This document shows positions 1-64,000 of a stretch of DNA of 64,000 bases, piece by piece (within the stretch, counting starts at the first letter, position 1; each line of letters opens with the position of its first letter). The stretch spans positions 930,001 through 994,000 of the forward strand of contig NC_015914.1 in NCBI RefSeq assembly GCF_000222485.1. Direction: 5' to 3'. Source of the stretch: Cyclobacterium marinum DSM 745. Lineage in GTDB: Bacteria; Bacteroidota; Bacteroidia; Cytophagales; Cyclobacteriaceae. The position numbers and the translations under genes were made by a program. The notes under the pieces were generated by a model. The model did no database searches. It saw nothing but the letters and a program-made list of their open reading frames with translations, and was not told the DNA's origin.

Positions 1-497
1 GTTTTTACATCTGTTTTTCTGCGACTAAAGCATTCAAAATCCTGTTTTCCAAGCAGTAATTTGGCTGCTGACGCCATGGCCTCCTCATCAAGGTCATAAT
101 AACAATGCCATGACTTCCCAATTAGAAAAGGATCTTTCCTAAATGTAATATGGTATTCATACCTCCTAAATTCTGCATCAAATCGGGCATGGGCATTCTC
201 TTTTACAGGAACAACATCAAAGACAGCGATACCATCAGGTAATAAGCCGTTAATTCTTTTCAAGAAATATTCCTTGGTAAAATCTAAATCAACATCAAAA
301 TGAGCAAATTGTTGCAAGGCGTGAACCCCTGCATCCGTACGCCCACTCCCCATAATACTCATGGGACGTCGAAAAAGAGTGGACAGGGCATTTTCTAATT
401 CTTCTTGAACAGAAACAGCATTCTTTTGCTTTTGCCAGCCATGGTAATTGCTCCCATCATAGGACAGCTCAATAAAATAGCGGGAAGATTCATTCAT
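1..497 (-). CDS. truA: tRNA pseudouridine(38-40) synthase TruA, 3' end outside window
   Basis: Isomerises uridines 38-40 of the tRNA anticodon arm to pseudouridine in the cytoplasm. The visible 165 or so residues begin MNESSRYF and contain the family signature GSGRTDAGVHA, whose Asp is the catalytic nucleophile, followed by the F-x-R-R-Y-E-Y segment typical of TruA. The ATG at 495-497 is chosen because the upstream ATG is out of frame and stops at once. The C-terminal part lies beyond the left window edge, so the gene is partial only because of the cut. It is divergent from the membrane protein gene at 599. The family call is secure. Confidence 0.95.
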   Translation of the reverse strand, partial: MNESSRYFIELSYDGSNYHGWQKQKNAVSVQEELENALSTLFRRPMSIMGSGRTDAGVHALQQFAHFDVDLDFTKEYFLKRINGLLPDGIAVFDVVPVKENAHARFDAEFRRYEYHITFRKDPFLIGKSWHCYYDLDEEAMASAAKLLLGKQDFECFSRRKTDVK

Positions 498-598
498 TTC
501 ATCTGCAAAGATAAAAATATACCCTAATTTCAAGTTCGATTTTGAATATTCCTTGCGAAAATTCAAATAACCCATTTTCTTTGTCAAAAGATTTAAAG

Positions 599-1078
599 AT
601 GATTCAAAGAATTCAAAGTGTATTTCTACTTTTAGTAGCTATTTCAATGGTGACATCCACCTTATTTCCAATTTGGCTACAAGTAAATCCGGACCAAACC
701 CAATCCATGGAGATGACGGCATGGTATACCACCATTACCGATACTGTTAAGGAGAGTGTAATTTCACAATCCAATAATTCTTACATTGGAATATTGGCAC
801 TAATTACTGCGGCAATGGCCATTTATAGCCTTTTGCAATATAAAAATCGAAAAAAACAGTTACTTGTCAACATGATTAATGCCCTATTGATGGGCTTGAC
901 TTTGGGCTTAGCCGTCTATACAAGTTTTCAATCCAACGAATCCTTTAATCCAACCGTTGGGGGTGCTTTCTTGATAGGATTTTATAGCATTGTTTTCGGT
1001 TTAATTATGAACCTTATCGCTAATAGGTTTATCAGAAAAGACGAAATGCTTATCCGATCAGTAGATAGAATTCGTTAA
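599..1078 (+). CDS. DUF4293 family four-helix membrane protein
   Basis: Small integral inner-membrane protein of about 159 residues with four predicted transmembrane helices and an ending rich in basic and polar residues (RFIRKDEMLIRSV). The start MIQRIQSVFLLL at 599 is preferred over an upstream TTG extension because it opens directly into the first helix, as in DUF4293 proteins of Bacteroidota. Biochemical function is unknown for the family. It stands between truA (divergent) and the trans-sulfuration gene, 53 bases upstream of the latter, so the two could share a transcript. Family assignment is by overall pattern, and no catalytic motif is visible. Confidence 0.75.
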   Translation: MIQRIQSVFLLLVAISMVTSTLFPIWLQVNPDQTQSMEMTAWYTTITDTVKESVISQSNNSYIGILALITAAMAIYSLLQYKNRKKQLLVNMINALLMGLTLGLAVYTSFQSNESFNPTVGGAFLIGFYSIVFGLIMNLIANRFIRKDEMLIRSVDRIR

Positions 1079-1131
1079 ATTCCCGGTGGATAGCCATAAG
1101 TGGATATGCAAGTATTTAAGTTCCAATTAAG

Positions 1132-2247
1132 ATGAAGATAGAAACCATTGCTATTCATGGAGGAAATGTGATCACAGACACATTAAAACCAATCATTCAG
1201 CCGGTCACGCTTTCTACAACTTTTGAGCATCAAGAGGATTCAATGTTGTACACAAGACTTGAGAATCCAAACAGGAAATCTCTTGAAACTGTAATGTCAT
1301 CTCTTGAGGGAGGAGCCGATGCGGCAGCATTCGCATCCGGAAATGCTGCCGGAAACGCGGTATTTCAAGCCTTGCCGGCCGGCACACACATGATCGCTCC
1401 GGATGACATGTACCACGGTATGAAAATGTTACTTCAAACAGTCTATAACGGCAAACTTGAGGTGCAATTCATTGACCTAACTGACCCAGAGAATCTTCGT
1501 AACGCCATCAAACCAACCACTGGATTATTGTGGATAGAAACACCTTCCAATCCACTTTTAAAAATTTCTGACATTAGGGTCTTGGCCTCCATAGCCAAAA
1601 AAAATGATTTAAAGGTGGTTTGTGACAGTACTTTTGCTACTCCTATTTATCAGCAGGCCTTGGAATTAGGTGCTGATATTGTCATGCACAGCAGCACCAA
1701 ATACATTAGTGGACACAGTGATATTCTAGGAGGAATACTAGTGACTAGAGTAAAGGATGATTTTTGGCAAAGCATAAAAAATGTGCAAGGCCTAGCCGGA
1801 GCAGTACCTTCTCCAATGGACAGCTACCTTCTTACTCGAAGTATTAAAACCCTTCCCTACCGCATGAAGGCACACGCATTCAATGCCAAAAGAGTTGCAG
1901 ATTTCTTGGAAAACCACCCTTATGTAGAGAAGGTCTATTATCCCGGGCTTGCCAGCCATAGGGGTTTTGAAACAGCCAAAAGTCAAATGAAAGGATTTGG
2001 TGCAATGTTATCTTTTCTAATCAAAGGAAATGCAAATGAGTCGGATCATTTAATAGGAAATCTGAAGTTTTTCAGTAATGCTACAAGCTTAGGGGGAGTA
2101 GAAAGCTTAATAGAGCGAAGATCAAAAGTCCAGGTGGGTGATCCCGGAATTCCTGATCAATTAATCCGAATGTCTGTAGGGATTGAAAATTGTGAGGACC
2201 TAATAGAAGATGTGGATCAAGCTTTCAACGCAACATTTAAGCCATAA
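1132..2247 (+). CDS. Trans-sulfuration family PLP-dependent enzyme (cystathionine gamma-lyase/synthase type)
   Basis: Fold-type I pyridoxal-phosphate enzyme of sulfur amino acid metabolism in the cytoplasm. The 371 residues have the Cys/Met metabolism signature: the Schiff-base lysine K190 in HSSTKYISGHSD, D165 for the PLP ring nitrogen in VVCDSTFATP, and the ETPSNPLLK loop. The C-terminal region has the conserved SLGGVESL and R-x-S-x-G-x-E elements. Sequence alone does not separate cystathionine gamma-lyase from gamma-synthase, O-acetylhomoserine sulfhydrylase or methionine gamma-lyase. The length is slightly shorter than the usual 380-400. It converges with the bactofilin gene, leaving only two bases between the stop codons and no visible terminator. 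Confidence 0.9.
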   Translation: MKIETIAIHGGNVITDTLKPIIQPVTLSTTFEHQEDSMLYTRLENPNRKSLETVMSSLEGGADAAAFASGNAAGNAVFQALPAGTHMIAPDDMYHGMKMLLQTVYNGKLEVQFIDLTDPENLRNAIKPTTGLLWIETPSNPLLKISDIRVLASIAKKNDLKVVCDSTFATPIYQQALELGADIVMHSSTKYISGHSDILGGILVTRVKDDFWQSIKNVQGLAGAVPSPMDSYLLTRSIKTLPYRMKAHAFNAKRVADFLENHPYVEKVYYPGLASHRGFETAKSQMKGFGAMLSFLIKGNANESDHLIGNLKFFSNATSLGGVESLIERRSKVQVGDPGIPDQLIRMSVGIENCEDLIEDVDQAFNATFKP

Positions 2248-2249
2248 CT

Positions 2250-2711
2250 CTATTCGCCCATTTTAGCCATGGGTTGATCAAATAGCCTTTCGTTGATCAA
2301 CGGGTTAGATTTATGCAGGGCAGTTTGATTTTCTTTCTCTAGGTTCAAGTAGGTTTTGTATTTAGCAACCATCACTTCCATATCAGCACCAGATTCTATT
2401 TCTATTTTTTCAGAATAAACCTTACCTCTCATCTTTGCTTCAGCGGTAAACCTGGCCAAGCCTTCTACAATTACGTCTCCTAACACCTTACCCATTACAC
2501 ATATTTCAGATGCTTTGATATCTCCTTCCACATTACCTGAAATACCAATTATAACTTTTTTGGGGGTAGACACATCTCCACAAACATCCCCTTCAATCCT
2601 GATATCACTTACTGCTTCAATATCCCCCTTAATGGTTAATCCGGGGGCAAAAACTGAAGTTGAATTAGCCATCTCCATCTCTGCTTGAATTTTAGTTTCT
2701 TTAGTCCACAT
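2250..2711 (-). CDS. Bactofilin (polymer-forming cytoskeletal protein), first copy
   Basis: Bactofilins self-assemble without nucleotide into beta-helical filaments on the inner face of the cytoplasmic membrane and scaffold envelope enzymes. This 153-residue protein has the typical central domain (about residues 18-115) of short beta-strand repeats rich in G-D-I/V and I-x-G-x-V (for example GDVIVEG and GNVEGDI), with short polar tails. The C-terminal tail (DQPMAKMGE) is short. It is a paralogue of the bactofilin at 17163-17723, with which it shares repeat architecture but not the long charged tail. It sits alone between convergent metC-like and yifB genes. The start ATG is the first in frame. 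Role is inferred from the family. Confidence 0.9.
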   Translation of the reverse strand: MWTKETKIQAEMEMANSTSVFAPGLTIKGDIEAVSDIRIEGDVCGDVSTPKKVIIGISGNVEGDIKASEICVMGKVLGDVIVEGLARFTAEAKMRGKVYSEKIEIESGADMEVMVAKYKTYLNLEKENQTALHKSNPLINERLFDQPMAKMGE

Positions 2712-2844
2712 AAAATCAACTCAATTATTTATTGATACTATTCAAATCCATCTGTTTTGATAAATATCAGACAGATGGTCAGGCAAATATAAGCAAAACA
2801 TATTTGACTTGGATGGGCAAAGCAACTTCACACTCCCTAAAGCA

Positions 2845-4383
2845 TCATCCCGCCCAACCATCTCTATCTAGACTCCTGTATTGTATGGCTTCTGCCAGAT
2901 GTTCCGCTTTTATATCCTCAGTCCCTGAAAGATCTGCAATTGTTCTAGAGACTTTTAAAATCCGATCGTATGCCCGGGCAGATAGTCCAAGCCGATCCAT
3001 GGCCGTTTTCAATAAAGTTTTACCCGCTTGATTAATCTTTACCACCTCTTTCACCATGTGAGATGGCATCATGGCATTGCAATGGACTTCAGGATTCTTC
3101 TCAAACCGTGCTTGTTGAAAAGCTCTAGCACCGGACACCCGCTCCCTAATGGATTTACTGGTCTCTGATTTTCTATCTGAGGTCATTTCCTCGAAATTTA
3201 TGGGAGTCACCTCCACATGAAGGTCTATCCTATCCAACAAGGGACCACTAACTCTATTGAGGTATTTTTGAACTACCCCGGGACCACAAACACACTCTTT
3301 GTCAGGGTGATTATAAAACCCACATGGGCAAGGGTTCATGCTGGCGATTAACATGAAATTCGCAGGAAAATCCACGGTAACTCTTGCTCTGGAAATGGTC
3401 ACCCTGCGTTCCTCAAGAGGTTGCCGCATCACTTCCAAAACAGTCCTTTTGAATTCAGGCAATTCATCTAAAAACAAAACTCCGTTATGGGAAAGGGATA
3501 TTTCACCGGGTTGAGGATTCCCCCCACCCCCAACCAAAGCTACATCACTAATGGTATGGTGGGGAGAGCGAAATGGCCTTTGAGCGATTAAAGAAGAACT
3601 GGCTCCCAACTTACCGGCTACCGAATGAATTTTAGTCGTTTCCAATGCTTCTTGTAAACTCATGGGTGGCAATATGGAAGGCAGCCTCTTGGCAAGCATG
3701 GTTTTTCCCGCCCCGGGAGGGCCTATCATGATCACATTGTGCCCGCCTGCAGCGGCTATTTCCATCGCACGCTTGATATTTTCCTGCCCTTGAACATCAG
3801 CAAAATCAAAATCACTTTCTTCTATAGAATCATAAAAGAGATTTCTGGTATCGGTAACCAAAGGAGGTATTGTTTCTTTCCCCTCCAAAAAATGAATCGC
3901 TTCTTGGAGTGTTTCCACAGGAATTACGTCAAGATTATTCACAATAGATGCTTCCTGTGCATTTTCTTTAGGTAGGATAAAGCCTTTGTAACCTCTTTTC
4001 CTTGCCTCTATTGCTATCGGGAGCACTCCTTTGATTCTTCTAAGCTTCCCATCAAGGGCAAGCTCTCCCATAATCACATACTGCTCTAATTCCGGAAAAA
4101 ACACTTGTTCAGATGCTTGCATTATCCCAATGGCAATGGGAAGATCATAGGATGAACCTTCCTTTTTGATATCTGCAGGAGCCAAATTGATTACAACTTT
4201 TTGTCTAGGCATCCTGTAACCATAGTATTTAAGCGCTGATTCTACACGTTGTTGACTCTCTTTTACAGCACTGTCAGGGAGACCCACCATAAAAAAACTG
4301 GTCCCTTGACCTACATTTACTTCAATGGTGATCAACTTGGCATCTACCCCTGAAACTGCACTACCAAAAGTTTTTGCTACCAT
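2845..4383 (-). CDS. comM: YifB/ComM family Mg-chelatase-like AAA+ ATPase
   Basis: AAA+ helicase-like protein; the ComM branch promotes branch migration during natural transformation. The 512 residues show the N-terminal ChlI-like domain (residues 1-165, with MVGLPDSAVKES and NLAPADIKKEGSSYDL), Walker A GPPGAGKTM at 221-229, Walker B LFLDELPE, a cysteine-rich insert (NPCPCGFYNHPDKECVCG) and a C-terminal Mg-chelatase domain with LSARAYDRILKVSRTIADL. All expected elements are present and the length is normal, so the gene looks intact. It is followed on the same strand by nothing before the bactofilin, and preceded by the small membrane protein gene at 4433. Whether this organism is transformable cannot be judged here. 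Confidence 0.93.
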   Translation of the reverse strand: MVAKTFGSAVSGVDAKLITIEVNVGQGTSFFMVGLPDSAVKESQQRVESALKYYGYRMPRQKVVINLAPADIKKEGSSYDLPIAIGIMQASEQVFFPELEQYVIMGELALDGKLRRIKGVLPIAIEARKRGYKGFILPKENAQEASIVNNLDVIPVETLQEAIHFLEGKETIPPLVTDTRNLFYDSIEESDFDFADVQGQENIKRAMEIAAAGGHNVIMIGPPGAGKTMLAKRLPSILPPMSLQEALETTKIHSVAGKLGASSSLIAQRPFRSPHHTISDVALVGGGGNPQPGEISLSHNGVLFLDELPEFKRTVLEVMRQPLEERRVTISRARVTVDFPANFMLIASMNPCPCGFYNHPDKECVCGPGVVQKYLNRVSGPLLDRIDLHVEVTPINFEEMTSDRKSETSKSIRERVSGARAFQQARFEKNPEVHCNAMMPSHMVKEVVKINQAGKTLLKTAMDRLGLSARAYDRILKVSRTIADLSGTEDIKAEHLAEAIQYRSLDRDGWAG

Positions 4384-4432
4384 CCTTATTTTTTATTCTG
4401 TGTAATTATCCATACCAAGTTTTTAGACAAAT

Positions 4433-4786
4433 TTATTTGAAATTTTCTCTTGGTTTGATAACAGATGATTCTGTATCATCCTTACTCACTTCCGTTTTCC
4501 TTTCGACCGGATTAACTTTCCCTCCCCTTTCCAGGTCAAAGACCAAAGCTTTCAGATCCTTTTTCTCTAACTCTATCTTTTTTATGCGGCTGTTTAGACT
4601 ACTTACATATCCCCAACTGGTTCCCCAAGTAATCAAATAAATCACCAATCCGGCCAACAACCATGAAACAACTTCTCCTGTCAATGGCGTTCCTCCCCAC
4701 ATTTTCTCATAGGTGAGAAAATAAACCAATCCTATACCGAAAAACAAAGCTGTTAATAACTGAAATATACTGTTGACTTTTTTCAT
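4433..4786 (-). CDS. Hypothetical two-helix membrane protein with coiled-coil tail
   Basis: I do not recognise this 117-residue protein. It has two predicted transmembrane helices (about residues 8-27 and 38-60), then a heptad-like, highly charged stretch (SRIKKIELEKKDLKAL) expected to form a coiled coil, and a polar tail. This is the layout of LapA-like or DUF1049-like envelope proteins, but I cannot match a family. It lies 33 bases downstream of the MsbA-like exporter gene and 49 bases upstream of yifB, all on the minus strand, so it may be co-transcribed with the exporter. Confidence 0.6.
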   Translation of the reverse strand: MKKVNSIFQLLTALFFGIGLVYFLTYEKMWGGTPLTGEVVSWLLAGLVIYLITWGTSWGYVSSLNSRIKKIELEKKDLKALVFDLERGGKVNPVERKTEVSKDDTESSVIKPRENFK

Positions 4787-4819
4787 AATGCTTTTATATG
4801 GGTTTGTTTACACAATATA

Positions 4820-6652
4820 CTAAACAGACTGCATTTGGGAAAGTTTATTATACAATCCTCCTTTTTGGATCAACTCATCATGAGTTCCTCTTTCCACTAT
4901 ACTTCCACCTTCAATAACCAAAATTTCATCAGCATGCTGAATGGTACTCAGACGATGTGCAATCACCAAAGAAGTACGGTTTTTCATTAAATTAGACAAA
5001 GCTTCCTGAACTAATTTCTCAGAGGCAGAATCAAGGGCAGATGTGGCTTCATCTAAAATTAAAATTTCAGGATTTTTTAATACAGCCCTAGCAATACTTA
5101 TGCGTTGCCTTTGTCCACCTGATAATTTACCTCCTCGTTCACCTATATTGGTTTCATAACCTTGCTCAAGCTCCATTATAAATTCATGAGCATTGGCAAT
5201 TTTGGCAGCTTCCTGAACTCTCTCCAAAGAAACCCCCTCCATTCCGAAGGCTATATTATTGAATACTGTATCATTGAAAAGAATAGACTCTTGTGTAACA
5301 ATTCCCATCAACCCCCTAAGGTCTGCGATGCTACAATTTCTGAGGTCAATTCCATCTATGGTTATTTCTCCTTGACTTGGATCATAAAACCTTGGCAATA
5401 AATCTGCCAAGGTAGACTTTCCTCCACCTGAAGGACCTACCAAAGCTATGGTGCGACCTTTCTCTAACTTAAAATTAACACCATTCAAAACAGCGTTTTC
5501 CTGATAGGCAAAGCCCACATTCTTAAATACTACAGCCTGTGAAAATCCTTTTAAAGCTTGCGGGGAAACTACATTTTCAATCCTAGGTTTGGTGTCAACC
5601 ACTGCGAATATTCTTCTTGCAGAAGCCAGTCCTCGTTGTATACTACTTAGCGCTCTAGAAATTTCTTTAGCAGGATTAAGTACTTGAGTAAATAAAATGA
5701 TATAGGCAATAAACTCACTGGCACTTAATGCGGAAGTATTGTTCAAAACCAAATTACCTCCGTATAATAAAATACCGGCAACTACCGAAACTCCTAAAAA
5801 TTGGCTGACGGGTGAGGCAAGCTCATTCTTCCTTGCCATAGAAACATTTACCCTAGCATAATAATCTGTTTCTGCCTCAAATTTATTTTGAACAAAACTT
5901 CTTGCTCCAAAGGCCTTGACAACCCTCATTCCTCCTATGGTTTCATCCAATATATTCACGATTCTTCCCAAAGACTCTTGACTTTGCTCCGCTTTCTTCT
6001 TTAACTTTTTGGTAATATATCCTATGATCGCTCCTGAAACCGGAATGAGTAATATCGTGAACAGCGTCAACTGATAGGACATGAAAAACAAGACAGCAAA
6101 ATAAAGAATAACTGTTACAGGCTCTTTAAAAATCACCCTTAAGGACTGAACAATACTATTCTCAACCTCCTGAATATCATTGGTCATTTTACTGATCAAA
6201 TCACCTTTTCTTTCATCAGAAAAATACCCTAAATGCATATTACTTACCGATGTGAAAATATGGACACGCATTCCTTGAATAATATCAGCCCGCACTTTGG
6301 CCAAAACTACTCCTGACAAATAGGCAAATAAATTGCTTAAAAACACCGATATCACAATAATTATACACACATATACCAAAGTCCCAAACCTCCCATACAT
6401 ATTGGCAATTTGCAGGAAATAGTAGTTGAATAAATGCATAAAATAATTAACACTTAAAGAGAATTCAGGTTTGTTGGCATACACTTGTAATTCCTCTTTC
6501 CCCACTTGTTCAAATATCACATCAAAAAGTGGTTTTAAAAGGGTGAAATTTAGCAAACCAAAAACTATAGCCAATAACGCATAGGCAATATACACAGGCA
6601 AATACCTTCGGTAAGGTCGCGCATAGGCCAAGATTCTTAAGTAAGTTTTCAT
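4820..6652 (-). CDS. MsbA-like ABC exporter (fused permease and ATPase)
   Basis: Half-transporter that should work as a homodimer in the inner membrane, exporting a lipid or drug. The 610 residues contain a six-helix type IV exporter domain (about 1-320) followed by the nucleotide-binding domain: Walker A GPSGGGKST, Q-loop, signature LSGGQRQRISIARA, Walker B ILILDEATSALD and the H-loop histidine in IAHRLSTI. The order and length match MsbA/LmrA-type proteins, and in Bacteroidota this subgroup is usually annotated as MsbA. Lipid A export is inference. It is probably the first gene of a short transcript with the small protein at 4433. Confidence 0.92.
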   Translation of the reverse strand: MKTYLRILAYARPYRRYLPVYIAYALLAIVFGLLNFTLLKPLFDVIFEQVGKEELQVYANKPEFSLSVNYFMHLFNYYFLQIANMYGRFGTLVYVCIIIVISVFLSNLFAYLSGVVLAKVRADIIQGMRVHIFTSVSNMHLGYFSDERKGDLISKMTNDIQEVENSIVQSLRVIFKEPVTVILYFAVLFFMSYQLTLFTILLIPVSGAIIGYITKKLKKKAEQSQESLGRIVNILDETIGGMRVVKAFGARSFVQNKFEAETDYYARVNVSMARKNELASPVSQFLGVSVVAGILLYGGNLVLNNTSALSASEFIAYIILFTQVLNPAKEISRALSSIQRGLASARRIFAVVDTKPRIENVVSPQALKGFSQAVVFKNVGFAYQENAVLNGVNFKLEKGRTIALVGPSGGGKSTLADLLPRFYDPSQGEITIDGIDLRNCSIADLRGLMGIVTQESILFNDTVFNNIAFGMEGVSLERVQEAAKIANAHEFIMELEQGYETNIGERGGKLSGGQRQRISIARAVLKNPEILILDEATSALDSASEKLVQEALSNLMKNRTSLVIAHRLSTIQHADEILVIEGGSIVERGTHDELIQKGGLYNKLSQMQSV

Positions 6653-6800
6653 ATAGTACTTTTAATACAAATTGTAATCAATGGTGAATATAAAGGAGGA
6701 AATTCTAATACCACGGTATCTAAAGGTAATCTCTGCCCCTAAAGAAAATAAGCAATACTATTTTGGAACATTCAATTCATTTCAAAACTAAAATGCACAC

Positions 6801-6852
6801 CCATTTTGGAAACTTTAAACGTAGCCAAGCTAAATTAAAGTTTCCAAAATGG
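6801..6852. repeat. Perfect 18-bp inverted repeat (large stem-loop)
   Basis: The arms at 6801-6818 (CCATTTTGGAAACTTTAA) and 6835-6852 are perfect reverse complements around a 16-base loop. The element lies in the 261-base gap between the Wzi-like gene and the ABC exporter, both on the minus strand. Neither side has a run of T, so it is not a standard intrinsic terminator. A weaker 8-bp stem (TTACCAAT/ATTGGTAA, 6870-6899) follows. It could be an RNA stability element or a mobile-element trace. Confidence 0.75.
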
Positions 6853-6913
6853 AACAATAATGGCGCAATTTACCAATTTTTAGATGGAAGGATTGGTAAT
6901 TAATACCAGGCAA

Positions 6914-8584
6914 TCAAAATTGTTGGTCAAATCTTGAGATATTTAAACGCAATGCTAATTGGCCGTAAGAGGTTTTTGAATTTATTCCTCCTTCGGTATT
7001 TACATGCCGCATTGTCTGAGATAAATCGACGAATAAATTGTGCCGTAACATGTATTGCAAATGCAAAGTTGCCATACTGACCTTATTTTTTTGCCCTTGC
7101 CCAATATAGTTACCATATAGGCTTGTACTTGTTTGGGTTCTATTTTTTAGGATGTCTCCACCATAGTTATCTTCTTCCGTGGGATCTGCACCATACATTT
7201 GATACATCATTGTCCCACGAAGCATCAATTTTCGCAAAGGTTGATAGGTAATTACTGCCAAAAGCTCTCTAAAATTGGCTCCTCTCGGGTGGGTAAGTGG
7301 TATTCTGTAATTGGTATAAGACTGATAGTCAAATTTTTCTTGAAAAGTAAAGGGTCTGGCTTGATTATATTCCAACTGAAAGTCAAGGTTATCTATGCCA
7401 GCTACATCAATGTATTTATATCCTAACTGAACTCCATGTTTGTTTCTACTGGAACCACTTTCTGTAATGTGAAAAAACTCATCGAAAACAAATTCATCAA
7501 GAACAAATTGTCCATAAAGTTGCATCCCCTTGCCCAAATTCCATTTCATGTCTGTTCCGAGCATAACCTTATCTGGCGTTCCTAATTGGTGCTCTACCCA
7601 TCGATAAAAAATCAAGGGGTTGAAATAATTCCAGTTTGCTTTATCAGCCATCACCGATTCAAATACTCCTAGATTGAATCGCCTCCCCAAATTAACCCCT
7701 AACCTGTGGAAAGAAAACCACTTTTGGGGATACCTTCCATCTGTAGGAACACCTCTAGAAGTGATAATATCCGCTGTCATTTGCCCCCATAAATTGGTGA
7801 AATCTACCTTTCCTATCTTGGTATTGACTTTTACAAACACAAAGGGGTTTGAAAAATCAGATAATATAAAAGACCTTAAGCCCTCTCCAATAAAATGGCT
7901 ATCATGCCCCATTTGAATGTTTACATGTTTTGTGGCTGAAAAGGTAATGTGGCCCCGTGCCGAGAAGAAACTATAGCCCCCGTCACCATATCGTTTCCAA
8001 AAACCTTGCCCCGGAATGGCCCCATGATTCCCTACATATTCATTTACCCAGGAAGGAAACATCAAGTCCGTGGTCGCCAGCATGGTATAAAACCCTATTT
8101 TGTCATCAATACTTCCATGTAAGGCCAGACCTCTTGTATTTCGAAAAGGCATCTGATCATTATCGAGTTCTGCCCCTCCTTGTAAATACAAGACAGGATT
8201 TAAGTGCACATCAAAATCTTCACTCTTATAACCGTAAAAATCTGAAGGTCTTTTATAAATATACTTACCTATGGAACGCTTAGAAAGCGCCAATGAATCA
8301 GTGGCATACTCCCAGTTATCTTGCAATAAATAATTGAGGTTAAACTCATCTTTTTTGTTCAAGTAGCCGGCCGTTTTTTTGTATTCCTCGAGGTACTGCA
8401 CCACCTCGTCCCTTCTGTAAGGTTTGCTACCCGTATGGAAAGAACCGTTGAAAGCTCCATTTTTTATTTCGTACCTTTCTAAAAGAGAATAGTAATCCCT
8501 ATTAAACGGCAAATACGGACTTTGCGCCAAAACCTCCGAGACTAAGGAGCCTGTAAACAATAAAAAAAGAAAAAAGTACTTCAT
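6914..8584 (-). CDS. Capsule assembly Wzi family outer-membrane protein
   Basis: Predicted outer-membrane beta-barrel protein related to Wzi, which in Gram-negatives helps anchor capsule or exopolysaccharide at the surface. The 556 residues begin with a signal peptide (MKYFFLFLLFTGSLVSEVLA, cleavage before QSPYLPFNRDYY). The rest is a long chain of alternating amphipathic strands rich in Tyr, Phe and Gly, ending in an aromatic outer-membrane barrel terminus (RLNISRFDQQF). Wzi-family motifs seen include the helix bundle before the barrel and conserved GHDSHFIGEGLRS. No capsule synthesis genes adjoin it. It may share function with the exporter downstream, though they are separated by 261 bases containing strong stem-loops. 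Confidence 0.8.
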   Translation of the reverse strand: MKYFFLFLLFTGSLVSEVLAQSPYLPFNRDYYSLLERYEIKNGAFNGSFHTGSKPYRRDEVVQYLEEYKKTAGYLNKKDEFNLNYLLQDNWEYATDSLALSKRSIGKYIYKRPSDFYGYKSEDFDVHLNPVLYLQGGAELDNDQMPFRNTRGLALHGSIDDKIGFYTMLATTDLMFPSWVNEYVGNHGAIPGQGFWKRYGDGGYSFFSARGHITFSATKHVNIQMGHDSHFIGEGLRSFILSDFSNPFVFVKVNTKIGKVDFTNLWGQMTADIITSRGVPTDGRYPQKWFSFHRLGVNLGRRFNLGVFESVMADKANWNYFNPLIFYRWVEHQLGTPDKVMLGTDMKWNLGKGMQLYGQFVLDEFVFDEFFHITESGSSRNKHGVQLGYKYIDVAGIDNLDFQLEYNQARPFTFQEKFDYQSYTNYRIPLTHPRGANFRELLAVITYQPLRKLMLRGTMMYQMYGADPTEEDNYGGDILKNRTQTSTSLYGNYIGQGQKNKVSMATLHLQYMLRHNLFVDLSQTMRHVNTEGGINSKTSYGQLALRLNISRFDQQF

Positions 8585-8724
8585 AAAAACTTTAATTTAC
8601 ACTGAATTAACAGCATTGGGGATAAAAAATCATATTTTAGATTTTACTGAAAACTAGCCTATTGACTGAATTGGCCGTTTATGGTATAAAATTAGCGAAG
8701 TATTTTATATTTGAAAGGGAATGT

Positions 8725-8756
8725 TTTGGAGAAAATTATAAAAAGGGGTAAATTTG
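8725..8756 (+). promoter_or_regulatory. Bacteroidota promoter for ribosomal protein L31 gene
   Basis: TTTG at 8725-8728 and TAAATTTG at 8749-8756, separated by 20 bases, match the -33/-7 promoter of Bacteroidota (TTTG-N19/20-TAnnTTTG). The predicted transcript begins about 8763, roughly 35 bases before the L31 start codon. Confidence 0.65.
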
Positions 8757-8796
8757 TGCCTCAATTTGAAGAAGAAAAAAAATAATAGTTTATACA

Positions 8797-9042
8797 ATGA
8801 AAAAAGAAATCCATCCAAATTACAGAGAAGTAGTTTTCTTAGACACTTCTAGTGATTATAAGTTCATCACCAAGTCTACCATTGAAACAAATGATACCAT
8901 TACTTGGGAAAATGGCGAGGATTACCCATTGGTAAAGGTAGAGGTTAGCTCTGCATCTCACCCTTTCTATACCGGTAAGAAAATGCTTTTGGATACTGCT
9001 GGTAGAGTAGAGAAATTTAATAGAAGATATAAGAAAAAGTAA
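8797..9042 (+). CDS. rpmE2: 50S ribosomal protein L31, type B
   Basis: Structural protein of the large ribosomal subunit that bridges to the small subunit head. At 81 residues it is a type B (zinc-independent) L31: it begins [14 protein letters not shown] and lacks the CxxC zinc knuckle of type A proteins. It has the conserved [14 protein letters not shown] segment and a basic C-terminus (RRYKKK). It has its own predicted promoter and is followed by a strong hairpin terminator, so it is most likely monocistronic. Type B copies elsewhere are often linked to zinc limitation, but no Zur site is visible here. Confidence 0.95.
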
Positions 9043-9066
9043 GTTTTTCATATTATTCTTTGAGAT

Positions 9067-9104
9067 AAAGTCTACCGGAAGCATAATTCTGGTAGACTTT
9101 TTTA
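9067..9104 (+). terminator. Intrinsic terminator after L31 gene
   Basis: AAAGTCTACC at 9067-9076 pairs with GGTAGACTTT at 9091-9100. Pairing can extend four more pairs inward (one of them G-T), leaving the loop GCATAA, and the stem is followed by TTTATTTTTG. It lies 25 bases after the rpmE2 stop and just before the GlmU-like start. Confidence 0.85.
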
Positions 9105-9114
9105 TTTTTGTAAT

Positions 9115-10320
9115 ATGGACCATATCGTTTTATTTGATGACCCCAAGAGTAGAGGCAACCTTTTGCCTTTTACATTTACCCGCCCTATTGCCGAAATAAG
9201 AATAGGCATTTTTAAAATCAGTGAAAAATGGCAAAACTCACTACATGCCAAAGACTTGGGTTTTGTGACTCAAAATTATTTACAAGCGAAATACCCCCCT
9301 TTAAACCAAAAGGCGCTTTATATTAACGGGGCTTTATGTCCTGATGAAGCCCTTTTGGACGCGATCAATGCCCTCAATGAAAATGAGGCTCTTTGGCAGA
9401 ACGATACTTTATTGGCTACATTTTTTGATAAACCTGAAGATTTCCACAACGACCACTTACCAACAAAAAAGAGCGTTGAATTTGAGGAGGACATAAGGTT
9501 ACTTAGCAGAAACTGGCAGATTTTCCTATGGAATGGGGATGAAATAAAAAAAGATTTCAGCCTTATAAGCAAACGGAGGGTTTCTTGGGGAACAGACGAC
9601 CCACATACTCACATGTACAATGAGCCCAGTATATTTATTGAAAAGGGAGCTAAAGTGCGAGCTGCAATTTTAAATGCCACCAATGGGCCAATTTATATTG
9701 GCAAAAACACAGAAGTATCTGAAGGCTCCATGATAAGAGGGCCATTTGCCTTATGTGAGGGTGCCATATTAAGTATGGGAGCTAAAATCCGTGAAAACAC
9801 TACGGTAGGCCCTTATTGTAAAGTCGGTGGAGAAGTTTCCAATACCGTTTTTTTTGGCCATAGCAATAAATCACATGATGGCTACATTGGAAACAGTGTG
9901 GTAGGAGAATGGTGCAATTTTGGTGCTAACACTGTGGTCTCCAACATGAAAAACAATTTAATGCCTGTTAAAGTTTGGGATTATACCAAAGGCGGGTATG
10001 GTGATACCGGCTTACAGTTTTGCGGATCGATGGTAGCTGATCACACCAAGCTAGGCATAGGGACGACCCTAAACACAGGTACGGTAATTGGGGTTGGGTC
10101 AAATGTATTTGGTGAGGGCTTTCCAAGAAAATTTGTTTCCTCATTTGCATGGGGTGATGGTTCTGTAGGTTTTAGTACATTCAAGCTTATGAAATTTGAA
10201 GAAACGGCTCAAAAAGTAATGGCTTTAAAGGGCAAAGAGTTTGATGAAAATGAAAGAGCTATATTGCAAAAAGTATTTGAGATAACCAGGCCTTATCGTA
10301 TTTGGGACAAAGAATTTTAA
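9115..10320 (+). CDS. GlmU-like putative sugar nucleotidyltransferase/acyltransferase
   Basis: Bacteroidota-type protein that probably supplies the GlmU function or a related sugar-nucleotide step. The 401 residues have an unusual N-terminal domain beginning MDHIVLFDDPKSRGNLLPFTFTRP rather than the canonical LAAGxGTRM loop. The C-terminal half (about 180-390) is a left-handed beta-helix made of hexapeptide repeats (IYIGKNTEVSEG, GPYCKVGGEV), with GANTVVSNM and GTVIGVGSNV. The layout matches the alternative GlmU family of this phylum, and substrate specificity is inference. The holB gene starts 11 bases after its stop, so the two are likely co-transcribed. Confidence 0.85.
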   Translation: MDHIVLFDDPKSRGNLLPFTFTRPIAEIRIGIFKISEKWQNSLHAKDLGFVTQNYLQAKYPPLNQKALYINGALCPDEALLDAINALNENEALWQNDTLLATFFDKPEDFHNDHLPTKKSVEFEEDIRLLSRNWQIFLWNGDEIKKDFSLISKRRVSWGTDDPHTHMYNEPSIFIEKGAKVRAAILNATNGPIYIGKNTEVSEGSMIRGPFALCEGAILSMGAKIRENTTVGPYCKVGGEVSNTVFFGHSNKSHDGYIGNSVVGEWCNFGANTVVSNMKNNLMPVKVWDYTKGGYGDTGLQFCGSMVADHTKLGIGTTLNTGTVIGVGSNVFGEGFPRKFVSSFAWGDGSVGFSTFKLMKFEETAQKVMALKGKEFDENERAILQKVFEITRPYRIWDKEF

Positions 10321-10330
10321 ACTAAAAAAC

Positions 10331-11452
10331 ATGCTTTTTTCATCCATACCCGGGCTTGAGGAAACGAAAGTCAAGCTTATCAATGCCATTCAAAATGACC
10401 ACCTGGCCCATGCGCTATTGTTTCATGGAAAAGAAGGGAGTCCAAGTTTACCTTTGGTTTTGGCTATGGCTACCTATATTAATTGTGCCAATCCAGCTGC
10501 CGATGATGCCTGTGGGAAATGCCCTTCCTGTGTCAAAATGGGGAAATTGGTTCATCCTGATTTAAATTTTGCTATGCCTCTCCCTGCAGCGGGGAAAAAG
10601 GATGATGAAGAAACTACAGATCTTCTTTCCTCTTGGAGAAACTTTGTACTAAAAAACCCTTATGGAAACCTTCAGGATTGGAATTATCATTTGGCAATCA
10701 ATAAACCATTAAGTATCACGAAAGGAGCAGCCAAGCAGATTGTTAAAACACTCTCTTTAAAATCTTTTGAGGGCGGATATAAAATGATGCTTATTTGGTC
10801 TCCGGAAACCATGCATGTTGCTGCAGCCAATGCACTCCTAAAGGTTTTAGAGGAGCCTCCGGAAAAAACGCTTTTCCTTATGATTACTCAGCAGCCGGAA
10901 AGTCTGTTGACAACCATACTTTCACGAACACAAAAGGTTCACGTAAGGAATTTTACAGACAATGAAATTCAGGACTACCTCGTTGAAAGCGGTTTGGCAA
11001 CTGCGGTAGCTGCGCAACAAATTGCGCCTCTTGCAGATGGAAACATGAGAGAAGCCATGCTGCTATCCCAAAATACTGAAGACAAAAACACAATGATTTT
11101 CAGAGATTGGCTAAGGGACTGTTATTCTGTTAAAATTCAGGAGTTAGTGAATTTTTCAGAACAAATTACAAGATTTTCAAAGGAAGGACAACGATCTTTA
11201 TTATTAACAGGGATCAATGTAATTAGGGAGTCTTTATTAAATAAAGCCCAGCTAGCAGAGTTAATGCGTACAACTGATGAGGATAGAGAATTTATTATCA
11301 AATTCAGCAATTCCGTCCTAAACGAGGAAAAATTGACCAAAATATACACAGCCTTAAACGAAGCGCATTACCACATAGAAAGAAATGTGAACCCTAAAAT
11401 TTTATTTTTGGATTTAGGGTTTAATTTGGCGCGAATAATTAAAGCAGCCTGA
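10331..11452 (+). CDS. holB: DNA polymerase III subunit delta'
   Basis: Clamp-loader subunit of the replicative polymerase. The 373 residues show the AAA+-like delta' fold: the N-terminal LFSSIPGLEETKVKLINAI and HALLFHGKEGSPS, where the P-loop is degenerate as expected for a non-ATPase subunit. The zinc module follows (CANPAADDACGKCPSC), then NALLKVLEEPPEKTLFLM and the sensor LLTTILSRTQKV. The C-terminal oligomerisation domain is present. It directly follows the GlmU-like gene (10-base gap). No terminator separates it from the rimB-like gene 56 bases later. Confidence 0.93.
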   Translation: MLFSSIPGLEETKVKLINAIQNDHLAHALLFHGKEGSPSLPLVLAMATYINCANPAADDACGKCPSCVKMGKLVHPDLNFAMPLPAAGKKDDEETTDLLSSWRNFVLKNPYGNLQDWNYHLAINKPLSITKGAAKQIVKTLSLKSFEGGYKMMLIWSPETMHVAAANALLKVLEEPPEKTLFLMITQQPESLLTTILSRTQKVHVRNFTDNEIQDYLVESGLATAVAAQQIAPLADGNMREAMLLSQNTEDKNTMIFRDWLRDCYSVKIQELVNFSEQITRFSKEGQRSLLLTGINVIRESLLNKAQLAELMRTTDEDREFIIKFSNSVLNEEKLTKIYTALNEAHYHIERNVNPKILFLDLGFNLARIIKAA

Positions 11453-11508
11453 TGCAATAATTACGCTTCCAGCATGACTATTGTTCAAGTAAAGCTTAAC
11501 TTTGAGTC

Positions 11509-11937
11509 ATGGAAAAAACGATTATCGGAAGGAAAGAAAAAATCGACCTACCTGAATGGAATATTATTGCAATCAACGCAAAAATTGATACCGGGGCCTA
11601 CAATTGTTCTATTCATGCCACTTCCGTGAAAGAGGTGATTAAAGATAATAGGAAAGAGCTGGAGGTAATTCTTTTGGATCCTGAAGACGAAAGGTATACC
11701 GGAAAAACAATTAACATTAATAACTACAAAATAAAAAAGGTAAAAAACTCCTTTGGCCAAATTGAAAAGCGTTTTTTAATCAAAACGATGATGACACTTG
11801 GAGGGCAACAGTTCAAGGCCGGTTTTACGCTTTCTGATCGGGGCAAAATGAAAAACAACGTGTTATTAGGTCGAAAAATACTTGCAGGGAGATTTTTAGT
11901 AGATGTTGAAAAGGTAAACCTTACAAAAGCAGAATGA
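11509..11937 (+). CDS. RimB-like retropepsin-type putative protease (RimK-associated)
   Basis: Small aspartyl-protease-like protein of the family annotated as ATP-dependent zinc protease or RimB, whose members in pseudomonads act with RimK on glutamate tails of ribosomal protein S6. The 142 residues carry the retropepsin-type active-site motif [12 protein letters not shown] (about residues 23-34) and the conserved terminal segment [18 protein letters not shown]. Its stop overlaps the rimK start by four bases (ATGA), indicating translational coupling, which supports a shared role. The substrate is inferred from the family and from context. Confidence 0.85.
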
Positions 11938-12842
11938 AAATAGCCGTATTATCTCGAAACCCACAATTGTACTCTACTAGAAGGCTCATACAAGCCATTC
12001 AGGAGGCCAACCATGAAGCCTTGGTCATCGATCATTCTGCTTGTGACTTGGTAATTGAACAAAAAGGCCCACACATTATATATAAAGGAGAAAAGCTCAC
12101 CGGAATTGATGCGATTATCCCACGAATAGGAGCCTCAGTCACTTTTTATGGGACTGCAGTAGTCAGACAATTTGAACTGATGGACGTGTTTTCTGTGGTA
12201 GCTTCTCAGGCAATTGTACGCAGCAGAGATAAATTAAGGTCATTGCAGATTCTTTCACGAGAAGGTTTAGGCATGCCAAAGACAGCATTCACTAATTTCT
12301 CAAAAGGGGGAGAAAAGCAAATTGTGGAAATGGTAGGCGGTGCCCCATTAATCATCAAGTTACTGGAAGGTACTCAAGGTTTGGGTGTGGTTTTAGCTGA
12401 AACTAGAAAAGCTGGTCAATCTGTAATTGAGGCATTTCACGGGCTAAAAGCGCGTATCATCGTACAAGAATTTATAAAAGAAGCCAAAGGCGCAGACATT
12501 CGGGCATTTGTTGTGAACAACAAAGTGGTTGGAGCCATGAAAAGGCAAGGTGCTGAGGGAGAGTTTCGTTCTAACCTTCATCGAGGAGGGAAAGCTGAGG
12601 TGATCAAACTTTCGCGGGCAGAAAAATCCGCTGCGCTAAATGCCGCTAAGGCCTTGGGCCTATCTGTTGCCGGAGTAGACCTTTTACAGTCAGACAGAGG
12701 ACCTTTGATTTTAGAGGTTAATAGTTCTCCCGGCCTAGAAGGTATAGAAAAAGCCACAGGTTTGGACATCGCCGGAAATATCGTGTCATTTATAGAAAGT
12801 GCTGTTCAAAAAAAACAAATAAAAAGGAAATCGGATTCGTAA
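11934..12842 (+). CDS. rimK: RimK-type ATP-grasp alpha-L-glutamate ligase
   Basis: ATP-dependent ligase that adds glutamate residues to the C-terminus of ribosomal protein S6, or to another acceptor. The 302 residues match RimK along their length: the start [18 protein letters not shown], the ATP-grasp lid and phosphate loop around GTQGLGV, the Mg-binding ILEVNSSPG near residue 264, and the conserved RSNLHRGG. It overlaps the rimB-like gene by four bases, and its stop shares a base with the hemC start (TAATG). So rimB-like, rimK and hemC are translationally coupled, which links ribosome modification to tetrapyrrole synthesis without an obvious reason. Confidence 0.95.
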
Positions 12843-13780
12843 TGAAATCAATTAGAATAGGTACTAGAGGAAGTAAATTGGCTTTGTACCAGGCCAATTA
12901 TGTTGCAGATTTATTGAACAAGAGTGGCATCAATACCACCATCGTTACAATAGAAACCAAAGGAGATAAAGTGCTGGATGTTTCCATTTCAAAAATCGGC
13001 AGCAAAGGTGTTTTCACAGAAGAACTGGAGACCAAATTAGCAGTTGGTGAAATTGACATTGCAGTACACAGTGCAAAAGATCTGCCTTCACGTTTACCTG
13101 AAGGATTTGAAACCATAGCTTTTACTGAAAGAGAAAAAGTAAATGATATCATCATCAGTCATAAAGATGATTTCCCTGATCTAAACGACCCTAGCAAACC
13201 TATAGTCTTGGGCACCTCCGCTACAAGAAGGGTGGCAACACTAAAATATTTTTACCCGCATATCAAAACCGTGGATGTTAGAGGCAACCTCCAAACAAGG
13301 GTCAGCAAAATGGAAAATGGCCTTTGTGATGGCTTGCTATTGGCCTATGCAGGTGTACACAGAATGGGTTACGACCAGCTGATCAAAAAAGAATTGCCCC
13401 TTTCAGAATTTATTCCGGCAGTAGGTCAGGGCAGTATAGGGGTAGAAATTCATTCAGGCATGGATCCTGATCTGAAAAAACTTTTAAAAGCTGCTATCAA
13501 TCACCCCAAATCGGCGGCTTGCCTCACAGCAGAAAGGAGTTTTTTAAGTGTCCTAGAAGGAGGTTGTAGTATTCCGGCTTTTGCCCTTGCCCATTGGGAA
13601 GGGGATCGATTAATTCTTGAAGGAGGACTCATGCAAATTGATGGCAAAGAAAGACTCTTTTCTTCCCATAGTAGTACAGAAGCGGAAGCAAGTTTACTAG
13701 GCAAGAAACTAGCTGAGGACATCAAATCTCAAGGAGGAGACCTACTTTTAAAGGAAATTAAGCAAAGACTAAATGGCTAA
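12842..13780 (+). CDS. hemC: Hydroxymethylbilane synthase (porphobilinogen deaminase)
   Basis: Condenses four porphobilinogens into hydroxymethylbilane in haem and sirohaem synthesis. The 312 residues contain IRIGTRGSKLALYQA at the N-terminus, the catalytic aspartate D80 in HSAKDLP, the basic substrate segment GTSATRRVATL, and cysteine C242 in the GGCSIPAFA loop, which carries the dipyrromethane cofactor. No other haem gene is adjacent. The start overlaps the rimK stop by one base, and its end overlaps the next gene by eight bases. Intact and of normal length. Confidence 0.97.
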   Translation: MKSIRIGTRGSKLALYQANYVADLLNKSGINTTIVTIETKGDKVLDVSISKIGSKGVFTEELETKLAVGEIDIAVHSAKDLPSRLPEGFETIAFTEREKVNDIIISHKDDFPDLNDPSKPIVLGTSATRRVATLKYFYPHIKTVDVRGNLQTRVSKMENGLCDGLLLAYAGVHRMGYDQLIKKELPLSEFIPAVGQGSIGVEIHSGMDPDLKKLLKAAINHPKSAACLTAERSFLSVLEGGCSIPAFALAHWEGDRLILEGGLMQIDGKERLFSSHSSTEAEASLLGKKLAEDIKSQGGDLLLKEIKQRLNG

Positions 13781-14624
13781 GATTTCAATATTAAGAATGA
13801 TTGCAGGAATTTTGACAATTATATCAGTAGCTTCCTGCGCTAGTGAAAAAGACTATCTCATCACGATTGACACAGAATATGGTAAAATGTATGCCATATT
13901 GTACGATGAAACTCCGGTACACAAGGAAAATTTCATAGCCCTAGCTGAAGCCGGAAGATACGACTCCACCACCTTTTATAGAATCATTGAAGATTTTATG
14001 ATTCAAGGCGGTGATGTCTTTAATAAAGAAAACCTGGACCAAGAAGACTGGTATACCCTGCCGGCGGAATTTAACGAAGACTTGATTCATGAGAAGGGTA
14101 GCATAGCAGCAGCCAGACAAGGGAATCAAATCAATCCTGAAATGAGATCCAGTGGATGCCAGTTCTATATAGTAGAGGGAAAAGTATATGAAGAACCTGA
14201 ATTGACGACGGATTTAAGGAAACTACAACAAGCTTTCGCTCAATACCTTCAACTTGAGACCAATTTAGAGCTGAGAGAAAAATATGCAGAATTATACAAA
14301 AAAGGAGAATATGACAGTATTAATTCATTAATGCTTTCCAATAAAGTAGTGTTGGAAAAATTTTTTAACTTAAATTTGGGATTGGACAAAAGAAAAAATC
14401 AAGTTCAAGCCTATACCACAGTGGGAGGCACCCCACATTTGGATGATACTTATACGGTATTTGGTAAGGTAATTAAAGGTATTGATGTTCTGGATGAAAT
14501 TGCTTCTTTGGAGACAGGGAGTAATGATTTACCTATTACACCAGTTTACATGAAAGTAAATGTCGAATATATCTCAAAAAAGAAAATAGCAAAAGAATAT
14601 GGATATCAATATCCTCAAAAGTAA
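13773..14624 (+). CDS. Cyclophilin-type peptidyl-prolyl isomerase lipoprotein with internal insertion
   Basis: Predicted periplasmic or surface lipoprotein that speeds proline isomerisation during folding. The N-terminus has a signal segment ending in a lipobox (SVASC, Cys at about residue 22). The cyclophilin fold is split: residues 28-140 carry ITIDTEYGKMYAILYDETP, FYRIIEDFMIQGGD and SSGCQFYIV, and the C-terminal part carries the DDTYTVFGKVIKGIDVLDEI strand. Between them is a helical, charged insertion of about 70 residues (140-210). The gene overlaps hemC by eight bases and the RmlD-like gene by 26 bases, so it sits inside one compact operon. Confidence 0.88.
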   Translation: MAKISILRMIAGILTIISVASCASEKDYLITIDTEYGKMYAILYDETPVHKENFIALAEAGRYDSTTFYRIIEDFMIQGGDVFNKENLDQEDWYTLPAEFNEDLIHEKGSIAAARQGNQINPEMRSSGCQFYIVEGKVYEEPELTTDLRKLQQAFAQYLQLETNLELREKYAELYKKGEYDSINSLMLSNKVVLEKFFNLNLGLDKRKNQVQAYTTVGGTPHLDDTYTVFGKVIKGIDVLDEIASLETGSNDLPITPVYMKVNVEYISKKKIAKEYGYQYPQK

Positions 14625-15546
14625 AAAACCGAAAATACTAATTACCGGAGCGAATGGCTTATTAGGGCAGAAAATCATAAAAGAAATACTTATTGAAGGT
14701 AAATATGAAGCCATAGCTACAGGAAGAGGAAGCTGTCGCCTTCCCACCGAATGGAGAGGTTACGTATATGAAGAGATGGACATCACCAAACCCTCAGAGG
14801 TATTGGCTATCTTCAAAGCTTATGCTCCCCAATACGTTATTCACGCCGCCTCAATGACAGACGTGGACAGGTGTGAAGTAAACCGCCACACTTGCTTTGA
14901 ACAAAATGTAACGGCCACTTTAAACATCATGAAAGGATGTGAGCTGGTCAAGTCTCATCTTATATTTATATCTACAGATTTTATTTTTGATGGAAAAAAT
15001 GGCCCTTATGATGAGCTGGCTAAACCAAATCCACTCAACTATTACGGTAAAACCAAAATTGAAACAGAAATTGCCGTTCAAAAATACAAGCACAATTGGA
15101 CCATTGTCAGAACCAATTTAGTGTATGGAATTGCACACGACATGTCTCGCTCGAATATCGTACTATGGGTTAAAAAAGGCCTCGAACAGAATAAGGAACT
15201 TAGCTTGGTAGATGACCAATTCAGAACCCCCACCTTGGCAGAGGACCTGGCAAAGGGCTGCTTACTTATTGTAGAAAAGAATGCAACCGGAATCTATAAT
15301 ATTTCCGGTGATGAGCTACTTAGCCCCTACGATATGGCCATGCTCACCGTCAAATTTTTTGAATTGGACCCAAAAGGAATTAAGAAAACCGACTCAAGTG
15401 TTTTTTCACAGGTGGCCAGCAGGCCTTTGAGAACAGGCCTTGATATATCCAAGGCTAAAAATATTCTGAATTTCAAGCCCAAAACTTTTGAAGAAGGGAT
15501 TGAAATTATGGCAAAACAAATTAAATTAGCTAATTATAAAATATAA
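14599..15546 (+). CDS. RmlD-like NAD(P)-dependent sugar reductase (extended SDR)
   Basis: Extended short-chain dehydrogenase of the dTDP-4-dehydrorhamnose reductase family. The 315 residues have the Rossmann motif TGANGLLG (residues 17-24), the conserved HAASMTDVDRCE, the STDFIFDG segment and the active-site YYGKTK. No other dTDP-rhamnose gene is nearby, so the true substrate is uncertain and it may be a generic sugar-nucleotide reductase. The start at 14599 lies inside the preceding isomerase gene (26-base overlap). It is the only start codon before the Rossmann motif, so the overlap is real rather than a start-choice error. Confidence 0.85.
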   Translation: MDINILKSKKPKILITGANGLLGQKIIKEILIEGKYEAIATGRGSCRLPTEWRGYVYEEMDITKPSEVLAIFKAYAPQYVIHAASMTDVDRCEVNRHTCFEQNVTATLNIMKGCELVKSHLIFISTDFIFDGKNGPYDELAKPNPLNYYGKTKIETEIAVQKYKHNWTIVRTNLVYGIAHDMSRSNIVLWVKKGLEQNKELSLVDDQFRTPTLAEDLAKGCLLIVEKNATGIYNISGDELLSPYDMAMLTVKFFELDPKGIKKTDSSVFSQVASRPLRTGLDISKAKNILNFKPKTFEEGIEIMAKQIKLANYKI

Positions 15547-15587
15547 ATATTTTTTTATTTTGAAATCCATTCAACTCACCCAACAAT

Positions 15588-16979
15588 ATGCAAAAATCTA
15601 GTAAAACGCCCTCTCGAGGACAATGGGGCTCTTCATTTGGTTTTATCATGGCTGCAGGCGGATCGGCAGTTGGACTAGGTAACATATGGAGATTTCCTTA
15701 TATCACAGGCCAAAATGGTGGAGGGGCATTCGTCTTTGTCTATTTAATATGTGTGCTTTTGGTGGGATTACCATTGCTTCTAAACGAGGTAGCATTGGGG
15801 AGAAAATCCGGTAAGAACCCTGTGGGTGCGATTAAGGAAACAGGTGGAAGTAGATTCTGGCAATCCTCCGGCGTTTTATGTGTGGTAGTTTGCTTTGCCG
15901 TTCTCAGTTATTATTCTGTAATCGCAGGATGGACCATAGGCTATATCTTCACTGAACTTATCAACATACCCATTGACTTTGAGGTATTTATTCAAACCCC
16001 TCATTATGTTATCCCACTTTGCATGTTATTCATTCTTATGACCGTAATTGTGGTTCTGGGTGGCATATCCGGTGGTATAGAAAAAGCTGCAAAGTTTTTG
16101 ATGCCTCTTTTATTTATCATTATTATTCTCATTGCAGCAAGGGCAGTAACATTACCGGGTGCAACAAAAGGAATTGAGTATTACTTATCTCCGGATTTCA
16201 GTAAAATAAACGGAAAGGTGATATTATCCGCACTTGGCCAAGCATTTTTTAGCTTATCCGTAGGCTGGGGATTAATGATTACTTTCGGTTCTTACCTGCC
16301 AAAAGACAATAACATCATCAAATCCTCTGCTTGGATTGCGGGAATGGACAGTACGGTAGCCCTGATGGGAGGTCTAATGATATTCCCCGCCTTATTTGCT
16401 TTATTGCCAGGGGTTAGCCCTGATGAAGGCCCTGCACTGGTCTTCAATGTACTACCGAGGGTTTTCGACCAGATCGAGCCATTTGGTAATATCATTGGTG
16501 GCATGTTTTTCTTGCTTTTATTGGTAGCTGCATTGACTTCTAGTATATCCATGTTGGAGGTACCTGTTGCTTACTTTATTGATGAAAGAAAGTGGTCCCG
16601 AAAAAGAGCGGCTTGGACTTTAGGAATTGGTGCCATGTTTTTAAGTATCCCATCCTCATTAACAGCGGTCAAAGGAAATTTTTTTAATGTCATGCACATT
16701 AGTTTCTTCGGTAGAGACATAGTAGGCTTTTTTGACCTTATGGACTTCTTCTTTGGAACATTGGCCATTGTGATCATCTGCTTGATGTTAAGTCTCTACT
16801 CAGGCTGGGTGAAAAACATTAAAACTTTTGCTGCTGAACTTGCTTTGGGTACAACTTCTTTTGAAGGACTTCCTCAAAAGGCTTGGATATTTTTTATCAG
16901 GTGGGTTTGTCCCATTGTCATCATATTGGTAATACTCAATATGGTAGGTGTGTTTGGAGAACCGGGAAGCGGCGGATAA
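15588..16979 (+). CDS. Sodium-dependent transporter, SNF/NSS family
   Basis: Sodium-coupled symporter of the neurotransmitter:sodium symporter family, which typically imports amino acids. The 463 residues begin with WGSSFGFIMAAGGSAVGLGNIWRFPY, the signature of helix 1 with its unwound Na+/substrate site, and have about 11-12 hydrophobic helices. The conserved GG(G)AFVFVYL follows in helix 2. Bacterial members often have 11 helices, which fits the length. It follows the RmlD-like gene by 41 bases and is ended by a strong bidirectional terminator. Substrate cannot be told from sequence. Confidence 0.93.
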   Translation: MQKSSKTPSRGQWGSSFGFIMAAGGSAVGLGNIWRFPYITGQNGGGAFVFVYLICVLLVGLPLLLNEVALGRKSGKNPVGAIKETGGSRFWQSSGVLCVVVCFAVLSYYSVIAGWTIGYIFTELINIPIDFEVFIQTPHYVIPLCMLFILMTVIVVLGGISGGIEKAAKFLMPLLFIIIILIAARAVTLPGATKGIEYYLSPDFSKINGKVILSALGQAFFSLSVGWGLMITFGSYLPKDNNIIKSSAWIAGMDSTVALMGGLMIFPALFALLPGVSPDEGPALVFNVLPRVFDQIEPFGNIIGGMFFLLLLVAALTSSISMLEVPVAYFIDERKWSRKRAAWTLGIGAMFLSIPSSLTAVKGNFFNVMHISFFGRDIVGFFDLMDFFFGTLAIVIICLMLSLYSGWVKNIKTFAAELALGTTSFEGLPQKAWIFFIRWVCPIVIILVILNMVGVFGEPGSGG

Positions 16980-17110
16980 CTAAACACCATCCTAAAGCAT
17001 AAAAGAAATTAAAGGTGGTTTAACCCATTCAATAGCACAAATGATTACCAAGTTGATAGACTGACTTACCATTCGCTATAAGATCAACCCAGATAATTAT
17101 TTTCAAAACA

Positions 17111-17141
17111 AAAAAAGGCAATCGTTCTGATTGCCTTTTTT
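17111..17141. terminator. Bidirectional intrinsic terminator
   Basis: A perfect 13-bp stem, AAAAAAGGCAATC at 17111-17123 and its complement at 17129-17141, with loop GTTCT. The A-run and T-run on either side allow it to end both the SNF transporter transcript (+) and the bactofilin transcript (-). Confidence 0.9.
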
Positions 17142-17162
17142 TGTTTTTCTTTTGTTGAAATT

Positions 17163-17723
17163 TTACCAGGTTCTAGGCAGGTCTTTATTACTATCATCTA
17201 TCCCTGAGGAAGAAGTATCAGTATAGGTTCTCACTTGGGTTTTTGCAATTGGTTTTACAGGCACTTCTTTTTTCTTTTCAGCCTTTTCGTCAAGCATTGA
17301 GTAAAGCTCTTCTCTGCTCACTGAATTTATTTTGCTGGATTTGGAAGCTTCTTCTACTTCTTTTGCATCCACCACCTGTACACCGCTATTGATTTGGGCA
17401 CCTTTGTGAATATGAATAGAGCTGGTTGTGATATTTCCAGACACCTTGGCATTTGAATAAATGGTTGTATCCCCTTTGATGTATAGGTCTCCCACTACCT
17501 CTCCGTTGATACTTATTTCTTCAGCAATGATATCTCCGGTAATGGAAGCTTTTTCTCCAACCACCACTTTTTTATCTGTTCGAATACTGCCTACGAGTAT
17601 TCCATCTGCTCTGATGTCGCTTTTGGAAATAATATCACCTGTAAGTTCAAATCCCATTGAAAGGACAGTCACTTTACCTACATTGGCTTCTTTATTCTGT
17701 TGCTTGTTGGATCCAAATTTCAT
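17163..17723 (-). CDS. Bactofilin (second copy), partner of actin-like protein
   Basis: Polymer-forming cytoskeletal protein expected to lie under the inner membrane. The 186 residues have a bactofilin beta-helix domain at about residues 17-120, visible as repeated strands (LTGDIISKSDI, GSIRTDKKVVVGEKASITGDI, GNITTSSIHIHKG). A charged, probably disordered tail of about 65 residues follows, including SVSREELYSMLDEKAEKKK and ending in PRTW. This tail is absent from the bactofilin at 2250. The gene begins four bases after the actin-like gene on the same strand, so the two proteins are almost certainly co-produced. A joint filament system is inference. Confidence 0.92.
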   Translation of the reverse strand: MKFGSNKQQNKEANVGKVTVLSMGFELTGDIISKSDIRADGILVGSIRTDKKVVVGEKASITGDIIAEEISINGEVVGDLYIKGDTTIYSNAKVSGNITTSSIHIHKGAQINSGVQVVDAKEVEEASKSSKINSVSREELYSMLDEKAEKKKEVPVKPIAKTQVRTYTDTSSSGIDDSNKDLPRTW

Positions 17724-17727
17724 ATTA

Positions 17728-18756
17728 TCATTCTCCTTTTTCTTGTTTAAAAGTAGTTAATATCGTGGAACTATTCCCTAAATCAAGACCTACTGCTTTG
17801 TCTTTGGCACCGGCATTTATAGCCAAACTATTGAAACAATACCCTATAGATGCCATCTGCTCAGGTGATTCAGGAACATGCACATTTAACAACCCATCAA
17901 ACTCAGCTTTAAATAAATCGACAAGTTCACTGTAATTGGCCCCGCCTCCGGCTAGGTATATGTCTGCAGATTTTGCGAAATCGCTATCAGAAAAGGCCTT
18001 TCTGAGGGAAGGGGAAATTACATCGTTATAGTACTGCTCTATTACTTGTTTCCTCAATTCCTTTAAGTCTAAACGCTTTCTGTTTAGGATTATTGAGCCT
18101 TCACTAAAATATTGGTCTATTTGATGTTCTGTTTTTAGATCTAAATAGTTGTCTTTTTGCAACTCACGGGTAATAAGGTTGATGGCGTACCTTAAGCCAA
18201 AAGTAGAAACACTTGACCTTTGAACCAAACCACCTTCTGTACTCAAAATGGCTTCCATGGTACCATACCCCAAACTGATCATGAAAAAGTTTTTGGGCGC
18301 ATCACTGTAAAGCTGTCTTACTGCCATACTACATCCAACAACCTCAGGAATAACAGCCACTCTGTCAACTTCAACCGCCATCTTTTTCTTACCGCCACCA
18401 CCAAAAGTTTGAGTATCGTATTCAATTATATGCTCATTTTCTAATAATCTGTAAGCATTTTCTTTAAACACCTGAAAAGTCGAAAAAGGAAAACCTGTTG
18501 TAACAGTAATAGGACTACCCAGTTTTTGAGAGGCTAATAATAAGCCTGCTTTTAAAAAGATCCTATAATCATTTTCATCAGGCGAACTGTTAATATTTCT
18601 ATGAGGAGATGTTCCTTCGGATAAAGCCAAATCCCCAACCAAATAACCTATATTATCGTGATATATTTTAAGCCCTGAAACTAAATCTCTCGCTACATTT
18701 CTAAGTTCAAGATTACTACTTTCCAATACACTTGGGTACTTTATTACTTCTATCAT
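17728..18756 (-). CDS. Actin/ParM-like ATPase, apparently circularly permuted
   Basis: Member of the actin/Hsp70 ATPase superfamily, closest in pattern to ParM/StbA-like proteins. In order along 342 residues: YPSVL (7-11) and IGYLVGDLAL (36-45), which normally follow phosphate-1; TVTTGFP (84-90); IPEVVG (136-141); phosphate-2-like FMISLGYGTMEAI (158-170), with Ser where Asp is usual; adenosine motif IYLAGGGANY (266-275); and the final helix PEQMASIGYCFNSL (298-311). The phosphate-1 hairpin AVGLDLGNSSTIL appears only after that, at 321-333. An in-frame stop lies a few codons upstream of the ATG, so no normal N-terminus is missing. It forms an operon with the bactofilin downstream. The family call is good; the permutation is a reading of motif order, not a structure. 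Confidence 0.82.
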   Translation of the reverse strand: MIEVIKYPSVLESSNLELRNVARDLVSGLKIYHDNIGYLVGDLALSEGTSPHRNINSSPDENDYRIFLKAGLLLASQKLGSPITVTTGFPFSTFQVFKENAYRLLENEHIIEYDTQTFGGGGKKKMAVEVDRVAVIPEVVGCSMAVRQLYSDAPKNFFMISLGYGTMEAILSTEGGLVQRSSVSTFGLRYAINLITRELQKDNYLDLKTEHQIDQYFSEGSIILNRKRLDLKELRKQVIEQYYNDVISPSLRKAFSDSDFAKSADIYLAGGGANYSELVDLFKAEFDGLLNVHVPESPEQMASIGYCFNSLAINAGAKDKAVGLDLGNSSTILTTFKQEKGE

Positions 18757-19104
18757 GGAAATTATTTTTATCCTTTTTTAAAACAGTTATCCTTATTTTT
18801 TCAATTAAAACAAACTCATTATCCAAAGGCTATGCCAATTATCCATTTTAAAAACACATTAATATTCCAAGTGTTTTAGTTAGATAAAAGGATACATTCA
18901 TCAAACCTTATCTTTAAAGACAAATTAAAGGAACCTTAGCGAAATAACAAGCTAGTTCTTGAAGTTTATGTCCATTTTTTTGTAAAAGGTTGAAAATTGA
19001 AGATTTTCTCACAAAGTTAATTTTTTTTATCAGCCTATAAGCATAGATTTACGTTTACCGTCTGAATTTCATTAGATTTGTTATTCAACCAAATCATAGA
19101 CCAT
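18757..19104. other. Divergent intergenic region with iterated TTATCC hexamers
   Basis: AT-rich gap between the actin-like gene (-) and the outer-membrane protein (+). TTATCC occurs four times in the same orientation at 18768, 18787, 18819 and 18839. A promoter-like TAGATTTG at 19073-19080 faces the plus-strand gene. No coding potential seen. Confidence 0.6.
19073..19080 (+). promoter_or_regulatory. -7 promoter element (TAGATTTG) for outer-membrane protein gene
   Basis: Matches TAnnTTTG. A TTTA at 19048-19051, 21 bases upstream, may act as a weak -33 element. A start about 19087 would give a leader of roughly 18 bases before the ATG at 19105, and it excludes the TTG at 19078 as a start codon. 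Confidence 0.45.
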
Positions 19105-19698
19105 ATGAGACGGATGTCAATAATCTTCTTCTTGACCCAAATTCTGACCATTTCTACACTTTACGCTCAGGAGTTTTCCATAGGCCCTAAAATCGGTGTC
19201 TCCCAAGGAAATATTTCAGTTAACGGCACTACATTCAGTACTACTAATGACAAATTGGGTTACCATGCCGGACTATTTGCACGACTTGGAGGAAACCATA
19301 TCTTTATTCAACCTGAGGTCCTTTACACCAATACGGGTGGAGAATTTAAAAGTACCCAAGGCAACAGCACCGTTAGTTATATGGCGCAATTTGATAAAAT
19401 CGATGTGCCTATTATGGCTGGTTTTAAAATTGCCAATTTCTTTAGGGTGCAAGCAGGCCCTACCCTTGCCTTTATTCTTGATAGTGACTTAAGCTCTACT
19501 GCCTCTACCACCGCAAACCCGGAATACAACAAAGCTACCATTGCCTATCAAGCAGGCTTAGGGCTAGATCTCGCCAATTTGATCATAGACTTCAAATATG
19601 AAGGAGCGCTGGGTAAACTGGGAGAATCCTATGTAGGCTTTCCTACCGACCAGCGGCAAAACCAACTGATGCTGTCACTCGGCATTCGCTTATTCTAA
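19105..19698 (+). CDS. PorT-family-like outer-membrane beta-barrel protein
   Basis: Small outer-membrane barrel with signal peptide (MRRMSIIFFLTQILTISTLYA, cleavage before QEFSIGPKIG) and about eight amphipathic strands ending LMLSLGIRLF, the aromatic C-terminus typical of Bacteroidota barrels. Conserved features of the outer-membrane beta-barrel/PorT-like family are GPKIGVSQG at the start, IDVPIMAGFKI and AGLGLDLANLIIDFKYEG. The ATG at 19105 is preferred over the TTG at 19078 because the latter overlaps a promoter element; the ATG at 19114 is also possible. Its 3' end overlaps the convergent AraC-like gene by nine bases. Specific function unknown. Confidence 0.8.
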   Translation: MRRMSIIFFLTQILTISTLYAQEFSIGPKIGVSQGNISVNGTTFSTTNDKLGYHAGLFARLGGNHIFIQPEVLYTNTGGEFKSTQGNSTVSYMAQFDKIDVPIMAGFKIANFFRVQAGPTLAFILDSDLSSTASTTANPEYNKATIAYQAGLGLDLANLIIDFKYEGALGKLGESYVGFPTDQRQNQLMLSLGIRLF

Positions 19699-20319
19699 AA
19701 AATTGTCGGCTTTATTGCTGCCCAAACTATCCAACGATTTGCGGTCTTTTTTCGAAGACTTCTTATATTCACTTGGTGTTTGCCCGGTTACTTTCTTGAA
19801 TTGAGCTGAGAAATATTGAACACTGCCATAGCCGAGTTTCCAAGCTATCTGACTTATGTTATACAACTCCAAACTAAGCCACTCTTTTGCTTTTTCTATC
19901 TTTAAATCGATAAAATATTGTTCTATTGTTTTTCCCTGAGAATTACTGAACAACTGGCTTAATCGGCTATAATCAGCATTAACTTTCTCTGAAAGTAAAA
20001 TGGATAAAGGGACATTCAATTCTAAAGATTCATTATCAAAAAGTTGAATTAGAGTAAATTTAACTGTTTCGACCCAAACCATATCCCTACTTTTTGCTAT
20101 GGAAAAGCCCAGTTCAGAAAGCCTATTTTCAAATTTCCTCAATCGATCCGGTGAAAATCCTTCTGGAAGCAGTACCGCACCAAGCTTTACCTGGCTATAA
20201 GTAACACCCATATCATTTAACACTGCCTCCACAGCCATAATACACCTAGGACAAACCATATTTGTAATCGGAATTGTAACCATTCCTTTACAACAATTCT
20301 TCGCCCTAATAAATTTCAA
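19690..20319 (-). CDS. AraC-type regulator with N-terminal CxxC (HMA-like) domain
   Basis: Transcription factor with a fusion of two parts. Residues 1-75 look like a heavy-metal-associated (CopZ/ferredoxin-like) domain, with NMVCPRCIMAVEAVLNDMGV (C23, C26) and GFSIA; residues 105-200 form an AraC/XylS helix-turn-helix domain with ISQIAWKLGYGSVQYFSAQFKK and TGQTPSEYKK. Similar HMA-AraC proteins occur near copper or silver genes in Bacteroidota, which makes metal sensing plausible, but no metal exporter adjoins it here. The alternative start MVTIPITNM (residue 13) would still keep the CxxC. The lone basic tail after the helix-turn-helix is unusual. Confidence 0.85.
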   Translation of the reverse strand: MKFIRAKNCCKGMVTIPITNMVCPRCIMAVEAVLNDMGVTYSQVKLGAVLLPEGFSPDRLRKFENRLSELGFSIAKSRDMVWVETVKFTLIQLFDNESLELNVPLSILLSEKVNADYSRLSQLFSNSQGKTIEQYFIDLKIEKAKEWLSLELYNISQIAWKLGYGSVQYFSAQFKKVTGQTPSEYKKSSKKDRKSLDSLGSNKADNFLE

Positions 20320-20374
20320 AAGTATTAAATGTCCTAAAACTCATTCAATAATTGCTTTTCACCATAATCAAAAA

Positions 20375-20398
20375 GACTACTAATAAATATTAGTAGTC
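20375..20398 (-). terminator. Second of two tandem hairpins (minus strand)
   Basis: GACTACTAATA at 20375-20385 pairs with TATTAGTAGTC at 20388-20398, a perfect 11-bp stem. On the minus strand it is followed by CTTTTTGA. It sits directly after the terminator at 20410-20435 and could act as a backup, or as an operator for the AraC-like gene that starts at 20319. Confidence 0.6.
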
Positions 20399-20409
20399 CT
20401 AAATAAAAA

Positions 20410-20435
20410 AAAGAGGCTGATATATCAGCCTCTTT
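20410..20435 (-). terminator. Intrinsic terminator of the secreted protein gene
   Basis: A perfect 26-base palindrome, AAAGAGGCTGATA with its complement, followed on the minus strand by TTTTTTATTT. It lies 29 bases after the stop of the gene at 20464-21042. Confidence 0.88.
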
Positions 20436-20463
20436 GGGATAGTTAGTGGTTAGTAATTTTTTA

Positions 20464-21042
20464 TTAATTCGCGAAGATGTATTTACCTACTCCGTTTCCT
20501 TCAACGATCTTAATATCAATGTTTTTCAAAGACTCAAGGTTAGTGAATTTAAATTTCTTTCCGAAAGTCAAGCCTGTGATGGCTTCTTCATGGATCAAAC
20601 TTCCATTGTCATAGATTTCAAGTGTCTTTTCTTTACCATTCAAATTGCTCATGGTAAGTGCCAATGTTTTGTCATCGACCTCCATCATTTTGGCATAAAA
20701 AGTTTTCTCTTCTTTTTGGTCTCCTAAAACAATATCGAAACCAGACAATTTTCCATCTTTTCCATTAAAAACTTCTAATTGGTACTTGCCAATATCAAGT
20801 TTATTGAGGTTGTAATTTTTGTAAAAAACTTTTTCAGCTTCGATTACATCCCTGAAGATAATTCTATTCGACTTATCTTTAATAGCAACGGTCACCTTTC
20901 CCTCAGGAATTTCCATGTATTTCAATTGAAATTTATTATCCCCTACTTTTTCAAGGGTGACAATTGGATTCTCAACAGGCGCGGTAGCAAACACTGATGA
21001 CGTTATTGTAAAAGCGAGAATTGTTGCAATAATTAATCTCAT
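20464..21042 (-). CDS. Secreted protein of unknown function
   Basis: I do not recognise the family. The 192 residues begin with a clear signal peptide (MRLIIATILAFTITSSVFA, cleavage before TAPVENP). The rest is composed of beta-strands with regularly spaced Lys/Asp-rich turns, consistent with one or two Ig-like sandwich units (for example EGKVTVAIKDKSN and GKYQLEVFNGKDGK, then GKEKTLEIYDNGS). Secreted proteins of this size and make-up are common in Cyclobacteriaceae. It has a strong predicted promoter far upstream (21328-21359), an unusually long leader with a GC-rich core, and a strong terminator. This suggests it is an independently and possibly post-transcriptionally regulated gene. Confidence 0.75.
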   Translation of the reverse strand: MRLIIATILAFTITSSVFATAPVENPIVTLEKVGDNKFQLKYMEIPEGKVTVAIKDKSNRIIFRDVIEAEKVFYKNYNLNKLDIGKYQLEVFNGKDGKLSGFDIVLGDQKEEKTFYAKMMEVDDKTLALTMSNLNGKEKTLEIYDNGSLIHEEAITGLTFGKKFKFTNLESLKNIDIKIVEGNGVGKYIFAN

Positions 21043-21320
21043 GATCGTAAATTTTTAAAGGTATCTTAACTTTAAAAACCTCTGCCAGGAACTTCCTAAC
21101 ATTTCTTTTTTGAGGCTAATTACTTTGGGCAGGTAATTGAGCTAGAAATTGCAATCGAAAATCTCCGGAAGGCTATCCTTATCTAAGCATCAGTTTCGGG
21201 ATACCACTACAGCCCTGGGCCGGTAGTATTTTGCTATTTGTACGCTAAATGGACTGAGCTAAAATATTTTACCCTTCTTTTGACTCCTTTTGTTTTTTCT
21301 ATGTTTATGACTTACGTAAG
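21043..21320 (-). other. Long 5' leader with GC-rich, possibly structured core
   Basis: From the promoter at 21328-21359 the transcript of the secreted protein gene would carry about 280 untranslated bases. Most of this is AT-rich, but 21160-21235 is a compact GC-richer block. On the minus strand it contains TACTACCGGCCC and GGGCTGTAGTGGTA, which can pair in part (GGCCC with GGGCT, TACTAC with GTAGTG), followed by GATAAGGATAGCC and TTCCGGAG. The block is also free of stops in some frames, so a decayed coding segment cannot be excluded. No known riboswitch class was recognised. Confidence 0.4.
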
Positions 21321-21321
21321 T
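21310..21321. promoter_or_regulatory. 12-bp perfect palindrome ACTTACGTAAGT near transcription start
   Basis: The palindrome lies immediately downstream of the minus-strand -7 element at 21328-21335, at about the expected transcription start. That is a usual place for a repressor site. The cognate regulator is unknown. Confidence 0.4.
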
Positions 21322-21586
21322 ATGACACAAATGTAATTGAGCAATTAATAGATTGCAAATATTTCAATAAAAATATCCAATGATTAACTTATACATAACA
21401 AAAACTTAAAATATTATGTATTTATAAATTTCATAAAATCTAAAAACAAAGCCATACTATGAGGTAGAAGGCATGATTTCAACCAAAATTTTATTAAAAA
21501 ACAAAATTTAATTTTTTTTAATTATTTTTTACACCGGTAAAACCATTTTTAACAGAATTTTTAAAATATCAGGTTGTTTTTTCAGC
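21322..21586. other. AT-rich intergenic stretch
   Basis: Apart from the promoter at 21328-21359 I see only AT-rich sequence with A and T runs and no gene. It separates the secreted protein gene from the DUF4221-like lipoprotein gene, which ends at 21587. Confidence 0.5.
21328..21359 (-). promoter_or_regulatory. Bacteroidota promoter for secreted protein gene
   Basis: Read on the minus strand: TTTG (21359-21356), 20 bases, TACATTTG (21335-21328). This matches the -33/-7 consensus and points towards the gene starting at 21042. Confidence 0.6.
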
Positions 21587-22789
21587 CTACTTTTTAAATT
21601 TTAACTGAAAAAACACATTATATCCCCTTTCCTCCTTGGGATTTCTATTGTCGTTTACATAAATTTTACCTGATTCTGTAGTAAAATCAAGTTCACCGGG
21701 AACAGGCAGGCCCTCTACTACCCCTACTTGTTTGCCACCCTCAATCACCAGATAATAGGTCTTTACAAAGTTCCTTTTGGCCTCTAGGTACTCCGGTAAA
21801 TCATCAACTCTCGAAGATTGTGTCATCAATCGTTTTAAAATATCTTCAGGAATCCTGGTTTTAAACTCCGCTAAAATCCTTTCTCCAACAAACCTAAGCT
21901 CTGTGAAACGAGGATAAGAAGAAGTATACTCTTCTTCTTTAGCAATTTCCGGAATTACCTTAGGCCTATATTTATGCGAAAGATTTACCTCATGTAGTAG
22001 AACAGGTTCTTCTCCGGAAAAATCATAAATAAACAATTGATTACTCACTTTAGGGAGTACAGCCATCAGGTGCTTGCTTCTATGGTAAGCGATGAATGGT
22101 TCTGAACTACCTACATATTTCCTTTCTTTTCTTGGCTCCCAAGTATCAGGAAAGGAATTAAACTGCCTGAGAAATTGATCTCTTACCCTATAGGAGTAAA
22201 TTGTTTTCACCGAATCATAATACATAGGTTCGTTTTTGTTCTCTTTGGACAAAGAATTTGGATCAAATAAATTGCTCTCAATCCCAAAAAGCATTTCTTC
22301 TCCATCTTTTATAAATCCCCTAAAAAAGGATTGATAAAATGTAAAAGTCACTTTAAACATACCTAGATCTATCGTATCCAAGGTCTTTTCTTTAACACCT
22401 TCAAGGTTATAAATATGGTAATTCTTAAAAAAAGCTTGTGACAATCCAACCCACTTGTCTTCCCCCAAAAAATTGTAACCAAAACCACCATTGAACCCAA
22501 TTCCATTGGGGCTGTCATTTAATAAATCGTAAGCTTTAATTACTTCACCATTTTTAGTTACCAAATATGGGTTTCTACTTTTTTGCCCCCTCATTAAAAA
22601 CGTCTCCCCCACTAACTGTTGATCATCAATAACCAGGGGTTCTAGAACATCTACTACAACGCTGTCCACCAATACAAAAGACATCTTGCGCTCCGGCCCT
22701 TTTTCCTCCTCTTTGTTTTCAGAAGAACAACTAAATAAGATTAAAATCGAGACTAAGCAATTGCGGAAATTCATCATTTGTGATCGCAT
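21587..22789 (-). CDS. DUF4221-like lipoprotein (beta-propeller type)
   Basis: Predicted lipoprotein of 400 residues. The N-terminus MRSQMMNFRNCLVSILILFSCSSENKEEEKG contains a lipobox (ILFSC, Cys21) followed by an acidic linker, which in Bacteroidota often directs surface exposure. The body is repeated beta-strands with sparse sequence conservation (for example LVTKNGEVIKAYDLLNDSPNGIGFN, IAYHRSKHLMAVLPKV, LFIYDFSGEEPVLLHEVNL), compatible with a six-bladed propeller. It resembles DUF4221 proteins, which are found mainly in Cyclobacteriaceae and have no known function. It is 158 bases downstream of the RND pump gene on the same strand. Confidence 0.6.
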   Translation of the reverse strand: MRSQMMNFRNCLVSILILFSCSSENKEEEKGPERKMSFVLVDSVVVDVLEPLVIDDQQLVGETFLMRGQKSRNPYLVTKNGEVIKAYDLLNDSPNGIGFNGGFGYNFLGEDKWVGLSQAFFKNYHIYNLEGVKEKTLDTIDLGMFKVTFTFYQSFFRGFIKDGEEMLFGIESNLFDPNSLSKENKNEPMYYDSVKTIYSYRVRDQFLRQFNSFPDTWEPRKERKYVGSSEPFIAYHRSKHLMAVLPKVSNQLFIYDFSGEEPVLLHEVNLSHKYRPKVIPEIAKEEEYTSSYPRFTELRFVGERILAEFKTRIPEDILKRLMTQSSRVDDLPEYLEAKRNFVKTYYLVIEGGKQVGVVEGLPVPGELDFTTESGKIYVNDNRNPKEERGYNVFFQLKFKK

Positions 22790-22947
22790 GGGTTTAAATT
22801 TTTATCAGTAGCCTCCCCCTTGAAATACTCAGTGAACTCAGTAATTTCAAATCAGAATAATATCTACTATATAAGTATAACGATAAACAGTTAGAGGTAT
22901 AACATGAAAAAGTGAAATTCTAACTAATTTGGAGCGATTAGCTTCCT

Positions 22948-25900
22948 TTAAATACTTTTCTTCCATAAAAACACAGGCAAAGCCAAGAATACGCCCACCA
23001 TGCTAAACACCAAGCCACCAATAGTCCCTATGGCCAATGAAAACCAAAAAATCTCACCCTGGCCTTCCATTACAAATGGTATCAAACCGAAACAAGTAGA
23101 GAGAACAGTCAACAAAATAGGTGTGGCTTTGCCTCCTACAGCTTTAAGGACGTTTCGATTATAACTGCCTTTACTACGGTTATTAAGATCATTGACTATA
23201 AATATGGCTGCATTTACTGCCAAGCCTCCCAGCATAACAAAAGCTGCATAGCCTCCTTGGTCAAAATAAAAGTCGAACAGAGAGAAAATTAGAAACAGCC
23301 CAATAAAAGATATGGGTATAATAAAAATTATGTACAAAGGCTGTTTAAAATTCTCAAACAGAATGGAACAAATGAAGAAAATACCGACAATCAGGACCAG
23401 CAATAAACTGTATTGTCTTTTGGCTTGGTTCCAATTCCAATTGTATGATTGCCTACTAACCGAATAGCCAATAGGCATAGAAGCTTTCATTTCTTCAATT
23501 ACTTCATCTAAGTATTCTCCACCAAATTTTGCTGAGCCCATGTAATCAAATGAGACCAATCTAATGTATTGTCTATCCTCTTTGTGCAAAGCATTGGTGG
23601 TACTCTCCTTGGTCAAAGAGCCGAAACCAGACACTTTAAAAATCTTATTTTCACTGGAAATTAAACTGCTACTTTCAAGGTCAAATTTTGAAAACCGATC
23701 AGAATTTTTCTCCTTAACAACAACTCCGAATTTTTCATTGTCAAGCTCCAAATACAGGGAGGGTTGCTCATGTTGGGACAAGTCATTGAGCGCCGTAACC
23801 ACTTCATATTGATTGGCTCCAGCCATGGCCAACCTTTGCTGATCAAACCTTAACACATATTCCTCAGTCTTTTTGTCATAATAATTTCGGCGCTCATTGG
23901 TATTCACTTCTTGAATTCTGCGGTGTGCCAATAATTTCTCAGCCAAAACTTCTGCTTGCTTTTCTAATTCCGCATAATTGTAACCCCTCATTTCTGCTCT
24001 AAAGGACGGAATCCCCTCCCCTCCCGGTCCGGTTGAAAAACCCTGACCAACCCCATAAATACCCCAACGCACACCACTCCAATCGGTAGATTTCATGGCC
24101 AACTTACCTTTAAGCCTATAAGGTAATGCAGAAGTTTCATGCGCCTCTTTGAAAGTAATCTCTATCCGGGCATTTTGACCCGAACTTACCGTGGTCACAA
24201 ATTTATCTACACCCTCCACACCTTTAAGAAATACTTCAAACTCCTTGATGATGAAATTCATTTGCTCCAAGGTATTCCCAAAAGGAAGAGAAGCATTTAC
24301 GTACAGTCTCGTTCTTTCTGCTTCTCGGTAGGATGATTTTTCAAATACACCGCGAACAAACATTCTAAAAGAACCTCCTAGTGACTTGTCTATGTAAGGC
24401 CTTATCTCCTCTTGGTAAAAACTATTTCCCACAGTCTTGTTGTACCACTCTTGCCCCTCCCAAGTGGCGGGAAGATAAAACACCGGCAATCCAAACAATA
24501 AAACAAGCAGTAGAATAAAAGTTTTTCTAAACCTTGCTGTAAAGCCAATCAATTGTTGGAATCTGGAAAAAGCCACCACCCTTCTCCTCATCTGACTAAT
24601 GGTAAGCCTCTTAGCTGATTTTTGTTTTTCTCCAAATAGCAAATCGTACATGGCAGGGGTAAAAAGCAATGCCACCAATAATGAAACCCCAAGCATAACA
24701 GCAACAACAACTGAAAACTCTCCAAGATTTCTCCTATCGTCTTCAGGTAATAGAAAAACCATCAACAAAGCCACAATTGTGGTCAATGAGGCAGCCAGTA
24801 AAGCTAAAAACACTTTCCTATTTTTGTGCTTGTGCAAATGATCAATCATAATGATTGCATTGTCCACAATCAGACCAAAAGAAATCGTTAAGCCTGCCAG
24901 TGAATACATGTGAATATTCACTTTTAGTAAATAAAGAATAATCACCGTTAAACTTACATTAACAATTATTCCTAAAAAAAGAGTAATTAGATATTTGACA
25001 TTCCTGTTGATTAAGAAAATAAAAATCACCAAAATCAAAATTGATAATCCTGAGCGCTTGTAAATCTTGTTGAGCTCTTTATCTAAAAAAGAAGTGTCAT
25101 CAAACTCTAGCCTTACATCAAATCCCTCAGGAAGGTTAACCTCTGAGGCCTTCATTATTTCCTTTATCTTTTGGGCAAGTAACACCTTGTTGACACCATC
25201 CCTATTTGTAATGGTTAGGTTTACAGAGTTATTGCCATTGATCCTGTAAAAGCTTCGAGGTGCCGACTCTTCTAGCGTCAATGTTGCCACATCTTTCAGG
25301 TAAATGGCCTTCCCCTCTACCCTCCCCAGTAAAAGATTTTCCAATGCCTCTTTATCTGTAATGGATCGATCGATTTCCATAAACATAGACTCCCCTGAAA
25401 CATTCATGGCCAAGCCTGGATAGGTTCGTCCAAAAGCATTTCTTATCTTATTTTCTAAAGTAACCCTTGAAAACTTCAAAGCCTGCAATTTTTGAATGTC
25501 ATACACCACATAAAGGTATAGATCATTGGCTCCTCTTATTTCTATTGTTTCAATCTCCTCAACTTCATTAAGCGCTGTAACCAATACATCTTCTGCTATT
25601 TTCTTAATTTCAAATGAAGCAAATGGTCCATTGATACTGTAGGTCAATACCGGTTTTTTCTCTTGAATACTTCTCTGAGACGATTGAGTTACATTTGGGT
25701 AGCTGACCTTGGGATCAAGTGATGGGTAAACTTGCCGAATCAAAGCTGCCACTTCAAACTTCTTATACTCCATATCCGTTCGCTTGTCAAAACGCAACTG
25801 GATATTACCATTATTGTAATTAGAAGTGGAAGTAGTTTTTTTGAGTTCAGAAAGTTGGGTTAAAGCCCCTTCCAATGGCGATGTAGCTAGCTTTTCAACC

Positions 25901-26049
25901 ATTTCCGGAGAGGCATTGTTTACAGTATAGCTTATATTCAATACAGGCTCTTTTTCCGGAGGATTTAAGTCCACAGATAATTCCGGGATTAAGGCAATCC
26001 CAATAATTGAAGCAACAAAAAATATGATTACTAATCGAAAAGGTGTCAT
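22948..26049 (-). CDS. RND family efflux permease, orphan
   Basis: Proton-driven inner-membrane exporter of the AcrB/CusA superfamily. The 1033 residues show the family repeat: helix 1 near the N-terminus, a large periplasmic loop, helices 2-6 with SFGLIVDNAIIMIDHL in helix 4 (a DN pair where many pumps have DD), a second periplasmic loop, and helices 7-12. Length is normal. Unusually, no membrane-fusion protein or TolC-like gene is adjacent, and the permease starts directly with MTPFRLVIIFF. It might use partners encoded elsewhere, or act alone. Substrate unknown. Confidence 0.9.
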   Translation of the reverse strand: MTPFRLVIIFFVASIIGIALIPELSVDLNPPEKEPVLNISYTVNNASPEMVEKLATSPLEGALTQLSELKKTTSTSNYNNGNIQLRFDKRTDMEYKKFEVAALIRQVYPSLDPKVSYPNVTQSSQRSIQEKKPVLTYSINGPFASFEIKKIAEDVLVTALNEVEEIETIEIRGANDLYLYVVYDIQKLQALKFSRVTLENKIRNAFGRTYPGLAMNVSGESMFMEIDRSITDKEALENLLLGRVEGKAIYLKDVATLTLEESAPRSFYRINGNNSVNLTITNRDGVNKVLLAQKIKEIMKASEVNLPEGFDVRLEFDDTSFLDKELNKIYKRSGLSILILVIFIFLINRNVKYLITLFLGIIVNVSLTVIILYLLKVNIHMYSLAGLTISFGLIVDNAIIMIDHLHKHKNRKVFLALLAASLTTIVALLMVFLLPEDDRRNLGEFSVVVAVMLGVSLLVALLFTPAMYDLLFGEKQKSAKRLTISQMRRRVVAFSRFQQLIGFTARFRKTFILLLVLLFGLPVFYLPATWEGQEWYNKTVGNSFYQEEIRPYIDKSLGGSFRMFVRGVFEKSSYREAERTRLYVNASLPFGNTLEQMNFIIKEFEVFLKGVEGVDKFVTTVSSGQNARIEITFKEAHETSALPYRLKGKLAMKSTDWSGVRWGIYGVGQGFSTGPGGEGIPSFRAEMRGYNYAELEKQAEVLAEKLLAHRRIQEVNTNERRNYYDKKTEEYVLRFDQQRLAMAGANQYEVVTALNDLSQHEQPSLYLELDNEKFGVVVKEKNSDRFSKFDLESSSLISSENKIFKVSGFGSLTKESTTNALHKEDRQYIRLVSFDYMGSAKFGGEYLDEVIEEMKASMPIGYSVSRQSYNWNWNQAKRQYSLLLVLIVGIFFICSILFENFKQPLYIIFIIPISFIGLFLIFSLFDFYFDQGGYAAFVMLGGLAVNAAIFIVNDLNNRSKGSYNRNVLKAVGGKATPILLTVLSTCFGLIPFVMEGQGEIFWFSLAIGTIGGLVFSMVGVFLALPVFLWKKSI

Positions 26050-26703
26050 TTCAAACTATTATCTAAAGTACCTATTTAATAATCTCATTTTTTCTAACAC
26101 TCAGTATTAATTATTTTTATGGAAATTCAATACAACAATTTCTTACCACTTTACCATTGCAGGTAGCCATTTTTTTCATCATTAAAAAAATACCCACCAT
26201 GGAATTTAAATCAAACATTAAATTGACCTGCCAAATCCCTAAGCAACCTTTTTAGCAATTACTCTATAAAAGCCACAAAGGCTTATTCTATTAAAACTAA
26301 AGAAATAATTTCAAAATCAAAAATATTAGCCCATTATTAAAAGTAAAAGCTATAAATGCTAAGCACTCAGAAGACAAGCGCCACCTTTGTCACCACCATT
26401 GTAAGGAAAATAGTTAGGTTTTAAGGCTGCTTGGTCATGAGAATCACACTTAAACCCGAATTACGCCAAAATGCACTTAGTAAGAGGTGAAATCTCACAA
26501 AAATCAGTCATTCTAGAGACAGAGTGATGGCATTAAACAGCATCGTATTGACTGATTATGAAGGAATATTGAAAGTAAGAGAAGATCCATTGTATAATTG
26601 GCTTAATACCTGCAATTATTGGTAAGTCCTAATGAAAAAAGGCAATTATTCATAGCGAACAATTGCCTTTTAAATTACAATCTTGGTATTCAGTCAAGTG
26701 CCA
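26050..26703. other. 650-base non-coding region with a long-spaced inverted repeat
   Basis: AT-rich gap between the RND pump and rny. AATCAGTCA at 26502-26510 and TGACTGATT at 26549-26557 form a 9-bp inverted repeat around 38 bases. An ATG at 26527 opens a 32-codon frame ending at 26625 that I do not recognise and do not call as a gene. The rny terminator lies at its end. Confidence 0.5.
26637..26671 (-). terminator. Intrinsic terminator of rny
   Basis: AAAAGGCAATT at 26637-26647 pairs with AATTGCCTTTT at 26661-26671. On the minus strand the stem is followed by more T residues, 33 bases after the rny stop. Confidence 0.88.
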
Positions 26704-28269
26704 TTATTTGGCATAATTTACTGATCTCATCTCCCTAATAACAGTAATTTTAATCTGTCCGGGATATTGCATTTCCTTTTCAATCTTCTGAGATATTTCG
26801 AAAGACAAATTACCGGCTGTATTGTCGTTTACATTGTCTGCATCTACCAATACCCGCAACTCTCTACCTGCCTGCATGGCAAAGCATTTATTAACACCTT
26901 CAAAACTTAAGGCCAAATCTTCTAAGTCTTTAAGTCTTTTAATATAGCTATCCATGATTTCCCTACGGGCACCGGGGCGTGATCCGGAAATAGCATCACA
27001 GGCCTGTACAATTGGGGACAACATAGAAGTCATTTCGATTTCATCATGGTGAGCACCTATGGCATTGATAACCTCAGGATGCTCTTTGTGTTTTTTGGCC
27101 AGCTCCATACCAAGGATTGCATGCGGCAATTCTGCTTCTTCGGGATACACTTTACCAATATCATGAAGTAAACCTGCTCTCCTAGCCAACTTGGCATTGA
27201 AACCCATCTCGGCAGCCATCGTCGCACAAAGTTTTGCAACTTCTCTGGAATGTTGTAACAAGTTTTGTCCATAGGAAGAACGGAAACGCATTCTTCCAAC
27301 CATCTTTATAAGTTCAGGGTGCAAGCCGTGGATGCCAAGATCAATGCAAGTCCTCTCCCCTATTTCAATAATCTCCTCATCGATATTCTTTTCGGTCTTA
27401 GCCACTACCTCCTCTATTCGGGCAGGGTGAATACGTCCATCCTGCACCAATCTATGGAGAGCCAATCTGGCGATCTCTCTTCTAACCGGGTCAAAACCTG
27501 AAATAATTATGGCTTCAGGGGTATCATCTACCACAATCTCCACTCCGGTGGCAGCTTCCAATGCCCGAATATTCCGTCCTTCTCTACCAATAATTTTACC
27601 TTTGACATCATCACTCTCGATATTGAAGACAGACACGCAATTTTCAATGGCATGCTCAGTAGCTGTTCTCTGAATGGTATCCAAGACAATTTTCTTTGCC
27701 TGCTTGGTCGCACTAAGCTTCGCTTGATCTAAAATATCTTTGATATGTGAAGATGCCTTGGTTGCTGCTTCATCTTTAAGCATTTCAATCAATTGCTCTC
27801 TGGCTTCTTCTCTGGTAAGCAAAGCTACTTTTTCAAGGTCGGTAATCCTTTGGTGTGTTACCTTGTCAAGTTCATCTTTTCGAATTTGTACGGCATGAAG
27901 TTGAGCGTTAAGATTTTCCTTTTTACTATCCAATTCCGCTTCTTTGCGTTTAACATGTTCCATTTCCTTTGAAAGGATCTGCTCACGCTGCTTTAGCTTA
28001 TTTTCATTGGTGATAAGGATATTCTTTTTCTTACCAACTTCTTCCTCAAAATCAGATTTTAGCTTCAGGTATTTTTCTTTGGCTTCAAGAATTTTATCTT
28101 TTTTAGTCCCTTCTGCTGTAATCTCAGCTTCTCGGATAAGACTTTTGGCTCTTTCCCGAGCCTCTTCTTCAATTTTCTTACTGTTATTTTTAATAAATAA
28201 TCCTGCCAGGAGTCCCCCGATCAAAACGCCAATTGCGCCGGATATAATAATGTATATTGAAATTCCCAT
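26704..28269 (-). CDS. rny: Ribonuclease Y
   Basis: Membrane-anchored endoribonuclease that starts mRNA decay. The 521 residues follow the family plan: an N-terminal transmembrane helix (residues 5-25), a long coiled coil rich in Lys/Glu (about 30-200), a KH RNA-binding domain with [24 protein letters not shown], and the HD hydrolase domain with H-x-n-HD ([26 protein letters not shown]). Length and order are normal. It lies 71 bases downstream of zapA on the same strand and ends at a clear terminator. Confidence 0.97.
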
Positions 28270-28340
28270 AGATATATTTGAGTTTATCTACCGGATAGAA
28301 TAGGTAACTGCCTTGTTTGGGCTATAGAGACTAAAAAGAA

Positions 28341-28625
28341 TCAAAGCAATGACTCAAGGTTTTTATTGACATGTTGGAGTACCTGCTTTACCTGCTCGCT
28401 ACCTTCTGTATGGTCTTCCTTAATTTCCAGGAACTCTACCATGCAATCGAAAGCCACCATTGCCAGCAAGTCCTGACGATCCTCCAGTCCAAATTCCTCT
28501 CTGTACTTTTTTATTTTATCGTTAATTAATTTACCCACCCGTCTGATTCTGGCTTCCTCATCGGTTTTCACTTTCATTGGGTATTCTCTATCCCCTATTT
28601 TTATTCGTATCGAAAGTGTATCCAT
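28341..28625 (-). CDS. zapA: Cell division protein ZapA
   Basis: Small cytoplasmic protein that crosslinks FtsZ protofilaments at the division ring. The 94 residues have the ZapA pattern: N-terminal strand pair SIRIKIGDREYPMKVKTDEEARIRRVGKLIND, then an amphipathic helix forming a coiled coil (VAFDCMVEFLEIKED). The gene follows the 95-residue coiled-coil gene by one base, and that gene follows pheT by one base, so the three form an operon. A ZapB-like role for its upstream neighbour is suggested by this arrangement. Confidence 0.9.
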   Translation of the reverse strand: MDTLSIRIKIGDREYPMKVKTDEEARIRRVGKLINDKIKKYREEFGLEDRQDLLAMVAFDCMVEFLEIKEDHTEGSEQVKQVLQHVNKNLESLL

Positions 28626-28626
28626 A

Positions 28627-28914
28627 TTATTCAGACAGGTAAGTAATAATTTTATCGATTTCTTTTATATAGTCATCAATTCTCCCCCTCAATTCAGCAG
28701 ATGCTTTATTTTCTACCGGTATGTTTCTTACAATTTTACTAATTTTAATTTGATTTTTAAAATCTTCGAGTGCTTCTTCCTGATCAGAAAGTCTCTTTTG
28801 ATAGACCAAAAGTTGATTTTTGAGGGCAGTATTTTCCTGTTCAAGTAATTTTACTTTATTTTCTACCTGTTCTGCCAGGCTCTCTAACCGCTGAAGCTCC
28901 TCGTAAACCTTCAT
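28627..28914 (-). CDS. Coiled-coil protein, possible ZapB-like partner
   Basis: The 95-residue protein is almost wholly coiled coil: EELQRLESLAEQVENKVKLLEQENTALKNQL gives continuous heptads over residues 4-60, followed by a short helical end (GRIDDYIKEIDKIITYLSE). No enzyme motif is present. It lies between pheT and zapA with single-base gaps. ZapB is a small coiled-coil protein that binds ZapA, so the position and shape suggest an analogous role, but primary sequence similarity to ZapB is too weak to name it. Confidence 0.75.
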   Translation of the reverse strand: MKVYEELQRLESLAEQVENKVKLLEQENTALKNQLLVYQKRLSDQEEALEDFKNQIKISKIVRNIPVENKASAELRGRIDDYIKEIDKIITYLSE

Positions 28915-28915
28915 A

Positions 28916-31327
28916 TTATTTCCTTATCAAAGCACCGGCATTTTTCTCAAAAGTATGCATTAATTTACTCATGGTCTTGTCTATCACCTTGTCTGTGAGG
29001 GTCTGCTGATTGTCCTGAAGATAAAAACTCATAGCATAAGCCTTCTTACCTTCTTCCAATTTATCTCCTTTGTACATGTCAAAGACATTGATTCTTTTCA
29101 ATAACTTACCTCCTACTTTAGTTGCCATTTGTCTGATTTGATCAAAAGTAACTTCTTGATCAATTACTAAAGATAAATCTCTTCTAACTTCAGGGAATTT
29201 CGAAATTTCCTGAAATTTTCCTTGAGATTTAGCCAATTTGTTAAGCCTGTTCCAATCCAATTCAGCAAAATAAACTTCTTGCTTCACATCAGCCAATTTA
29301 CAAATCTCCGGAGACAAAAGACCTATTGTACCTATAGACTGCTTGTTAATTATTAAGTTTAAGCCAAAAGAAAATGGGCTGGATTCTATAACATTTACTT
29401 CAGGCTGTGAAAGGTTCAATTTTGTCAACAGTCCTTCGACCACAGCATACAAATCTGTAAACGCAACTGGTTTCACTGTATGCATCCAATTTTCATGACT
29501 TGCATTACCGGTAAGAAAAATGGACAACATTTTCCCTTCTTCATATCCTTCCGTTGCTTTAGCATACACCGAGCCAAACTCAAATAATTTCAAGTCTTTT
29601 TGTCTCCTGTTGATATTATGTGCCAGCACTTCTAAGCCTGTAAAAACCAGACTTTGTCGGAGCACACCCAGGTCTTCACTTAGTTTATTTAGAATTAGGA
29701 CGTCTTTTTCCGGTGCAAGGAAAGCGGCCTTCTCTGCATAACTAGACTTACTTAGAGAATTGGTAACCATTTCACTATAACCAATACCTGCAAGCATTTC
29801 AGAAACCCGGTACTGTAACTTATTGGCATCCTTTGCCGGATGCTCAGCCAAGAAGTCAGCCTGATAGTTTTCTTTTAACGGAATGGCTTCAAAACCATAA
29901 ATTCGCAAAATTTCCTCAATGATATCAGCCTCTCGGGTAACATCCACCCTATAAGGCTTCACAATGGCCACAAATCCTAATTCTGTTTCATTGGTAACTT
30001 TTATTTCCAATGATTGTAGAATCTGCTTAATTTTTTCATTACCAATTTCTTTACCAATTAATCGATTTATATGTCGATAACTTACGGGAATTTCAAAATC
30101 CGCTATCGGCTCCGGATAGATATCAGTAATAGGAGAGCTAATAACAGCTCCAGAAAGATCTTTGATCAACATGGCAGCCATTTTCAGCGCAAAAACAGGC
30201 ATATTGGGATCTGTACCTCTTTCAAAACGGAAAGAAGCATCTGTCTTAATCCCATGAAATTGAGCTCCTCTACGGACAACATCCATCCCGAAGCAAGCAC
30301 TTTCTAAAAAAATTGTACTTGTTTGGCTACTTACTCCTGATTCCTGCCCACCAAGGGTCCCTGCAATGCAAAGTCCTTCTTGCTTGTCACAAATCATCAG
30401 CTCTTCTCCGGACAAGGATCTTTCTTTTCCATCCAGGGTAACAAACTTTGTGCCTGCTGGCATTCTTTTAACATGGATTTCACCCCCTTGAATTTTATCA
30501 GCATCAAAGGCATGAAGAGGTTGACCTAAGTCATGTAGGATATAATTGGTAGCATCTACCACATTATTAATTGGCTCCAACCCGATCGCTTTAAGGTAAT
30601 CCTGAAGCCATTTAGGAGAAGGTGCTACTTTAACATTGCTAAGAGTCAGGCCCGCATACCTCGGGCAATCTTTATTGTCAGCGACGTTTACCTGAATAAT
30701 TTTATCCTCATTGTCAACAGCAAAACTTTCTACCCCTTTTAAGACCAACTCCTTATTTAATAAGGCCTTCAAATCCCTAGCTACTCCCAGATGGGATGCA
30801 GCATCTGCCCGATTTGGGGTCAAACCAATTTCAAGCACATCTACTTCCTTGATATCAAACAACTGACCAACCGGACTGCCATTCGGTAGAGCAGTATCTA
30901 AAACAAGAATTCCTTCATGTCCTTCCCCCAGTCCAAGCTCATCTTCGGCGCAGATCATCCCTAAAGACACCTCACCTCTAATTTTGGCTTTTTTAATTAC
31001 AAATGGCTCTCCTGAGGACGGGTAAAGCGTAGCCCCAACTTTGGCTACCGGTACTTTTTGTCCCTTGGCAACATTAGGCGCACCACAAACGATAGGCACA
31101 ACCTCATCCCCTAAGTCTACTGTAGTGAGTCTAAGTTTGTCTGCATTGGGGTGTGGCTCACAGCTCATCACTTCTCCAACTACTATGCCTTTAAGGCTTC
31201 CTTTTACTGATTCGTAGGTCGTTATTCCCTCTACTTCCAAGCCTCCGGCAGTTAACAGGTCGGCAATTTCTTCAGTAGATTGATTGAACGGTATATAATC
31301 TTTGAGTCGATTGATCGAAATTTTCAT
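28916..31327 (-). CDS. pheT: Phenylalanine-tRNA ligase beta subunit
   Basis: Large subunit of the alpha2beta2 phenylalanyl-tRNA synthetase. The 803 residues hold the N-terminal tRNA-binding OB fold (VVGEVMSCEPHPNADKLRLTTVDLG), the B3/B4 editing domain (GLTPNRADAASHLGVARDL), the B5 domain (INRLIGKEIGNEKIKQIL), the synthetase-like core, and the C-terminal FDX-ACB anticodon-binding domain (FPEVRRDLSLVIDQEVTF). Length is normal and pheS is not in the window. A promoter-like element lies at 31350-31357. Confidence 0.97.
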   Translation of the reverse strand: MKISINRLKDYIPFNQSTEEIADLLTAGGLEVEGITTYESVKGSLKGIVVGEVMSCEPHPNADKLRLTTVDLGDEVVPIVCGAPNVAKGQKVPVAKVGATLYPSSGEPFVIKKAKIRGEVSLGMICAEDELGLGEGHEGILVLDTALPNGSPVGQLFDIKEVDVLEIGLTPNRADAASHLGVARDLKALLNKELVLKGVESFAVDNEDKIIQVNVADNKDCPRYAGLTLSNVKVAPSPKWLQDYLKAIGLEPINNVVDATNYILHDLGQPLHAFDADKIQGGEIHVKRMPAGTKFVTLDGKERSLSGEELMICDKQEGLCIAGTLGGQESGVSSQTSTIFLESACFGMDVVRRGAQFHGIKTDASFRFERGTDPNMPVFALKMAAMLIKDLSGAVISSPITDIYPEPIADFEIPVSYRHINRLIGKEIGNEKIKQILQSLEIKVTNETELGFVAIVKPYRVDVTREADIIEEILRIYGFEAIPLKENYQADFLAEHPAKDANKLQYRVSEMLAGIGYSEMVTNSLSKSSYAEKAAFLAPEKDVLILNKLSEDLGVLRQSLVFTGLEVLAHNINRRQKDLKLFEFGSVYAKATEGYEEGKMLSIFLTGNASHENWMHTVKPVAFTDLYAVVEGLLTKLNLSQPEVNVIESSPFSFGLNLIINKQSIGTIGLLSPEICKLADVKQEVYFAELDWNRLNKLAKSQGKFQEISKFPEVRRDLSLVIDQEVTFDQIRQMATKVGGKLLKRINVFDMYKGDKLEEGKKAYAMSFYLQDNQQTLTDKVIDKTMSKLMHTFEKNAGALIRK

Positions 31328-31349
31328 TATTACGGTTTTGACTAAGATA

Positions 31350-31357
31350 CAAATTTA
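31350..31357 (-). promoter_or_regulatory. -7 promoter element (TAAATTTG) for pheT
   Basis: Minus-strand TAAATTTG ends 22 bases before the pheT ATG. A TTTA about 19 bases further upstream could act as a poor -33 box. Confidence 0.5.
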
Positions 31358-31381
31358 CAATAATTGCCCTCTACTTAAAGG

Positions 31382-31999
31382 TTATTTATTGTAATTTTTC
31401 TCCCCTGCCCTGATAGGGATTTCTAAAATGTTTTCTTTTGGAGGAATGGGGCATGCAAAATCGGGGTTATAAGCGCAATATGGATTATAAGCAAGATTAA
31501 AATCTATGGTTATGGAGCTAGAACCATCCTGACGAAGATTGATATAACGCCCACCACCATAAGTTTCATCAGCACTTGTCCCATCTGCAAAAGCCAAAAA
31601 AAAGTTTCTTAAATCGACTTCATCTTCTGCTTGCAATAATAGAAGTTTGAGGGATTTCCCTTGTAATTCAAACGTCACAAAGGAGTGCCTTATATACCTT
31701 TCCAAGGTACCATCTGTCATAGGAATTTCCACGATTCTTTTATTGGGCACAGGCTCTAACCTCCCCCTTACTTTATAGGATGGATCTATAGGATAGAAAT
31801 CCAAGGAGTCAAGGTCTTTTTTTTGATCTTCTTCTAATGGTGAATCAATATTATACTTTAAGAACTTAAACTGTCGCTCTCTTTCTGCGGCAATATTTTC
31901 TAAATACACCTCAGGATCAATGGTCCCGGTAAAGGTATACAACAGAGAACCAAGGACTACCAGCCCAACAAATGCCAACAATAAAGATTTTTTATTCAT
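31382..31999 (-). CDS. DUF1684 domain-containing protein
   Basis: Probably secreted or membrane-anchored protein of 205 residues with a hydrophobic N-terminus (LLLAFVGLVVLGSLLYTFTG). It contains the DUF1684 core: FYPIDPSYKVRGRLEPVP and the characteristic end GGRYINLRQDG, FNLAYNPYCAYNPDFACPIPP, which has two cysteines. The function of DUF1684 is unknown. It ends just upstream of pheT and follows radC by six bases on the same strand, suggesting a radC-DUF1684 transcript. Confidence 0.88.
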   Translation of the reverse strand: MNKKSLLLAFVGLVVLGSLLYTFTGTIDPEVYLENIAAERERQFKFLKYNIDSPLEEDQKKDLDSLDFYPIDPSYKVRGRLEPVPNKRIVEIPMTDGTLERYIRHSFVTFELQGKSLKLLLLQAEDEVDLRNFFLAFADGTSADETYGGGRYINLRQDGSSSITIDFNLAYNPYCAYNPDFACPIPPKENILEIPIRAGEKNYNK

Positions 32000-32005
32000 A
32001 GTAAA

Positions 32006-32701
32006 TTAGATCATACTTTCATCTGCAAAGCTAAAATAGCCAACATCTGTGAAAATCACATGATCTAAGACAGGAAGCTCTAAATTTTTACCTACCAAGG
32101 TTAATTTTTTAGTAAGACTAATATCAGCACCGGATGGTTTCAAATTCCCAGAAGGATGATTATGAACTAATATAATGGCACTTGCCAGATTTTCCATGGC
32201 ATATTTAAAAATTAATTTAGGGTCTGCAATAGTGGCAGAAGTGCCGCCCTGGCTAATCAATTGTTTTTTGATAACCACATTGCTGCGATTCAAAAATAAG
32301 ACGTAAAAATACTCTATAGTTTCATCTAACAGCTCAGGTCGCATTAGCGTGTAAACATCTGCTGATGAGGTGATTTTCGTTTTCTTCTGAGGCTCAGATT
32401 CCTTTCTTCTCCTACCCAGTTCTAATGCACTTACTATCCCAATGGCCTTGGCTTCCCCAATTCCCTTAAATTTCTTTAAATCATTTACAGACAACCTTGC
32501 CAACTGGGCCAGGTCGTTGTTGACACTCTGCAAGATATGCTTGGAAAGGTCCACTGCGCTAAGGTTTCTTGAACCAGAGCCTATTAAAATGGCGATTAAT
32601 TCTGCATCTGAAAGCTGTGCCTTTCCTCTAAGCAACAATTTCTCTCTAGGCCTATCTTCCTCAGCTAAGGCGGATATTCTAATCGACCGGTAATCGTCCA
32701 T
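32006..32701 (-). CDS. radC: RadC family JAB/MPN domain protein
   Basis: Member of the RadC family, whose name reflects an old DNA-repair assignment since doubted. The 231 residues have an N-terminal helix-hairpin-helix region (LKKFKGIGEAKAIGIVSALELG) and a JAMM metalloprotease-like domain with VHNHPSGNLKPSGADI and the upstream glutamate. The start at 32701 (MDDYRSIRI) is chosen because RadC proteins begin there. A longer reading to 32803 would add about 34 hydrophobic residues that do not belong to the family. It precedes DUF1684 by six bases. Confidence 0.92.
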   Translation of the reverse strand: MDDYRSIRISALAEEDRPREKLLLRGKAQLSDAELIAILIGSGSRNLSAVDLSKHILQSVNNDLAQLARLSVNDLKKFKGIGEAKAIGIVSALELGRRRKESEPQKKTKITSSADVYTLMRPELLDETIEYFYVLFLNRSNVVIKKQLISQGGTSATIADPKLIFKYAMENLASAIILVHNHPSGNLKPSGADISLTKKLTLVGKNLELPVLDHVIFTDVGYFSFADESMI

Positions 32702-32831
32702 AGGCAAAAAGATTACATAAAATTGACACCAAAAACCCCTTAAAGAATCAATCCCAAGTTTCTTAAACAAACGCCAACCACCTGGTTTAATAGGGAATAC
32801 CATTAAAAATATAAAAAAATAGGCATAAAAA

Positions 32832-32855
32832 AAACCCTACTTTAAAGCAGGGTTT
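32832..32855 (-). terminator. Intrinsic terminator of rpsT
   Basis: AAACCCT at 32832-32838 pairs with AGGGTTT at 32849-32855, with one internal mismatch before the loop. The A-run to the left is a T-run on the minus strand. Confidence 0.8.
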
Positions 32856-32877
32856 AAATATCTAATGCAAACAGACC

Positions 32878-33129
32878 TTATAGGGCATTAACAAACTTGG
32901 TCAATTTGGATTTTTTATTGGCTGCATTATTCTTGTGAATAACATTCTTTTTAGCCAGTTTGTCCAACATCGAATTTACCTGGTTTAAGAGCTCCTGAGC
33001 TTCCGCCTTGTCTTCAGTATTTCTCAATCTTTTGATGAAAGTCCTGGTGGTTTTGGCCTGGTATCTGTTTCTTAACCTTTTGGCTTCATTTGCACGAATT
33101 CTCTTTAAAGCCGATTTGTGATTTGCCAT
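32878..33129 (-). CDS. rpsT: 30S ribosomal protein S20
   Basis: Primary 16S rRNA-binding protein of the small subunit. The 83 residues begin MANHKSALKRIRANEAKRLRNRYQ and are strongly basic and helical, with the conserved AxxxxHKNxAxxKKSKLTK ending. The start at 33129 fits the family. An upstream in-frame ATG at 33204 would add 25 residues and would lie within the predicted promoter. It has its own promoter and terminator and is therefore monocistronic. Confidence 0.97.
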   Translation of the reverse strand: MANHKSALKRIRANEAKRLRNRYQAKTTRTFIKRLRNTEDKAEAQELLNQVNSMLDKLAKKNVIHKNNAANKKSKLTKFVNAL

Positions 33130-33174
33130 ACTGTATATAATTAACTTTTTCCTTTTTTGCTTAATATTGGATCG

Positions 33175-33205
33175 CAAATTTAGCTGTTTTATTTTTAATT
33201 GCAAA
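33175..33205 (-). promoter_or_regulatory. Promoter of rpsT
   Basis: Minus strand: TTTG (33205-33202), exactly 19 bases, TAAATTTG (33182-33175). This is a full match to the Bacteroidota consensus, about 45 bases before the rpsT ATG. Confidence 0.75.
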
Positions 33206-33294
33206 ACAATTATTTAAATATGAAGAAATAGAAGATTTTACAATCTCTGATTTTTTCACTATTTTCATAGATTACATTATATAACAAGTAAAAT

Positions 33295-34362
33295 ATGCGA
33301 CTTTATTTGTTTTGTATTTTTATATTTTTCATCTGTTATCAAGACGTAATTGCTTGGGGATTTTATGCACATCGCTTGATTAATCGTCAAGCTGTGTTCT
33401 CACTCCCTCCTGAACTAATGGTGCTATTTAAGCCCAATTTAGCCTATATTTCCGACAAAGCTGTTAATCCTGACAGAAGACGTTATGCGGTACAAGGGGA
33501 AGCTGAAAAACATTATATAGACCTTGATGTGTATGGTGACAGTGCTATCTTTAAACTGCCCCAATCTTGGCCAGAGGCTCAAATTATATATGGAGAAGAC
33601 AGCCTAAGAAAAAACGGCATATCCCCTTGGAGTACCTACCTAACTTTTCAATACCTCACTTACGCTTTTCAAAAAAAAGACCGCCAAGCCATTCTCAAAC
33701 TAGCCGCTGATCTTGGTCATTACTTGGGCGACATCAATGTCCCCCTCCACAGCACTGAAAATTACAATGGTCAAAACACCAACCAACATGGAATTCACGG
33801 CTTTTGGGAAAGCAGGCTACCAGAACTCTATGCCAAAGATTATGATCTTTTTGTGGGGAAAGCCGAATATTTAACCAACCCGAGAAAAGAAATTTGGGAA
33901 GCCATTGAAGTGGCTCATAATGCATTAGATTCGGTTTTTAGTTTCGAGAAATTATTAACAGATAAATTTCCCGATGACCAGAAATACAGTTATGAAAACC
34001 GTGGAAGCATTACCACCAGGGTTTATTCCAAGGCATTCAGCCTCGCTTACCATCAAATGTTGGCCGGTCAAGTGGAACGACAAATGAAAAAGACGATCAA
34101 ACTAATTGCTGACTTTTGGTACAGCGCCTGGATTCTAGCCGGTCAACCCGACTTGACAAATCCGGCACCTAACTTTCGACCACCTTTTGAAATTGACAGT
34201 ATTGAGACACCTCAGGATTCAATCAAAAACGTCAGGGAACATCAGTCTCTTTTTACTGACCCTGAAGCACTTTTTTGGAAGAGTTTAAATAAGAATTTAT
34301 ACTATTGGCAAGCCTTTCGAAAGTATTGCGGAAGACGTCCTCGTTTTCTTCCAAGAGGGTAA
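33295..34362 (+). CDS. Zinc-dependent phospholipase C / S1-P1 nuclease-like secreted protein
   Basis: Secreted hydrolase with a trinuclear zinc fold. The signal peptide (MRLYLFCIFIFFICYQDVIA) is followed by WGFYAHRLINRQAVFSLP, where the mature N-terminal Trp and His bind zinc. Further metal ligands are in AADLGHYLGDINVPLHSTENYNGQ and HGIHGFWESRLPE (H-x-x-x-D and H-x-x-x-E patterns). The 355 residues end with a tail of about 35 residues that reads antisense to the aminotransferase gene: the two convergent genes overlap by 110 bases. The tail probably arose by loss of an earlier stop. Whether it acts on phospholipids or nucleic acid is unclear. Confidence 0.82.
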   Translation: MRLYLFCIFIFFICYQDVIAWGFYAHRLINRQAVFSLPPELMVLFKPNLAYISDKAVNPDRRRYAVQGEAEKHYIDLDVYGDSAIFKLPQSWPEAQIIYGEDSLRKNGISPWSTYLTFQYLTYAFQKKDRQAILKLAADLGHYLGDINVPLHSTENYNGQNTNQHGIHGFWESRLPELYAKDYDLFVGKAEYLTNPRKEIWEAIEVAHNALDSVFSFEKLLTDKFPDDQKYSYENRGSITTRVYSKAFSLAYHQMLAGQVERQMKKTIKLIADFWYSAWILAGQPDLTNPAPNFRPPFEIDSIETPQDSIKNVREHQSLFTDPEALFWKSLNKNLYYWQAFRKYCGRRPRFLPRG

Positions 34363-35587
34363 CCCTGAATCCTCGTAAGTCAGAACAGAAAGAACTTACC
34401 GGAACAACACATATCCTCTCTGAGGCAAGCAAATTGTAAACAAATCGCTTATCATTTGGCATATCCTTTTCTTCTAACCACTTCTCTAAATGGGATTTAA
34501 TCGCTTTATTTTCCACAGGAAGGAATTGATCTTCATCCAGCACCCCTTCATCAAAGATGACAGTATTGTAAAAAGCTCCTTTGGTTTTATTGAATTTAAT
34601 GCCCGCAACATTACCCAAAACTTCTTCCATGATTCTGCTTCTGGTACCAATCGCTGCATTTGCCGTGATCCTATAATCTTTATAAGCCGGGTGACTCATA
34701 ATTTTTGGTATGGCAAGTTGAGGTAACGTTGTGGAGCAAACCTCGATCATTTTTGCATTTTCAAGGGTTATGCAAAGCTTTGTAAATTCTTCTGAAGTAT
34801 GTTTGTTGTAAAACTCCATCCAGCCACACCTAGATCCCGGCCAAGGGAATTCTTTGGAGATACCTTTTAAGGATATTCCCGGCAAATCATTTCCTAAAAT
34901 TTCAGCCAGACCTATAGCCTCATAACCATTATAGGTTATGTTTTGATAAATCTCATCTGCGATCAATAACAGATTAAATTCCCTGGCAATCTCTACAAAT
35001 CTATCCAAAACTTCCCTAGGGTATACCATCCCTGTAGGGTTGTCCGGATTAATAATCAGGATACCTACCACCGAGGAATTGTATTTTACCTTATTGTAAA
35101 GATCCTCCATGTCGGGGTACCAATTGTTATCCGGATCTAGCTTATAGGTCAAAGGTGCTGAATTGGCATGCGCCGCTTCAGCAGAGCTATGAGTGGAATA
35201 GGCAGGTGAAGGCCCAATAATTCGTGCTGTAGGAGTTAGAAACTGGTACAACTTGGCTATGCCATCCCCCAACCCATTGAAAAACAAGATATCTTCAGCC
35301 TCTATTTTTACCCCTCCTTTTTTGTTGTTAAGGTTGGCTAGAAATTTACGTGTTTCAAGCATACCTTTGCTATCCGCGTATCCATAACTATGATCGTCCT
35401 GAACAAGCTCGGAAACGATTTCCTTCATCCAAGAGGGTATGGTATTGTTTTTCTGTATAGGATCTCCTATATTTTCCCAGGTGATCTCATACCCAAGATC
35501 TTCAATCAGTCTTGCTTTTTTTACAATCCCCCTGATTTCATAGTTCAATTCTTCAGCGCCCGGGCGCAATAGCAATTGTCTCATCAT
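34253..35587 (-). CDS. PLP-dependent aminotransferase (class I/II)
   Basis: Fold-type I aminotransferase of about 445 residues. Visible features are NPDNPTGMVYP for substrate and cofactor binding, ADEIYQNITYNG, and the Schiff-base lysine in SLKGISKEFPWPGSRCGWMEF. The C-terminal substrate arginine is in LRGFRVTLLEE. The start MMRQLLLRP at 35587 is preferred over a 13-residue upstream extension from 35626. The family is often annotated as an alanine- or aspartate-type transaminase, but substrate is not evident. Its 3' end overlaps the convergent hydrolase gene by 110 bases, and both reading frames look intact. Confidence 0.9.
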   Translation of the reverse strand: MMRQLLLRPGAEELNYEIRGIVKKARLIEDLGYEITWENIGDPIQKNNTIPSWMKEIVSELVQDDHSYGYADSKGMLETRKFLANLNNKKGGVKIEAEDILFFNGLGDGIAKLYQFLTPTARIIGPSPAYSTHSSAEAAHANSAPLTYKLDPDNNWYPDMEDLYNKVKYNSSVVGILIINPDNPTGMVYPREVLDRFVEIAREFNLLLIADEIYQNITYNGYEAIGLAEILGNDLPGISLKGISKEFPWPGSRCGWMEFYNKHTSEEFTKLCITLENAKMIEVCSTTLPQLAIPKIMSHPAYKDYRITANAAIGTRSRIMEEVLGNVAGIKFNKTKGAFYNTVIFDEGVLDEDQFLPVENKAIKSHLEKWLEEKDMPNDKRFVYNLLASERICVVPVSSFCSDLRGFRVTLLEENEDVFRNTFERLANSINSYLNSSKKVLQGQ

Positions 35588-35684
35588 AATTTTATGCGAT
35601 GCTGGCTTTAAAGCACAAAGAAACAAAAAACGAAAATAAACTGAACCATATTTTGAAAAAAGGAAGACTTCAAATAAAAAAAAA

Positions 35685-35716
35685 TCCCTTTGCTACGCCT
35701 AAACATAACAAAGGGA
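35685..35716 (-). terminator. Intrinsic terminator of ettA
   Basis: TCCCTTTG at 35685-35692 pairs with CAAAGGGA at 35709-35716. On the minus strand the stem is followed by a run of nine T residues. Confidence 0.85.
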
Positions 35717-35748
35717 AAACACAAACACAGGATTTTTAATAAAGCTTT

Positions 35749-37428
35749 TTATTTAAGCTTTTTATATTTAATTCGTTTCGGCGTAAGGTCCCCTAAACGC
35801 TTTTTCTTGTTTTCCTCATAATCGGAGAAATTGCCTTCAAACCAATACACATTACTGTCCCCCTCAAAGGCAAGAATATGAGTACATATTCTATCCAGGA
35901 ACCAACGGTCGTGAGAGATTACCACAGCACATCCTGCAAAATTCTCCAAGGCTTCTTCCAGCGCTCTTAGGGTATTTACGTCCAAATCATTGGTAGGCTC
36001 ATCCAAAAGTAAGAGGTTTCCTCCCTTTTTCAAAGTCATGGCCAAATGAATCCGATTTCTTTCACCTCCGGAAAGTACGCCAACCTTTTTACCCTGATCA
36101 GCCCCCCCAAAATTGAAACGACTCACATACGCTCTGGAATTCACTTCTTTGTTCCCAAGTTGCACGTATTCGTTCCCTTCAGAAATTGTTTCATATACAG
36201 TTTTGTTGGGGTCCAAGGTGTCATGTTCTTGATCAACATAAGCTATTTCCACCGTTTCCCCTATTTCAAAATGACCGGCATCAGGTTTTTCATCTCCGGT
36301 AATTAAATTGAATAGCGTGGATTTACCTGCACCATTGGGACCAATCACTCCTACAATCCCGCCTTGAGGCAATGAAAAAGTGAGGTCATCAAATAGTAAT
36401 TTATCTCCAAAAGCTTTCGAAACCCCTTTGACTTCTATGACCTTACTCCCAAGTCTTGGTCCCGGAGGAATATACAGTTCAAGTTTAGATTCTTTTTCTT
36501 TGGCATCTTCACCCACAAGCTTATCATAAGCATTCAACCTTGCCTTACCTTTGGATTGTTTGGCCTTTGGCGACATCCGGATCCACTCCAATTCTCTTTC
36601 AAGGGTCTTCTGCCGTTTAGACTCTGTTTTTTCTTCTTGCTTCAAGCGATCTTGCTTTTGCTCTAACCAACTCGAATAATTTCCTTTCCAAGGTATCCCT
36701 TCACCTCTGTCCAGTTCTAGAATCCAGCCGGCCACATTATCTAGAAAATATCGATCGTGAGTAACCGCTATTACTGTGCCTTTGTAATTTTTTAAATGTT
36801 GTTCAAGCCATAAAACCGACTCAGCATCCAAGTGGTTGGTAGGCTCATCTAGTAACAAGACGTCAGGCTCTTGCAAAAGCAACCTACATAAAGCCACTCT
36901 TCTTTTCTCCCCTCCGGATAGATTTTCTACGATGGCATCAGCAGGAGGGAGACGCAAAGCATCCATTGCTTTTTCCAACATGGTTTCCAATTCCCAAGCA
37001 TTCGCGGCATCTAATTTTTCCTGAACCTCACCTTGTTGATCAATCAATTTTTGCATGGCATCCGGATCTTCCATGACAGCCGGATCCATAAATTTCTCAT
37101 TAATTTGCTCAAACTCTTTCAAAAGGTTAACGGTATCACTAACAGCCTCTTCCACTACTTCTTTTACCGTTTTAGTAGGGTCTAATACCGGCTCTTGTTG
37201 TAACATACCTACAGAGTATCCCGGGGACCACACCACTTCACCTTGGTATTCGGTTTCCATTCCGGCAATTATTTTCAGCAAGGAACTTTTTCCAGAGCCA
37301 TTAAGTCCTAGAACGCCTATTTTGGCACCATAAAAAAACGAAAGGTAAATATCTTTAAGTACTTTTTTCTGTGGAGGGTAAACTTTGGAAACTCCCGCCA
37401 TAGAAAAAATTATTTTTTCATTACTCAT
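35749..37428 (-). CDS. ettA: Energy-dependent translational throttle protein EttA (ABC-F)
   Basis: Soluble ABC-F protein that binds the ribosomal E site and gates elongation by the ATP/ADP ratio. The 559 residues include two ATPase domains: the first with GLNGSGKSS, signature LSGGEKRRVAL and LLLDEPTNHLD; the second with GPNGAGKST, LSGGERNRIHL and LLLDEPTNDLD. Between them is the charged P-site linker (KQEEKTESKRQKTLERELEWI). The arm region after the first Walker A is of EttA type. It is flanked by its own terminator and looks monocistronic. Confidence 0.95.
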   Translation of the reverse strand: MSNEKIIFSMAGVSKVYPPQKKVLKDIYLSFFYGAKIGVLGLNGSGKSSLLKIIAGMETEYQGEVVWSPGYSVGMLQQEPVLDPTKTVKEVVEEAVSDTVNLLKEFEQINEKFMDPAVMEDPDAMQKLIDQQGEVQEKLDAANAWELETMLEKAMDALRLPPADAIVENLSGGEKRRVALCRLLLQEPDVLLLDEPTNHLDAESVLWLEQHLKNYKGTVIAVTHDRYFLDNVAGWILELDRGEGIPWKGNYSSWLEQKQDRLKQEEKTESKRQKTLERELEWIRMSPKAKQSKGKARLNAYDKLVGEDAKEKESKLELYIPPGPRLGSKVIEVKGVSKAFGDKLLFDDLTFSLPQGGIVGVIGPNGAGKSTLFNLITGDEKPDAGHFEIGETVEIAYVDQEHDTLDPNKTVYETISEGNEYVQLGNKEVNSRAYVSRFNFGGADQGKKVGVLSGGERNRIHLAMTLKKGGNLLLLDEPTNDLDVNTLRALEEALENFAGCAVVISHDRWFLDRICTHILAFEGDSNVYWFEGNFSDYEENKKKRLGDLTPKRIKYKKLK

Positions 37429-37557
37429 GGTTGATTTATGTTTAATTTAAAAAGCAAAGATGGTAAAAAATCGGCTTTCTTAGGATAAATGAACCATATT
37501 TAATTAATTTGCAGAAATACGTCAAACCACTAAATATTTGCAACCAACCTTTTAATC

Positions 37558-38808
37558 ATGACTGAACATCCATTTGGATATATAATAGGAGACAAAATCT
37601 ACTTGAAGGGCTTCTTAGGCCAAGAAGATCGTGTGATAGGAGAGGTTAAAGAAGATGAAGCTTCCACCTTTCGCTATTTTGAGGGTAGATTTGACACCGT
37701 AAAACAAAAGGTAGAAAAACTAAAAAGTGACATTCAGGAAAACCAAAACAAAGGCTCTTTCTTGATGAAACTCATTCACCTTAAGTCCTCATTAATGTCT
37801 TATGACGGACTTGGGGATTTTCCTGAGCTAATCAAAGAACTTGAAGAACAGGAAGCCTATTTGGAAGAAATCATACAATCCAATCGACAGAAAAATTTAG
37901 AAATAAAGAATGAACTTATCCAAGAGGCTGAAACCTACAAGGACAGCACTGACTGGAAAGAAACTTCTGAGGTTTTTAAAGAGCTAAAGCTCAAATGGCT
38001 AAAAACAGGTCCTGTAGAAAAGGAATTGGAAGAAGAAATCAACAAAAAATTCCAAGACATCCTCGATGTTTTCTACGGCAATCGTAAAAATTATTTTGAT
38101 GGGCTAGCTTTGCAAGCAGAGCAAAACATCAAAGTCTACGAAAATCTATTAGAACGCGCTAGGGAAGCATACAATTTGGCAGATGTAAAGACTGCCTTTG
38201 AAATAAGCAAGAGAATACAGAAAGAGTGGAAAACTTCAGGTCGGGTTCCCGCCTCAAAAAGGCAACCCATTTGGGATGAGTTTTCTAAAATCAATAACCG
38301 TATTTTCAGCAAATACAAGCGCATGAGTCAAAGCATGCCCACCATCAGCCCCGGGTTAATGATTAAGAAAATTGATCGATGGGCTGAAGAAATGCGACTT
38401 CTTTCCAAAGGAGAAGTAAATGAAAGCAAATTGAACCAAGCGAAAAAATTACAGGGAGAATGGAAAAAGCTTCCTCCAAAAAAACCAAGAAATGCACAAC
38501 AAAGTATTGGCTCTTTCGTATTCTTTTCAGAAATAATCTTTGAGAAATCATTTCTTGACAAACTTTGTCATTCAAAATATGATGGGTTTGCTGAAATGCC
38601 TGAAACGGAGCAAAATTCCTTAAAAATAAACCTTTTGAAAGATCTTATTGCCCGAGATCAAAGAGAACTTGTCACTGTAAGGGAAAATGCTGAGAACTTT
38701 AGAAGTCAGGAAGGCGAATTTGATCACATAATGAGAAAAAAAATTGCCGCCCATAAAAGAAAAGTCGATGTGAAAAACAGTATTTTAAAAGAACTTACAA
38801 ACAATTAA
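37558..38808 (+). CDS. DUF349 domain protein
   Basis: Cytoplasmic, strongly helical and charged protein of 416 residues with several DUF349 repeats, recognisable by W-K-x-x-G-x-V/P segments: LKLKWLKTGPVEKELEEEINKKFQ, IQKEWKTSGRVPASKRQPIWDEF and LQGEWKKLPPKKPRN. The N-terminal 50 residues are less helical. DUF349 proteins of Bacteroidota have no proven function. It precedes the DUF2795 gene by 76 bases, but the latter has its own promoter. Confidence 0.88.
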   Translation: MTEHPFGYIIGDKIYLKGFLGQEDRVIGEVKEDEASTFRYFEGRFDTVKQKVEKLKSDIQENQNKGSFLMKLIHLKSSLMSYDGLGDFPELIKELEEQEAYLEEIIQSNRQKNLEIKNELIQEAETYKDSTDWKETSEVFKELKLKWLKTGPVEKELEEEINKKFQDILDVFYGNRKNYFDGLALQAEQNIKVYENLLERAREAYNLADVKTAFEISKRIQKEWKTSGRVPASKRQPIWDEFSKINNRIFSKYKRMSQSMPTISPGLMIKKIDRWAEEMRLLSKGEVNESKLNQAKKLQGEWKKLPPKKPRNAQQSIGSFVFFSEIIFEKSFLDKLCHSKYDGFAEMPETEQNSLKINLLKDLIARDQRELVTVRENAENFRSQEGEFDHIMRKKIAAHKRKVDVKNSILKELTNN

Positions 38809-38840
38809 TCCGTAAATGTTTTAGTTTAAGAAAGTATTTC

Positions 38841-38848
38841 TATTTTTG
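38841..38848 (+). promoter_or_regulatory. -7 promoter element (TATTTTTG) before DUF2795 gene
   Basis: Matches TAnnTTTG, 36 bases before the ATG at 38885. Just after it lies CCCCTTTAAGGGG (38851-38863), a 6-bp inverted repeat around one base that could be a regulator site. Confidence 0.5.
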
Positions 38849-38884
38849 CACCCCTTTAAGGGGATCTTTAAAATTGTGTAGATT

Positions 38885-39106
38885 ATGTATTGGACTTTAG
38901 AACTTGCCTCCTATCTGGAAGACGCTCCGTGGCCAGCCACCAAGGATGAGTTAATTGATTTTGCTATTCGCTCTGGAGCACCGTTAGAGGTTGTCGAAAA
39001 CCTCCAAGAGCTTGAGGACGACGGAGAACCTTATGAAAATATCGAGGAAATATGGCCGGATTATCCAACAAAAGACGATTTCTTCTTTAATGAAGATGAA
39101 TATTAA
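38885..39106 (+). CDS. DUF2795 domain protein
   Basis: Small acidic protein of 73 residues, MYWTLELASYLEDAPWPATK onward, with the Bacteroidota-conserved sequence LIDFAIRSGAPLEVVENLQELE and the end YPTKDDFFFNEDEY. The strong conservation of this short family in the phylum implies a core function that is still unknown. It has its own promoter and a terminator a few bases after its stop. Confidence 0.9.
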   Translation: MYWTLELASYLEDAPWPATKDELIDFAIRSGAPLEVVENLQELEDDGEPYENIEEIWPDYPTKDDFFFNEDEY

Positions 39107-39111
39107 TTATC

Positions 39112-39140
39112 AAGCCTTCTCTATTAAGTGAAGGCTTTTT
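39112..39140 (+). terminator. Intrinsic terminator after DUF2795 gene
   Basis: AAGCCTTC at 39112-39119 pairs with GAAGGCTT at 39130-39137, followed by TTT. It lies six bases after the stop codon. Confidence 0.85.
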
Positions 39141-39147
39141 CACTGCC

Positions 39148-39880
39148 TTATATCCTTAAGGCTTTTTTTAGTTTTATCATGCCCTTTTTGCTCACCGGCA
39201 ATTGGGTATTGTCTTTGAGAAACACCAAATAGTTTTCCTTTTGGTAAGGCTCTATTTTACTTATTGCTGAAATATTCACAATATGTGATCGATGGATGCG
39301 AGTGAAGTTTTGGGGATCAAGCATTTTTTCAAAGTAGGACATGGTTCCTAATTTTAGGAACTGTTTTCCTGCTGAGTTGATCTTTACATAGTCACCATCG
39401 GCACTAATGGAAGCAATATTGGCTTCCTGCAAAACCTCAATCCTGTTACCGGTCTTTACCACAACTCTGGTCAGAAATCCCTCTGATGGCATTTCCTCTT
39501 TTAATCTTGTCAATTTAGATGAATCATTCGGTGCTATACTTACCCGTTGAATAGCTTGACCCAGTCTTTCTTTAGAGAATGGCTTTAGCAAATAATCCAC
39601 CGCCTGTAATTCAAAAGCCTTGATGGCATAATTGTCATATGCTGTAGTGAAAATTATCTTTGGAGGCTCTTCTAAAAGCTCTACCAATTCAAAACCGGTG
39701 ATTTTGGGCATTTCAATATCAAGAAATACCAAGTCAGGTTGAAGTTCTCCAATTCCTTTAAAGGCCTCAAAACCCGTCGTTAAACCGCCCTACCACTTTG
39801 AGGTCAGGAAAATATTCTAAATAATCTTGAAGTAAATCTTGAGCCAATGGCTCATCATCTACAATAATACAACGTATCAT
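39148..39880 (-). pseudogene. LytTR family response regulator interrupted by a frameshift (possibly recoded)
   Basis: Response regulator of the histidine kinase gene directly upstream. The ATG at 39880-39878 overlaps the kinase stop (ATGA). The first 37 codons give MIRCIIVDDEPLAQDLL through VVGRFNDGF, then TGA at 39769-39767. Skipping one base restores the frame as EAFKGIGELQPDLVFLDIEMP, with the phospho-acceptor Asp in FLDIEMP, receiver-domain Lys in LLKPFSKE, and a complete LytTR domain (FTRIHRSHIVNISAI). The summed length of about 243 is normal. The junction GGG TTT TGA G allows a clean +1 slip (UUU to UUU), as at prfB, so recoding, a recent mutation and an assembly error all remain possible. 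Confidence 0.85.
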
Positions 39881-40920
39881 TTAATTTGTGGGATTTTTAA
39901 AGTAGCAGTAAAATGACCATCGCTTTGGCTGTAATCCAATAAATCCTTCCTCCCAAATATCAAAAACAATCTCCTTTCCAAACTTTCTAAACCAAAGCCG
40001 GTTCCTGATGCTTTTTTAGAATTTTCGTCACTGGGATTTGTTACTGTCACCTCAAGACAATCCTCTTTTTGACTTGCCTCAATCTGAATTAAAACTTCTC
40101 CGGTGACACCATACAAACCATGTTTCACAGCATTTTCTACTAAAGTCTGGAGCAACAGAGAAGGTAACTTTAAGGTTGAAATACTTTTAGGTATCGTTAT
40201 TTCATAACTAAGCCTATGACCAAAACGGATTTTTTCCAAATAAAAATATTGAGTTATAGCCTCCATCTCACTCGCTAAATCAGTCCATTCTTTTGAATCG
40301 GACTTCAGGTTTTTTCTATAATATTCAGCCAGTCCCTGAACCATATTACGAGCTTTCTCCGGATCTCTTTTTAATAGGGCATTAATCGAATTCAAACTAT
40401 TAAAAAGGAAGTGAGGCTGCATTTGCTGTCTTAAATAATGTAGCTCTGCATCAGTAGATAATTTTTGGCGACTCTCTTCATGCTGCAGCTTATTAAAATC
40501 TTTGCTACTTGACCTATTGGATAGCACATTTATACCTACCAAATGTAAGAGCCATGTTCCAATGCAAATTCTTAATGGAACAATATCTCCATAAACGATT
40601 TTATCCTCTGCAAAAACTAACCAGCCTGACTCCCACAAAATTTGATTCCCATAGGTAAGTAAAGCTGCCAACACAAGGGAAAATAACAGGGTTGGCCAAC
40701 TTTTAACCTCTCCAACAGGATAGTAATTTAACATTAGCTTGATAAGGATAGCTCCCAGACCAAACGTAAAAGCACTTATCAGACCATCAGCAATACTCCA
40801 TTCTACATTACCCTGCTCCAAATAAGCAGTAAGAAAAGTACCTGCGAAAACCATCAAAAGAAAAATCACCTGATCCTTACTATTTTCATTGATTTTTAAG
40901 AATTCAGGTGACTTTTCCAT
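39877..40920 (-). CDS. LytS-type sensor histidine kinase
   Basis: Membrane sensor kinase of the His_kinase family. The 347 residues have four transmembrane helices in residues 18-132, a short linker, and the kinase core with LRQQMQPHFLFNSLNSIN. H170 is the phosphorylated histidine. ATP-binding parts follow: LPSLLLQTLVENAVKHG and GTGFGLESLERRL. There is no separate sensor domain, so the membrane part probably senses an envelope signal. It overlaps the response regulator by four bases and follows a LiaF-like membrane gene by 13 bases, which suggests a cell-envelope stress system. Confidence 0.93.
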   Translation of the reverse strand: MEKSPEFLKINENSKDQVIFLLMVFAGTFLTAYLEQGNVEWSIADGLISAFTFGLGAILIKLMLNYYPVGEVKSWPTLLFSLVLAALLTYGNQILWESGWLVFAEDKIVYGDIVPLRICIGTWLLHLVGINVLSNRSSSKDFNKLQHEESRQKLSTDAELHYLRQQMQPHFLFNSLNSINALLKRDPEKARNMVQGLAEYYRKNLKSDSKEWTDLASEMEAITQYFYLEKIRFGHRLSYEITIPKSISTLKLPSLLLQTLVENAVKHGLYGVTGEVLIQIEASQKEDCLEVTVTNPSDENSKKASGTGFGLESLERRLFLIFGRKDLLDYSQSDGHFTATLKIPQIK

Positions 40921-40933
40921 AGTGAACCTAATT

Positions 40934-41671
40934 TTAGTAGGAAGTGATTTCTATTCCACCAAAAATCACTGAACCTGTGATGATTAATTTTTTGTCGGCA
41001 TTTTGAGCAACCCCTTGTTGCGCATATCTCTTATCATCTATTCCGGCTGCCAAATTGGACACACCCAACTGTACGTCCCAGTGGGGTGGAACAATGAGTT
41101 TGAGTCCCCCAAATGCAACTGAGACTTTCAATACTGCTTGATCCTGGATATCCGCATGCATCAAGTCAATGTCTGCTCCTCCAAATACAGAGGTGACGTC
41201 CCCTCCTTTAAAATTCTTGCTCATTACTTTTCTTTTAATTCCGGTTAGAAAAGCATCTACATTGACAAAGTCGGAGCTGTACTTACCAAAGACTTTTTCA
41301 TTCTCAGCAGTACTTTTATCAAAGCCTTCTTCCCAACCTTTCAAATTAAAAGATTTGTTTCTATTCTTTTTAAAAATAATATAAAGCCCCAATAAAATTA
41401 AACCGATGGGTAACAGCATAGGCCCAATATGGAAAGGTAAAAACATAAAGTCTTTCAGCAGAAAAAAACCTCCAATTAAGATTAGAACGACTGAGCCAGT
41501 ACTCTGAAACCTGTTTTTGTAACCTGTATAAATACCTATTGCAATAAGAATCATTGGCCATGAAAATACCCAGTATGGTATAAACAAGCCCATCTGTTTG
41601 AGTAAAAGCAGTGAGCCAACCACTAAAATGATGACTCTTAATACAAAATTACCATTTCTTTTTCCATTCAT
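40934..41671 (-). CDS. LiaF-like membrane protein (DUF5668-type helices, C-terminal beta domain)
   Basis: A 245-residue protein with four transmembrane helices in the first 115 residues (for example LRVIILVVGSLLLLKQMGLF) and a soluble C-terminal domain (KVSVAFGGLKLIVPPHWDV, TGSVIFGGIEI) of the kind found in LiaF and cell-wall-active antibiotic response proteins. LiaF proteins modulate a sister two-component system. Here the gene starts the operon with the LytS kinase and LytTR regulator, so a regulatory role on the kinase is inferred from context. Confidence 0.8.
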   Translation of the reverse strand: MNGKRNGNFVLRVIILVVGSLLLLKQMGLFIPYWVFSWPMILIAIGIYTGYKNRFQSTGSVVLILIGGFFLLKDFMFLPFHIGPMLLPIGLILLGLYIIFKKNRNKSFNLKGWEEGFDKSTAENEKVFGKYSSDFVNVDAFLTGIKRKVMSKNFKGGDVTSVFGGADIDLMHADIQDQAVLKVSVAFGGLKLIVPPHWDVQLGVSNLAAGIDDKRYAQQGVAQNADKKLIITGSVIFGGIEITSY

Positions 41672-41733
41672 GATTTTAGTTTTTTAATAATGAACGAAAG
41701 GTCTTACAATCGAACTTCTTTTCAAAAACCATA

Positions 41734-41783
41734 TCGGTTAAGGAAAAAATAATACCGTTAAACGACCTATTTTTACGGTTAAA
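41734..41783. promoter_or_regulatory. Three direct repeats resembling LytTR binding sites
   Basis: TCGGTTAAG (41734-41742), ACCGTTAAA (41754-41762) and ACGGTTAAA (41775-41783) form three 9-base repeats with 20- and 21-base spacing. This is the form of LytTR targets: imperfect 9-bp repeats two helical turns apart. The site lies 63-112 bases upstream of the LiaF-like/kinase/regulator operon, and the last repeat runs into the ispD stop. Autoregulation is inferred. Confidence 0.55.
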
Positions 41784-42480
41784 TGATTTTTCCCTTTTCA
41801 GCCAATAAAAAACTAGCGTAGCTTAAATCTTCTGGGGTAGTCAGCTTGATATTTTCTCTATTTCCCATGATCAGTCGAACTTCCCATCCCATGTTTTCAT
41901 ATACGGTAGCGTCATCCGTAAAATAAGGCTTTTCTTCTGTTAAAAAAGCTGACTTTATCCTTGCCAGTTGAAAAGTTTGTGGGGTCTGTACCAATCGAAA
42001 TTCGTCTCTATTCTTAAACTGAGAACTTCCATTGGCCTTAACCTTCCTGATTGAATCTTTCAAATCTACCACAGCAATGGCACTCCCTTCTTTGGCTGCC
42101 GTCAGGTAACTTTCATGGATCACCTTTTCTGAAACAAAAGGCCTGACACCATCATGAATGGCCACCAAGCCAGCTTCATTATCAGGAATACTATTCAATC
42201 CATTTTTGACGGACCCAAACCTACTTGCCCCACCTTGAATCAATTGATGAGGTACATTGAAATTATATTCTACACAAAGTTTTTCCCAATAGTCGAATTG
42301 GCTGTTCGGCAAAACCAAAATCAAATTTAAGTCGGTATCGTAGTCATAAAACACTTGTAAGGTATGCATTAATACAGGCAAGCCTCCAATCGGCAGGAAT
42401 TGCTTGGCTACCTCTCCGCCCATCCGGACACCTGAACCACCAGCCACAATTACCGCATATTTAACCTGATTATTCTTCAT
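41779..42480 (-). CDS. ispD: 2-C-methyl-D-erythritol 4-phosphate cytidylyltransferase
   Basis: Third step of the non-mevalonate isoprenoid pathway, joining CMP to methylerythritol phosphate. The 233 residues show the nucleotide-binding loop VAGGSGVRMGGEVAKQFLPI, the VAIHDGVRPFV motif (metal-binding Asp), and TPQTFQLARIKSAF, with TDDATVYENMGWEV near the end. Length and order are normal. It lies six bases downstream of the MntR-like repressor gene, so it shares its transcript. Confidence 0.95.
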   Translation of the reverse strand: MKNNQVKYAVIVAGGSGVRMGGEVAKQFLPIGGLPVLMHTLQVFYDYDTDLNLILVLPNSQFDYWEKLCVEYNFNVPHQLIQGGASRFGSVKNGLNSIPDNEAGLVAIHDGVRPFVSEKVIHESYLTAAKEGSAIAVVDLKDSIRKVKANGSSQFKNRDEFRLVQTPQTFQLARIKSAFLTEEKPYFTDDATVYENMGWEVRLIMGNRENIKLTTPEDLSYASFLLAEKGKII

Positions 42481-42486
42481 ACCTTA

Positions 42487-43137
42487 TTAACTTACCAAAA
42501 GCTTGGAACACACCAATGCCGATAAAACTTCTTTTTGCCCCCCGTAGGATACCGTCATGTTTTTATCGTAAGGCTCCACTGCTAAAACTTCCACTTCAAC
42601 TCCTAATGCCAGTCCTTTACTATTCAGGTATTTTAAAAATTCATCTGAGGTCTTGCTAAGTGCCTTTAGAGTCACCAACTCCTCCGGCTGACAATCAGAA
42701 AGTAACCTAAACTTTTGAGTGGCAATTTCCCCGGTACTTGTAGGAATTGGGGACCCGTGCGGATCCCTCTCAGGGTAACCAAGAATTTCATCCATTCTTT
42801 CAAAAAAGGCAGTTGATTGGATGTGCTCCAACTGTTCTGCGATTTCATGCACTTCTTCCCAACCAAAGCCCATCTTCTCTACCAAATACATTTCTGTAAG
42901 CCTGTGCTTTCTAATGATCATGGCAGCCATCTTTTTTCCTTTCGCTGTAATTTTAAGGGGTTTGTATTTTTCATACTCCAATAAACCCATCCCTGCTAAT
43001 TTCTTTACCATACTATTAACTGAAGGAAGACTAACTTCCAGAGCTTGGGCAATACTTGTAGTATTGACATCATCAGAAGCGATGGCTTGGTTAAAAATCA
43101 CTTTTAAGTAATTTTCTATAGATTGGCTGTTATTCAT
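42487..43137 (-). CDS. DtxR/MntR family metal-dependent repressor
   Basis: Winged helix-turn-helix repressor that responds to Mn2+ or Fe2+. The 216 residues contain an N-terminal helix-turn-helix (VNTTSIAQALEVSLPSVNSMVKKL), the dimerisation and metal-binding domain (RKHRLTEMYLVEKMGFGWEEVHEIAEQLEHIQ, with Glu and His ligands), and an SH3/FeoA-like C-terminal domain (about 150-216). It is divergent from a ZIP metal transporter, and the intergenic region holds GTTAG-N6-CTAAC, a plausible operator. The metal cannot be told from sequence. Confidence 0.9.
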   Translation of the reverse strand: MNNSQSIENYLKVIFNQAIASDDVNTTSIAQALEVSLPSVNSMVKKLAGMGLLEYEKYKPLKITAKGKKMAAMIIRKHRLTEMYLVEKMGFGWEEVHEIAEQLEHIQSTAFFERMDEILGYPERDPHGSPIPTSTGEIATQKFRLLSDCQPEELVTLKALSKTSDEFLKYLNSKGLALGVEVEVLAVEPYDKNMTVSYGGQKEVLSALVCSKLLVS

Positions 43138-43156
43138 TGCTTTAATTATTTCAAAA

Positions 43157-43164
43157 CAAAGATA
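43157..43164 (-). promoter_or_regulatory. -7 promoter element (TATCTTTG) for the MntR-like/ispD transcript
   Basis: Minus-strand match to TAnnTTTG, 19 bases before the repressor ATG. The -33 box is weak. It sits 21 bases from the GTTAG-N6-CTAAC inverted repeat, so the repressor could control itself. Confidence 0.5.
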
Positions 43165-43182
43165 AAAAAATATTGAAATAAA

Positions 43183-43213
43183 TTTGTTAGACCAACCTAA
43201 CTATTTAAATTTG
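43183..43213 (+). promoter_or_regulatory. Promoter of ZIP transporter gene
   Basis: TTTG at 43183-43186, exactly 19 bases, TAAATTTG at 43206-43213: a full Bacteroidota consensus. It implies a leader of about 120 bases before the ATG at 43339 and argues against a TTG start at 43216. Confidence 0.7.
43186..43201. promoter_or_regulatory. Candidate DtxR/MntR operator GTTAG-N6-CTAAC
   Basis: A 5-bp perfect inverted repeat inside the spacer of the ZIP promoter. The right side reads AACCTAA, identical to the DtxR half-site consensus (TTAGGTTAG-CTAACCTAA), and GTTAG is also shared. A bound repressor would block RNA polymerase. The cognate gene starts 50 bases to the left. Confidence 0.55.
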
Positions 43214-43338
43214 CCTTGACTAAATCCAAAATAAATTTCATAAAACACAAGCTGTTTCAGGTGATTTCCACAGGCTTAAGATTTGCTCAGCTTAGAAATC
43301 CCCAAATTGCAACAGAAATATATTTTAAAGAAAAAAGA

Positions 43339-44157
43339 ATGTTCGATATCCTCGTTGACTATTTAAGTAGTATTGCCCCGGCTTATGCCGCACTTATAGC
43401 TACCACATTTACCTGGTTTGTCACTGCTGTGGGAGCTGCTTTCGTATTTTTCTTTAAGAAATTGAACCGACCTTTTTTAGACACCATGATGGGTTTTACT
43501 GGAGGCGTGATGATTGCTGCAAGTTTTTGGAGCCTCTTGGCCCCTGCCATCAATATGACTGAGGGTGAAAGCTTTGCAAAGGTTATTCCTGCCGCCATAG
43601 GATTTTTTGGCGGTGCCATGTTTATTTTTGTCTTGGATAAGATATTACCACATGTCCATATCAATTTCAAAAAAACAGAAGGAATTAAAACACCTTGGCA
43701 AAGAACAACCCTTTTGGTATTGGCCATCACCATGCATAACATCCCTGAAGGTTTGGCTGTAGGAGTACTTTTTGGTGGGGCTGCCTCCGGTGTTCCCGAG
43801 GCCAGTATTGCCGGTGCTTTGATTCTTGCCATAGGAATAGGTTTGCAAAACCTTCCTGAAGGAATAGCTGTAGCCGTTCCTCTAAGAAGAATGGGATTAA
43901 GCAGAAGGAAAAGTTTTATGATGGGGCAAGCTTCCGCTTTGGTTGAACCCATTGCAGGGGTATTGGGTGCCGTAGCTGTTTCCATTTTCACCCCTATACT
44001 TCCCTATGCTTTGGCCTTTGCTGCCGGAGCCATGATATTTGTAGTAATTGAGGAGGTAGTTCCTGAATCGCAGCAGGATGGAAACACCGACTTGGCCACT
44101 ATGGGCTTCATCGGTGGTTTTATCATCATGATGGTCTTAGATGTGGCGCTTGGATAA
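43339..44157 (+). CDS. ZIP family divalent metal transporter
   Basis: Inner-membrane importer or exporter of zinc, iron or manganese, of the GufA/ZupT branch. The 272 residues have eight transmembrane helices, with the signature metal sites HNIPEGLAVGV in helix 4 and NLPEGIAVAVPLR in helix 5. A histidine-bearing loop (HVHINFKKTEG) follows helix 3. The ATG at 43339 starts at the natural helix 1 (MFDILVDYL), while a TTG at 43216 would lie at the transcription start. Control by the adjacent DtxR-like repressor is inferred. It converges with the dehydrogenase gene at a seven-base gap. Confidence 0.9.
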   Translation: MFDILVDYLSSIAPAYAALIATTFTWFVTAVGAAFVFFFKKLNRPFLDTMMGFTGGVMIAASFWSLLAPAINMTEGESFAKVIPAAIGFFGGAMFIFVLDKILPHVHINFKKTEGIKTPWQRTTLLVLAITMHNIPEGLAVGVLFGGAASGVPEASIAGALILAIGIGLQNLPEGIAVAVPLRRMGLSRRKSFMMGQASALVEPIAGVLGAVAVSIFTPILPYALAFAAGAMIFVVIEEVVPESQQDGNTDLATMGFIGGFIIMMVLDVALG

Positions 44158-44164
44158 ATAAAAT

Positions 44165-45145
44165 TTACCTCCCCTGTTGTACTTCCGGATTAACAGGATA
44201 TGGCAGAGGATCTCCATTTAGTCCGGCAATGATATTCTCAACAGCACATGTGGACATTTTATCTCTGGTTTCCTTTGTCGCAGATCCAATGTGCGGAAAG
44301 ACTACAGCATTGTCCATTTCCAATAAAGGATTATCTTTAGACATGGGCTCCGGATTGGTAACATCCAAGCCTGCTCCCCAAATAACCTGCTTTTTCAAAG
44401 CTTCAATAAGTTCATCCTCCTTATGTACACCTCCACGGGCTGTATTGATAAAGATCGCTGAAGACTTCATTTTCTTGAATTGCTCCATACCAAACATACC
44501 TTTGGTTTCCGGGGTCAAAGCTGTATGCACAGAAACTACATCGCTTTTTGCCAAAAGCTCATCCATACTGACAAGTTTGGCTCCCAGTTCTTGTTCAGCT
44601 TGCGCATTGACTCCTCGGTTATGGTAGAGGATTTTCATCCCCCAAGACTGGGAACAAATCTTGGCCAACTCTGTTCCAATTCTTCCTAAACCTACAATTC
44701 CTAAGGTCTTTCCGGCCAAGTCAAAACCAAGATCTTGGGTAGGTTGAGAGGCTCCCCACTGACCTTTTTTTATTTTTTTATGTAGAAATAGTGCTCTTCT
44801 TGCTACGGTTAGCATCAATAAGAGCGCCGTTTCAGCTGTTGCTTTGTTCAATACATTGGGAGTATTACCTATAGGTATTCCGTTTGCCGTTGCTGCTTTT
44901 ATATCGACACCGTCAAACCCAACTGAATGAAGTGCCACCACCTTTAGGTGATTGCATTCCTTGAAAAAATCTGCATCCAATCCAGCCTGACCAACGCTTA
45001 AAAAAGCATCATGGCCTTTGCAAAACTGAATGGCTTGACCTCTATCCAATATAGGTTTCTCTTTCCATACAGTAAATTCAATGCCTGCCTCTTCAAGCAA
45101 TTTAAATCCAATCTCGGGAATTATCTTATTTATAAAAACTTTCAT
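44165..45145 (-). CDS. D-2-hydroxyacid dehydrogenase (glyoxylate/hydroxypyruvate reductase type)
   Basis: NAD(P)-dependent dehydrogenase of 326 residues. The Rossmann motif GLGRIGTELAK is near residue 155, followed by the catalytic arginine in NTARGGVHKEDELI, the glutamate in NPEPMSKDNPLLEM and the histidine in VVFPHIGSATKET. The substrate-binding N- and C-terminal parts are complete. This branch usually reduces glyoxylate or hydroxypyruvate, so a D-glycerate dehydrogenase-type role is likely but not certain. It lies 69 bases downstream of the M42 peptidase gene, behind that gene's terminator. Confidence 0.92.
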   Translation of the reverse strand: MKVFINKIIPEIGFKLLEEAGIEFTVWKEKPILDRGQAIQFCKGHDAFLSVGQAGLDADFFKECNHLKVVALHSVGFDGVDIKAATANGIPIGNTPNVLNKATAETALLLMLTVARRALFLHKKIKKGQWGASQPTQDLGFDLAGKTLGIVGLGRIGTELAKICSQSWGMKILYHNRGVNAQAEQELGAKLVSMDELLAKSDVVSVHTALTPETKGMFGMEQFKKMKSSAIFINTARGGVHKEDELIEALKKQVIWGAGLDVTNPEPMSKDNPLLEMDNAVVFPHIGSATKETRDKMSTCAVENIIAGLNGDPLPYPVNPEVQQGR

Positions 45146-45181
45146 GATCTTGAGTTTATCAAAAAAAGGTGTACAACAATT

Positions 45182-45209
45182 AATAAAGGCGGGATATCCC
45201 GCCTTTATT
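45182..45209 (-). terminator. Terminator of M42 peptidase gene
   Basis: A perfect 28-base palindrome (AATAAAGGCGGGAT and its complement) six bases after the stop of the peptidase gene. It is weak in T residues on the minus side but very stable. Confidence 0.8.
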
Positions 45210-45214
45210 GTAAT

Positions 45215-46282
45215 TTACTTCACATACCTAAAATCAAAATTTAGGTCAAAATCTTTTAAGAAAGCTATCATCAAATCTATTACGTTTTTAATATCCTCCT
45301 TACTGGCTGTTTCTACAGTGGTATGCATGTATTTTAAAGGCAATGAAATCAAAGCTGCCGGCACTCCTCCATTTGAGTAGGCAAAAGCATCAGTATCAGT
45401 TCCCGTACTCCTAGATGAAGCAGATCTTTGAAAAGGAATGTCTTCTTTCTTTGCACTATCGATAATCAAATCCAATAACTTCTTATGCACTGCTGCTCCA
45501 CAGGTTAATACAGGGCCTTTACCGGCTGTATAATCACCGCTGGCAATTTTACTGTACATGGGTGCGGTAGTATCATGACAAACATCCGTGATGATAGCTA
45601 CATCAGGCTTGATCCTAGCGGCAATCATCTCTGCTCCCCTTAAGCCTATTTCTTCCTGCACGGCATTGACTATATACAAGCCAAACGGTAATTCCACTTT
45701 TTGCTCCTTCAATAATCTAGCCACTTCTGCAATCATGTATCCACCAATGCGATTGTCAAGAGCCCTCCCTGAATAGAATTTTTTATTCAATTCAGTCAAC
45801 TCGTCATTAAAAGTAATGACACTTCCTACGTGAACACCCATTTCCAGTACTTCCTCTTTTGACCTGGCTCCAATATCAATGAAAATATTTTCCATTTTAG
45901 GCGTCTCTTCTTTCGCTTTGTCTCTGACATGTATGGCCGGCCAGCCAAAAACCCCGGGCACCACACCTTTGTCTGTATGAATATTGACACGCATCGAAGG
46001 GGCAATCATATGGTCTGATCCTCCATTTCTTATCACATAAATGTATCCCTCCGGAGTAATGTAATTTACGAACCAGCTAATTTCATCCGCATGCGCTTCG
46101 ATGACAACCTTAAATTTTGCATCAGGATTGATCACCCCCACTGCAGTTCCATAAGCATCTGTAAAATAATCATCCACAAAAGGTTTAATATAATCCAACC
46201 AAATTTGCTGGCCGGAAGCTTCAAAACCTGTTGGAGAGGCATTGTTTAGGTATTTGTAAAGAAATTTTTCGTTAGTATTCAT
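45215..46282 (-). CDS. M42 family metallopeptidase (aminopeptidase)
   Basis: Cytoplasmic, tetrahedral aminopeptidase with two zinc ions. The 355 residues carry EAHADEISWF (zinc His and catalytic Asp), RALDNRIGG (bridging Asp), AVQEEIGLRGAE (catalytic Glu and zinc Glu), ITDVCHDT (zinc Asp) and the final histidine in MHTTVETAS. The start at 46282 (MNTNEKFL) is preferred over an 11-residue upstream extension. Its exact specificity is unknown; M42 members remove acidic, basic or neutral residues. Confidence 0.93.
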   Translation of the reverse strand: MNTNEKFLYKYLNNASPTGFEASGQQIWLDYIKPFVDDYFTDAYGTAVGVINPDAKFKVVIEAHADEISWFVNYITPEGYIYVIRNGGSDHMIAPSMRVNIHTDKGVVPGVFGWPAIHVRDKAKEETPKMENIFIDIGARSKEEVLEMGVHVGSVITFNDELTELNKKFYSGRALDNRIGGYMIAEVARLLKEQKVELPFGLYIVNAVQEEIGLRGAEMIAARIKPDVAIITDVCHDTTAPMYSKIASGDYTAGKGPVLTCGAAVHKKLLDLIIDSAKKEDIPFQRSASSRSTGTDTDAFAYSNGGVPAALISLPLKYMHTTVETASKEDIKNVIDLMIAFLKDFDLNFDFRYVK

Positions 46283-46599
46283 ATTGTGTTTTAATTGTAT
46301 CTGGTGCTTGACCACAAAATAGCTGCCATTAATCCAATAACTGACTAAAGTTAAAGTGCACTCGAAGCTATTCGGTTAATCAATCGGGATAAAGTTACAA
46401 ACAAGATTGATAGCGCAAAAATACTGTTTGCAACAATCTTAATTAGAAATTAAATATATTACTTTTTAGTGGGTAAAGTTGATTTTTCACCTTTTCAAAA
46501 ACCTTGATTGACAGGTAATGGTAAAAATTCAAGCCATTCTCGTATTAAGGAAAACTACTATTTTAATTGATATTCGGTTTTGATTTGTTATATTAAAGC
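46283..46599. other. Divergent intergenic region without recognisable gene
   Basis: AT-rich 317-base region between the M42 peptidase (-) and the lipoprotein gene (+). A weak inverted repeat AAGATTG/CAATCTT occurs around 46400-46440. No consensus promoter is evident. Confidence 0.4.
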
Positions 46600-47661
46600 A
46601 TGAACAGATTAATATTAGTCTTGATTTTATTGTTTTCAATTTCCTGTGAGCAAGGAATTGAGAACAATGATTATATCATTATCCAAAAAGAGGATTTCAC
46701 ATTAATCCCCTTACAATCAAACAAATATTTTTTCGAGGAAATCATCAACCCTTCTAATATCGGATTAGTTGACGACAAAATTCTGATCTCTGAAGCATGG
46801 AGAGTACCTGAGGAACATCCCCGTATTCATATTGTCAATTCCACGGATTGGACTTATGATAAACCAAAGGGGAAACATGGTAAAGGCCCTTTAGAATTGA
46901 TTGATGCTAGTTTGTTTTATAAAGGAGAAAATCCTGATACTTTTTGGACCTATTCGATGAATAGGAGGAAATTGGTCGAATATTCGATGTCAAACCTTAC
47001 ACTTCTTGGGAAAAGTGAATGGAAAATGACTGAGCCAATGATGGATCTTTGGTTTTTTACTCAGGCTACTGACAGTAGTTTCTTGGGAATATCAAGAGTG
47101 AGTGAAAATCGAATTCTGGAGTTTGATAAAGAAGGAAATAGAATCGGAGGATATGGAAATTGGGAAAAGGTAAAGGATAGACCTGAGCTGAATTATACTC
47201 AACTAGCAGTATTAAATGGCGGTTTTTTTAAAGGAAGTGCTGAGGAAGGTCTCTTTATTAGAGTAGGACTTTTCAGGGATAGGCTTGAGATTTTTAACAA
47301 CCGAGACAAATCCTTTATCATCATAGATGGGCCGGACTTGGAATTGCCAGCATTTGAAATAATTGGAAATGAGTTATACCTAGGACCAGACCCTCACTTT
47401 CGCTATAGAGATGCTGTTGTTACTAAAAACTACATTTTCGCATTGTACGGTGGAGTAAGCCACTCTGATTTCAACAAAACATCAGTTTTGGCTACACAAA
47501 TCTGGGTTTTTGACCACATGGGACAGCCCCTATATAACTTAAAATTGGATAGATCACTTATCAATTTTGTGATTAATGAAGAAACAAATGAAATCTATGG
47601 GTTGACTACAGATGAAGACCCCGGGATTGCAGTTTATACCATACCAAAGGAACTTTTATAA
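46600..47661 (+). CDS. BF3164-like lipoprotein, predicted six-bladed beta-propeller
   Basis: Predicted lipoprotein of 353 residues: MNRLILVLILLFSISCEQG has a lipobox with Cys16. The body is a chain of about six beta-sheet units, each with a Trp/Tyr/Asp pattern (TFWTYSMNRRKLVEYSM, FLGISRVSENRILEFDKEGNRIGG, NYIFALYGGVSH, EETNEIYGLTTDEDP), as in the TolB-like BF3164 family of Bacteroidota. It has an overall plan like that of the DUF4221-like protein at 21587. Function unknown, probably surface or periplasmic binding. Confidence 0.65.
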   Translation: MNRLILVLILLFSISCEQGIENNDYIIIQKEDFTLIPLQSNKYFFEEIINPSNIGLVDDKILISEAWRVPEEHPRIHIVNSTDWTYDKPKGKHGKGPLELIDASLFYKGENPDTFWTYSMNRRKLVEYSMSNLTLLGKSEWKMTEPMMDLWFFTQATDSSFLGISRVSENRILEFDKEGNRIGGYGNWEKVKDRPELNYTQLAVLNGGFFKGSAEEGLFIRVGLFRDRLEIFNNRDKSFIIIDGPDLELPAFEIIGNELYLGPDPHFRYRDAVVTKNYIFALYGGVSHSDFNKTSVLATQIWVFDHMGQPLYNLKLDRSLINFVINEETNEIYGLTTDEDPGIAVYTIPKELL

Positions 47662-47695
47662 AGAAAATATCAGCTATCAAAAGTAATTACCAATC

Positions 47696-47827
47696 TTATT
47701 GATTGGTATCCAAAGCATTTTCATTTTTAGCAATGCTTTCCATTAACTCCGGTGCTAAGCTTGTGATAGTATTGGTCAATTCACCTAAAGCTGACATATT
47801 GGAAAGGATGATCACCCCATTTTCTAT
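47696..47827 (-). pseudogene. C-terminal remnant of a serine hydrolase (beta-lactamase family)
   Basis: Minus-strand translation gives GVIILSNMSALGELTNTITS and a further 21 residues to a TAA at 47698-47696. The first 30 residues match the end of the intact serine hydrolase at 50486-51613 at 19 positions. An in-frame TGA lies just upstream (47828-47830), and no catalytic motif remains in the 220-base gap. It is therefore a dead fragment of a related gene, 2.8 kb from the intact copy. Duplication followed by deletion is inference. Confidence 0.7.
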
Positions 47828-47881
47828 TCATTGAGCCACCCATTCAACAATTTCCGGGTTAGCATTGAGGATAGCACAACA

Positions 47882-48547
47882 TTACTTTTCAGACATCACA
47901 AAATCAAAAAATTCCCTGAATCCCTTAACTGCAAGGTATTGACTATTGTTGGAGTAATTTTCACTTGGATCAAATAATACAGATTGCATGCCTAGCTCTT
48001 CTGCTGCCTTTATTTCTGATTGAATATCATCCCCTAAAACCAGAACTTCATGAGGGGACAATTGATATTTCAATAACATTTCGACAAAAACATCTTTCTT
48101 TGTACGATTTGAAACCAAAGGATCTACAATATTAATTTGTTCAAAGTCATCCTGAATTCCTAGTGCATTTATCTTACTTTTTTGTAAATTAGTAAAACCT
48201 GTGGTTACCAGAAACTTTTTAAAAGGCACCTTCCTAACAAGTGAATAACTTTCAAAAGGAAAGATCTTCCCTTGATATTTTAATTGACTTAGGTACTTTA
48301 TACATTCCCGATACAGCTGTGGGCTGAAATCATAACGCTTCGCCACTACTTGGAAAGGTAATCTCTGGAGATCATTTTTAATTGAGACAAAATTCTTTTT
48401 TAATTCATGGCGATTTCCAAGTTGCCTATAAAGTTCTCCAAATAATTGCGGTGCAATTGATGCTACGGAGTAAATGGTATTGTCCAAATCAAATACCAGC
48501 GCTTTTATAGCGTTTTTTTTTATAGTCATTAAGGAGTTATTTTTCAT
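47882..48547 (-). CDS. HAD family hydrolase
   Basis: Haloacid dehalogenase superfamily phosphatase of 221 residues, class I (helical cap). Motif I is VFDLDNTIYS (nucleophile and acid Asp), motif II is in FLVTTGFTNLQ, motif III is the Lys in SNRTKKDVF, and motif IV is LVLGDDIQSEIKAAEELGM. The substrate is probably a phosphorylated nucleotide or sugar but cannot be specified. Its start overlaps the end of the PhyH gene by 11 bases, so the two are translationally coupled, which hints at a common pathway. Confidence 0.85.
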   Translation of the reverse strand: MKNNSLMTIKKNAIKALVFDLDNTIYSVASIAPQLFGELYRQLGNRHELKKNFVSIKNDLQRLPFQVVAKRYDFSPQLYRECIKYLSQLKYQGKIFPFESYSLVRKVPFKKFLVTTGFTNLQKSKINALGIQDDFEQINIVDPLVSNRTKKDVFVEMLLKYQLSPHEVLVLGDDIQSEIKAAEELGMQSVLFDPSENYSNNSQYLAVKGFREFFDFVMSEK

Positions 48548-49505
48548 TCCAAGAATCGAGTCCCAGTAATTTCCTTCCCAGCCTGCTTAATTTAGCAATC
48601 TCATGATTTTGCTCTCTTCGAGCAGGGTCCCCCGGAAAAGCATGTCCTTCAGGAACCAGCTTTTCTTTCCACGATCTTATTCTCCAATCCCTCATGGCAT
48701 GATTTTCCTCTTCGGCAGGAATCATTGATATGTATTGTGCTATCCTTACCTTTTTGGAATAATTTGGCCGAATTCCATGAGGAAGCATACTATTAAATAT
48801 GAGTAAATCTCCGGCATTTAATTTTACCTTTGTCAAATCAAACCCTGAGATATCGGGCTTAAAGCGATCCCTGTCTTTAGGTTGTGTATGTTTCCATTCC
48901 TCGTAGGTACGATACAATTCAGGGATACACTGAAATCCGCCCATATTTTCATCTACCTGATCGGCAAGTGCCAGTACACCCTGAACATTTTGTGGTTTTG
49001 TTTCTGGGTCGTAATCCCAGTGAATAAACCCTTTGTAGGAAAACTCGGGCCGAATTGGAAAATTTAAGTTAGCCCTATCAATCGTAACCCATAGTTTCTC
49101 GGTTCCCCAAATATCAGCGAAAGCGGCATGAATACGCGGACACTGTCGATTGTCCCATAGGTATTGGTGGTTGTAAATTTCAACCATTCCGGTGTTGGTC
49201 AGCTCTTTCATCTTCATTTCTGGAGATGGCTTATACCATGTATTCGGATCATCCGGAGATTTACCTTCATATTGCCACAAAAAATCTTCAAGTTTTTTCA
49301 CCTGATTTTTTGGTACAGCATCCTTAATGACCACATATCCATTGTGAATCCAGAAGTTCCAATCTTCCTCAGTTAAAACACTTAAGGGTGCACCGCCACT
49401 CCGGTCATTTAATCTTTTTTTACTAGAGGTGGCAATTGATGGGTTTCCCGGAATGTTTCCATGGCCCGTATTTTTTTGTTGCTTGGTTTGAACATTACTA
49501 TTCAT
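48537..49505 (-). CDS. Phytanoyl-CoA dioxygenase (PhyH) family oxygenase
   Basis: Non-haem Fe(II)/2-oxoglutarate oxygenase of 322 residues. The facial triad is H162-x-D164 in FIHWDYDPET and H243 in MLPHGIRPN, with R254 in KKVRIAQYIS placed to bind 2-oxoglutarate. The first 40 residues are polar and likely disordered. The double-stranded beta-helix core spans about 45-280. It is coupled to a HAD hydrolase and is divergent from an AraC regulator with a cupin-like sensing domain, so it may act on a small hydroxylatable compound. Substrate unknown. Confidence 0.88.
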   Translation of the reverse strand: MNSNVQTKQQKNTGHGNIPGNPSIATSSKKRLNDRSGGAPLSVLTEEDWNFWIHNGYVVIKDAVPKNQVKKLEDFLWQYEGKSPDDPNTWYKPSPEMKMKELTNTGMVEIYNHQYLWDNRQCPRIHAAFADIWGTEKLWVTIDRANLNFPIRPEFSYKGFIHWDYDPETKPQNVQGVLALADQVDENMGGFQCIPELYRTYEEWKHTQPKDRDRFKPDISGFDLTKVKLNAGDLLIFNSMLPHGIRPNYSKKVRIAQYISMIPAEEENHAMRDWRIRSWKEKLVPEGHAFPGDPARREQNHEIAKLSRLGRKLLGLDSWNEK

Positions 49506-49522
49506 GACATTTTATATTTAGT

Positions 49523-49539
49523 GTACATTACAAATGTAC
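49523..49539. promoter_or_regulatory. Inverted repeat GTACAT-N5-ATGTAC over the PhyH promoter
   Basis: A perfect 6-bp inverted repeat overlaps the minus-strand -7 element TACATTTG (49538-49531) that precedes the PhyH ATG by 25 bases. It is a plausible operator site, possibly for the divergent AraC regulator. The AraC link is inference; AraC sites are usually direct repeats. Confidence 0.45.
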
Positions 49540-49640
49540 CTGCTTGACTTAAGAAAAATATCACTGACATTAACCAATACTTGCACTGTATTGACAGATT
49601 TTCCTTACATTTAATTGAAAAACAAGCAAATTAGCAATAA

Positions 49641-50489
49641 ATGAAAATTATTAAAGAAGAAGTAGCCTTTAATAAGAACTCCTCCATAAAGATTTTCTCT
49701 CCCCGGTTAAAACATTATTTCTACTGGCATTACCATCCGGAAATAGAATTGGTTTACGTTGAGGCAGAATCAGGCATCAGCCATGTTGGCAAAAATATTT
49801 CCACTTTTGAAGGAAGTGAGTTGATACTCATAGGAGGAAACGTCCCTCATTTAAATTTCGACTATAGAATGGAAACCACTTACCATCAAGTAGTTGTACA
49901 ATTTAAAAATGATTTTATTCCTAATACCATTGCTGCCACACCTGAGTTTGGCAGCATAAACCACCTTATGGAAAGAGCTTATATGGGTTTGAGATTTTAT
50001 GGAAACACAAAAACATCAGTAGGAAAACTATTAAAAGACATAAAAACTGAAAACACATACCTTTCTCTTATAGAGATTATGAATATACTCCAGCTACTTT
50101 CTGTATCCAGTGAGGTCGAAACCCTTAATACAGAAGACACACGGGTAAAATTCTATTTGAATGATAAGATAAGGATGGGAACCATTTATAATTATATCCA
50201 CGAAAAATACGATAAGAAACCCGATGTAAATGAATTAGCAGAAAGGGTACATTTAAGCACTCCAGCATTTTGCAGGTATTTTAAAAAACAAACCAACCTG
50301 ACATTTACAGCATTCGTAAACCAATACAGGATAAGTCAAGCAAGAACCATGTTGCTACACCAACATAAAATTTCAGACACCTGCTTTGCTGTAGGATTCG
50401 AAAGTTTATCTTACTTCAATCAGGTGTTTAAAAGAATAACCGGTGAATCTCCTTCTTCTTTTCAAAAAAAACACCAGAAGAAATATTAA
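49641..50489 (+). CDS. AraC family regulator with cupin sensing domain
   Basis: One-component transcription factor of 282 residues. The N-terminal half is a cupin-like ligand-binding domain (HYHPEIELVYVEAESG, IGGNVPHLNF). The C-terminal AraC helix-turn-helix domain carries NELAERVHLSTPAFCRYFKKQ and CFAVGFESLSYFNQVFKR, with GESPSSFQKKH. It is transcribed away from the PhyH/HAD pair, which it probably controls. Its stop overlaps the convergent serine hydrolase stop by four bases. Confidence 0.9.
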   Translation: MKIIKEEVAFNKNSSIKIFSPRLKHYFYWHYHPEIELVYVEAESGISHVGKNISTFEGSELILIGGNVPHLNFDYRMETTYHQVVVQFKNDFIPNTIAATPEFGSINHLMERAYMGLRFYGNTKTSVGKLLKDIKTENTYLSLIEIMNILQLLSVSSEVETLNTEDTRVKFYLNDKIRMGTIYNYIHEKYDKKPDVNELAERVHLSTPAFCRYFKKQTNLTFTAFVNQYRISQARTMLLHQHKISDTCFAVGFESLSYFNQVFKRITGESPSSFQKKHQKKY

Positions 50490-51613
50490 ATCCCTGCATT
50501 TTCTTTTCCGGAATCTCCGGCCATGACATCCATCAATTCCGGCCCCAACTCGTTTATCTTTTGAGTTAGTTTGCCTAAAGCTGTTATATTCGATAAAATG
50601 ATGACTCCTTTCTTTTGCCCTACATCTAATATCATAGAAGAAGTATAGCCCCCTGTTCCTCCATTGTGCCAATTCCATTCCTCTCCCGACTCCGTTTGGA
50701 TAACACTCCAACATAAAGCCATAGAATAACTTTCGTTTACTTTAAAAAAGGCCGTTCGCGAAAGAACCAAAGCTTGGTTTGAACTGTCAAATTGTGCCAA
50801 GGCAAATTTTGACAAATCATTTACCGAGGATAAAATTCCACCAGCCCCCATAAGCACAGACATGTCCCAATTGGACACCTCTTCCCCTTCATCATTCAGC
50901 CCCTTAACCAACTTATCCTCTACCTTGCTCCTGATTGTAGTTGAAGCATTCATCTCGAATTTAGAAAAAATCTCCTTTTGAAGCATCTCTTCGTAAGTCA
51001 TCTGCGCTTTATTGCTCAGCACATAACCAAGCATTCCTACGCCAAGATTTGAGTAGTCAGAAACCTCCCCAGGTTGATGCATCATTATCAATTCTTGGGT
51101 CAGATAGGTTTTAAGCTCCTTTTCCCCAAAATCCTTGTAAGGGTTTTCTAAACTTAAGGCCTCCAAATTTGCAGGCACCCTAGGTAAGCCGGAGCTATGG
51201 GTAGCCAATTGCTTCAGTGTAATTTTAACATCCTCCTTCAATGAATAACCTAAATATTTATCAATTTGATCCTCCAAATTCACCTCTCCCTCCACCAGGT
51301 AGTTGGCCAACAAGGTGCCTGTAAAAACCTTTGTAATGGACCCTATTTCGAAAATCCGATCCTGATTTTGAATAAGCACCGTAGAATCCTGTTCGCGTTT
51401 GACCCCTACAAAATTAACCTTCCCATTTTCAATAATGGCAATAGCAAGCTCAGCTTGATTTGGCAATGCCTTCACCTTATCAAGGATTAATTCATATTGT
51501 GCTTCAGTCAATGTTTTCGCTACTATGACCTGAGATTTGGACGTTTTTGTTTCTGAACTACCACAGCTTTGAATAGCTACAACTAGAAATAATATCAATA
51601 AACATTTATTCAT
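50486..51613 (-). CDS. Serine hydrolase, class C beta-lactamase-like lipoprotein
   Basis: Beta-lactamase/penicillin-binding-fold hydrolase of 375 residues. A lipobox (AIQSC, Cys17) predicts a lipoprotein. Active-site motifs are S92-x-x-K95 in GSITKVF, the YSN motif in SDYSNLGVG and H-x-G in WHNGGTGGY. Such proteins range from beta-lactamases to D-amino acid hydrolases and esterases, so resistance should not be assumed. Its C-terminus (GVIILSNITALGKLT) is matched by the remnant at 47696-47827. Confidence 0.9.
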   Translation of the reverse strand: MNKCLLILFLVVAIQSCGSSETKTSKSQVIVAKTLTEAQYELILDKVKALPNQAELAIAIIENGKVNFVGVKREQDSTVLIQNQDRIFEIGSITKVFTGTLLANYLVEGEVNLEDQIDKYLGYSLKEDVKITLKQLATHSSGLPRVPANLEALSLENPYKDFGEKELKTYLTQELIMMHQPGEVSDYSNLGVGMLGYVLSNKAQMTYEEMLQKEIFSKFEMNASTTIRSKVEDKLVKGLNDEGEEVSNWDMSVLMGAGGILSSVNDLSKFALAQFDSSNQALVLSRTAFFKVNESYSMALCWSVIQTESGEEWNWHNGGTGGYTSSMILDVGQKKGVIILSNITALGKLTQKINELGPELMDVMAGDSGKENAGI

Positions 51614-51677
51614 TTGTATATGGGAATATCCCTTAAAGATTTACGGAAATCAGAAAACATGATTACAGTCATTTTTT

Positions 51678-52064
51678 TTATTTTTTTGCTATAAACACAC
51701 ATAGGATTGCAGCAATCAGGGTAAATAATGTCCCAAAAACTAACTCTAGGATGTTCTCTGAAAATAAGTTCCCGAAAGTATTCAAAGAAAAAAACAAGGC
51801 AAAAACCCAAATCAGAACATCTATTATTCTGTTTGGTTTATGGTTCAGGAGATTTTGATACTTGATAATCAATACTGTTATCATAAAGACATTCACCAGT
51901 ATGGAAAAGGTTTCAAAAGTTTTCATTTCCTCTACCGAATTGAGTCTGCCGGCCCATACCTTATCAAAAGGAATAAACTCAAAGAAGATCAAAAAATGAT
52001 AGATTAAAACTGCTCCTAGCAAGCCAAACATAAATTCTAAAGCCCTCTTCTTACTCATTGACAA
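51678..52064 (-). CDS. Hypothetical four-helix membrane protein
   Basis: I do not recognise this 128-residue protein. It has four predicted transmembrane helices (about 10-27, 48-64, 75-95, 103-125) with short polar loops, a basic N-terminus (MSMSKKRALEF) and the end CVFIAKK. No motif suggests a function. It lies 64 bases upstream of the serine hydrolase on the same strand and may share its transcript. Confidence 0.65.
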   Translation of the reverse strand: MSMSKKRALEFMFGLLGAVLIYHFLIFFEFIPFDKVWAGRLNSVEEMKTFETFSILVNVFMITVLIIKYQNLLNHKPNRIIDVLIWVFALFFSLNTFGNLFSENILELVFGTLFTLIAAILCVFIAKK

Positions 52065-52129
52065 ATAGTATTAATATGATTTTTTATAAAATATTAGATA
52101 TATCAAACCAAAAAGGTTTTCATTCAATC

Positions 52130-52429
52130 TTAAACTTCTCCAATCATCACATTGACCCCACCTGTGGCAAAGTTGGGAATATCATTTACTGCGGCTTGCC
52201 CTTCAGGAGTAGCCATTTGCTTTTGCAATTCCTCTAGTGATTTGAAGTACAATTCTGCCATTCTATAATGAATAGGGTTACCTCCATCGGGAGTTCCTAC
52301 AAACTTTGTAAACTCCACCTTGCTTAGACCTTTGATTTTAGCAGCAATCGGAAGGTGTGTTTCTGAATAATAGGTCTCAAAGGCCTCCGGATCTTTCGGA
52401 TGACCATACATTACGACTAATTTTACCAT
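52130..52429 (-). CDS. EthD family protein
   Basis: Small ferredoxin-like alpha/beta protein of 99 residues, of the EthD family, which has been tied to ether degradation (in the eth cluster) and to aromatic polyketide chemistry. Visible features are the start MVKLVVMYGHPKDPEAFETYYSETHLPIAAKIKG, FTKFVGTP and MATPEGQAAVNDIPNFATGGV. The start at 52429 matches the family. The upstream extension to 52525 is hydrophobic and not part of it. It probably forms a dimer, and its substrate is unknown. Confidence 0.88.
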   Translation of the reverse strand: MVKLVVMYGHPKDPEAFETYYSETHLPIAAKIKGLSKVEFTKFVGTPDGGNPIHYRMAELYFKSLEELQKQMATPEGQAAVNDIPNFATGGVNVMIGEV

Positions 52430-52605
52430 GGTTTTAAATATAATATTTAGGTTATTTTTTCCTCTACCCCTTAATAATACTTCAAAAAAAATCAAGAATT
52501 TATTTAGGAATAATAATCTTTTCAAGATAGGGATTTTTCACATAGTGATAGCTTGAACATGAAGAAATGATCACAGGTAAGAACCTCTTTTAACCTGACT
52601 TTCAA

Positions 52606-53802
52606 TTAATCAGTTAATATTTCGATTTCCATTTGATTCCATTTGTAATAGGTACTGTGGTTATTTCCGGCATCAGACCAGATCAAAACCATCCTTTTAC
52701 CATCTTTACTGATCCATTTTGGACTTAACTTAATGCCATAAGTACGGTTTTCCTCGTGATCAGGGTAAAAAGTATCTTTGTAATAAAACTGTTCCCATGG
52801 CCCCCAAGGATTTTCAGCATACCAAAACCCAATGCTTCCCGGAAGCGGGCAGTCCCTACACCAGCCGTCCCAGTATTCTTTACTTGGATCCTTTATCCCA
52901 TAACTGGTCATGATAAATAAATCAAGGCCGGCATTGTACACTACACTAGGAAACCAACTGGACCACATCCATTTTTCACCTTGCCCTGCCTCAGGATACT
53001 TAATGGTAACACCTCTCTGACTCATGTCTGAAGTCCAAATAGGTTGGCCATTATTGATCCCTTGAAAATATTCATAAGCTGGTTTTTCCAAAATTTTATC
53101 CTTATGTACCCTTGCTAAAGCCAGGTTTCGGGGATCATATTGTTCAGGTGAGTACATATAAATATATTCATCTTTTGCTGCTGAATTAGCCTTTCCATTT
53201 TGCAAAAAAGCGATCCAGTTAAAGGCATAGGCATCCTTCCCCTCCTTAGGCCTTGGGTCTTCCTTATTGAAGAAAAATGCGGTTGAATCTAAATCTTGAA
53301 AGGACTTATAGGTCTCTAAAGCTCCATCCCAACGGTAAACCGTTTTACCAAAATCTTTTGTATACAAAAGCCTATTGGCCGTGGCCCTCCGGTACCAAGT
53401 ATCGGTTTCACTTCTCCAAAGCCACATGTAAATAGTACTATCTACTGCCAAAGTGCCATAACCATACAATGGAGAATCCACTAAACTTACAGGCCATCCA
53501 GGCATTTTTTTAACGTCATTTTTGATAAAATTTTGATCTCCGGAAATCTGCAGGAACATTGAGCCTTCCCAATCTGCTAAACTATTTAATTTCTCTGGGC
53601 TCCCCCACCAACCATTCCCATCATCCAAAATTGTATAAACATTGTCATCAATGGCCCAGGTTTGGCACCAGTTATCACCAAAATTCCCTTTGCGTTGAAG
53701 CGTAGAGGAATCGAAACGTACACTTACCGGTTTTGTCTGCGACAAGATTGAAAAAGAAGTCATTACAAATAAAACGAGAACTAAATATTTTTTAGATTTC
53801 AT
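52606..53802 (-). CDS. Secreted DUF4185-like beta-propeller protein
   Basis: Secreted protein of 399 residues with signal peptide MKSKKYLVLVLFVMTSFSILS (cleavage before QTKPVSV). The body has repeated W/Y/D-rich blade segments: NWCQTWAIDDNVYTILDDGNG, GYGTLAVDSTIYMWLWRSE, KDFGKTVYRWDG, YNAGLDLFIMTSYG and GFWYAENPWGPWEQFY. The pattern resembles the DUF4185/five-bladed propeller glycosidase-like group, some members of which are endo-D-arabinanases, but I cannot assign an activity. Its start is chosen at the signal peptide, 63 bases inside a longer frame. It is divergent from the beta-helix gene, and the two open the carbohydrate-type cluster. Confidence 0.55.
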   Translation of the reverse strand: MKSKKYLVLVLFVMTSFSILSQTKPVSVRFDSSTLQRKGNFGDNWCQTWAIDDNVYTILDDGNGWWGSPEKLNSLADWEGSMFLQISGDQNFIKNDVKKMPGWPVSLVDSPLYGYGTLAVDSTIYMWLWRSETDTWYRRATANRLLYTKDFGKTVYRWDGALETYKSFQDLDSTAFFFNKEDPRPKEGKDAYAFNWIAFLQNGKANSAAKDEYIYMYSPEQYDPRNLALARVHKDKILEKPAYEYFQGINNGQPIWTSDMSQRGVTIKYPEAGQGEKWMWSSWFPSVVYNAGLDLFIMTSYGIKDPSKEYWDGWCRDCPLPGSIGFWYAENPWGPWEQFYYKDTFYPDHEENRTYGIKLSPKWISKDGKRMVLIWSDAGNNHSTYYKWNQMEIEILTD

Positions 53803-54104
53803 AAACCTTAGGTTACACAGATAACGGAGGCCATAGCCGGTAAATAGGGGTGGCTCTATTACCATCCTTTTTTAGCTAGAGATGGTTGGAAAATTATTCT
53901 TCAACAATTTTAAATATATCAGACCAAAATACATAAAAATTACCAACCGCTCAAAAACAAGAAAAAATCAACTTATTCATTATCTATAGAATGATAATAT
54001 AAAAATGTTTGGACACAATTTCAAAAGTTTATTTTGTTTGCCTTAGTCTTAATTAAATAAAATTTATAAATTATTATTTTTTTAAATTACCACCATAAAT
54101 TAAC
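53803..54104. other. AT-rich divergent intergenic region
   Basis: Very AT-rich 302 bases between two secreted-protein genes. Nothing certain seen beyond runs of A and T. A near-consensus TATTTTG occurs around 54030. Confidence 0.4.
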
Positions 54105-55805
54105 ATGAAATCTTTCTCCTTTATCACTTTATTTCTATTACTCAATTTTTTAAATGATGGATATTGCCAATCACCGGGAGAGTATGCTCCAAATCCTTAC
54201 GCTGTACCTACTTATGAATGTGCCAGTTTGTATTGGACTACGCCTGAGGCGGGGATGTGTATTGTAAAATATAAGAAAGCATCGGGCTCCAACTGGACTC
54301 AGGGGCTTGACCTTGTTTTTGATGATAGAGACGGCCAATATAGAGGAAGTATTGTCGGTCTAAGCCCTGACACTGAATACCTAGTAGAACTATCCAACGG
54401 TCAGGCTAAAACTGCCATAAATTTTACTACTCGAACAGACCAATTTCCAATTGGAAAGATCACTTACCTTCCAGAAGGTGAATCGACAGACCCGATCATT
54501 ATTACAGAATCCGGGACCCCGGAAGGCTATCATTTAATCACAGTTCCTGAAAACTCTCGTTCCGTGCTAAATATGGGCAATGTTAGCAATGAAGGCATAC
54601 AAATTGATGCAGATTATGTAATCGTCCGTGAAATAGAAATCCGAAATGCAAAAGTAGACGGTATTCGCATAAAGGAAAACAGACATGATATCGTCATCGA
54701 ACAGTGTTTCATCACCTTTTGGGGCAGAATTGGTGGCCCCATTACTTATGGAAACCTGGAAGGTAGTACAGACAGTGGGATTAAAGCAGAAAATGGCACA
54801 CGGAACCTGACCATCCAAAGAAACCTTATTGAAGCCCCAAGAGGCGCCTCAAATGATTGGGAAACAGGCCATCCGGCAGGACCTCAAGGTATCACTATTA
54901 GCCAAAGCTTAGGAGGGAATGTAATACGGTATAACGATATCCTTTCAACTGAAGATCATGGATTCAACGATGCTATCGGTGGTGGTTCAAATTATTCAAA
55001 TGTGGGCAACATGAACCGGGACTCGGATATTTATGGCAATCTAATCCGTAGTGTTTGGGATGATGCCATCGAAGTCGAAGGAGCCAATATGAATGTTCGG
55101 GTGTTTGCCAACTACGCCCATCAGTTTTTTAATGGAATAGCTACAGCATCTACCACGAAAGGGCCAATTTACATTTATAGAAATGTAGTAGGAGAAAGTA
55201 GGGTGGGACATAGAAACTCCAGTGGAGGAGCATTTATTAAAACAGGAGAACGGGAACCATTCGCAGGGGGAAGAAGATATGTTTTTCACAATACAGTAGT
55301 GCAGCCGATGGGAGTCTCCCATGCTTTCTCAGGCCATGGCATCTCCAATACGGTGACAAGAAATAATATCTTTGATGTACCTGGAAGACTGGCGGCTGAC
55401 CGTGAAACAGTGGATAATAGTGATTATGACTGCGATTACTTTTCAGGCCTATCACTTGGAGTGGCCAAAGAAAAAAATAGGATTAAATTCAGCACCACTC
55501 CTTCTGCTACTAGACTCTATCAAACTTCCTATTCCTTGGAATACTTTCCTCGAACTTGGATCAACTCTATCATCTGGGGACGAAAACCCTATCAGTTCGG
55601 TGATGTCAAAAGAAATATTACAGACCCAGTGGTTCAAATCCGCAACCCATTGATTGATAGCGGTATCAAAATCCCGGGATTTAATACCGATTTCAAGGGA
55701 GAGGCTCCGGACCTTGGTGCTTTTGAAGTAGGAACTGCTCCACTGGAATTTGGTAGACGTGCCTATTTGGCCCATGATGAAGGGTGGCCTGCATGGGAGA
55801 GATAG
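54105..55805 (+). CDS. Secreted right-handed parallel beta-helix protein with Fn3-like domain
   Basis: Secreted protein of 566 residues. A signal peptide (MKSFSFITLFLLLNFLNDGYC, then QSPGEYAPNP) is followed by an Fn3-like domain (about 25-110, with YWTTPEAGMCIVKYKKASGS and LSPDTEYLVELSNG). A parallel beta-helix of about 120-500 comes next, with repeating N/D-x-I/V turns (DYVIVREIEIRNAKVDGI, HDIVIEQCFITFWG, NVIRYNDILSTEDHG, DIYGNLIRSVWDDAIEVEG). This is the architecture of polysaccharide lyases and family 28-like enzymes, but the active site is not recognisable. It converges with the SGNH gene at a strong terminator. Confidence 0.78.
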   Translation: MKSFSFITLFLLLNFLNDGYCQSPGEYAPNPYAVPTYECASLYWTTPEAGMCIVKYKKASGSNWTQGLDLVFDDRDGQYRGSIVGLSPDTEYLVELSNGQAKTAINFTTRTDQFPIGKITYLPEGESTDPIIITESGTPEGYHLITVPENSRSVLNMGNVSNEGIQIDADYVIVREIEIRNAKVDGIRIKENRHDIVIEQCFITFWGRIGGPITYGNLEGSTDSGIKAENGTRNLTIQRNLIEAPRGASNDWETGHPAGPQGITISQSLGGNVIRYNDILSTEDHGFNDAIGGGSNYSNVGNMNRDSDIYGNLIRSVWDDAIEVEGANMNVRVFANYAHQFFNGIATASTTKGPIYIYRNVVGESRVGHRNSSGGAFIKTGEREPFAGGRRYVFHNTVVQPMGVSHAFSGHGISNTVTRNNIFDVPGRLAADRETVDNSDYDCDYFSGLSLGVAKEKNRIKFSTTPSATRLYQTSYSLEYFPRTWINSIIWGRKPYQFGDVKRNITDPVVQIRNPLIDSGIKIPGFNTDFKGEAPDLGAFEVGTAPLEFGRRAYLAHDEGWPAWER

Positions 55806-55898
55806 AAAGTAGCCTTGATTAAAATTAAAAGCTTACAGTTTATAGCTGAGGTTTATCAGGAATGTATCCGAATAAACCTATTCTCAGTCGTTTAACCC

Positions 55899-55935
55899 AA
55901 AAAGAGTGCAATAGACAATCTATTGCACTCTTTTT
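55899..55935. terminator. Bidirectional terminator between beta-helix and SGNH genes
   Basis: A perfect 17-bp stem: AAAAAGAGTGCAATAGA (55899-55915) pairs with 55919-55935 around the loop CAA, with A and T runs on both sides. Confidence 0.92.
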
Positions 55936-55985
55936 GATTAAACCTTACTCAGCACAATCAATTACAAATGGCGAATCTATATTGG

Positions 55986-58484
55986 TTATTCCCCGATTAT
56001 AATATAACCTCCATTTGATCCTGAAAACCTGACTTCAGTACTAGAAATATCTTCGGTATCTACAGATAAATCCCCAGAACATATTACCAATGGTCGGGTT
56101 TTAAAAGGTTGCGTAAACTCCAGCGTTTCACCACCTACAGCCAATCCTGTAAGCCTTCGCTCTGAACTGAGATTTGAACGGGAATCGTAACTGAAAAGAC
56201 TTAAAACATCTACTGCTGCATCTTTCGCCTGCACCTGAATTTTATGTAAACCAAACCCTAGGTTCAATATACCCTTCCGGTTTTCCAGGTAATTGACCTT
56301 TTTATCAGTATCGGTAAAGCCAATATTACAAGCTTGCGTCTGCATAAGTTGGTCATCCACGAATATTTCAAGCGTTCCGGCATCCGGATGGTCTACCCAA
56401 GCCACAGAAATATCAGTACATACCACTTCAATTTCGATGTACTTTCCGGGTTTAAGGGAAATTTTCTCCGTACCATAAGGAGCTCCCCATTCTGAATGGA
56501 AAGGTTCTATTGTTTGCCCCATCAAATTCCAGTTTGGATTTGAAACAGGAAAAAAGCGTCTGTTTGGGTTTATTTTGGAATCTACATAGGTTAATTTGGC
56601 ATTCTCTCCTGCTATTTCAAGTATATGCCTATCCCCTAAACTGGTTCGCCCATACCTGAACATGGAATTGCGTAGGTTAAAAGATGGACTAGACCTTCTA
56701 GATGAAAATTTCTCTCCATCTACATAGGGAACAGGAGGCTCACTGTCTGTTTTGCCCCAACTATTTATGGCATTGTCTTCAAATATAAATCTATTGGTCT
56801 TAATTCTTTGGCTGGTGGAATCAAAAGTTATCATATCCCCTTCCCAACCATAGCTATTCGGGTGAAGCCTTTCAGGCATTTGAAGTTGAGCTTGTCCGGC
56901 AAAAATCGGATTCCAGCATTCGAAAGCTTTCTCCAATTGTTTAAACCAAAGATAATGGCTGGCTGCTTGTGGATGTCCATCAGAAGGTACCAATGAATAC
57001 TTGTTCCCCCAACCTGTAAGATCATCAGCAATTTTAGGGTAATCCATATAGGGGATCTGATATCTAAGAGATAGGGCCTGAAGATCTACTGTATTCGGCG
57101 TATATTTACCCTGATTTTGATAAGGGCTAAACAAAAATTCCGTATGAGGATAATTTTGTTGAATCCACCGTATGGCTCCTTCAAAAACAGCAACCTCGTC
57201 CGGAGTGTCTGTTTTCTCATTGGCACCACTTCCAAAAATTACGAGGTCTGGCCTGGCACCTTCTCTGCGGCTAAATAAATCAGGATATAAATCTTCCCAC
57301 CTTCCCCCCTCTTTATGGCCATTCAAACCAGGATTGGGTGGTATTGATAAAGAAAAATATTGCTGTAGCCCTGAGTGTGATTCACCAATACTCGATCCAT
57401 CAGCCGCCATAAAATTCAGGCATATTTTATCAGGAGTTAAATTGAATTTTCTCATAAGCTCAAGTTTCAGCCTTCCCGCATAACTGTAATAATGCCTCCA
57501 CTCTCCATAATAGCCGTCAAGATCCTCTCTACCTGCTTTTTCTGCATCAAACAGCCCTCCTGAAAGCGGTTGTTTGAAGGTAGAAGAACTCGGATCTTCA
57601 TCGAACATGTACATGGGAGGATTAGCACTTCCCCGATCAATACTAGATCCCATAACAATAACGTGAATGACTTCTCCTTTCCACAACTTTTGAATTGTCC
57701 TAGGAATGTACCTGTAGTTTGGCCTCATCTCTCTAGTAGGATGAATACTATTTCCATAAACCCCTTTAACACTTAGCCTTGGTGCATATACCCAGACAGT
57801 ATCGGATAAGCTCATATTTTCAAATTCCACCTGAATCCCAACAGTATTTATATCTTTAGAACCTGATATGTTTCCAACCCCTGCTTTACCTATAATCGAG
57901 GCATTCTCTACCATAAGATTAATCCTTCCCACTTGTTCTAACTGAGTACTATATTCTTTTGCTACCACCAGTTCTCCTCTTGAATGCTTGGGAAAACTAC
58001 GACTGTCTTTCATTCCAAAGTCTTTAGGACTCCACTCACCATCTTCACTATCTGTTTTCATCACCTTAATTGCAGACTTTAGTTGACCTGAAGCTTTCTG
58101 ATATCCATGTACGGATAAATTCAGCTCATCCCCATAGGACAAACCTGCCTCGGGAAGTGTAAAAAATTGCCATATCTTTTTTCCGGGACTTATCGCTACC
58201 AGATTATGGGTTGAAAAATCAGGTCTTATGGGTTTTGAGACATGTGATTCGCGTATTACTTCAATATCTCCCCACTCTTCAGTATTCCAGAAAGCTACAT
58301 TATGTGATTTAAAATCTGAAGCTATCCCCGTACGATGACTCATAAAGGAATGGAACTCAAAAGAGGGGTTTAAAATCAGGTTTTCTTTTTCTTCTTCAAC
58401 TCCTGATGACAAGGGAATTACTTTATTAATTGTCAGCGTACTTAAGCCCAATAACAGTAATGCAATCTTTAGTGGATGCCTCAT
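55986..58484 (-). CDS. Large secreted SGNH/GDSL-type hydrolase
   Basis: Secreted protein of 832 residues. A hydrophobic N-terminus (residues 3-25) is followed by a jelly-roll-like domain (about 35-245), then an SGNH core: block I is VIVMGSSIDRG (S281 nucleophile, with GSS instead of GDS), block III is LVIFGSGANEKT (N422), and block V is SDGHPQA (D502, H504). The remaining 300 residues include further beta-rich domains (PGKYIEIEVVCTDISVAWVD, TLEIFVDDQLM). Such multidomain SGNH proteins often deacylate polysaccharides. The substrate is unknown. It forms a group with the surrounding secreted genes. Confidence 0.75.
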   Translation of the reverse strand: MRHPLKIALLLLGLSTLTINKVIPLSSGVEEEKENLILNPSFEFHSFMSHRTGIASDFKSHNVAFWNTEEWGDIEVIRESHVSKPIRPDFSTHNLVAISPGKKIWQFFTLPEAGLSYGDELNLSVHGYQKASGQLKSAIKVMKTDSEDGEWSPKDFGMKDSRSFPKHSRGELVVAKEYSTQLEQVGRINLMVENASIIGKAGVGNISGSKDINTVGIQVEFENMSLSDTVWVYAPRLSVKGVYGNSIHPTREMRPNYRYIPRTIQKLWKGEVIHVIVMGSSIDRGSANPPMYMFDEDPSSSTFKQPLSGGLFDAEKAGREDLDGYYGEWRHYYSYAGRLKLELMRKFNLTPDKICLNFMAADGSSIGESHSGLQQYFSLSIPPNPGLNGHKEGGRWEDLYPDLFSRREGARPDLVIFGSGANEKTDTPDEVAVFEGAIRWIQQNYPHTEFLFSPYQNQGKYTPNTVDLQALSLRYQIPYMDYPKIADDLTGWGNKYSLVPSDGHPQAASHYLWFKQLEKAFECWNPIFAGQAQLQMPERLHPNSYGWEGDMITFDSTSQRIKTNRFIFEDNAINSWGKTDSEPPVPYVDGEKFSSRRSSPSFNLRNSMFRYGRTSLGDRHILEIAGENAKLTYVDSKINPNRRFFPVSNPNWNLMGQTIEPFHSEWGAPYGTEKISLKPGKYIEIEVVCTDISVAWVDHPDAGTLEIFVDDQLMQTQACNIGFTDTDKKVNYLENRKGILNLGFGLHKIQVQAKDAAVDVLSLFSYDSRSNLSSERRLTGLAVGGETLEFTQPFKTRPLVICSGDLSVDTEDISSTEVRFSGSNGGYIIIGE

Positions 58485-59030
58485 TTACAAATTTATATGG
58501 TACATGAAAATATTATTTATTAAGCTTTATACAGTATTTTCCAATCGGGAAATAAAAGACACTAAAGTCAACTGTAGAAACATTTTAATCAAAATATTAT
58601 TGCAATAAAAGCTTTAAAAATACCGATAAAAACTGATTTATAATAATTATTCTAAAATATATCACTAGTTTTATTTCATGAGCAATTGACTGATTTATTG
58701 CTAAATGTTTTCTACTCCCAATTGATTTTTGCCACCAATTCATCTCCCAAACTAACGCTTAAAAAATTGCGGTGCTTACCTAAATTTATGCTACTCCTAA
58801 GTTCAATTTATTGTTGTACAACTAACACTCGTGGATGAGCTAAAATGTTACAAACTAAATTAAAAAAAACAATTATTTTACTAGTAGATTCACTATTTTG
58901 CTAAATTGAAAGGTTTCAGCAATCCATAGCAAAATCACAGGAATAAAATTTTACTGTAAATCAATTCCACAGTACCATTCACTACAGGACTAGGCTTTAC
59001 CTTCTTTACGTAATAACTAATACACCTTAA
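58485..59030. other. 546-base non-coding divergent region with inverted repeat
   Basis: AT-rich gap between the SGNH gene (-) and the DUF1593 gene (+). ATTTTGCTA at 58895-58903 and TAGCAAAAT at 58927-58935 form a 9-bp inverted repeat around 23 bases, about 95-135 bases before the DUF1593 start. TAAATTTG lies three bases before the SGNH ATG on the minus strand. No coding potential seen. Confidence 0.5.
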
Positions 59031-60473
59031 ATGAAAAACCTAAAATTCCAAAGCCTGATTTATGGCATGCTCTTACTATTCATCGGGGCACCATGTATGG
59101 CACAAACTACGGATAAACCACGAGTATTTGTTTTGACGGATATTGAAAATGAGCCTGATGATGCCCAATCTTTGGTGCGTTTCTTATTGTACAGCAATCA
59201 GTTTGATGTGGAGGGCTTAATCGCTACCACCTCTACTCACTTGCGAGATAAAACAGCTGCATGGAGGATAAAGGAAATTGTCAATGCCTATGGCAAGGTT
59301 AGAAATAATTTATTGCAGCATGAAAAAGGTTTTCCTACCGAAGAGCATCTTCTATCCACAATTAAATCAGGTCTCCCAAAATATGGAATGAATGCGGTAG
59401 GAGCGGGTAATGATTCTGAAGGAAGCGAATCATTAATTAATGTAGTAGACAAAGAAGATGATAGACCTGTCTGGGTAACCGTCTGGGGAGGTGCCAATGT
59501 TTTGGCTCAAGCCCTATGGAAAATCAGACATACGCGAACACTGGGAGAGCTGAATAAATTTGTTGCAAAACTAAGGGTGTACACCATATCCGATCAAGAT
59601 GATTCAGGTGTTTGGATGAGGAATGAATTCCCAAACCTCTTTTATATTGTTAGCCCGGGAGAAGATTACATCCATTCTACTTGGAATGGAATTGGAGGGG
59701 AGTCCTTTCGCAAGTATGCCTCCGGTGCCGATGCATCGCTGGCTGAAAACCCTTGGCTAAGAAAAAACATCATGCAAAACCACGGTCCATTGGGTGCCCA
59801 ATATCCCGAAGTGGAATACATCATGGAAGGCGACACACCTAGTTTCTTAGGCTTGGTAGATAATGGGCTGAATGTTCCAGACAGGCCTGACTTTGGAGGC
59901 TGGGGAGGGAGATACGAGCTGTACAAACCCCATTTTAAACCTTACCGCAATTTTGACCACCAAGCACCTGAACAAAGAGCCATTTGGACAGATGCCAGTG
60001 ATGAGGTAATGGGAATAGATGGAAGGATTTACATAAACAACCAAGCAACCATTTGGAGGTGGAGGGAAGCTTTCCAAAATGACTTTGCTGCACGAATGGA
60101 CTGGTGCGTGAAACCTTATCAAGAGGCCAACCACCCGCCTATTGTCAAAGTAGATAAAACAACCAACATCACCATACGACCGGGAGAATCCATTCAATTT
60201 GATGCAAGTGATAGCACTGATCCGGATGGTGACACTTTGTCCTATCATTGGTTCAATTACAAAGAAGCCGGAACCTATTGGGCCTTCAATTGGTACAAAC
60301 CCCTTACTATATTAAATGGCAATAGCGCCAAGGCAACTTTAGAAATAGGAGAGCGAATTGAGCTATCAAAAGCTCAAACCACTCATTTGATTTTGGCCGT
60401 TACGGACAGTGGCTCTCCAGCCCTAACCAGGTACCAACGAATCATCATTAATATTCTACCAAAAAATAAATAA
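59031..60473 (+). CDS. DUF1593 secreted protein (nucleoside hydrolase-like)
   Basis: Secreted protein of 480 residues of the DUF1593 family, often labelled cellulose-binding. After the signal peptide (MKNLKFQSLIYGMLLLFIGAPCMA, cleavage before QTTDKP) comes the nucleoside hydrolase-like domain with the metal-binding motif DIENEPDDAQS (D37-S47), where DxxxxxD clusters normally bind Ca2+. Later segments are TVWGGANVLAQALWKIR and YTISDQDDSGVW. The C-terminal 95 residues form an Ig/PKD-like sandwich (GESIQFDASDSTDPDGDTLS). Function unproven, probably in polysaccharide or glycoside use. Confidence 0.85.
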   Translation: MKNLKFQSLIYGMLLLFIGAPCMAQTTDKPRVFVLTDIENEPDDAQSLVRFLLYSNQFDVEGLIATTSTHLRDKTAAWRIKEIVNAYGKVRNNLLQHEKGFPTEEHLLSTIKSGLPKYGMNAVGAGNDSEGSESLINVVDKEDDRPVWVTVWGGANVLAQALWKIRHTRTLGELNKFVAKLRVYTISDQDDSGVWMRNEFPNLFYIVSPGEDYIHSTWNGIGGESFRKYASGADASLAENPWLRKNIMQNHGPLGAQYPEVEYIMEGDTPSFLGLVDNGLNVPDRPDFGGWGGRYELYKPHFKPYRNFDHQAPEQRAIWTDASDEVMGIDGRIYINNQATIWRWREAFQNDFAARMDWCVKPYQEANHPPIVKVDKTTNITIRPGESIQFDASDSTDPDGDTLSYHWFNYKEAGTYWAFNWYKPLTILNGNSAKATLEIGERIELSKAQTTHLILAVTDSGSPALTRYQRIIINILPKNK

Positions 60474-60701
60474 CCGCAGGTATCCTTTGAATGGAAACCA
60501 CCTCCAGACAAAACATAACCTTTGCTAATAAATGATGATTCTAAGTCCCACCTGAAATAGCATAAGCCTCTTACAATGACAGCCATTGCCATATTTATTT
60601 TGAAAAAAGTTAAGAAAAAATACACCTTAGTAATTTAATGGCAGCCAATTAATTGTAACCCTAGTTTTACTTAAAGAAACCACTAGAATAATTTTTAAGG
60701 C

Positions 60702-62783
60702 ATGAAAAACAATCGAAGAAATTTTATCAAATGGTCAGGATTATCCGGATTTGGAATAGGCTTAGCACCTTCCTTTGTATTAAAAGCAAAGGCTGAGGAG
60801 CCATCCTTAGCCCATATCGCAGAAGGAGAAGCCAATAAACCTCCTCATCGCCTGCCCACCATGATTCAAGATTATTATATCAAAAAAGTCAGGAAAATAT
60901 CGAAAAAACACAGTGATCGCATCTATGGACTAAAAACAAAAAAAGAAGCCCTGGAATATCAGGCAGAGATCAAGAATAAAATCAAGGATTGCCTCGGCCC
61001 ATTTCCGGAAAAAAATCCTTTGAACCCTGTGATCACAGGAAAACTGGAACGGGAAGCGTATACTGTGGAAAAAGTAATTTTTGAAAGTCGACCAAGTTTT
61101 AAGGTGACAGCCAATTTGTATATTCCAAAAAACAATGGTCAACCCATGCCGGCAGTACTTGGAACATGTGGGCATGCCAGAGAAGCCAAATCAAGCGCCT
61201 ACCAGTATTTTGCTCAAAGCCTGGCAAGAAAAGGTTATGTGGTATTGATTATTGATTGTGTTGGCCAGGGTGAGCGCTTACAATACCCTACCCCGGGCCG
61301 AAAAAGTGCCATTAAATGGGGAGTAACCGAACACATTTATGCAGGCAACCCAACCACCTTAGTTGGAGACTCAATGGCCGGTTGGTTTGTTTGGGATGCC
61401 ATTCGTGGGATTGATTATTTAACCTCTCGTCCGGAAGTCGACCCTCGACATATTGGCGTAACAGGAAATTCCGGCGGAGGAACACAAACCACCTGGTTGT
61501 GTGGGCTAGAACCACGCTTGACCATGGCTGCTCCAAGCTGTTTTGTTACCACCATCCGCAGAAACTTGGAGAATCAGGAAGTGCAAGATGCAGAACAGTA
61601 TGTTCTGAAAGGCTTGGCTAAAGACCTGGACCACTTTGATTTCATTGCCACTATGGCACCTAAACCTGTGATGCTTATTACCCAAGAAAAAGACTTCTTT
61701 GACACCCGAGGCACCCAGGAGACATTCGAAATGCTTCAGCATTTTTATAAGCTTCTCGGAGCGGAAGAAAACATTCAGTTGTTTCGAGGTGAGGATTATC
61801 ATGGCTACCATCAACCAGCCAGAGAGGCCATGTACGGCTTCTTTAATCAGGTGACAATGATTAGCAATGACGGCAAAGAACCTGATTTTGAATTGGAAAA
61901 AGACGAAGACCTATGGTGTACTCCTGAAGGGCAGTTGTCAAAGAGTGAGTCCCTAACTATTCCTGAAATACTTAAGAATAAAAGCATCGAAATAGGAAAG
62001 AAAAGAGGAAAAGTTTCAGCATCCAACTTAAAAAAAGCTTTGGTTGAAGTCTTGTGTTTGCCGGAAAAATTTGAAGTAACAGACTACCGGATTTATAGAG
62101 GAAGAAAAGAAACTTTATTCCCTCGCCCTTATGTCACTGACATGTTTGTAGAAACGGAGCCGGGTATTCACAATGCGGTCTACCGACTTACAGAAGAAAA
62201 CATCTACTCCAGACCACATGGCAGTCCAAAAAAAGCCATACTCTATGTATCTCACTTGGAAATGGATGATGAGCTGATCAATGATGAAAAGATAAGGGGC
62301 ATTCTCTCCGACCATGCTGATCAAGCGATATACACCTGTGACTTAAGAGGAATTGGACAAACCCAGCCTAACACCCATGTGAGCTATTCTATTCCTTACA
62401 ATAGAGAGTATTTTTATGGTATGCTTTCAAATATGATGGATGAACCTCTTATAGGGAAACGAACCTATGATTTACTTTGTATTTTAAATTGGCTAGAAAA
62501 AATAGACCATACTGAAATTACAATTCTTGGCAATGGTTGGGGCTGTCAGCCCGCTACTTTTGCCTCTGTACTGAATAAGAATGTCAAAAAAGTTATCCTG
62601 AAAAATGCATTGAGTAGTTACAGTGATATAGCTGAATCTACTTTCTACAACTGGCCTGTTTCAGCCTTTCCGATGAATGTGTTGCATCATTTTGACTTGC
62701 CGGATTGTTACCGCGAACTCGAGCGAAAAAACCTTGAAATACTTGGGTTTTGGGGGGCAGAAGCAGATCAGGACAAAAAATAA
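60702..62783 (+). CDS. Tat-exported alpha/beta hydrolase (acetyl xylan esterase-like), two-domain
   Basis: Exported hydrolase of 693 residues. The N-terminus MKNNRRNFIKWSGLSGFGIGL is a twin-arginine signal. The first half (about 60-385) is an alpha/beta hydrolase with GTCGHA, IDCVGQGERLQYP, nucleophile S257 in VTGNSGGGTQTTW, acid near D331 and His in EDYHGYHQP. The second half (about 440-690) repeats the fold, but the nucleophile elbow reads GNGWG (610-614) without serine, so it is probably inactive. The esterase-like family is common in PULs that remove acyl groups. No SusCD pair is present in the window. Confidence 0.82.
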   Translation: MKNNRRNFIKWSGLSGFGIGLAPSFVLKAKAEEPSLAHIAEGEANKPPHRLPTMIQDYYIKKVRKISKKHSDRIYGLKTKKEALEYQAEIKNKIKDCLGPFPEKNPLNPVITGKLEREAYTVEKVIFESRPSFKVTANLYIPKNNGQPMPAVLGTCGHAREAKSSAYQYFAQSLARKGYVVLIIDCVGQGERLQYPTPGRKSAIKWGVTEHIYAGNPTTLVGDSMAGWFVWDAIRGIDYLTSRPEVDPRHIGVTGNSGGGTQTTWLCGLEPRLTMAAPSCFVTTIRRNLENQEVQDAEQYVLKGLAKDLDHFDFIATMAPKPVMLITQEKDFFDTRGTQETFEMLQHFYKLLGAEENIQLFRGEDYHGYHQPAREAMYGFFNQVTMISNDGKEPDFELEKDEDLWCTPEGQLSKSESLTIPEILKNKSIEIGKKRGKVSASNLKKALVEVLCLPEKFEVTDYRIYRGRKETLFPRPYVTDMFVETEPGIHNAVYRLTEENIYSRPHGSPKKAILYVSHLEMDDELINDEKIRGILSDHADQAIYTCDLRGIGQTQPNTHVSYSIPYNREYFYGMLSNMMDEPLIGKRTYDLLCILNWLEKIDHTEITILGNGWGCQPATFASVLNKNVKKVILKNALSSYSDIAESTFYNWPVSAFPMNVLHHFDLPDCYRELERKNLEILGFWGAEADQDKK

Positions 62784-62933
62784 ACTAGTGATAACCTTTA
62801 AATCCTTTTCGAAAAAAATGCCTGCCAATCTGTTCGGTAGGTATTTTCTTATTGACAAGCCTTATAATGGGGTTCGCATTAAAAGCTGATATTTATAGCC
62901 TACATCAATTCACGTTTTAAATCTAAGAAAGGC

Positions 62934-63398
62934 TTAAACTACTTTTCCTCGTTTTTTGGTTTCAGCATCCTTCTTGGCCCCATAAAGTATCCCAAATAGC
63001 ATTCCCATACTTGTTCCCATAGACAATCCCACACTTGATCCTAAATTGGAATCCATCCCCATCCCATACACTACCCCTATGAATGTACCAAACATCAAAC
63101 CATAGGCCATCCCTATTTCAGTATAATGCTTTTCGGTGGTGAAATCTAACTCATCTTTTAAAAAGGCTTTAAATTCAGTCAATTTTTGTTTATAGTATTT
63201 TTTCGAATTGTCCGATGATGTGTCTAGATGAATTGAGCTTAATTCTTTTTGTAACACTGGTGACTCTCTTTCTGACAGATCTTTGTTTTTCAAGTTTTTC
63301 AGAATTTTAAGAAAAGATTCATAAATCCTTCTTTCCCGTTTATTATTCGTTGTTTTCAATAATTTATTGAAAACTGCTATTGCTTCTGAAATGCTCAT
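62934..63398 (-). CDS. Hypothetical protein with glycine-rich transmembrane C-terminus
   Basis: I do not recognise this 154-residue protein. The first 95 residues are helical and charged, with Lys/Glu-rich segments (LLKTTNNKRERRIYESFLKIL). Residues 98-150 are two hydrophobic stretches with regularly spaced Gly and Ser/Met (AYGLMFGTFIGVVYGMGM and VGLSMGTSMGMLFGILYG), like the glycine-zipper motifs of membrane-inserting or oligomerising proteins. It sits 54 bases downstream of the next membrane protein gene, so the two may be co-expressed. Confidence 0.65.
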   Translation of the reverse strand: MSISEAIAVFNKLLKTTNNKRERRIYESFLKILKNLKNKDLSERESPVLQKELSSIHLDTSSDNSKKYYKQKLTEFKAFLKDELDFTTEKHYTEIGMAYGLMFGTFIGVVYGMGMDSNLGSSVGLSMGTSMGMLFGILYGAKKDAETKKRGKVV

Positions 63399-63452
63399 GC
63401 TATTTATTTTTTTTCGTTTGTATTCAAAATACTCCGTTGCAATACTTAAATT

Positions 63453-63989
63453 TTACTCAGCCCTTAAGTCTTCCATATCTGAAATCAACTCGTCAAGTTT
63501 TCTAATTACCCTTCCATACACAATATTTAAATCCCAATGGTAAATCTTCCCTCCAAAAAGTGCCAAAACAGCCAGAATGAGCACCATGGCAAATAGTCCG
63601 ATTAATGGCATTCCAAAAACCACAGTAAGGTCAGGATATTTCACCATCAATTCATTCATTACCGTTTCGCTTAGTTGTTGGCCATTTTTACTTGAAAACC
63701 AAAAACCCATTATGGTCGATAGAAATATTAAAGGGTAATAAAACCTGGCCATTTTTGTATTGACCGATATTTGATCATCCAGCCAGCTTCTGAATGATTT
63801 GAGATATTGATAGCTGTTAACATTTTCATCAATGCAATCCAAGCCCTTTGAAAGCCTTTTATTCACAATAAATACTCCGGCTGAAACCAGAAATAAACCT
63901 ACTCCCATAATGGGGATTCCTAAAAAAAAAGAAGCTACTAAAACCACTACAGAACCAATCGCAATGGCATTCAAATTAGTTTTAAACAT
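63453..63989 (-). CDS. Hypothetical multi-helix membrane protein
   Basis: Unrecognised protein of 178 residues with about four transmembrane helices: two at the N-terminus (IAIGSVVVLVASFFLGIPI, GVGLFLVSAGVFIV), one near 88-100 and one near 127-150 (GMPLIGLFAMVLILAVLAL), plus a polar central loop (about 50-80) and a helical tail (VIRKLDELISDMEDLRAE). No family motif seen. It is probably the first gene of a pair with the glycine-rich protein at 62934, but its upstream region is cut by the window edge. Confidence 0.65.
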   Translation of the reverse strand: MFKTNLNAIAIGSVVVLVASFFLGIPIMGVGLFLVSAGVFIVNKRLSKGLDCIDENVNSYQYLKSFRSWLDDQISVNTKMARFYYPLIFLSTIMGFWFSSKNGQQLSETVMNELMVKYPDLTVVFGMPLIGLFAMVLILAVLALFGGKIYHWDLNIVYGRVIRKLDELISDMEDLRAE

Positions 63990-64000
63990 CCTTTTATATT

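Follow-up and report, generated by a model that had tools for sequence, protein, structure and literature searches.

The locus described here raises the question of whether the actin fold can be built with its first hairpin at the end of the chain. The actin/Hsp70/sugar-kinase fold is among the oldest ATPase folds, and to our knowledge the strand order is identical in all of its described members. The window (64,000 nucleotides of Cyclobacterium marinum DSM 745; contig NC_015914.1, positions 930,001 to 994,000) contains a gene for an actin-like protein of 342 residues, in which the phosphate-1 motif AVGLDLGNSSTIL was predicted at residues 321-333. This position was found to be correct when it was re-read from the ORF. 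The original prediction also placed an in-frame TAA nine codons before the ATG. Such a stop is present, and four TAA codons occur within 17 codons; the nearest one, however, lies 8 codons before the ATG. The phosphate-1 motif is absent from the 30 codons read upstream of the ATG. The C. marinum genome is a single contig of 6,221,273 bases, in which the gene is chromosomal and present as a single copy. In the source databases, these proteins are named 'ParM/StbA family protein', 'plasmid segregation protein ParM', hypothetical, or a few other names. The features of the locus are listed in Table 1.

Table 1. Features of the permuted actin gene and its partner, with positions in the window.
Feature	Position	Strand	Basis
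Circularly permuted actin-like protein, 342 aa, ATG start	17728..18756	-	ORF, Pfam ALP_N, AF2
Connect-1 PE, residues 137-138 (PQ in the canonical set)	18343..18348	-	Glu138 in 63/63 aligned
Phosphate-2 SLGYGTME, residues 161-168; Ser and Glu in place of the first and second Asp	18253..18276	-	Alignment, pattern
Adenosine motif AGGGA, residues 269-273	17938..17952	-	G270 and G271 invariant, 63/63
Phosphate-1 hairpin, residues 321-336, C-terminal	17749..17796	-	AF2 strands and rotated alignment to the canonical Alp N-terminus
Partner bactofilin, 186 aa, start 4 nt past the actin stop codon	17163..17723	-	PF04519, 78.8 bits, cut-off 27.9
C-terminal PRTW, aromatic terminus of the partner bactofilin	17166..17177	-	Translation

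The AF2 model of the window protein (pLDDT 90.8, pTM 0.90) has the overall actin fold, and two strands are formed at its C-terminus (residues 321-326 and 330-336). A comparison with ParM had been proposed as a check on the permutation; residues 1-319 of the model align to ParM residues 23-363, and the hairpin is left over. A second AF2 model was obtained for a tailed homologue, P0090. The two members are about 50% identical, and both models have a confident core. In the resulting topology, the old N-terminal hairpin would follow the last helix, and the new termini would fall between strands two and three of subdomain IA. Residues 321-336 would then lie beside the nucleotide, taking the place of the first hairpin. 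With the phosphate-1 Asp, the connect-1 Glu, and the adenosine glycines all invariant, the protein probably retains a complete fold and ATP site.

The displaced hairpin was also traced by profile comparison. The Pfam profile ALP_N (PF17989) matches the native protein with 43.6 bits over profile positions 19-148 (cut-off 26.3); after residues 317-342 are moved to the front, the match reaches 52.0 bits and covers positions 1-148. ALP_N was above its gathering cut-off in six of the seven native members scanned, the matches beginning at profile positions 17-21; P0118, also one of the seven, matched no Pfam family. The canonical reference consisted of 115 ParM/Alp proteins of at least 265 residues, collected in a search with a Persephonella plasmid protein. 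A simple pattern located the motif within 20 residues of the start in 89 of these 115 proteins. The other 26, inspected by eye, mostly contain a variant motif (e.g. CDLGFSSLKW) or a longer N-terminus. No motif was seen in the first 20 residues of P0229 and P0233, and none of the 26 carries it near the end.

Using hhalign, the native family scored 120.8 against this reference, with family columns 4-314 aligned to reference columns 29-304. When the last 26 residues were moved to the front (cut after residue 316), the score was 139.4, and the hairpin aligned to the canonical Alp N-terminus. Scanning of the cut point gave a peak of up to 139.6 for cuts 310-320, where the alignment starts at reference column 8-11; the next best score was 132.3 at cut 300, which moves the hairpin too. 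None of 200 shuffles of the 26 moved columns reached 139.4 (mean 121.6, sd 1.8, maximum 128.2). The PHROG 691 profile ('partition protein') agrees in direction, with 68.7 bits for the native and 74.5 bits for the rotated protein. Its hairpin-reversed control (71.4 bits) is a poor one, because GLDLG is palindromic and the control score rises too; the hhalign scan and the shuffles were used in its place.

Conservation of the order among homologues had been proposed as a further check, and the permuted order is preserved across the family. A search of 5.8 billion proteins identified 426 relatives, and the 120 top-ranked ones were examined; in another homologue listing, 120 of 448 were examined. 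The GxDxG motif follows the last helix in 118 of the best 120 of the 426. The remaining two, P0094 (a partial protein) and P0092 (which stops early in unrelated residues), are missing their C-terminal end. Altogether 209 sequences were compared (186 of them distinct), and the motif lies beyond residue 280 in 207. A second phosphate-1 motif at the N-terminus, which would have spoken against the permutation, was found in none of the 209 sequences within the first 60 residues searched. A genome scan confirmed 158 relatives, and 80 loci were kept, spanning Cyclobacteriaceae, Roseivirga, Sphingobacteriaceae, Chitinophagaceae, Bacteroidales, Balneolaceae, Melioribacteraceae, and others. The ten loci with 94 to 100% identity to the window protein (L002-L011) are from Cyclobacterium. 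The motif is C-terminal in all 81 loci (the 80 related loci and the window's own). A profile search of a phylum-wide genome sample detected the gene in 24 of 395 genomes, two with two copies and one with a contig-end fragment only. The motif is C-terminal in all 24 places outside the window's genome (fragment left out), at least three of which (L175, L178, L183) are records already within the 80 loci. Tailed members of about 430 aa have roughly 100 residues after the motif. A search of 296 genomes of the phylum with PF17989 gave 11 matches, each beginning at profile positions 16-21. This search is incomplete, since the window's own protein (43.6 bits) was missed by it; as it loses members, it is no proof that the phylum is without canonical-order Alps.

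The rotated-profile tests, the structure prediction with sequential structural alignment of two members, and the family-wide order all support the predicted permutation. Within the ParM/Alp branch, the protein represents a naturally occurring, circularly permuted form of the actin fold. No report of a permuted actin fold was found in the open-licence literature searched, which does not establish its absence from print. The closest solved relative was reported in 2025 in a study of chromosome-encoded ParMs (PMC12270681), the main text of which contains neither 'bacteroid' nor 'permut'. In a text retrieved for actin-like proteins and circular permutation (PMC7203096), no passage joining the two occurs in the 300,000 of 769,434 characters searched. 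Permuted ferredoxin folds are mentioned elsewhere (PMC4471445).

The gene immediately downstream encodes a bactofilin, and the two proteins are probably co-expressed. In 53 of the 80 loci, the same strand carries a bactofilin no more than 200 nt downstream, and many of these 53 are near-copies from Cyclobacterium and Roseivirga; no bactofilin lies within 200 nt in 27 of the 80, each with at least 721 bases of downstream sequence. Among the 24 phylum-wide places, a bactofilin frame is found up to 420 nt downstream in 13, at about 1.0 kb in one (L163), and at about 1.2 kb in three; seven have no downstream bactofilin. With these 27 loci and seven places lacking it, the bactofilin is not an obligatory partner. 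Apart from the pair itself, no recurrent neighbour was seen: any other gene within 6 kb is common to at most 5 of 19 representative paired loci. A phylogenetic tree was reconstructed from 52 members, after 28 loci judged to be near-copies had been removed by hand; its root is arbitrary. The paired label, carried by 33 rows, takes 4 changes on this tree, compared with 15.8 in shuffles. The three tailed members cluster together, with support, in a part of the tree occupied by paired ones.

Several other arrangements were observed. In four loci (L040, L045, L047, L049), a bactofilin lies on each side of the permuted actin, and the upstream copy has no aromatic end. In L161, L177, L178, and L080, a bactofilin without an aromatic end lies about 1.2 kb downstream; the gene between the two in L080 is repeat-rich and presumably of the TPR type. 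Some Bacteroidales loci, mostly from rumen and gut (L043, L044, L054-L062, L065, L068), contain solo permuted actins with no adjoining bactofilin, whose own ends (for example NLRFK) resemble one another. In L070 and L079, the solo permuted actin is followed by a small ORF of about 140 aa that looks secreted and is similar in the two loci. The window also contains a second bactofilin (2250-2711, minus strand, 153 aa) without an aromatic end; the gene upstream of it is a putative ComM-type Mg chelatase.

The tails of the partner bactofilins are dissimilar, and their ends are alike: PRTW, GSVAW, TGWW, QRWW, GGGWI, and DGWF. Fifty-three partner ends were scored; these include the window's own pair but not L067, which is truncated by its contig. 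The final position is aromatic in 50 of the 53, and an aromatic residue is among the last two in all of them. A W occupies one of the two final positions in 52 of the 53 (the exception, L037, ends in NGFF), and in 10 of 11 after actins of at least 80% identity were collapsed. The control comprised 51 distinct bactofilins from Bacteroidota that do not directly adjoin the gene; three of them are same-genome paralogues. One of the 51, L152, is found 1.2 kb downstream of a permuted actin, and no such actin is present at the loci of the remaining 50. In this control, the last residue is aromatic in 0 of 51, and an aromatic residue is among the last two in 2 of 51. The four upstream bactofilins mentioned above are also without a terminal W. 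Of the 13 near phylum-wide bactofilins, 11 terminate in W and 2 in F; the set includes L175, which duplicates the L024 record. The L163 bactofilin, 1.0 kb away, ends in LFF; the three at 1.2 kb have no aromatic last residue.

A comparable end is found on the actin itself in one lineage. Three loci (L038, L041, L051; about 6001-7299) encode long-tailed permuted actins of 431-432 aa, with a variable linker and ends such as KFLKTGMW and KFLISGTW. No bactofilin adjoins these three genes with tails ending in GMW or GTW. The single bactofilin found in each of these three metagenome-assembled genomes (L145, L147, L149), which may be incomplete, has a non-aromatic end. Each tailed actin in L038, L041, and L051 lies downstream of a gene beginning LGILREGK. 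Taken together, the counts for the partner ends, the controls, and the tailed actins indicate that an aromatic end accompanies the permuted actin.

This association suggests that the two proteins may bind each other. The aromatic end would act as a hook on the variable tail of the bactofilin, and its docking site would be either the permuted actin or a third protein that both have as a partner. In the strict form of the latter explanation, the hook does not bind the actin at all; both proteins bind the third partner, and either of them can bear the hook. The tailed lineage fits this explanation, since its Trp terminus is on the actin in three loci where no bactofilin adjoins, and the sole bactofilin found in each genome lacks an aromatic end. 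The tail of P0090 is also not confidently docked on its own monomer in the AF2 model (helix 420-428 with pLDDT 49-56; last three residues below 50). This explanation is countered by the lack of a recurrent third gene near the two (any other neighbour is common to at most 5 of 19 paired loci), although a partner encoded elsewhere is possible. We consider this explanation rather unlikely, yet the strongest of the alternatives. The broader reading, in which the hook may dock on either, is preferred.

The nucleotide site of the permuted actin has both invariant and altered residues. Phosphate-1 Asp325, connect-1 Glu138, and G270-G271 of the adenosine motif are conserved in all 63 aligned members. 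By a simple pattern, the connect-1 residue is Glu in 98 of 128 members (30 unmatched); among the 115 canonical proteins, it is Gln in 99 (16 unmatched). In phosphate-2, Ser161 and Glu168 are conserved in 63 of 63 aligned members, and the Ser and Glu are present in 209 of 209 sequences (188 by pattern, 21 by eye). In the canonical set, the first phosphate-2 position is Asp in 112 of 115 proteins, and the other three are unmatched. By analogy with actin and ParM, hydrolysis should be slowed when the phosphate-2 Asp is lost. As every member seen has Ser in its place, we expect ATP to be bound tightly and its hydrolysis to be slow or altered. Judging from these residues, the permuted actin may bind ATP and hydrolyze it slowly; it would be a long-lived ATP-state protein, unlike the rapidly turning-over ParM filament. 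The same replacements, Asp to Ser and Asp to Glu throughout the family, might instead mean that the ATPase function has been lost, leaving a pseudo-enzyme scaffold with a C-terminal hairpin of structural value only. The invariance of Asp325, Glu138, and G270-G271 is hard to explain without nucleotide binding, and such a loss seems improbable. A slow ATPase is the reading adopted here.

The database names suggest a dynamic ParM-like filament that segregates DNA, in which case the permutation would be neutral. The closest solved relatives are indeed ParMs (one of them chromosomal) and Ta0583, and the match to PHROG 691 points in the same direction. However, the gene is a chromosomal single copy in a 6.2 Mb contig, its recurrent neighbour is a bactofilin, and the phosphate-2 Asp is missing in every member. 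Mobile origins also found little support. Among 72,556 plasmid records, there were four weak hits, at most 31.8% identical and none covering 80% of the protein; two weak phage records (one phage, listed twice) also did not cover 80%; and viral contigs gave 17 pattern matches, none of which was a confirmed relative. A DNA-segregating filament is regarded as quite improbable. A defence system was also considered, and no PADLOC hit was obtained. An artefact of gene calling, frameshift, or assembly, with a missing N-terminus and a chance GxDxG at the end, is practically negligible: no point in its support was found, and it is contradicted by the in-frame stops upstream of the ATG, the order conserved in 207 of 209 sequences, the rotation and shuffle tests, and the two models with a confident core.

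The computations show the permutation and its conservation, as well as the gene pair and the aromatic terminus. Together, the permuted actin and the bactofilin with an aromatic end point to an undescribed two-part bacterial cytoskeleton. Bactofilins form polymers without nucleotide binding, and their positioning is poorly understood. The permuted actin and the bactofilin would form one scaffold, with the actin as the ATP-binding organiser of a dedicated bactofilin polymer, and the ATP state of the actin might determine where this polymer is assembled. The most likely setting would be cell-shape or envelope organisation. We judge it fairly probable that the permutant holds a slow, long-lived ATP state, is co-expressed with the bactofilin, and forms with it a single hook-mediated scaffold serving cell shape or the envelope. 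A more specific version is proposed tentatively, at somewhat less than even confidence: across Bacteroidota and close relatives, the ATP-locked permutant would recruit or nucleate the nucleotide-free bactofilin polymer via the C-terminal aromatic hook, as a two-component cytoskeleton. The pair occurs in genera of straight rods, such as Roseivirga and Sphingobacterium. For this reason, the horseshoe-shaped cells of Cyclobacterium qasimii (PMC3744694), whose genome carries the pair (L003), are not used as support.

If these relationships are confirmed, actin-like proteins would be linked to bactofilins. A widely conserved natural permutant would mean that the strand order of the fold is not essential, and it would provide a ready control for the coupling of ATP to domain closure by the hairpin. 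The current database names obscure both the permutation and the bactofilin link.

Comparison with known systems places the permuted actin close to the ParM/Alp proteins. A PDB sequence search with the single protein gave nothing useful; a profile search gave six hits at E up to 1, the single convincing one being Dh-cParM1 (E 0.0016). The ParM/Alp proteins (PF17989; Dh-cParM1 8x1i, pCBH ParM 6izr, Alp7A 5ec0) share the same fold over residues 1-319 and the same adenosine motif. The permuted actin differs in its C-terminal phosphate-1 hairpin, in the Ser that replaces the phosphate-2 Asp, and in being chromosomal and often paired with a bactofilin. The best Foldseek E-value (1.2e-14) was obtained with the archaeal actin homologue Ta0583 (2fsk, 2fsj), whose order is canonical; it is aligned only from Ta0583 residue 19 onward. 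The corresponding family, MreB-like_C (PF21522), was matched at E up to 1 in five of the seven native members and was above the cut-off only in P0019. Similarity to MreB is lower: for MreB_Mbl, the window protein is unlisted at E 10, and P0045 and P0116 are below the cut-off (17.8 and 16.9 bits versus 27); the NCBIfam MreB profile gave E 0.076 on the window protein. The C. marinum genome has a separate MreB (422 bits), so the permuted actin is an additional actin-like protein. The partner shares its domain with the known bactofilins (PF04519), and differs from them in its aromatic last residue and its adjacency to the actin. The hook has a model in the FtsA/FtsZ tail peptide and the PilM/PilN peptide, where an actin-fold adaptor binds the short terminal peptide of its partner; we know of no permutation of this kind in FtsA or PilM.
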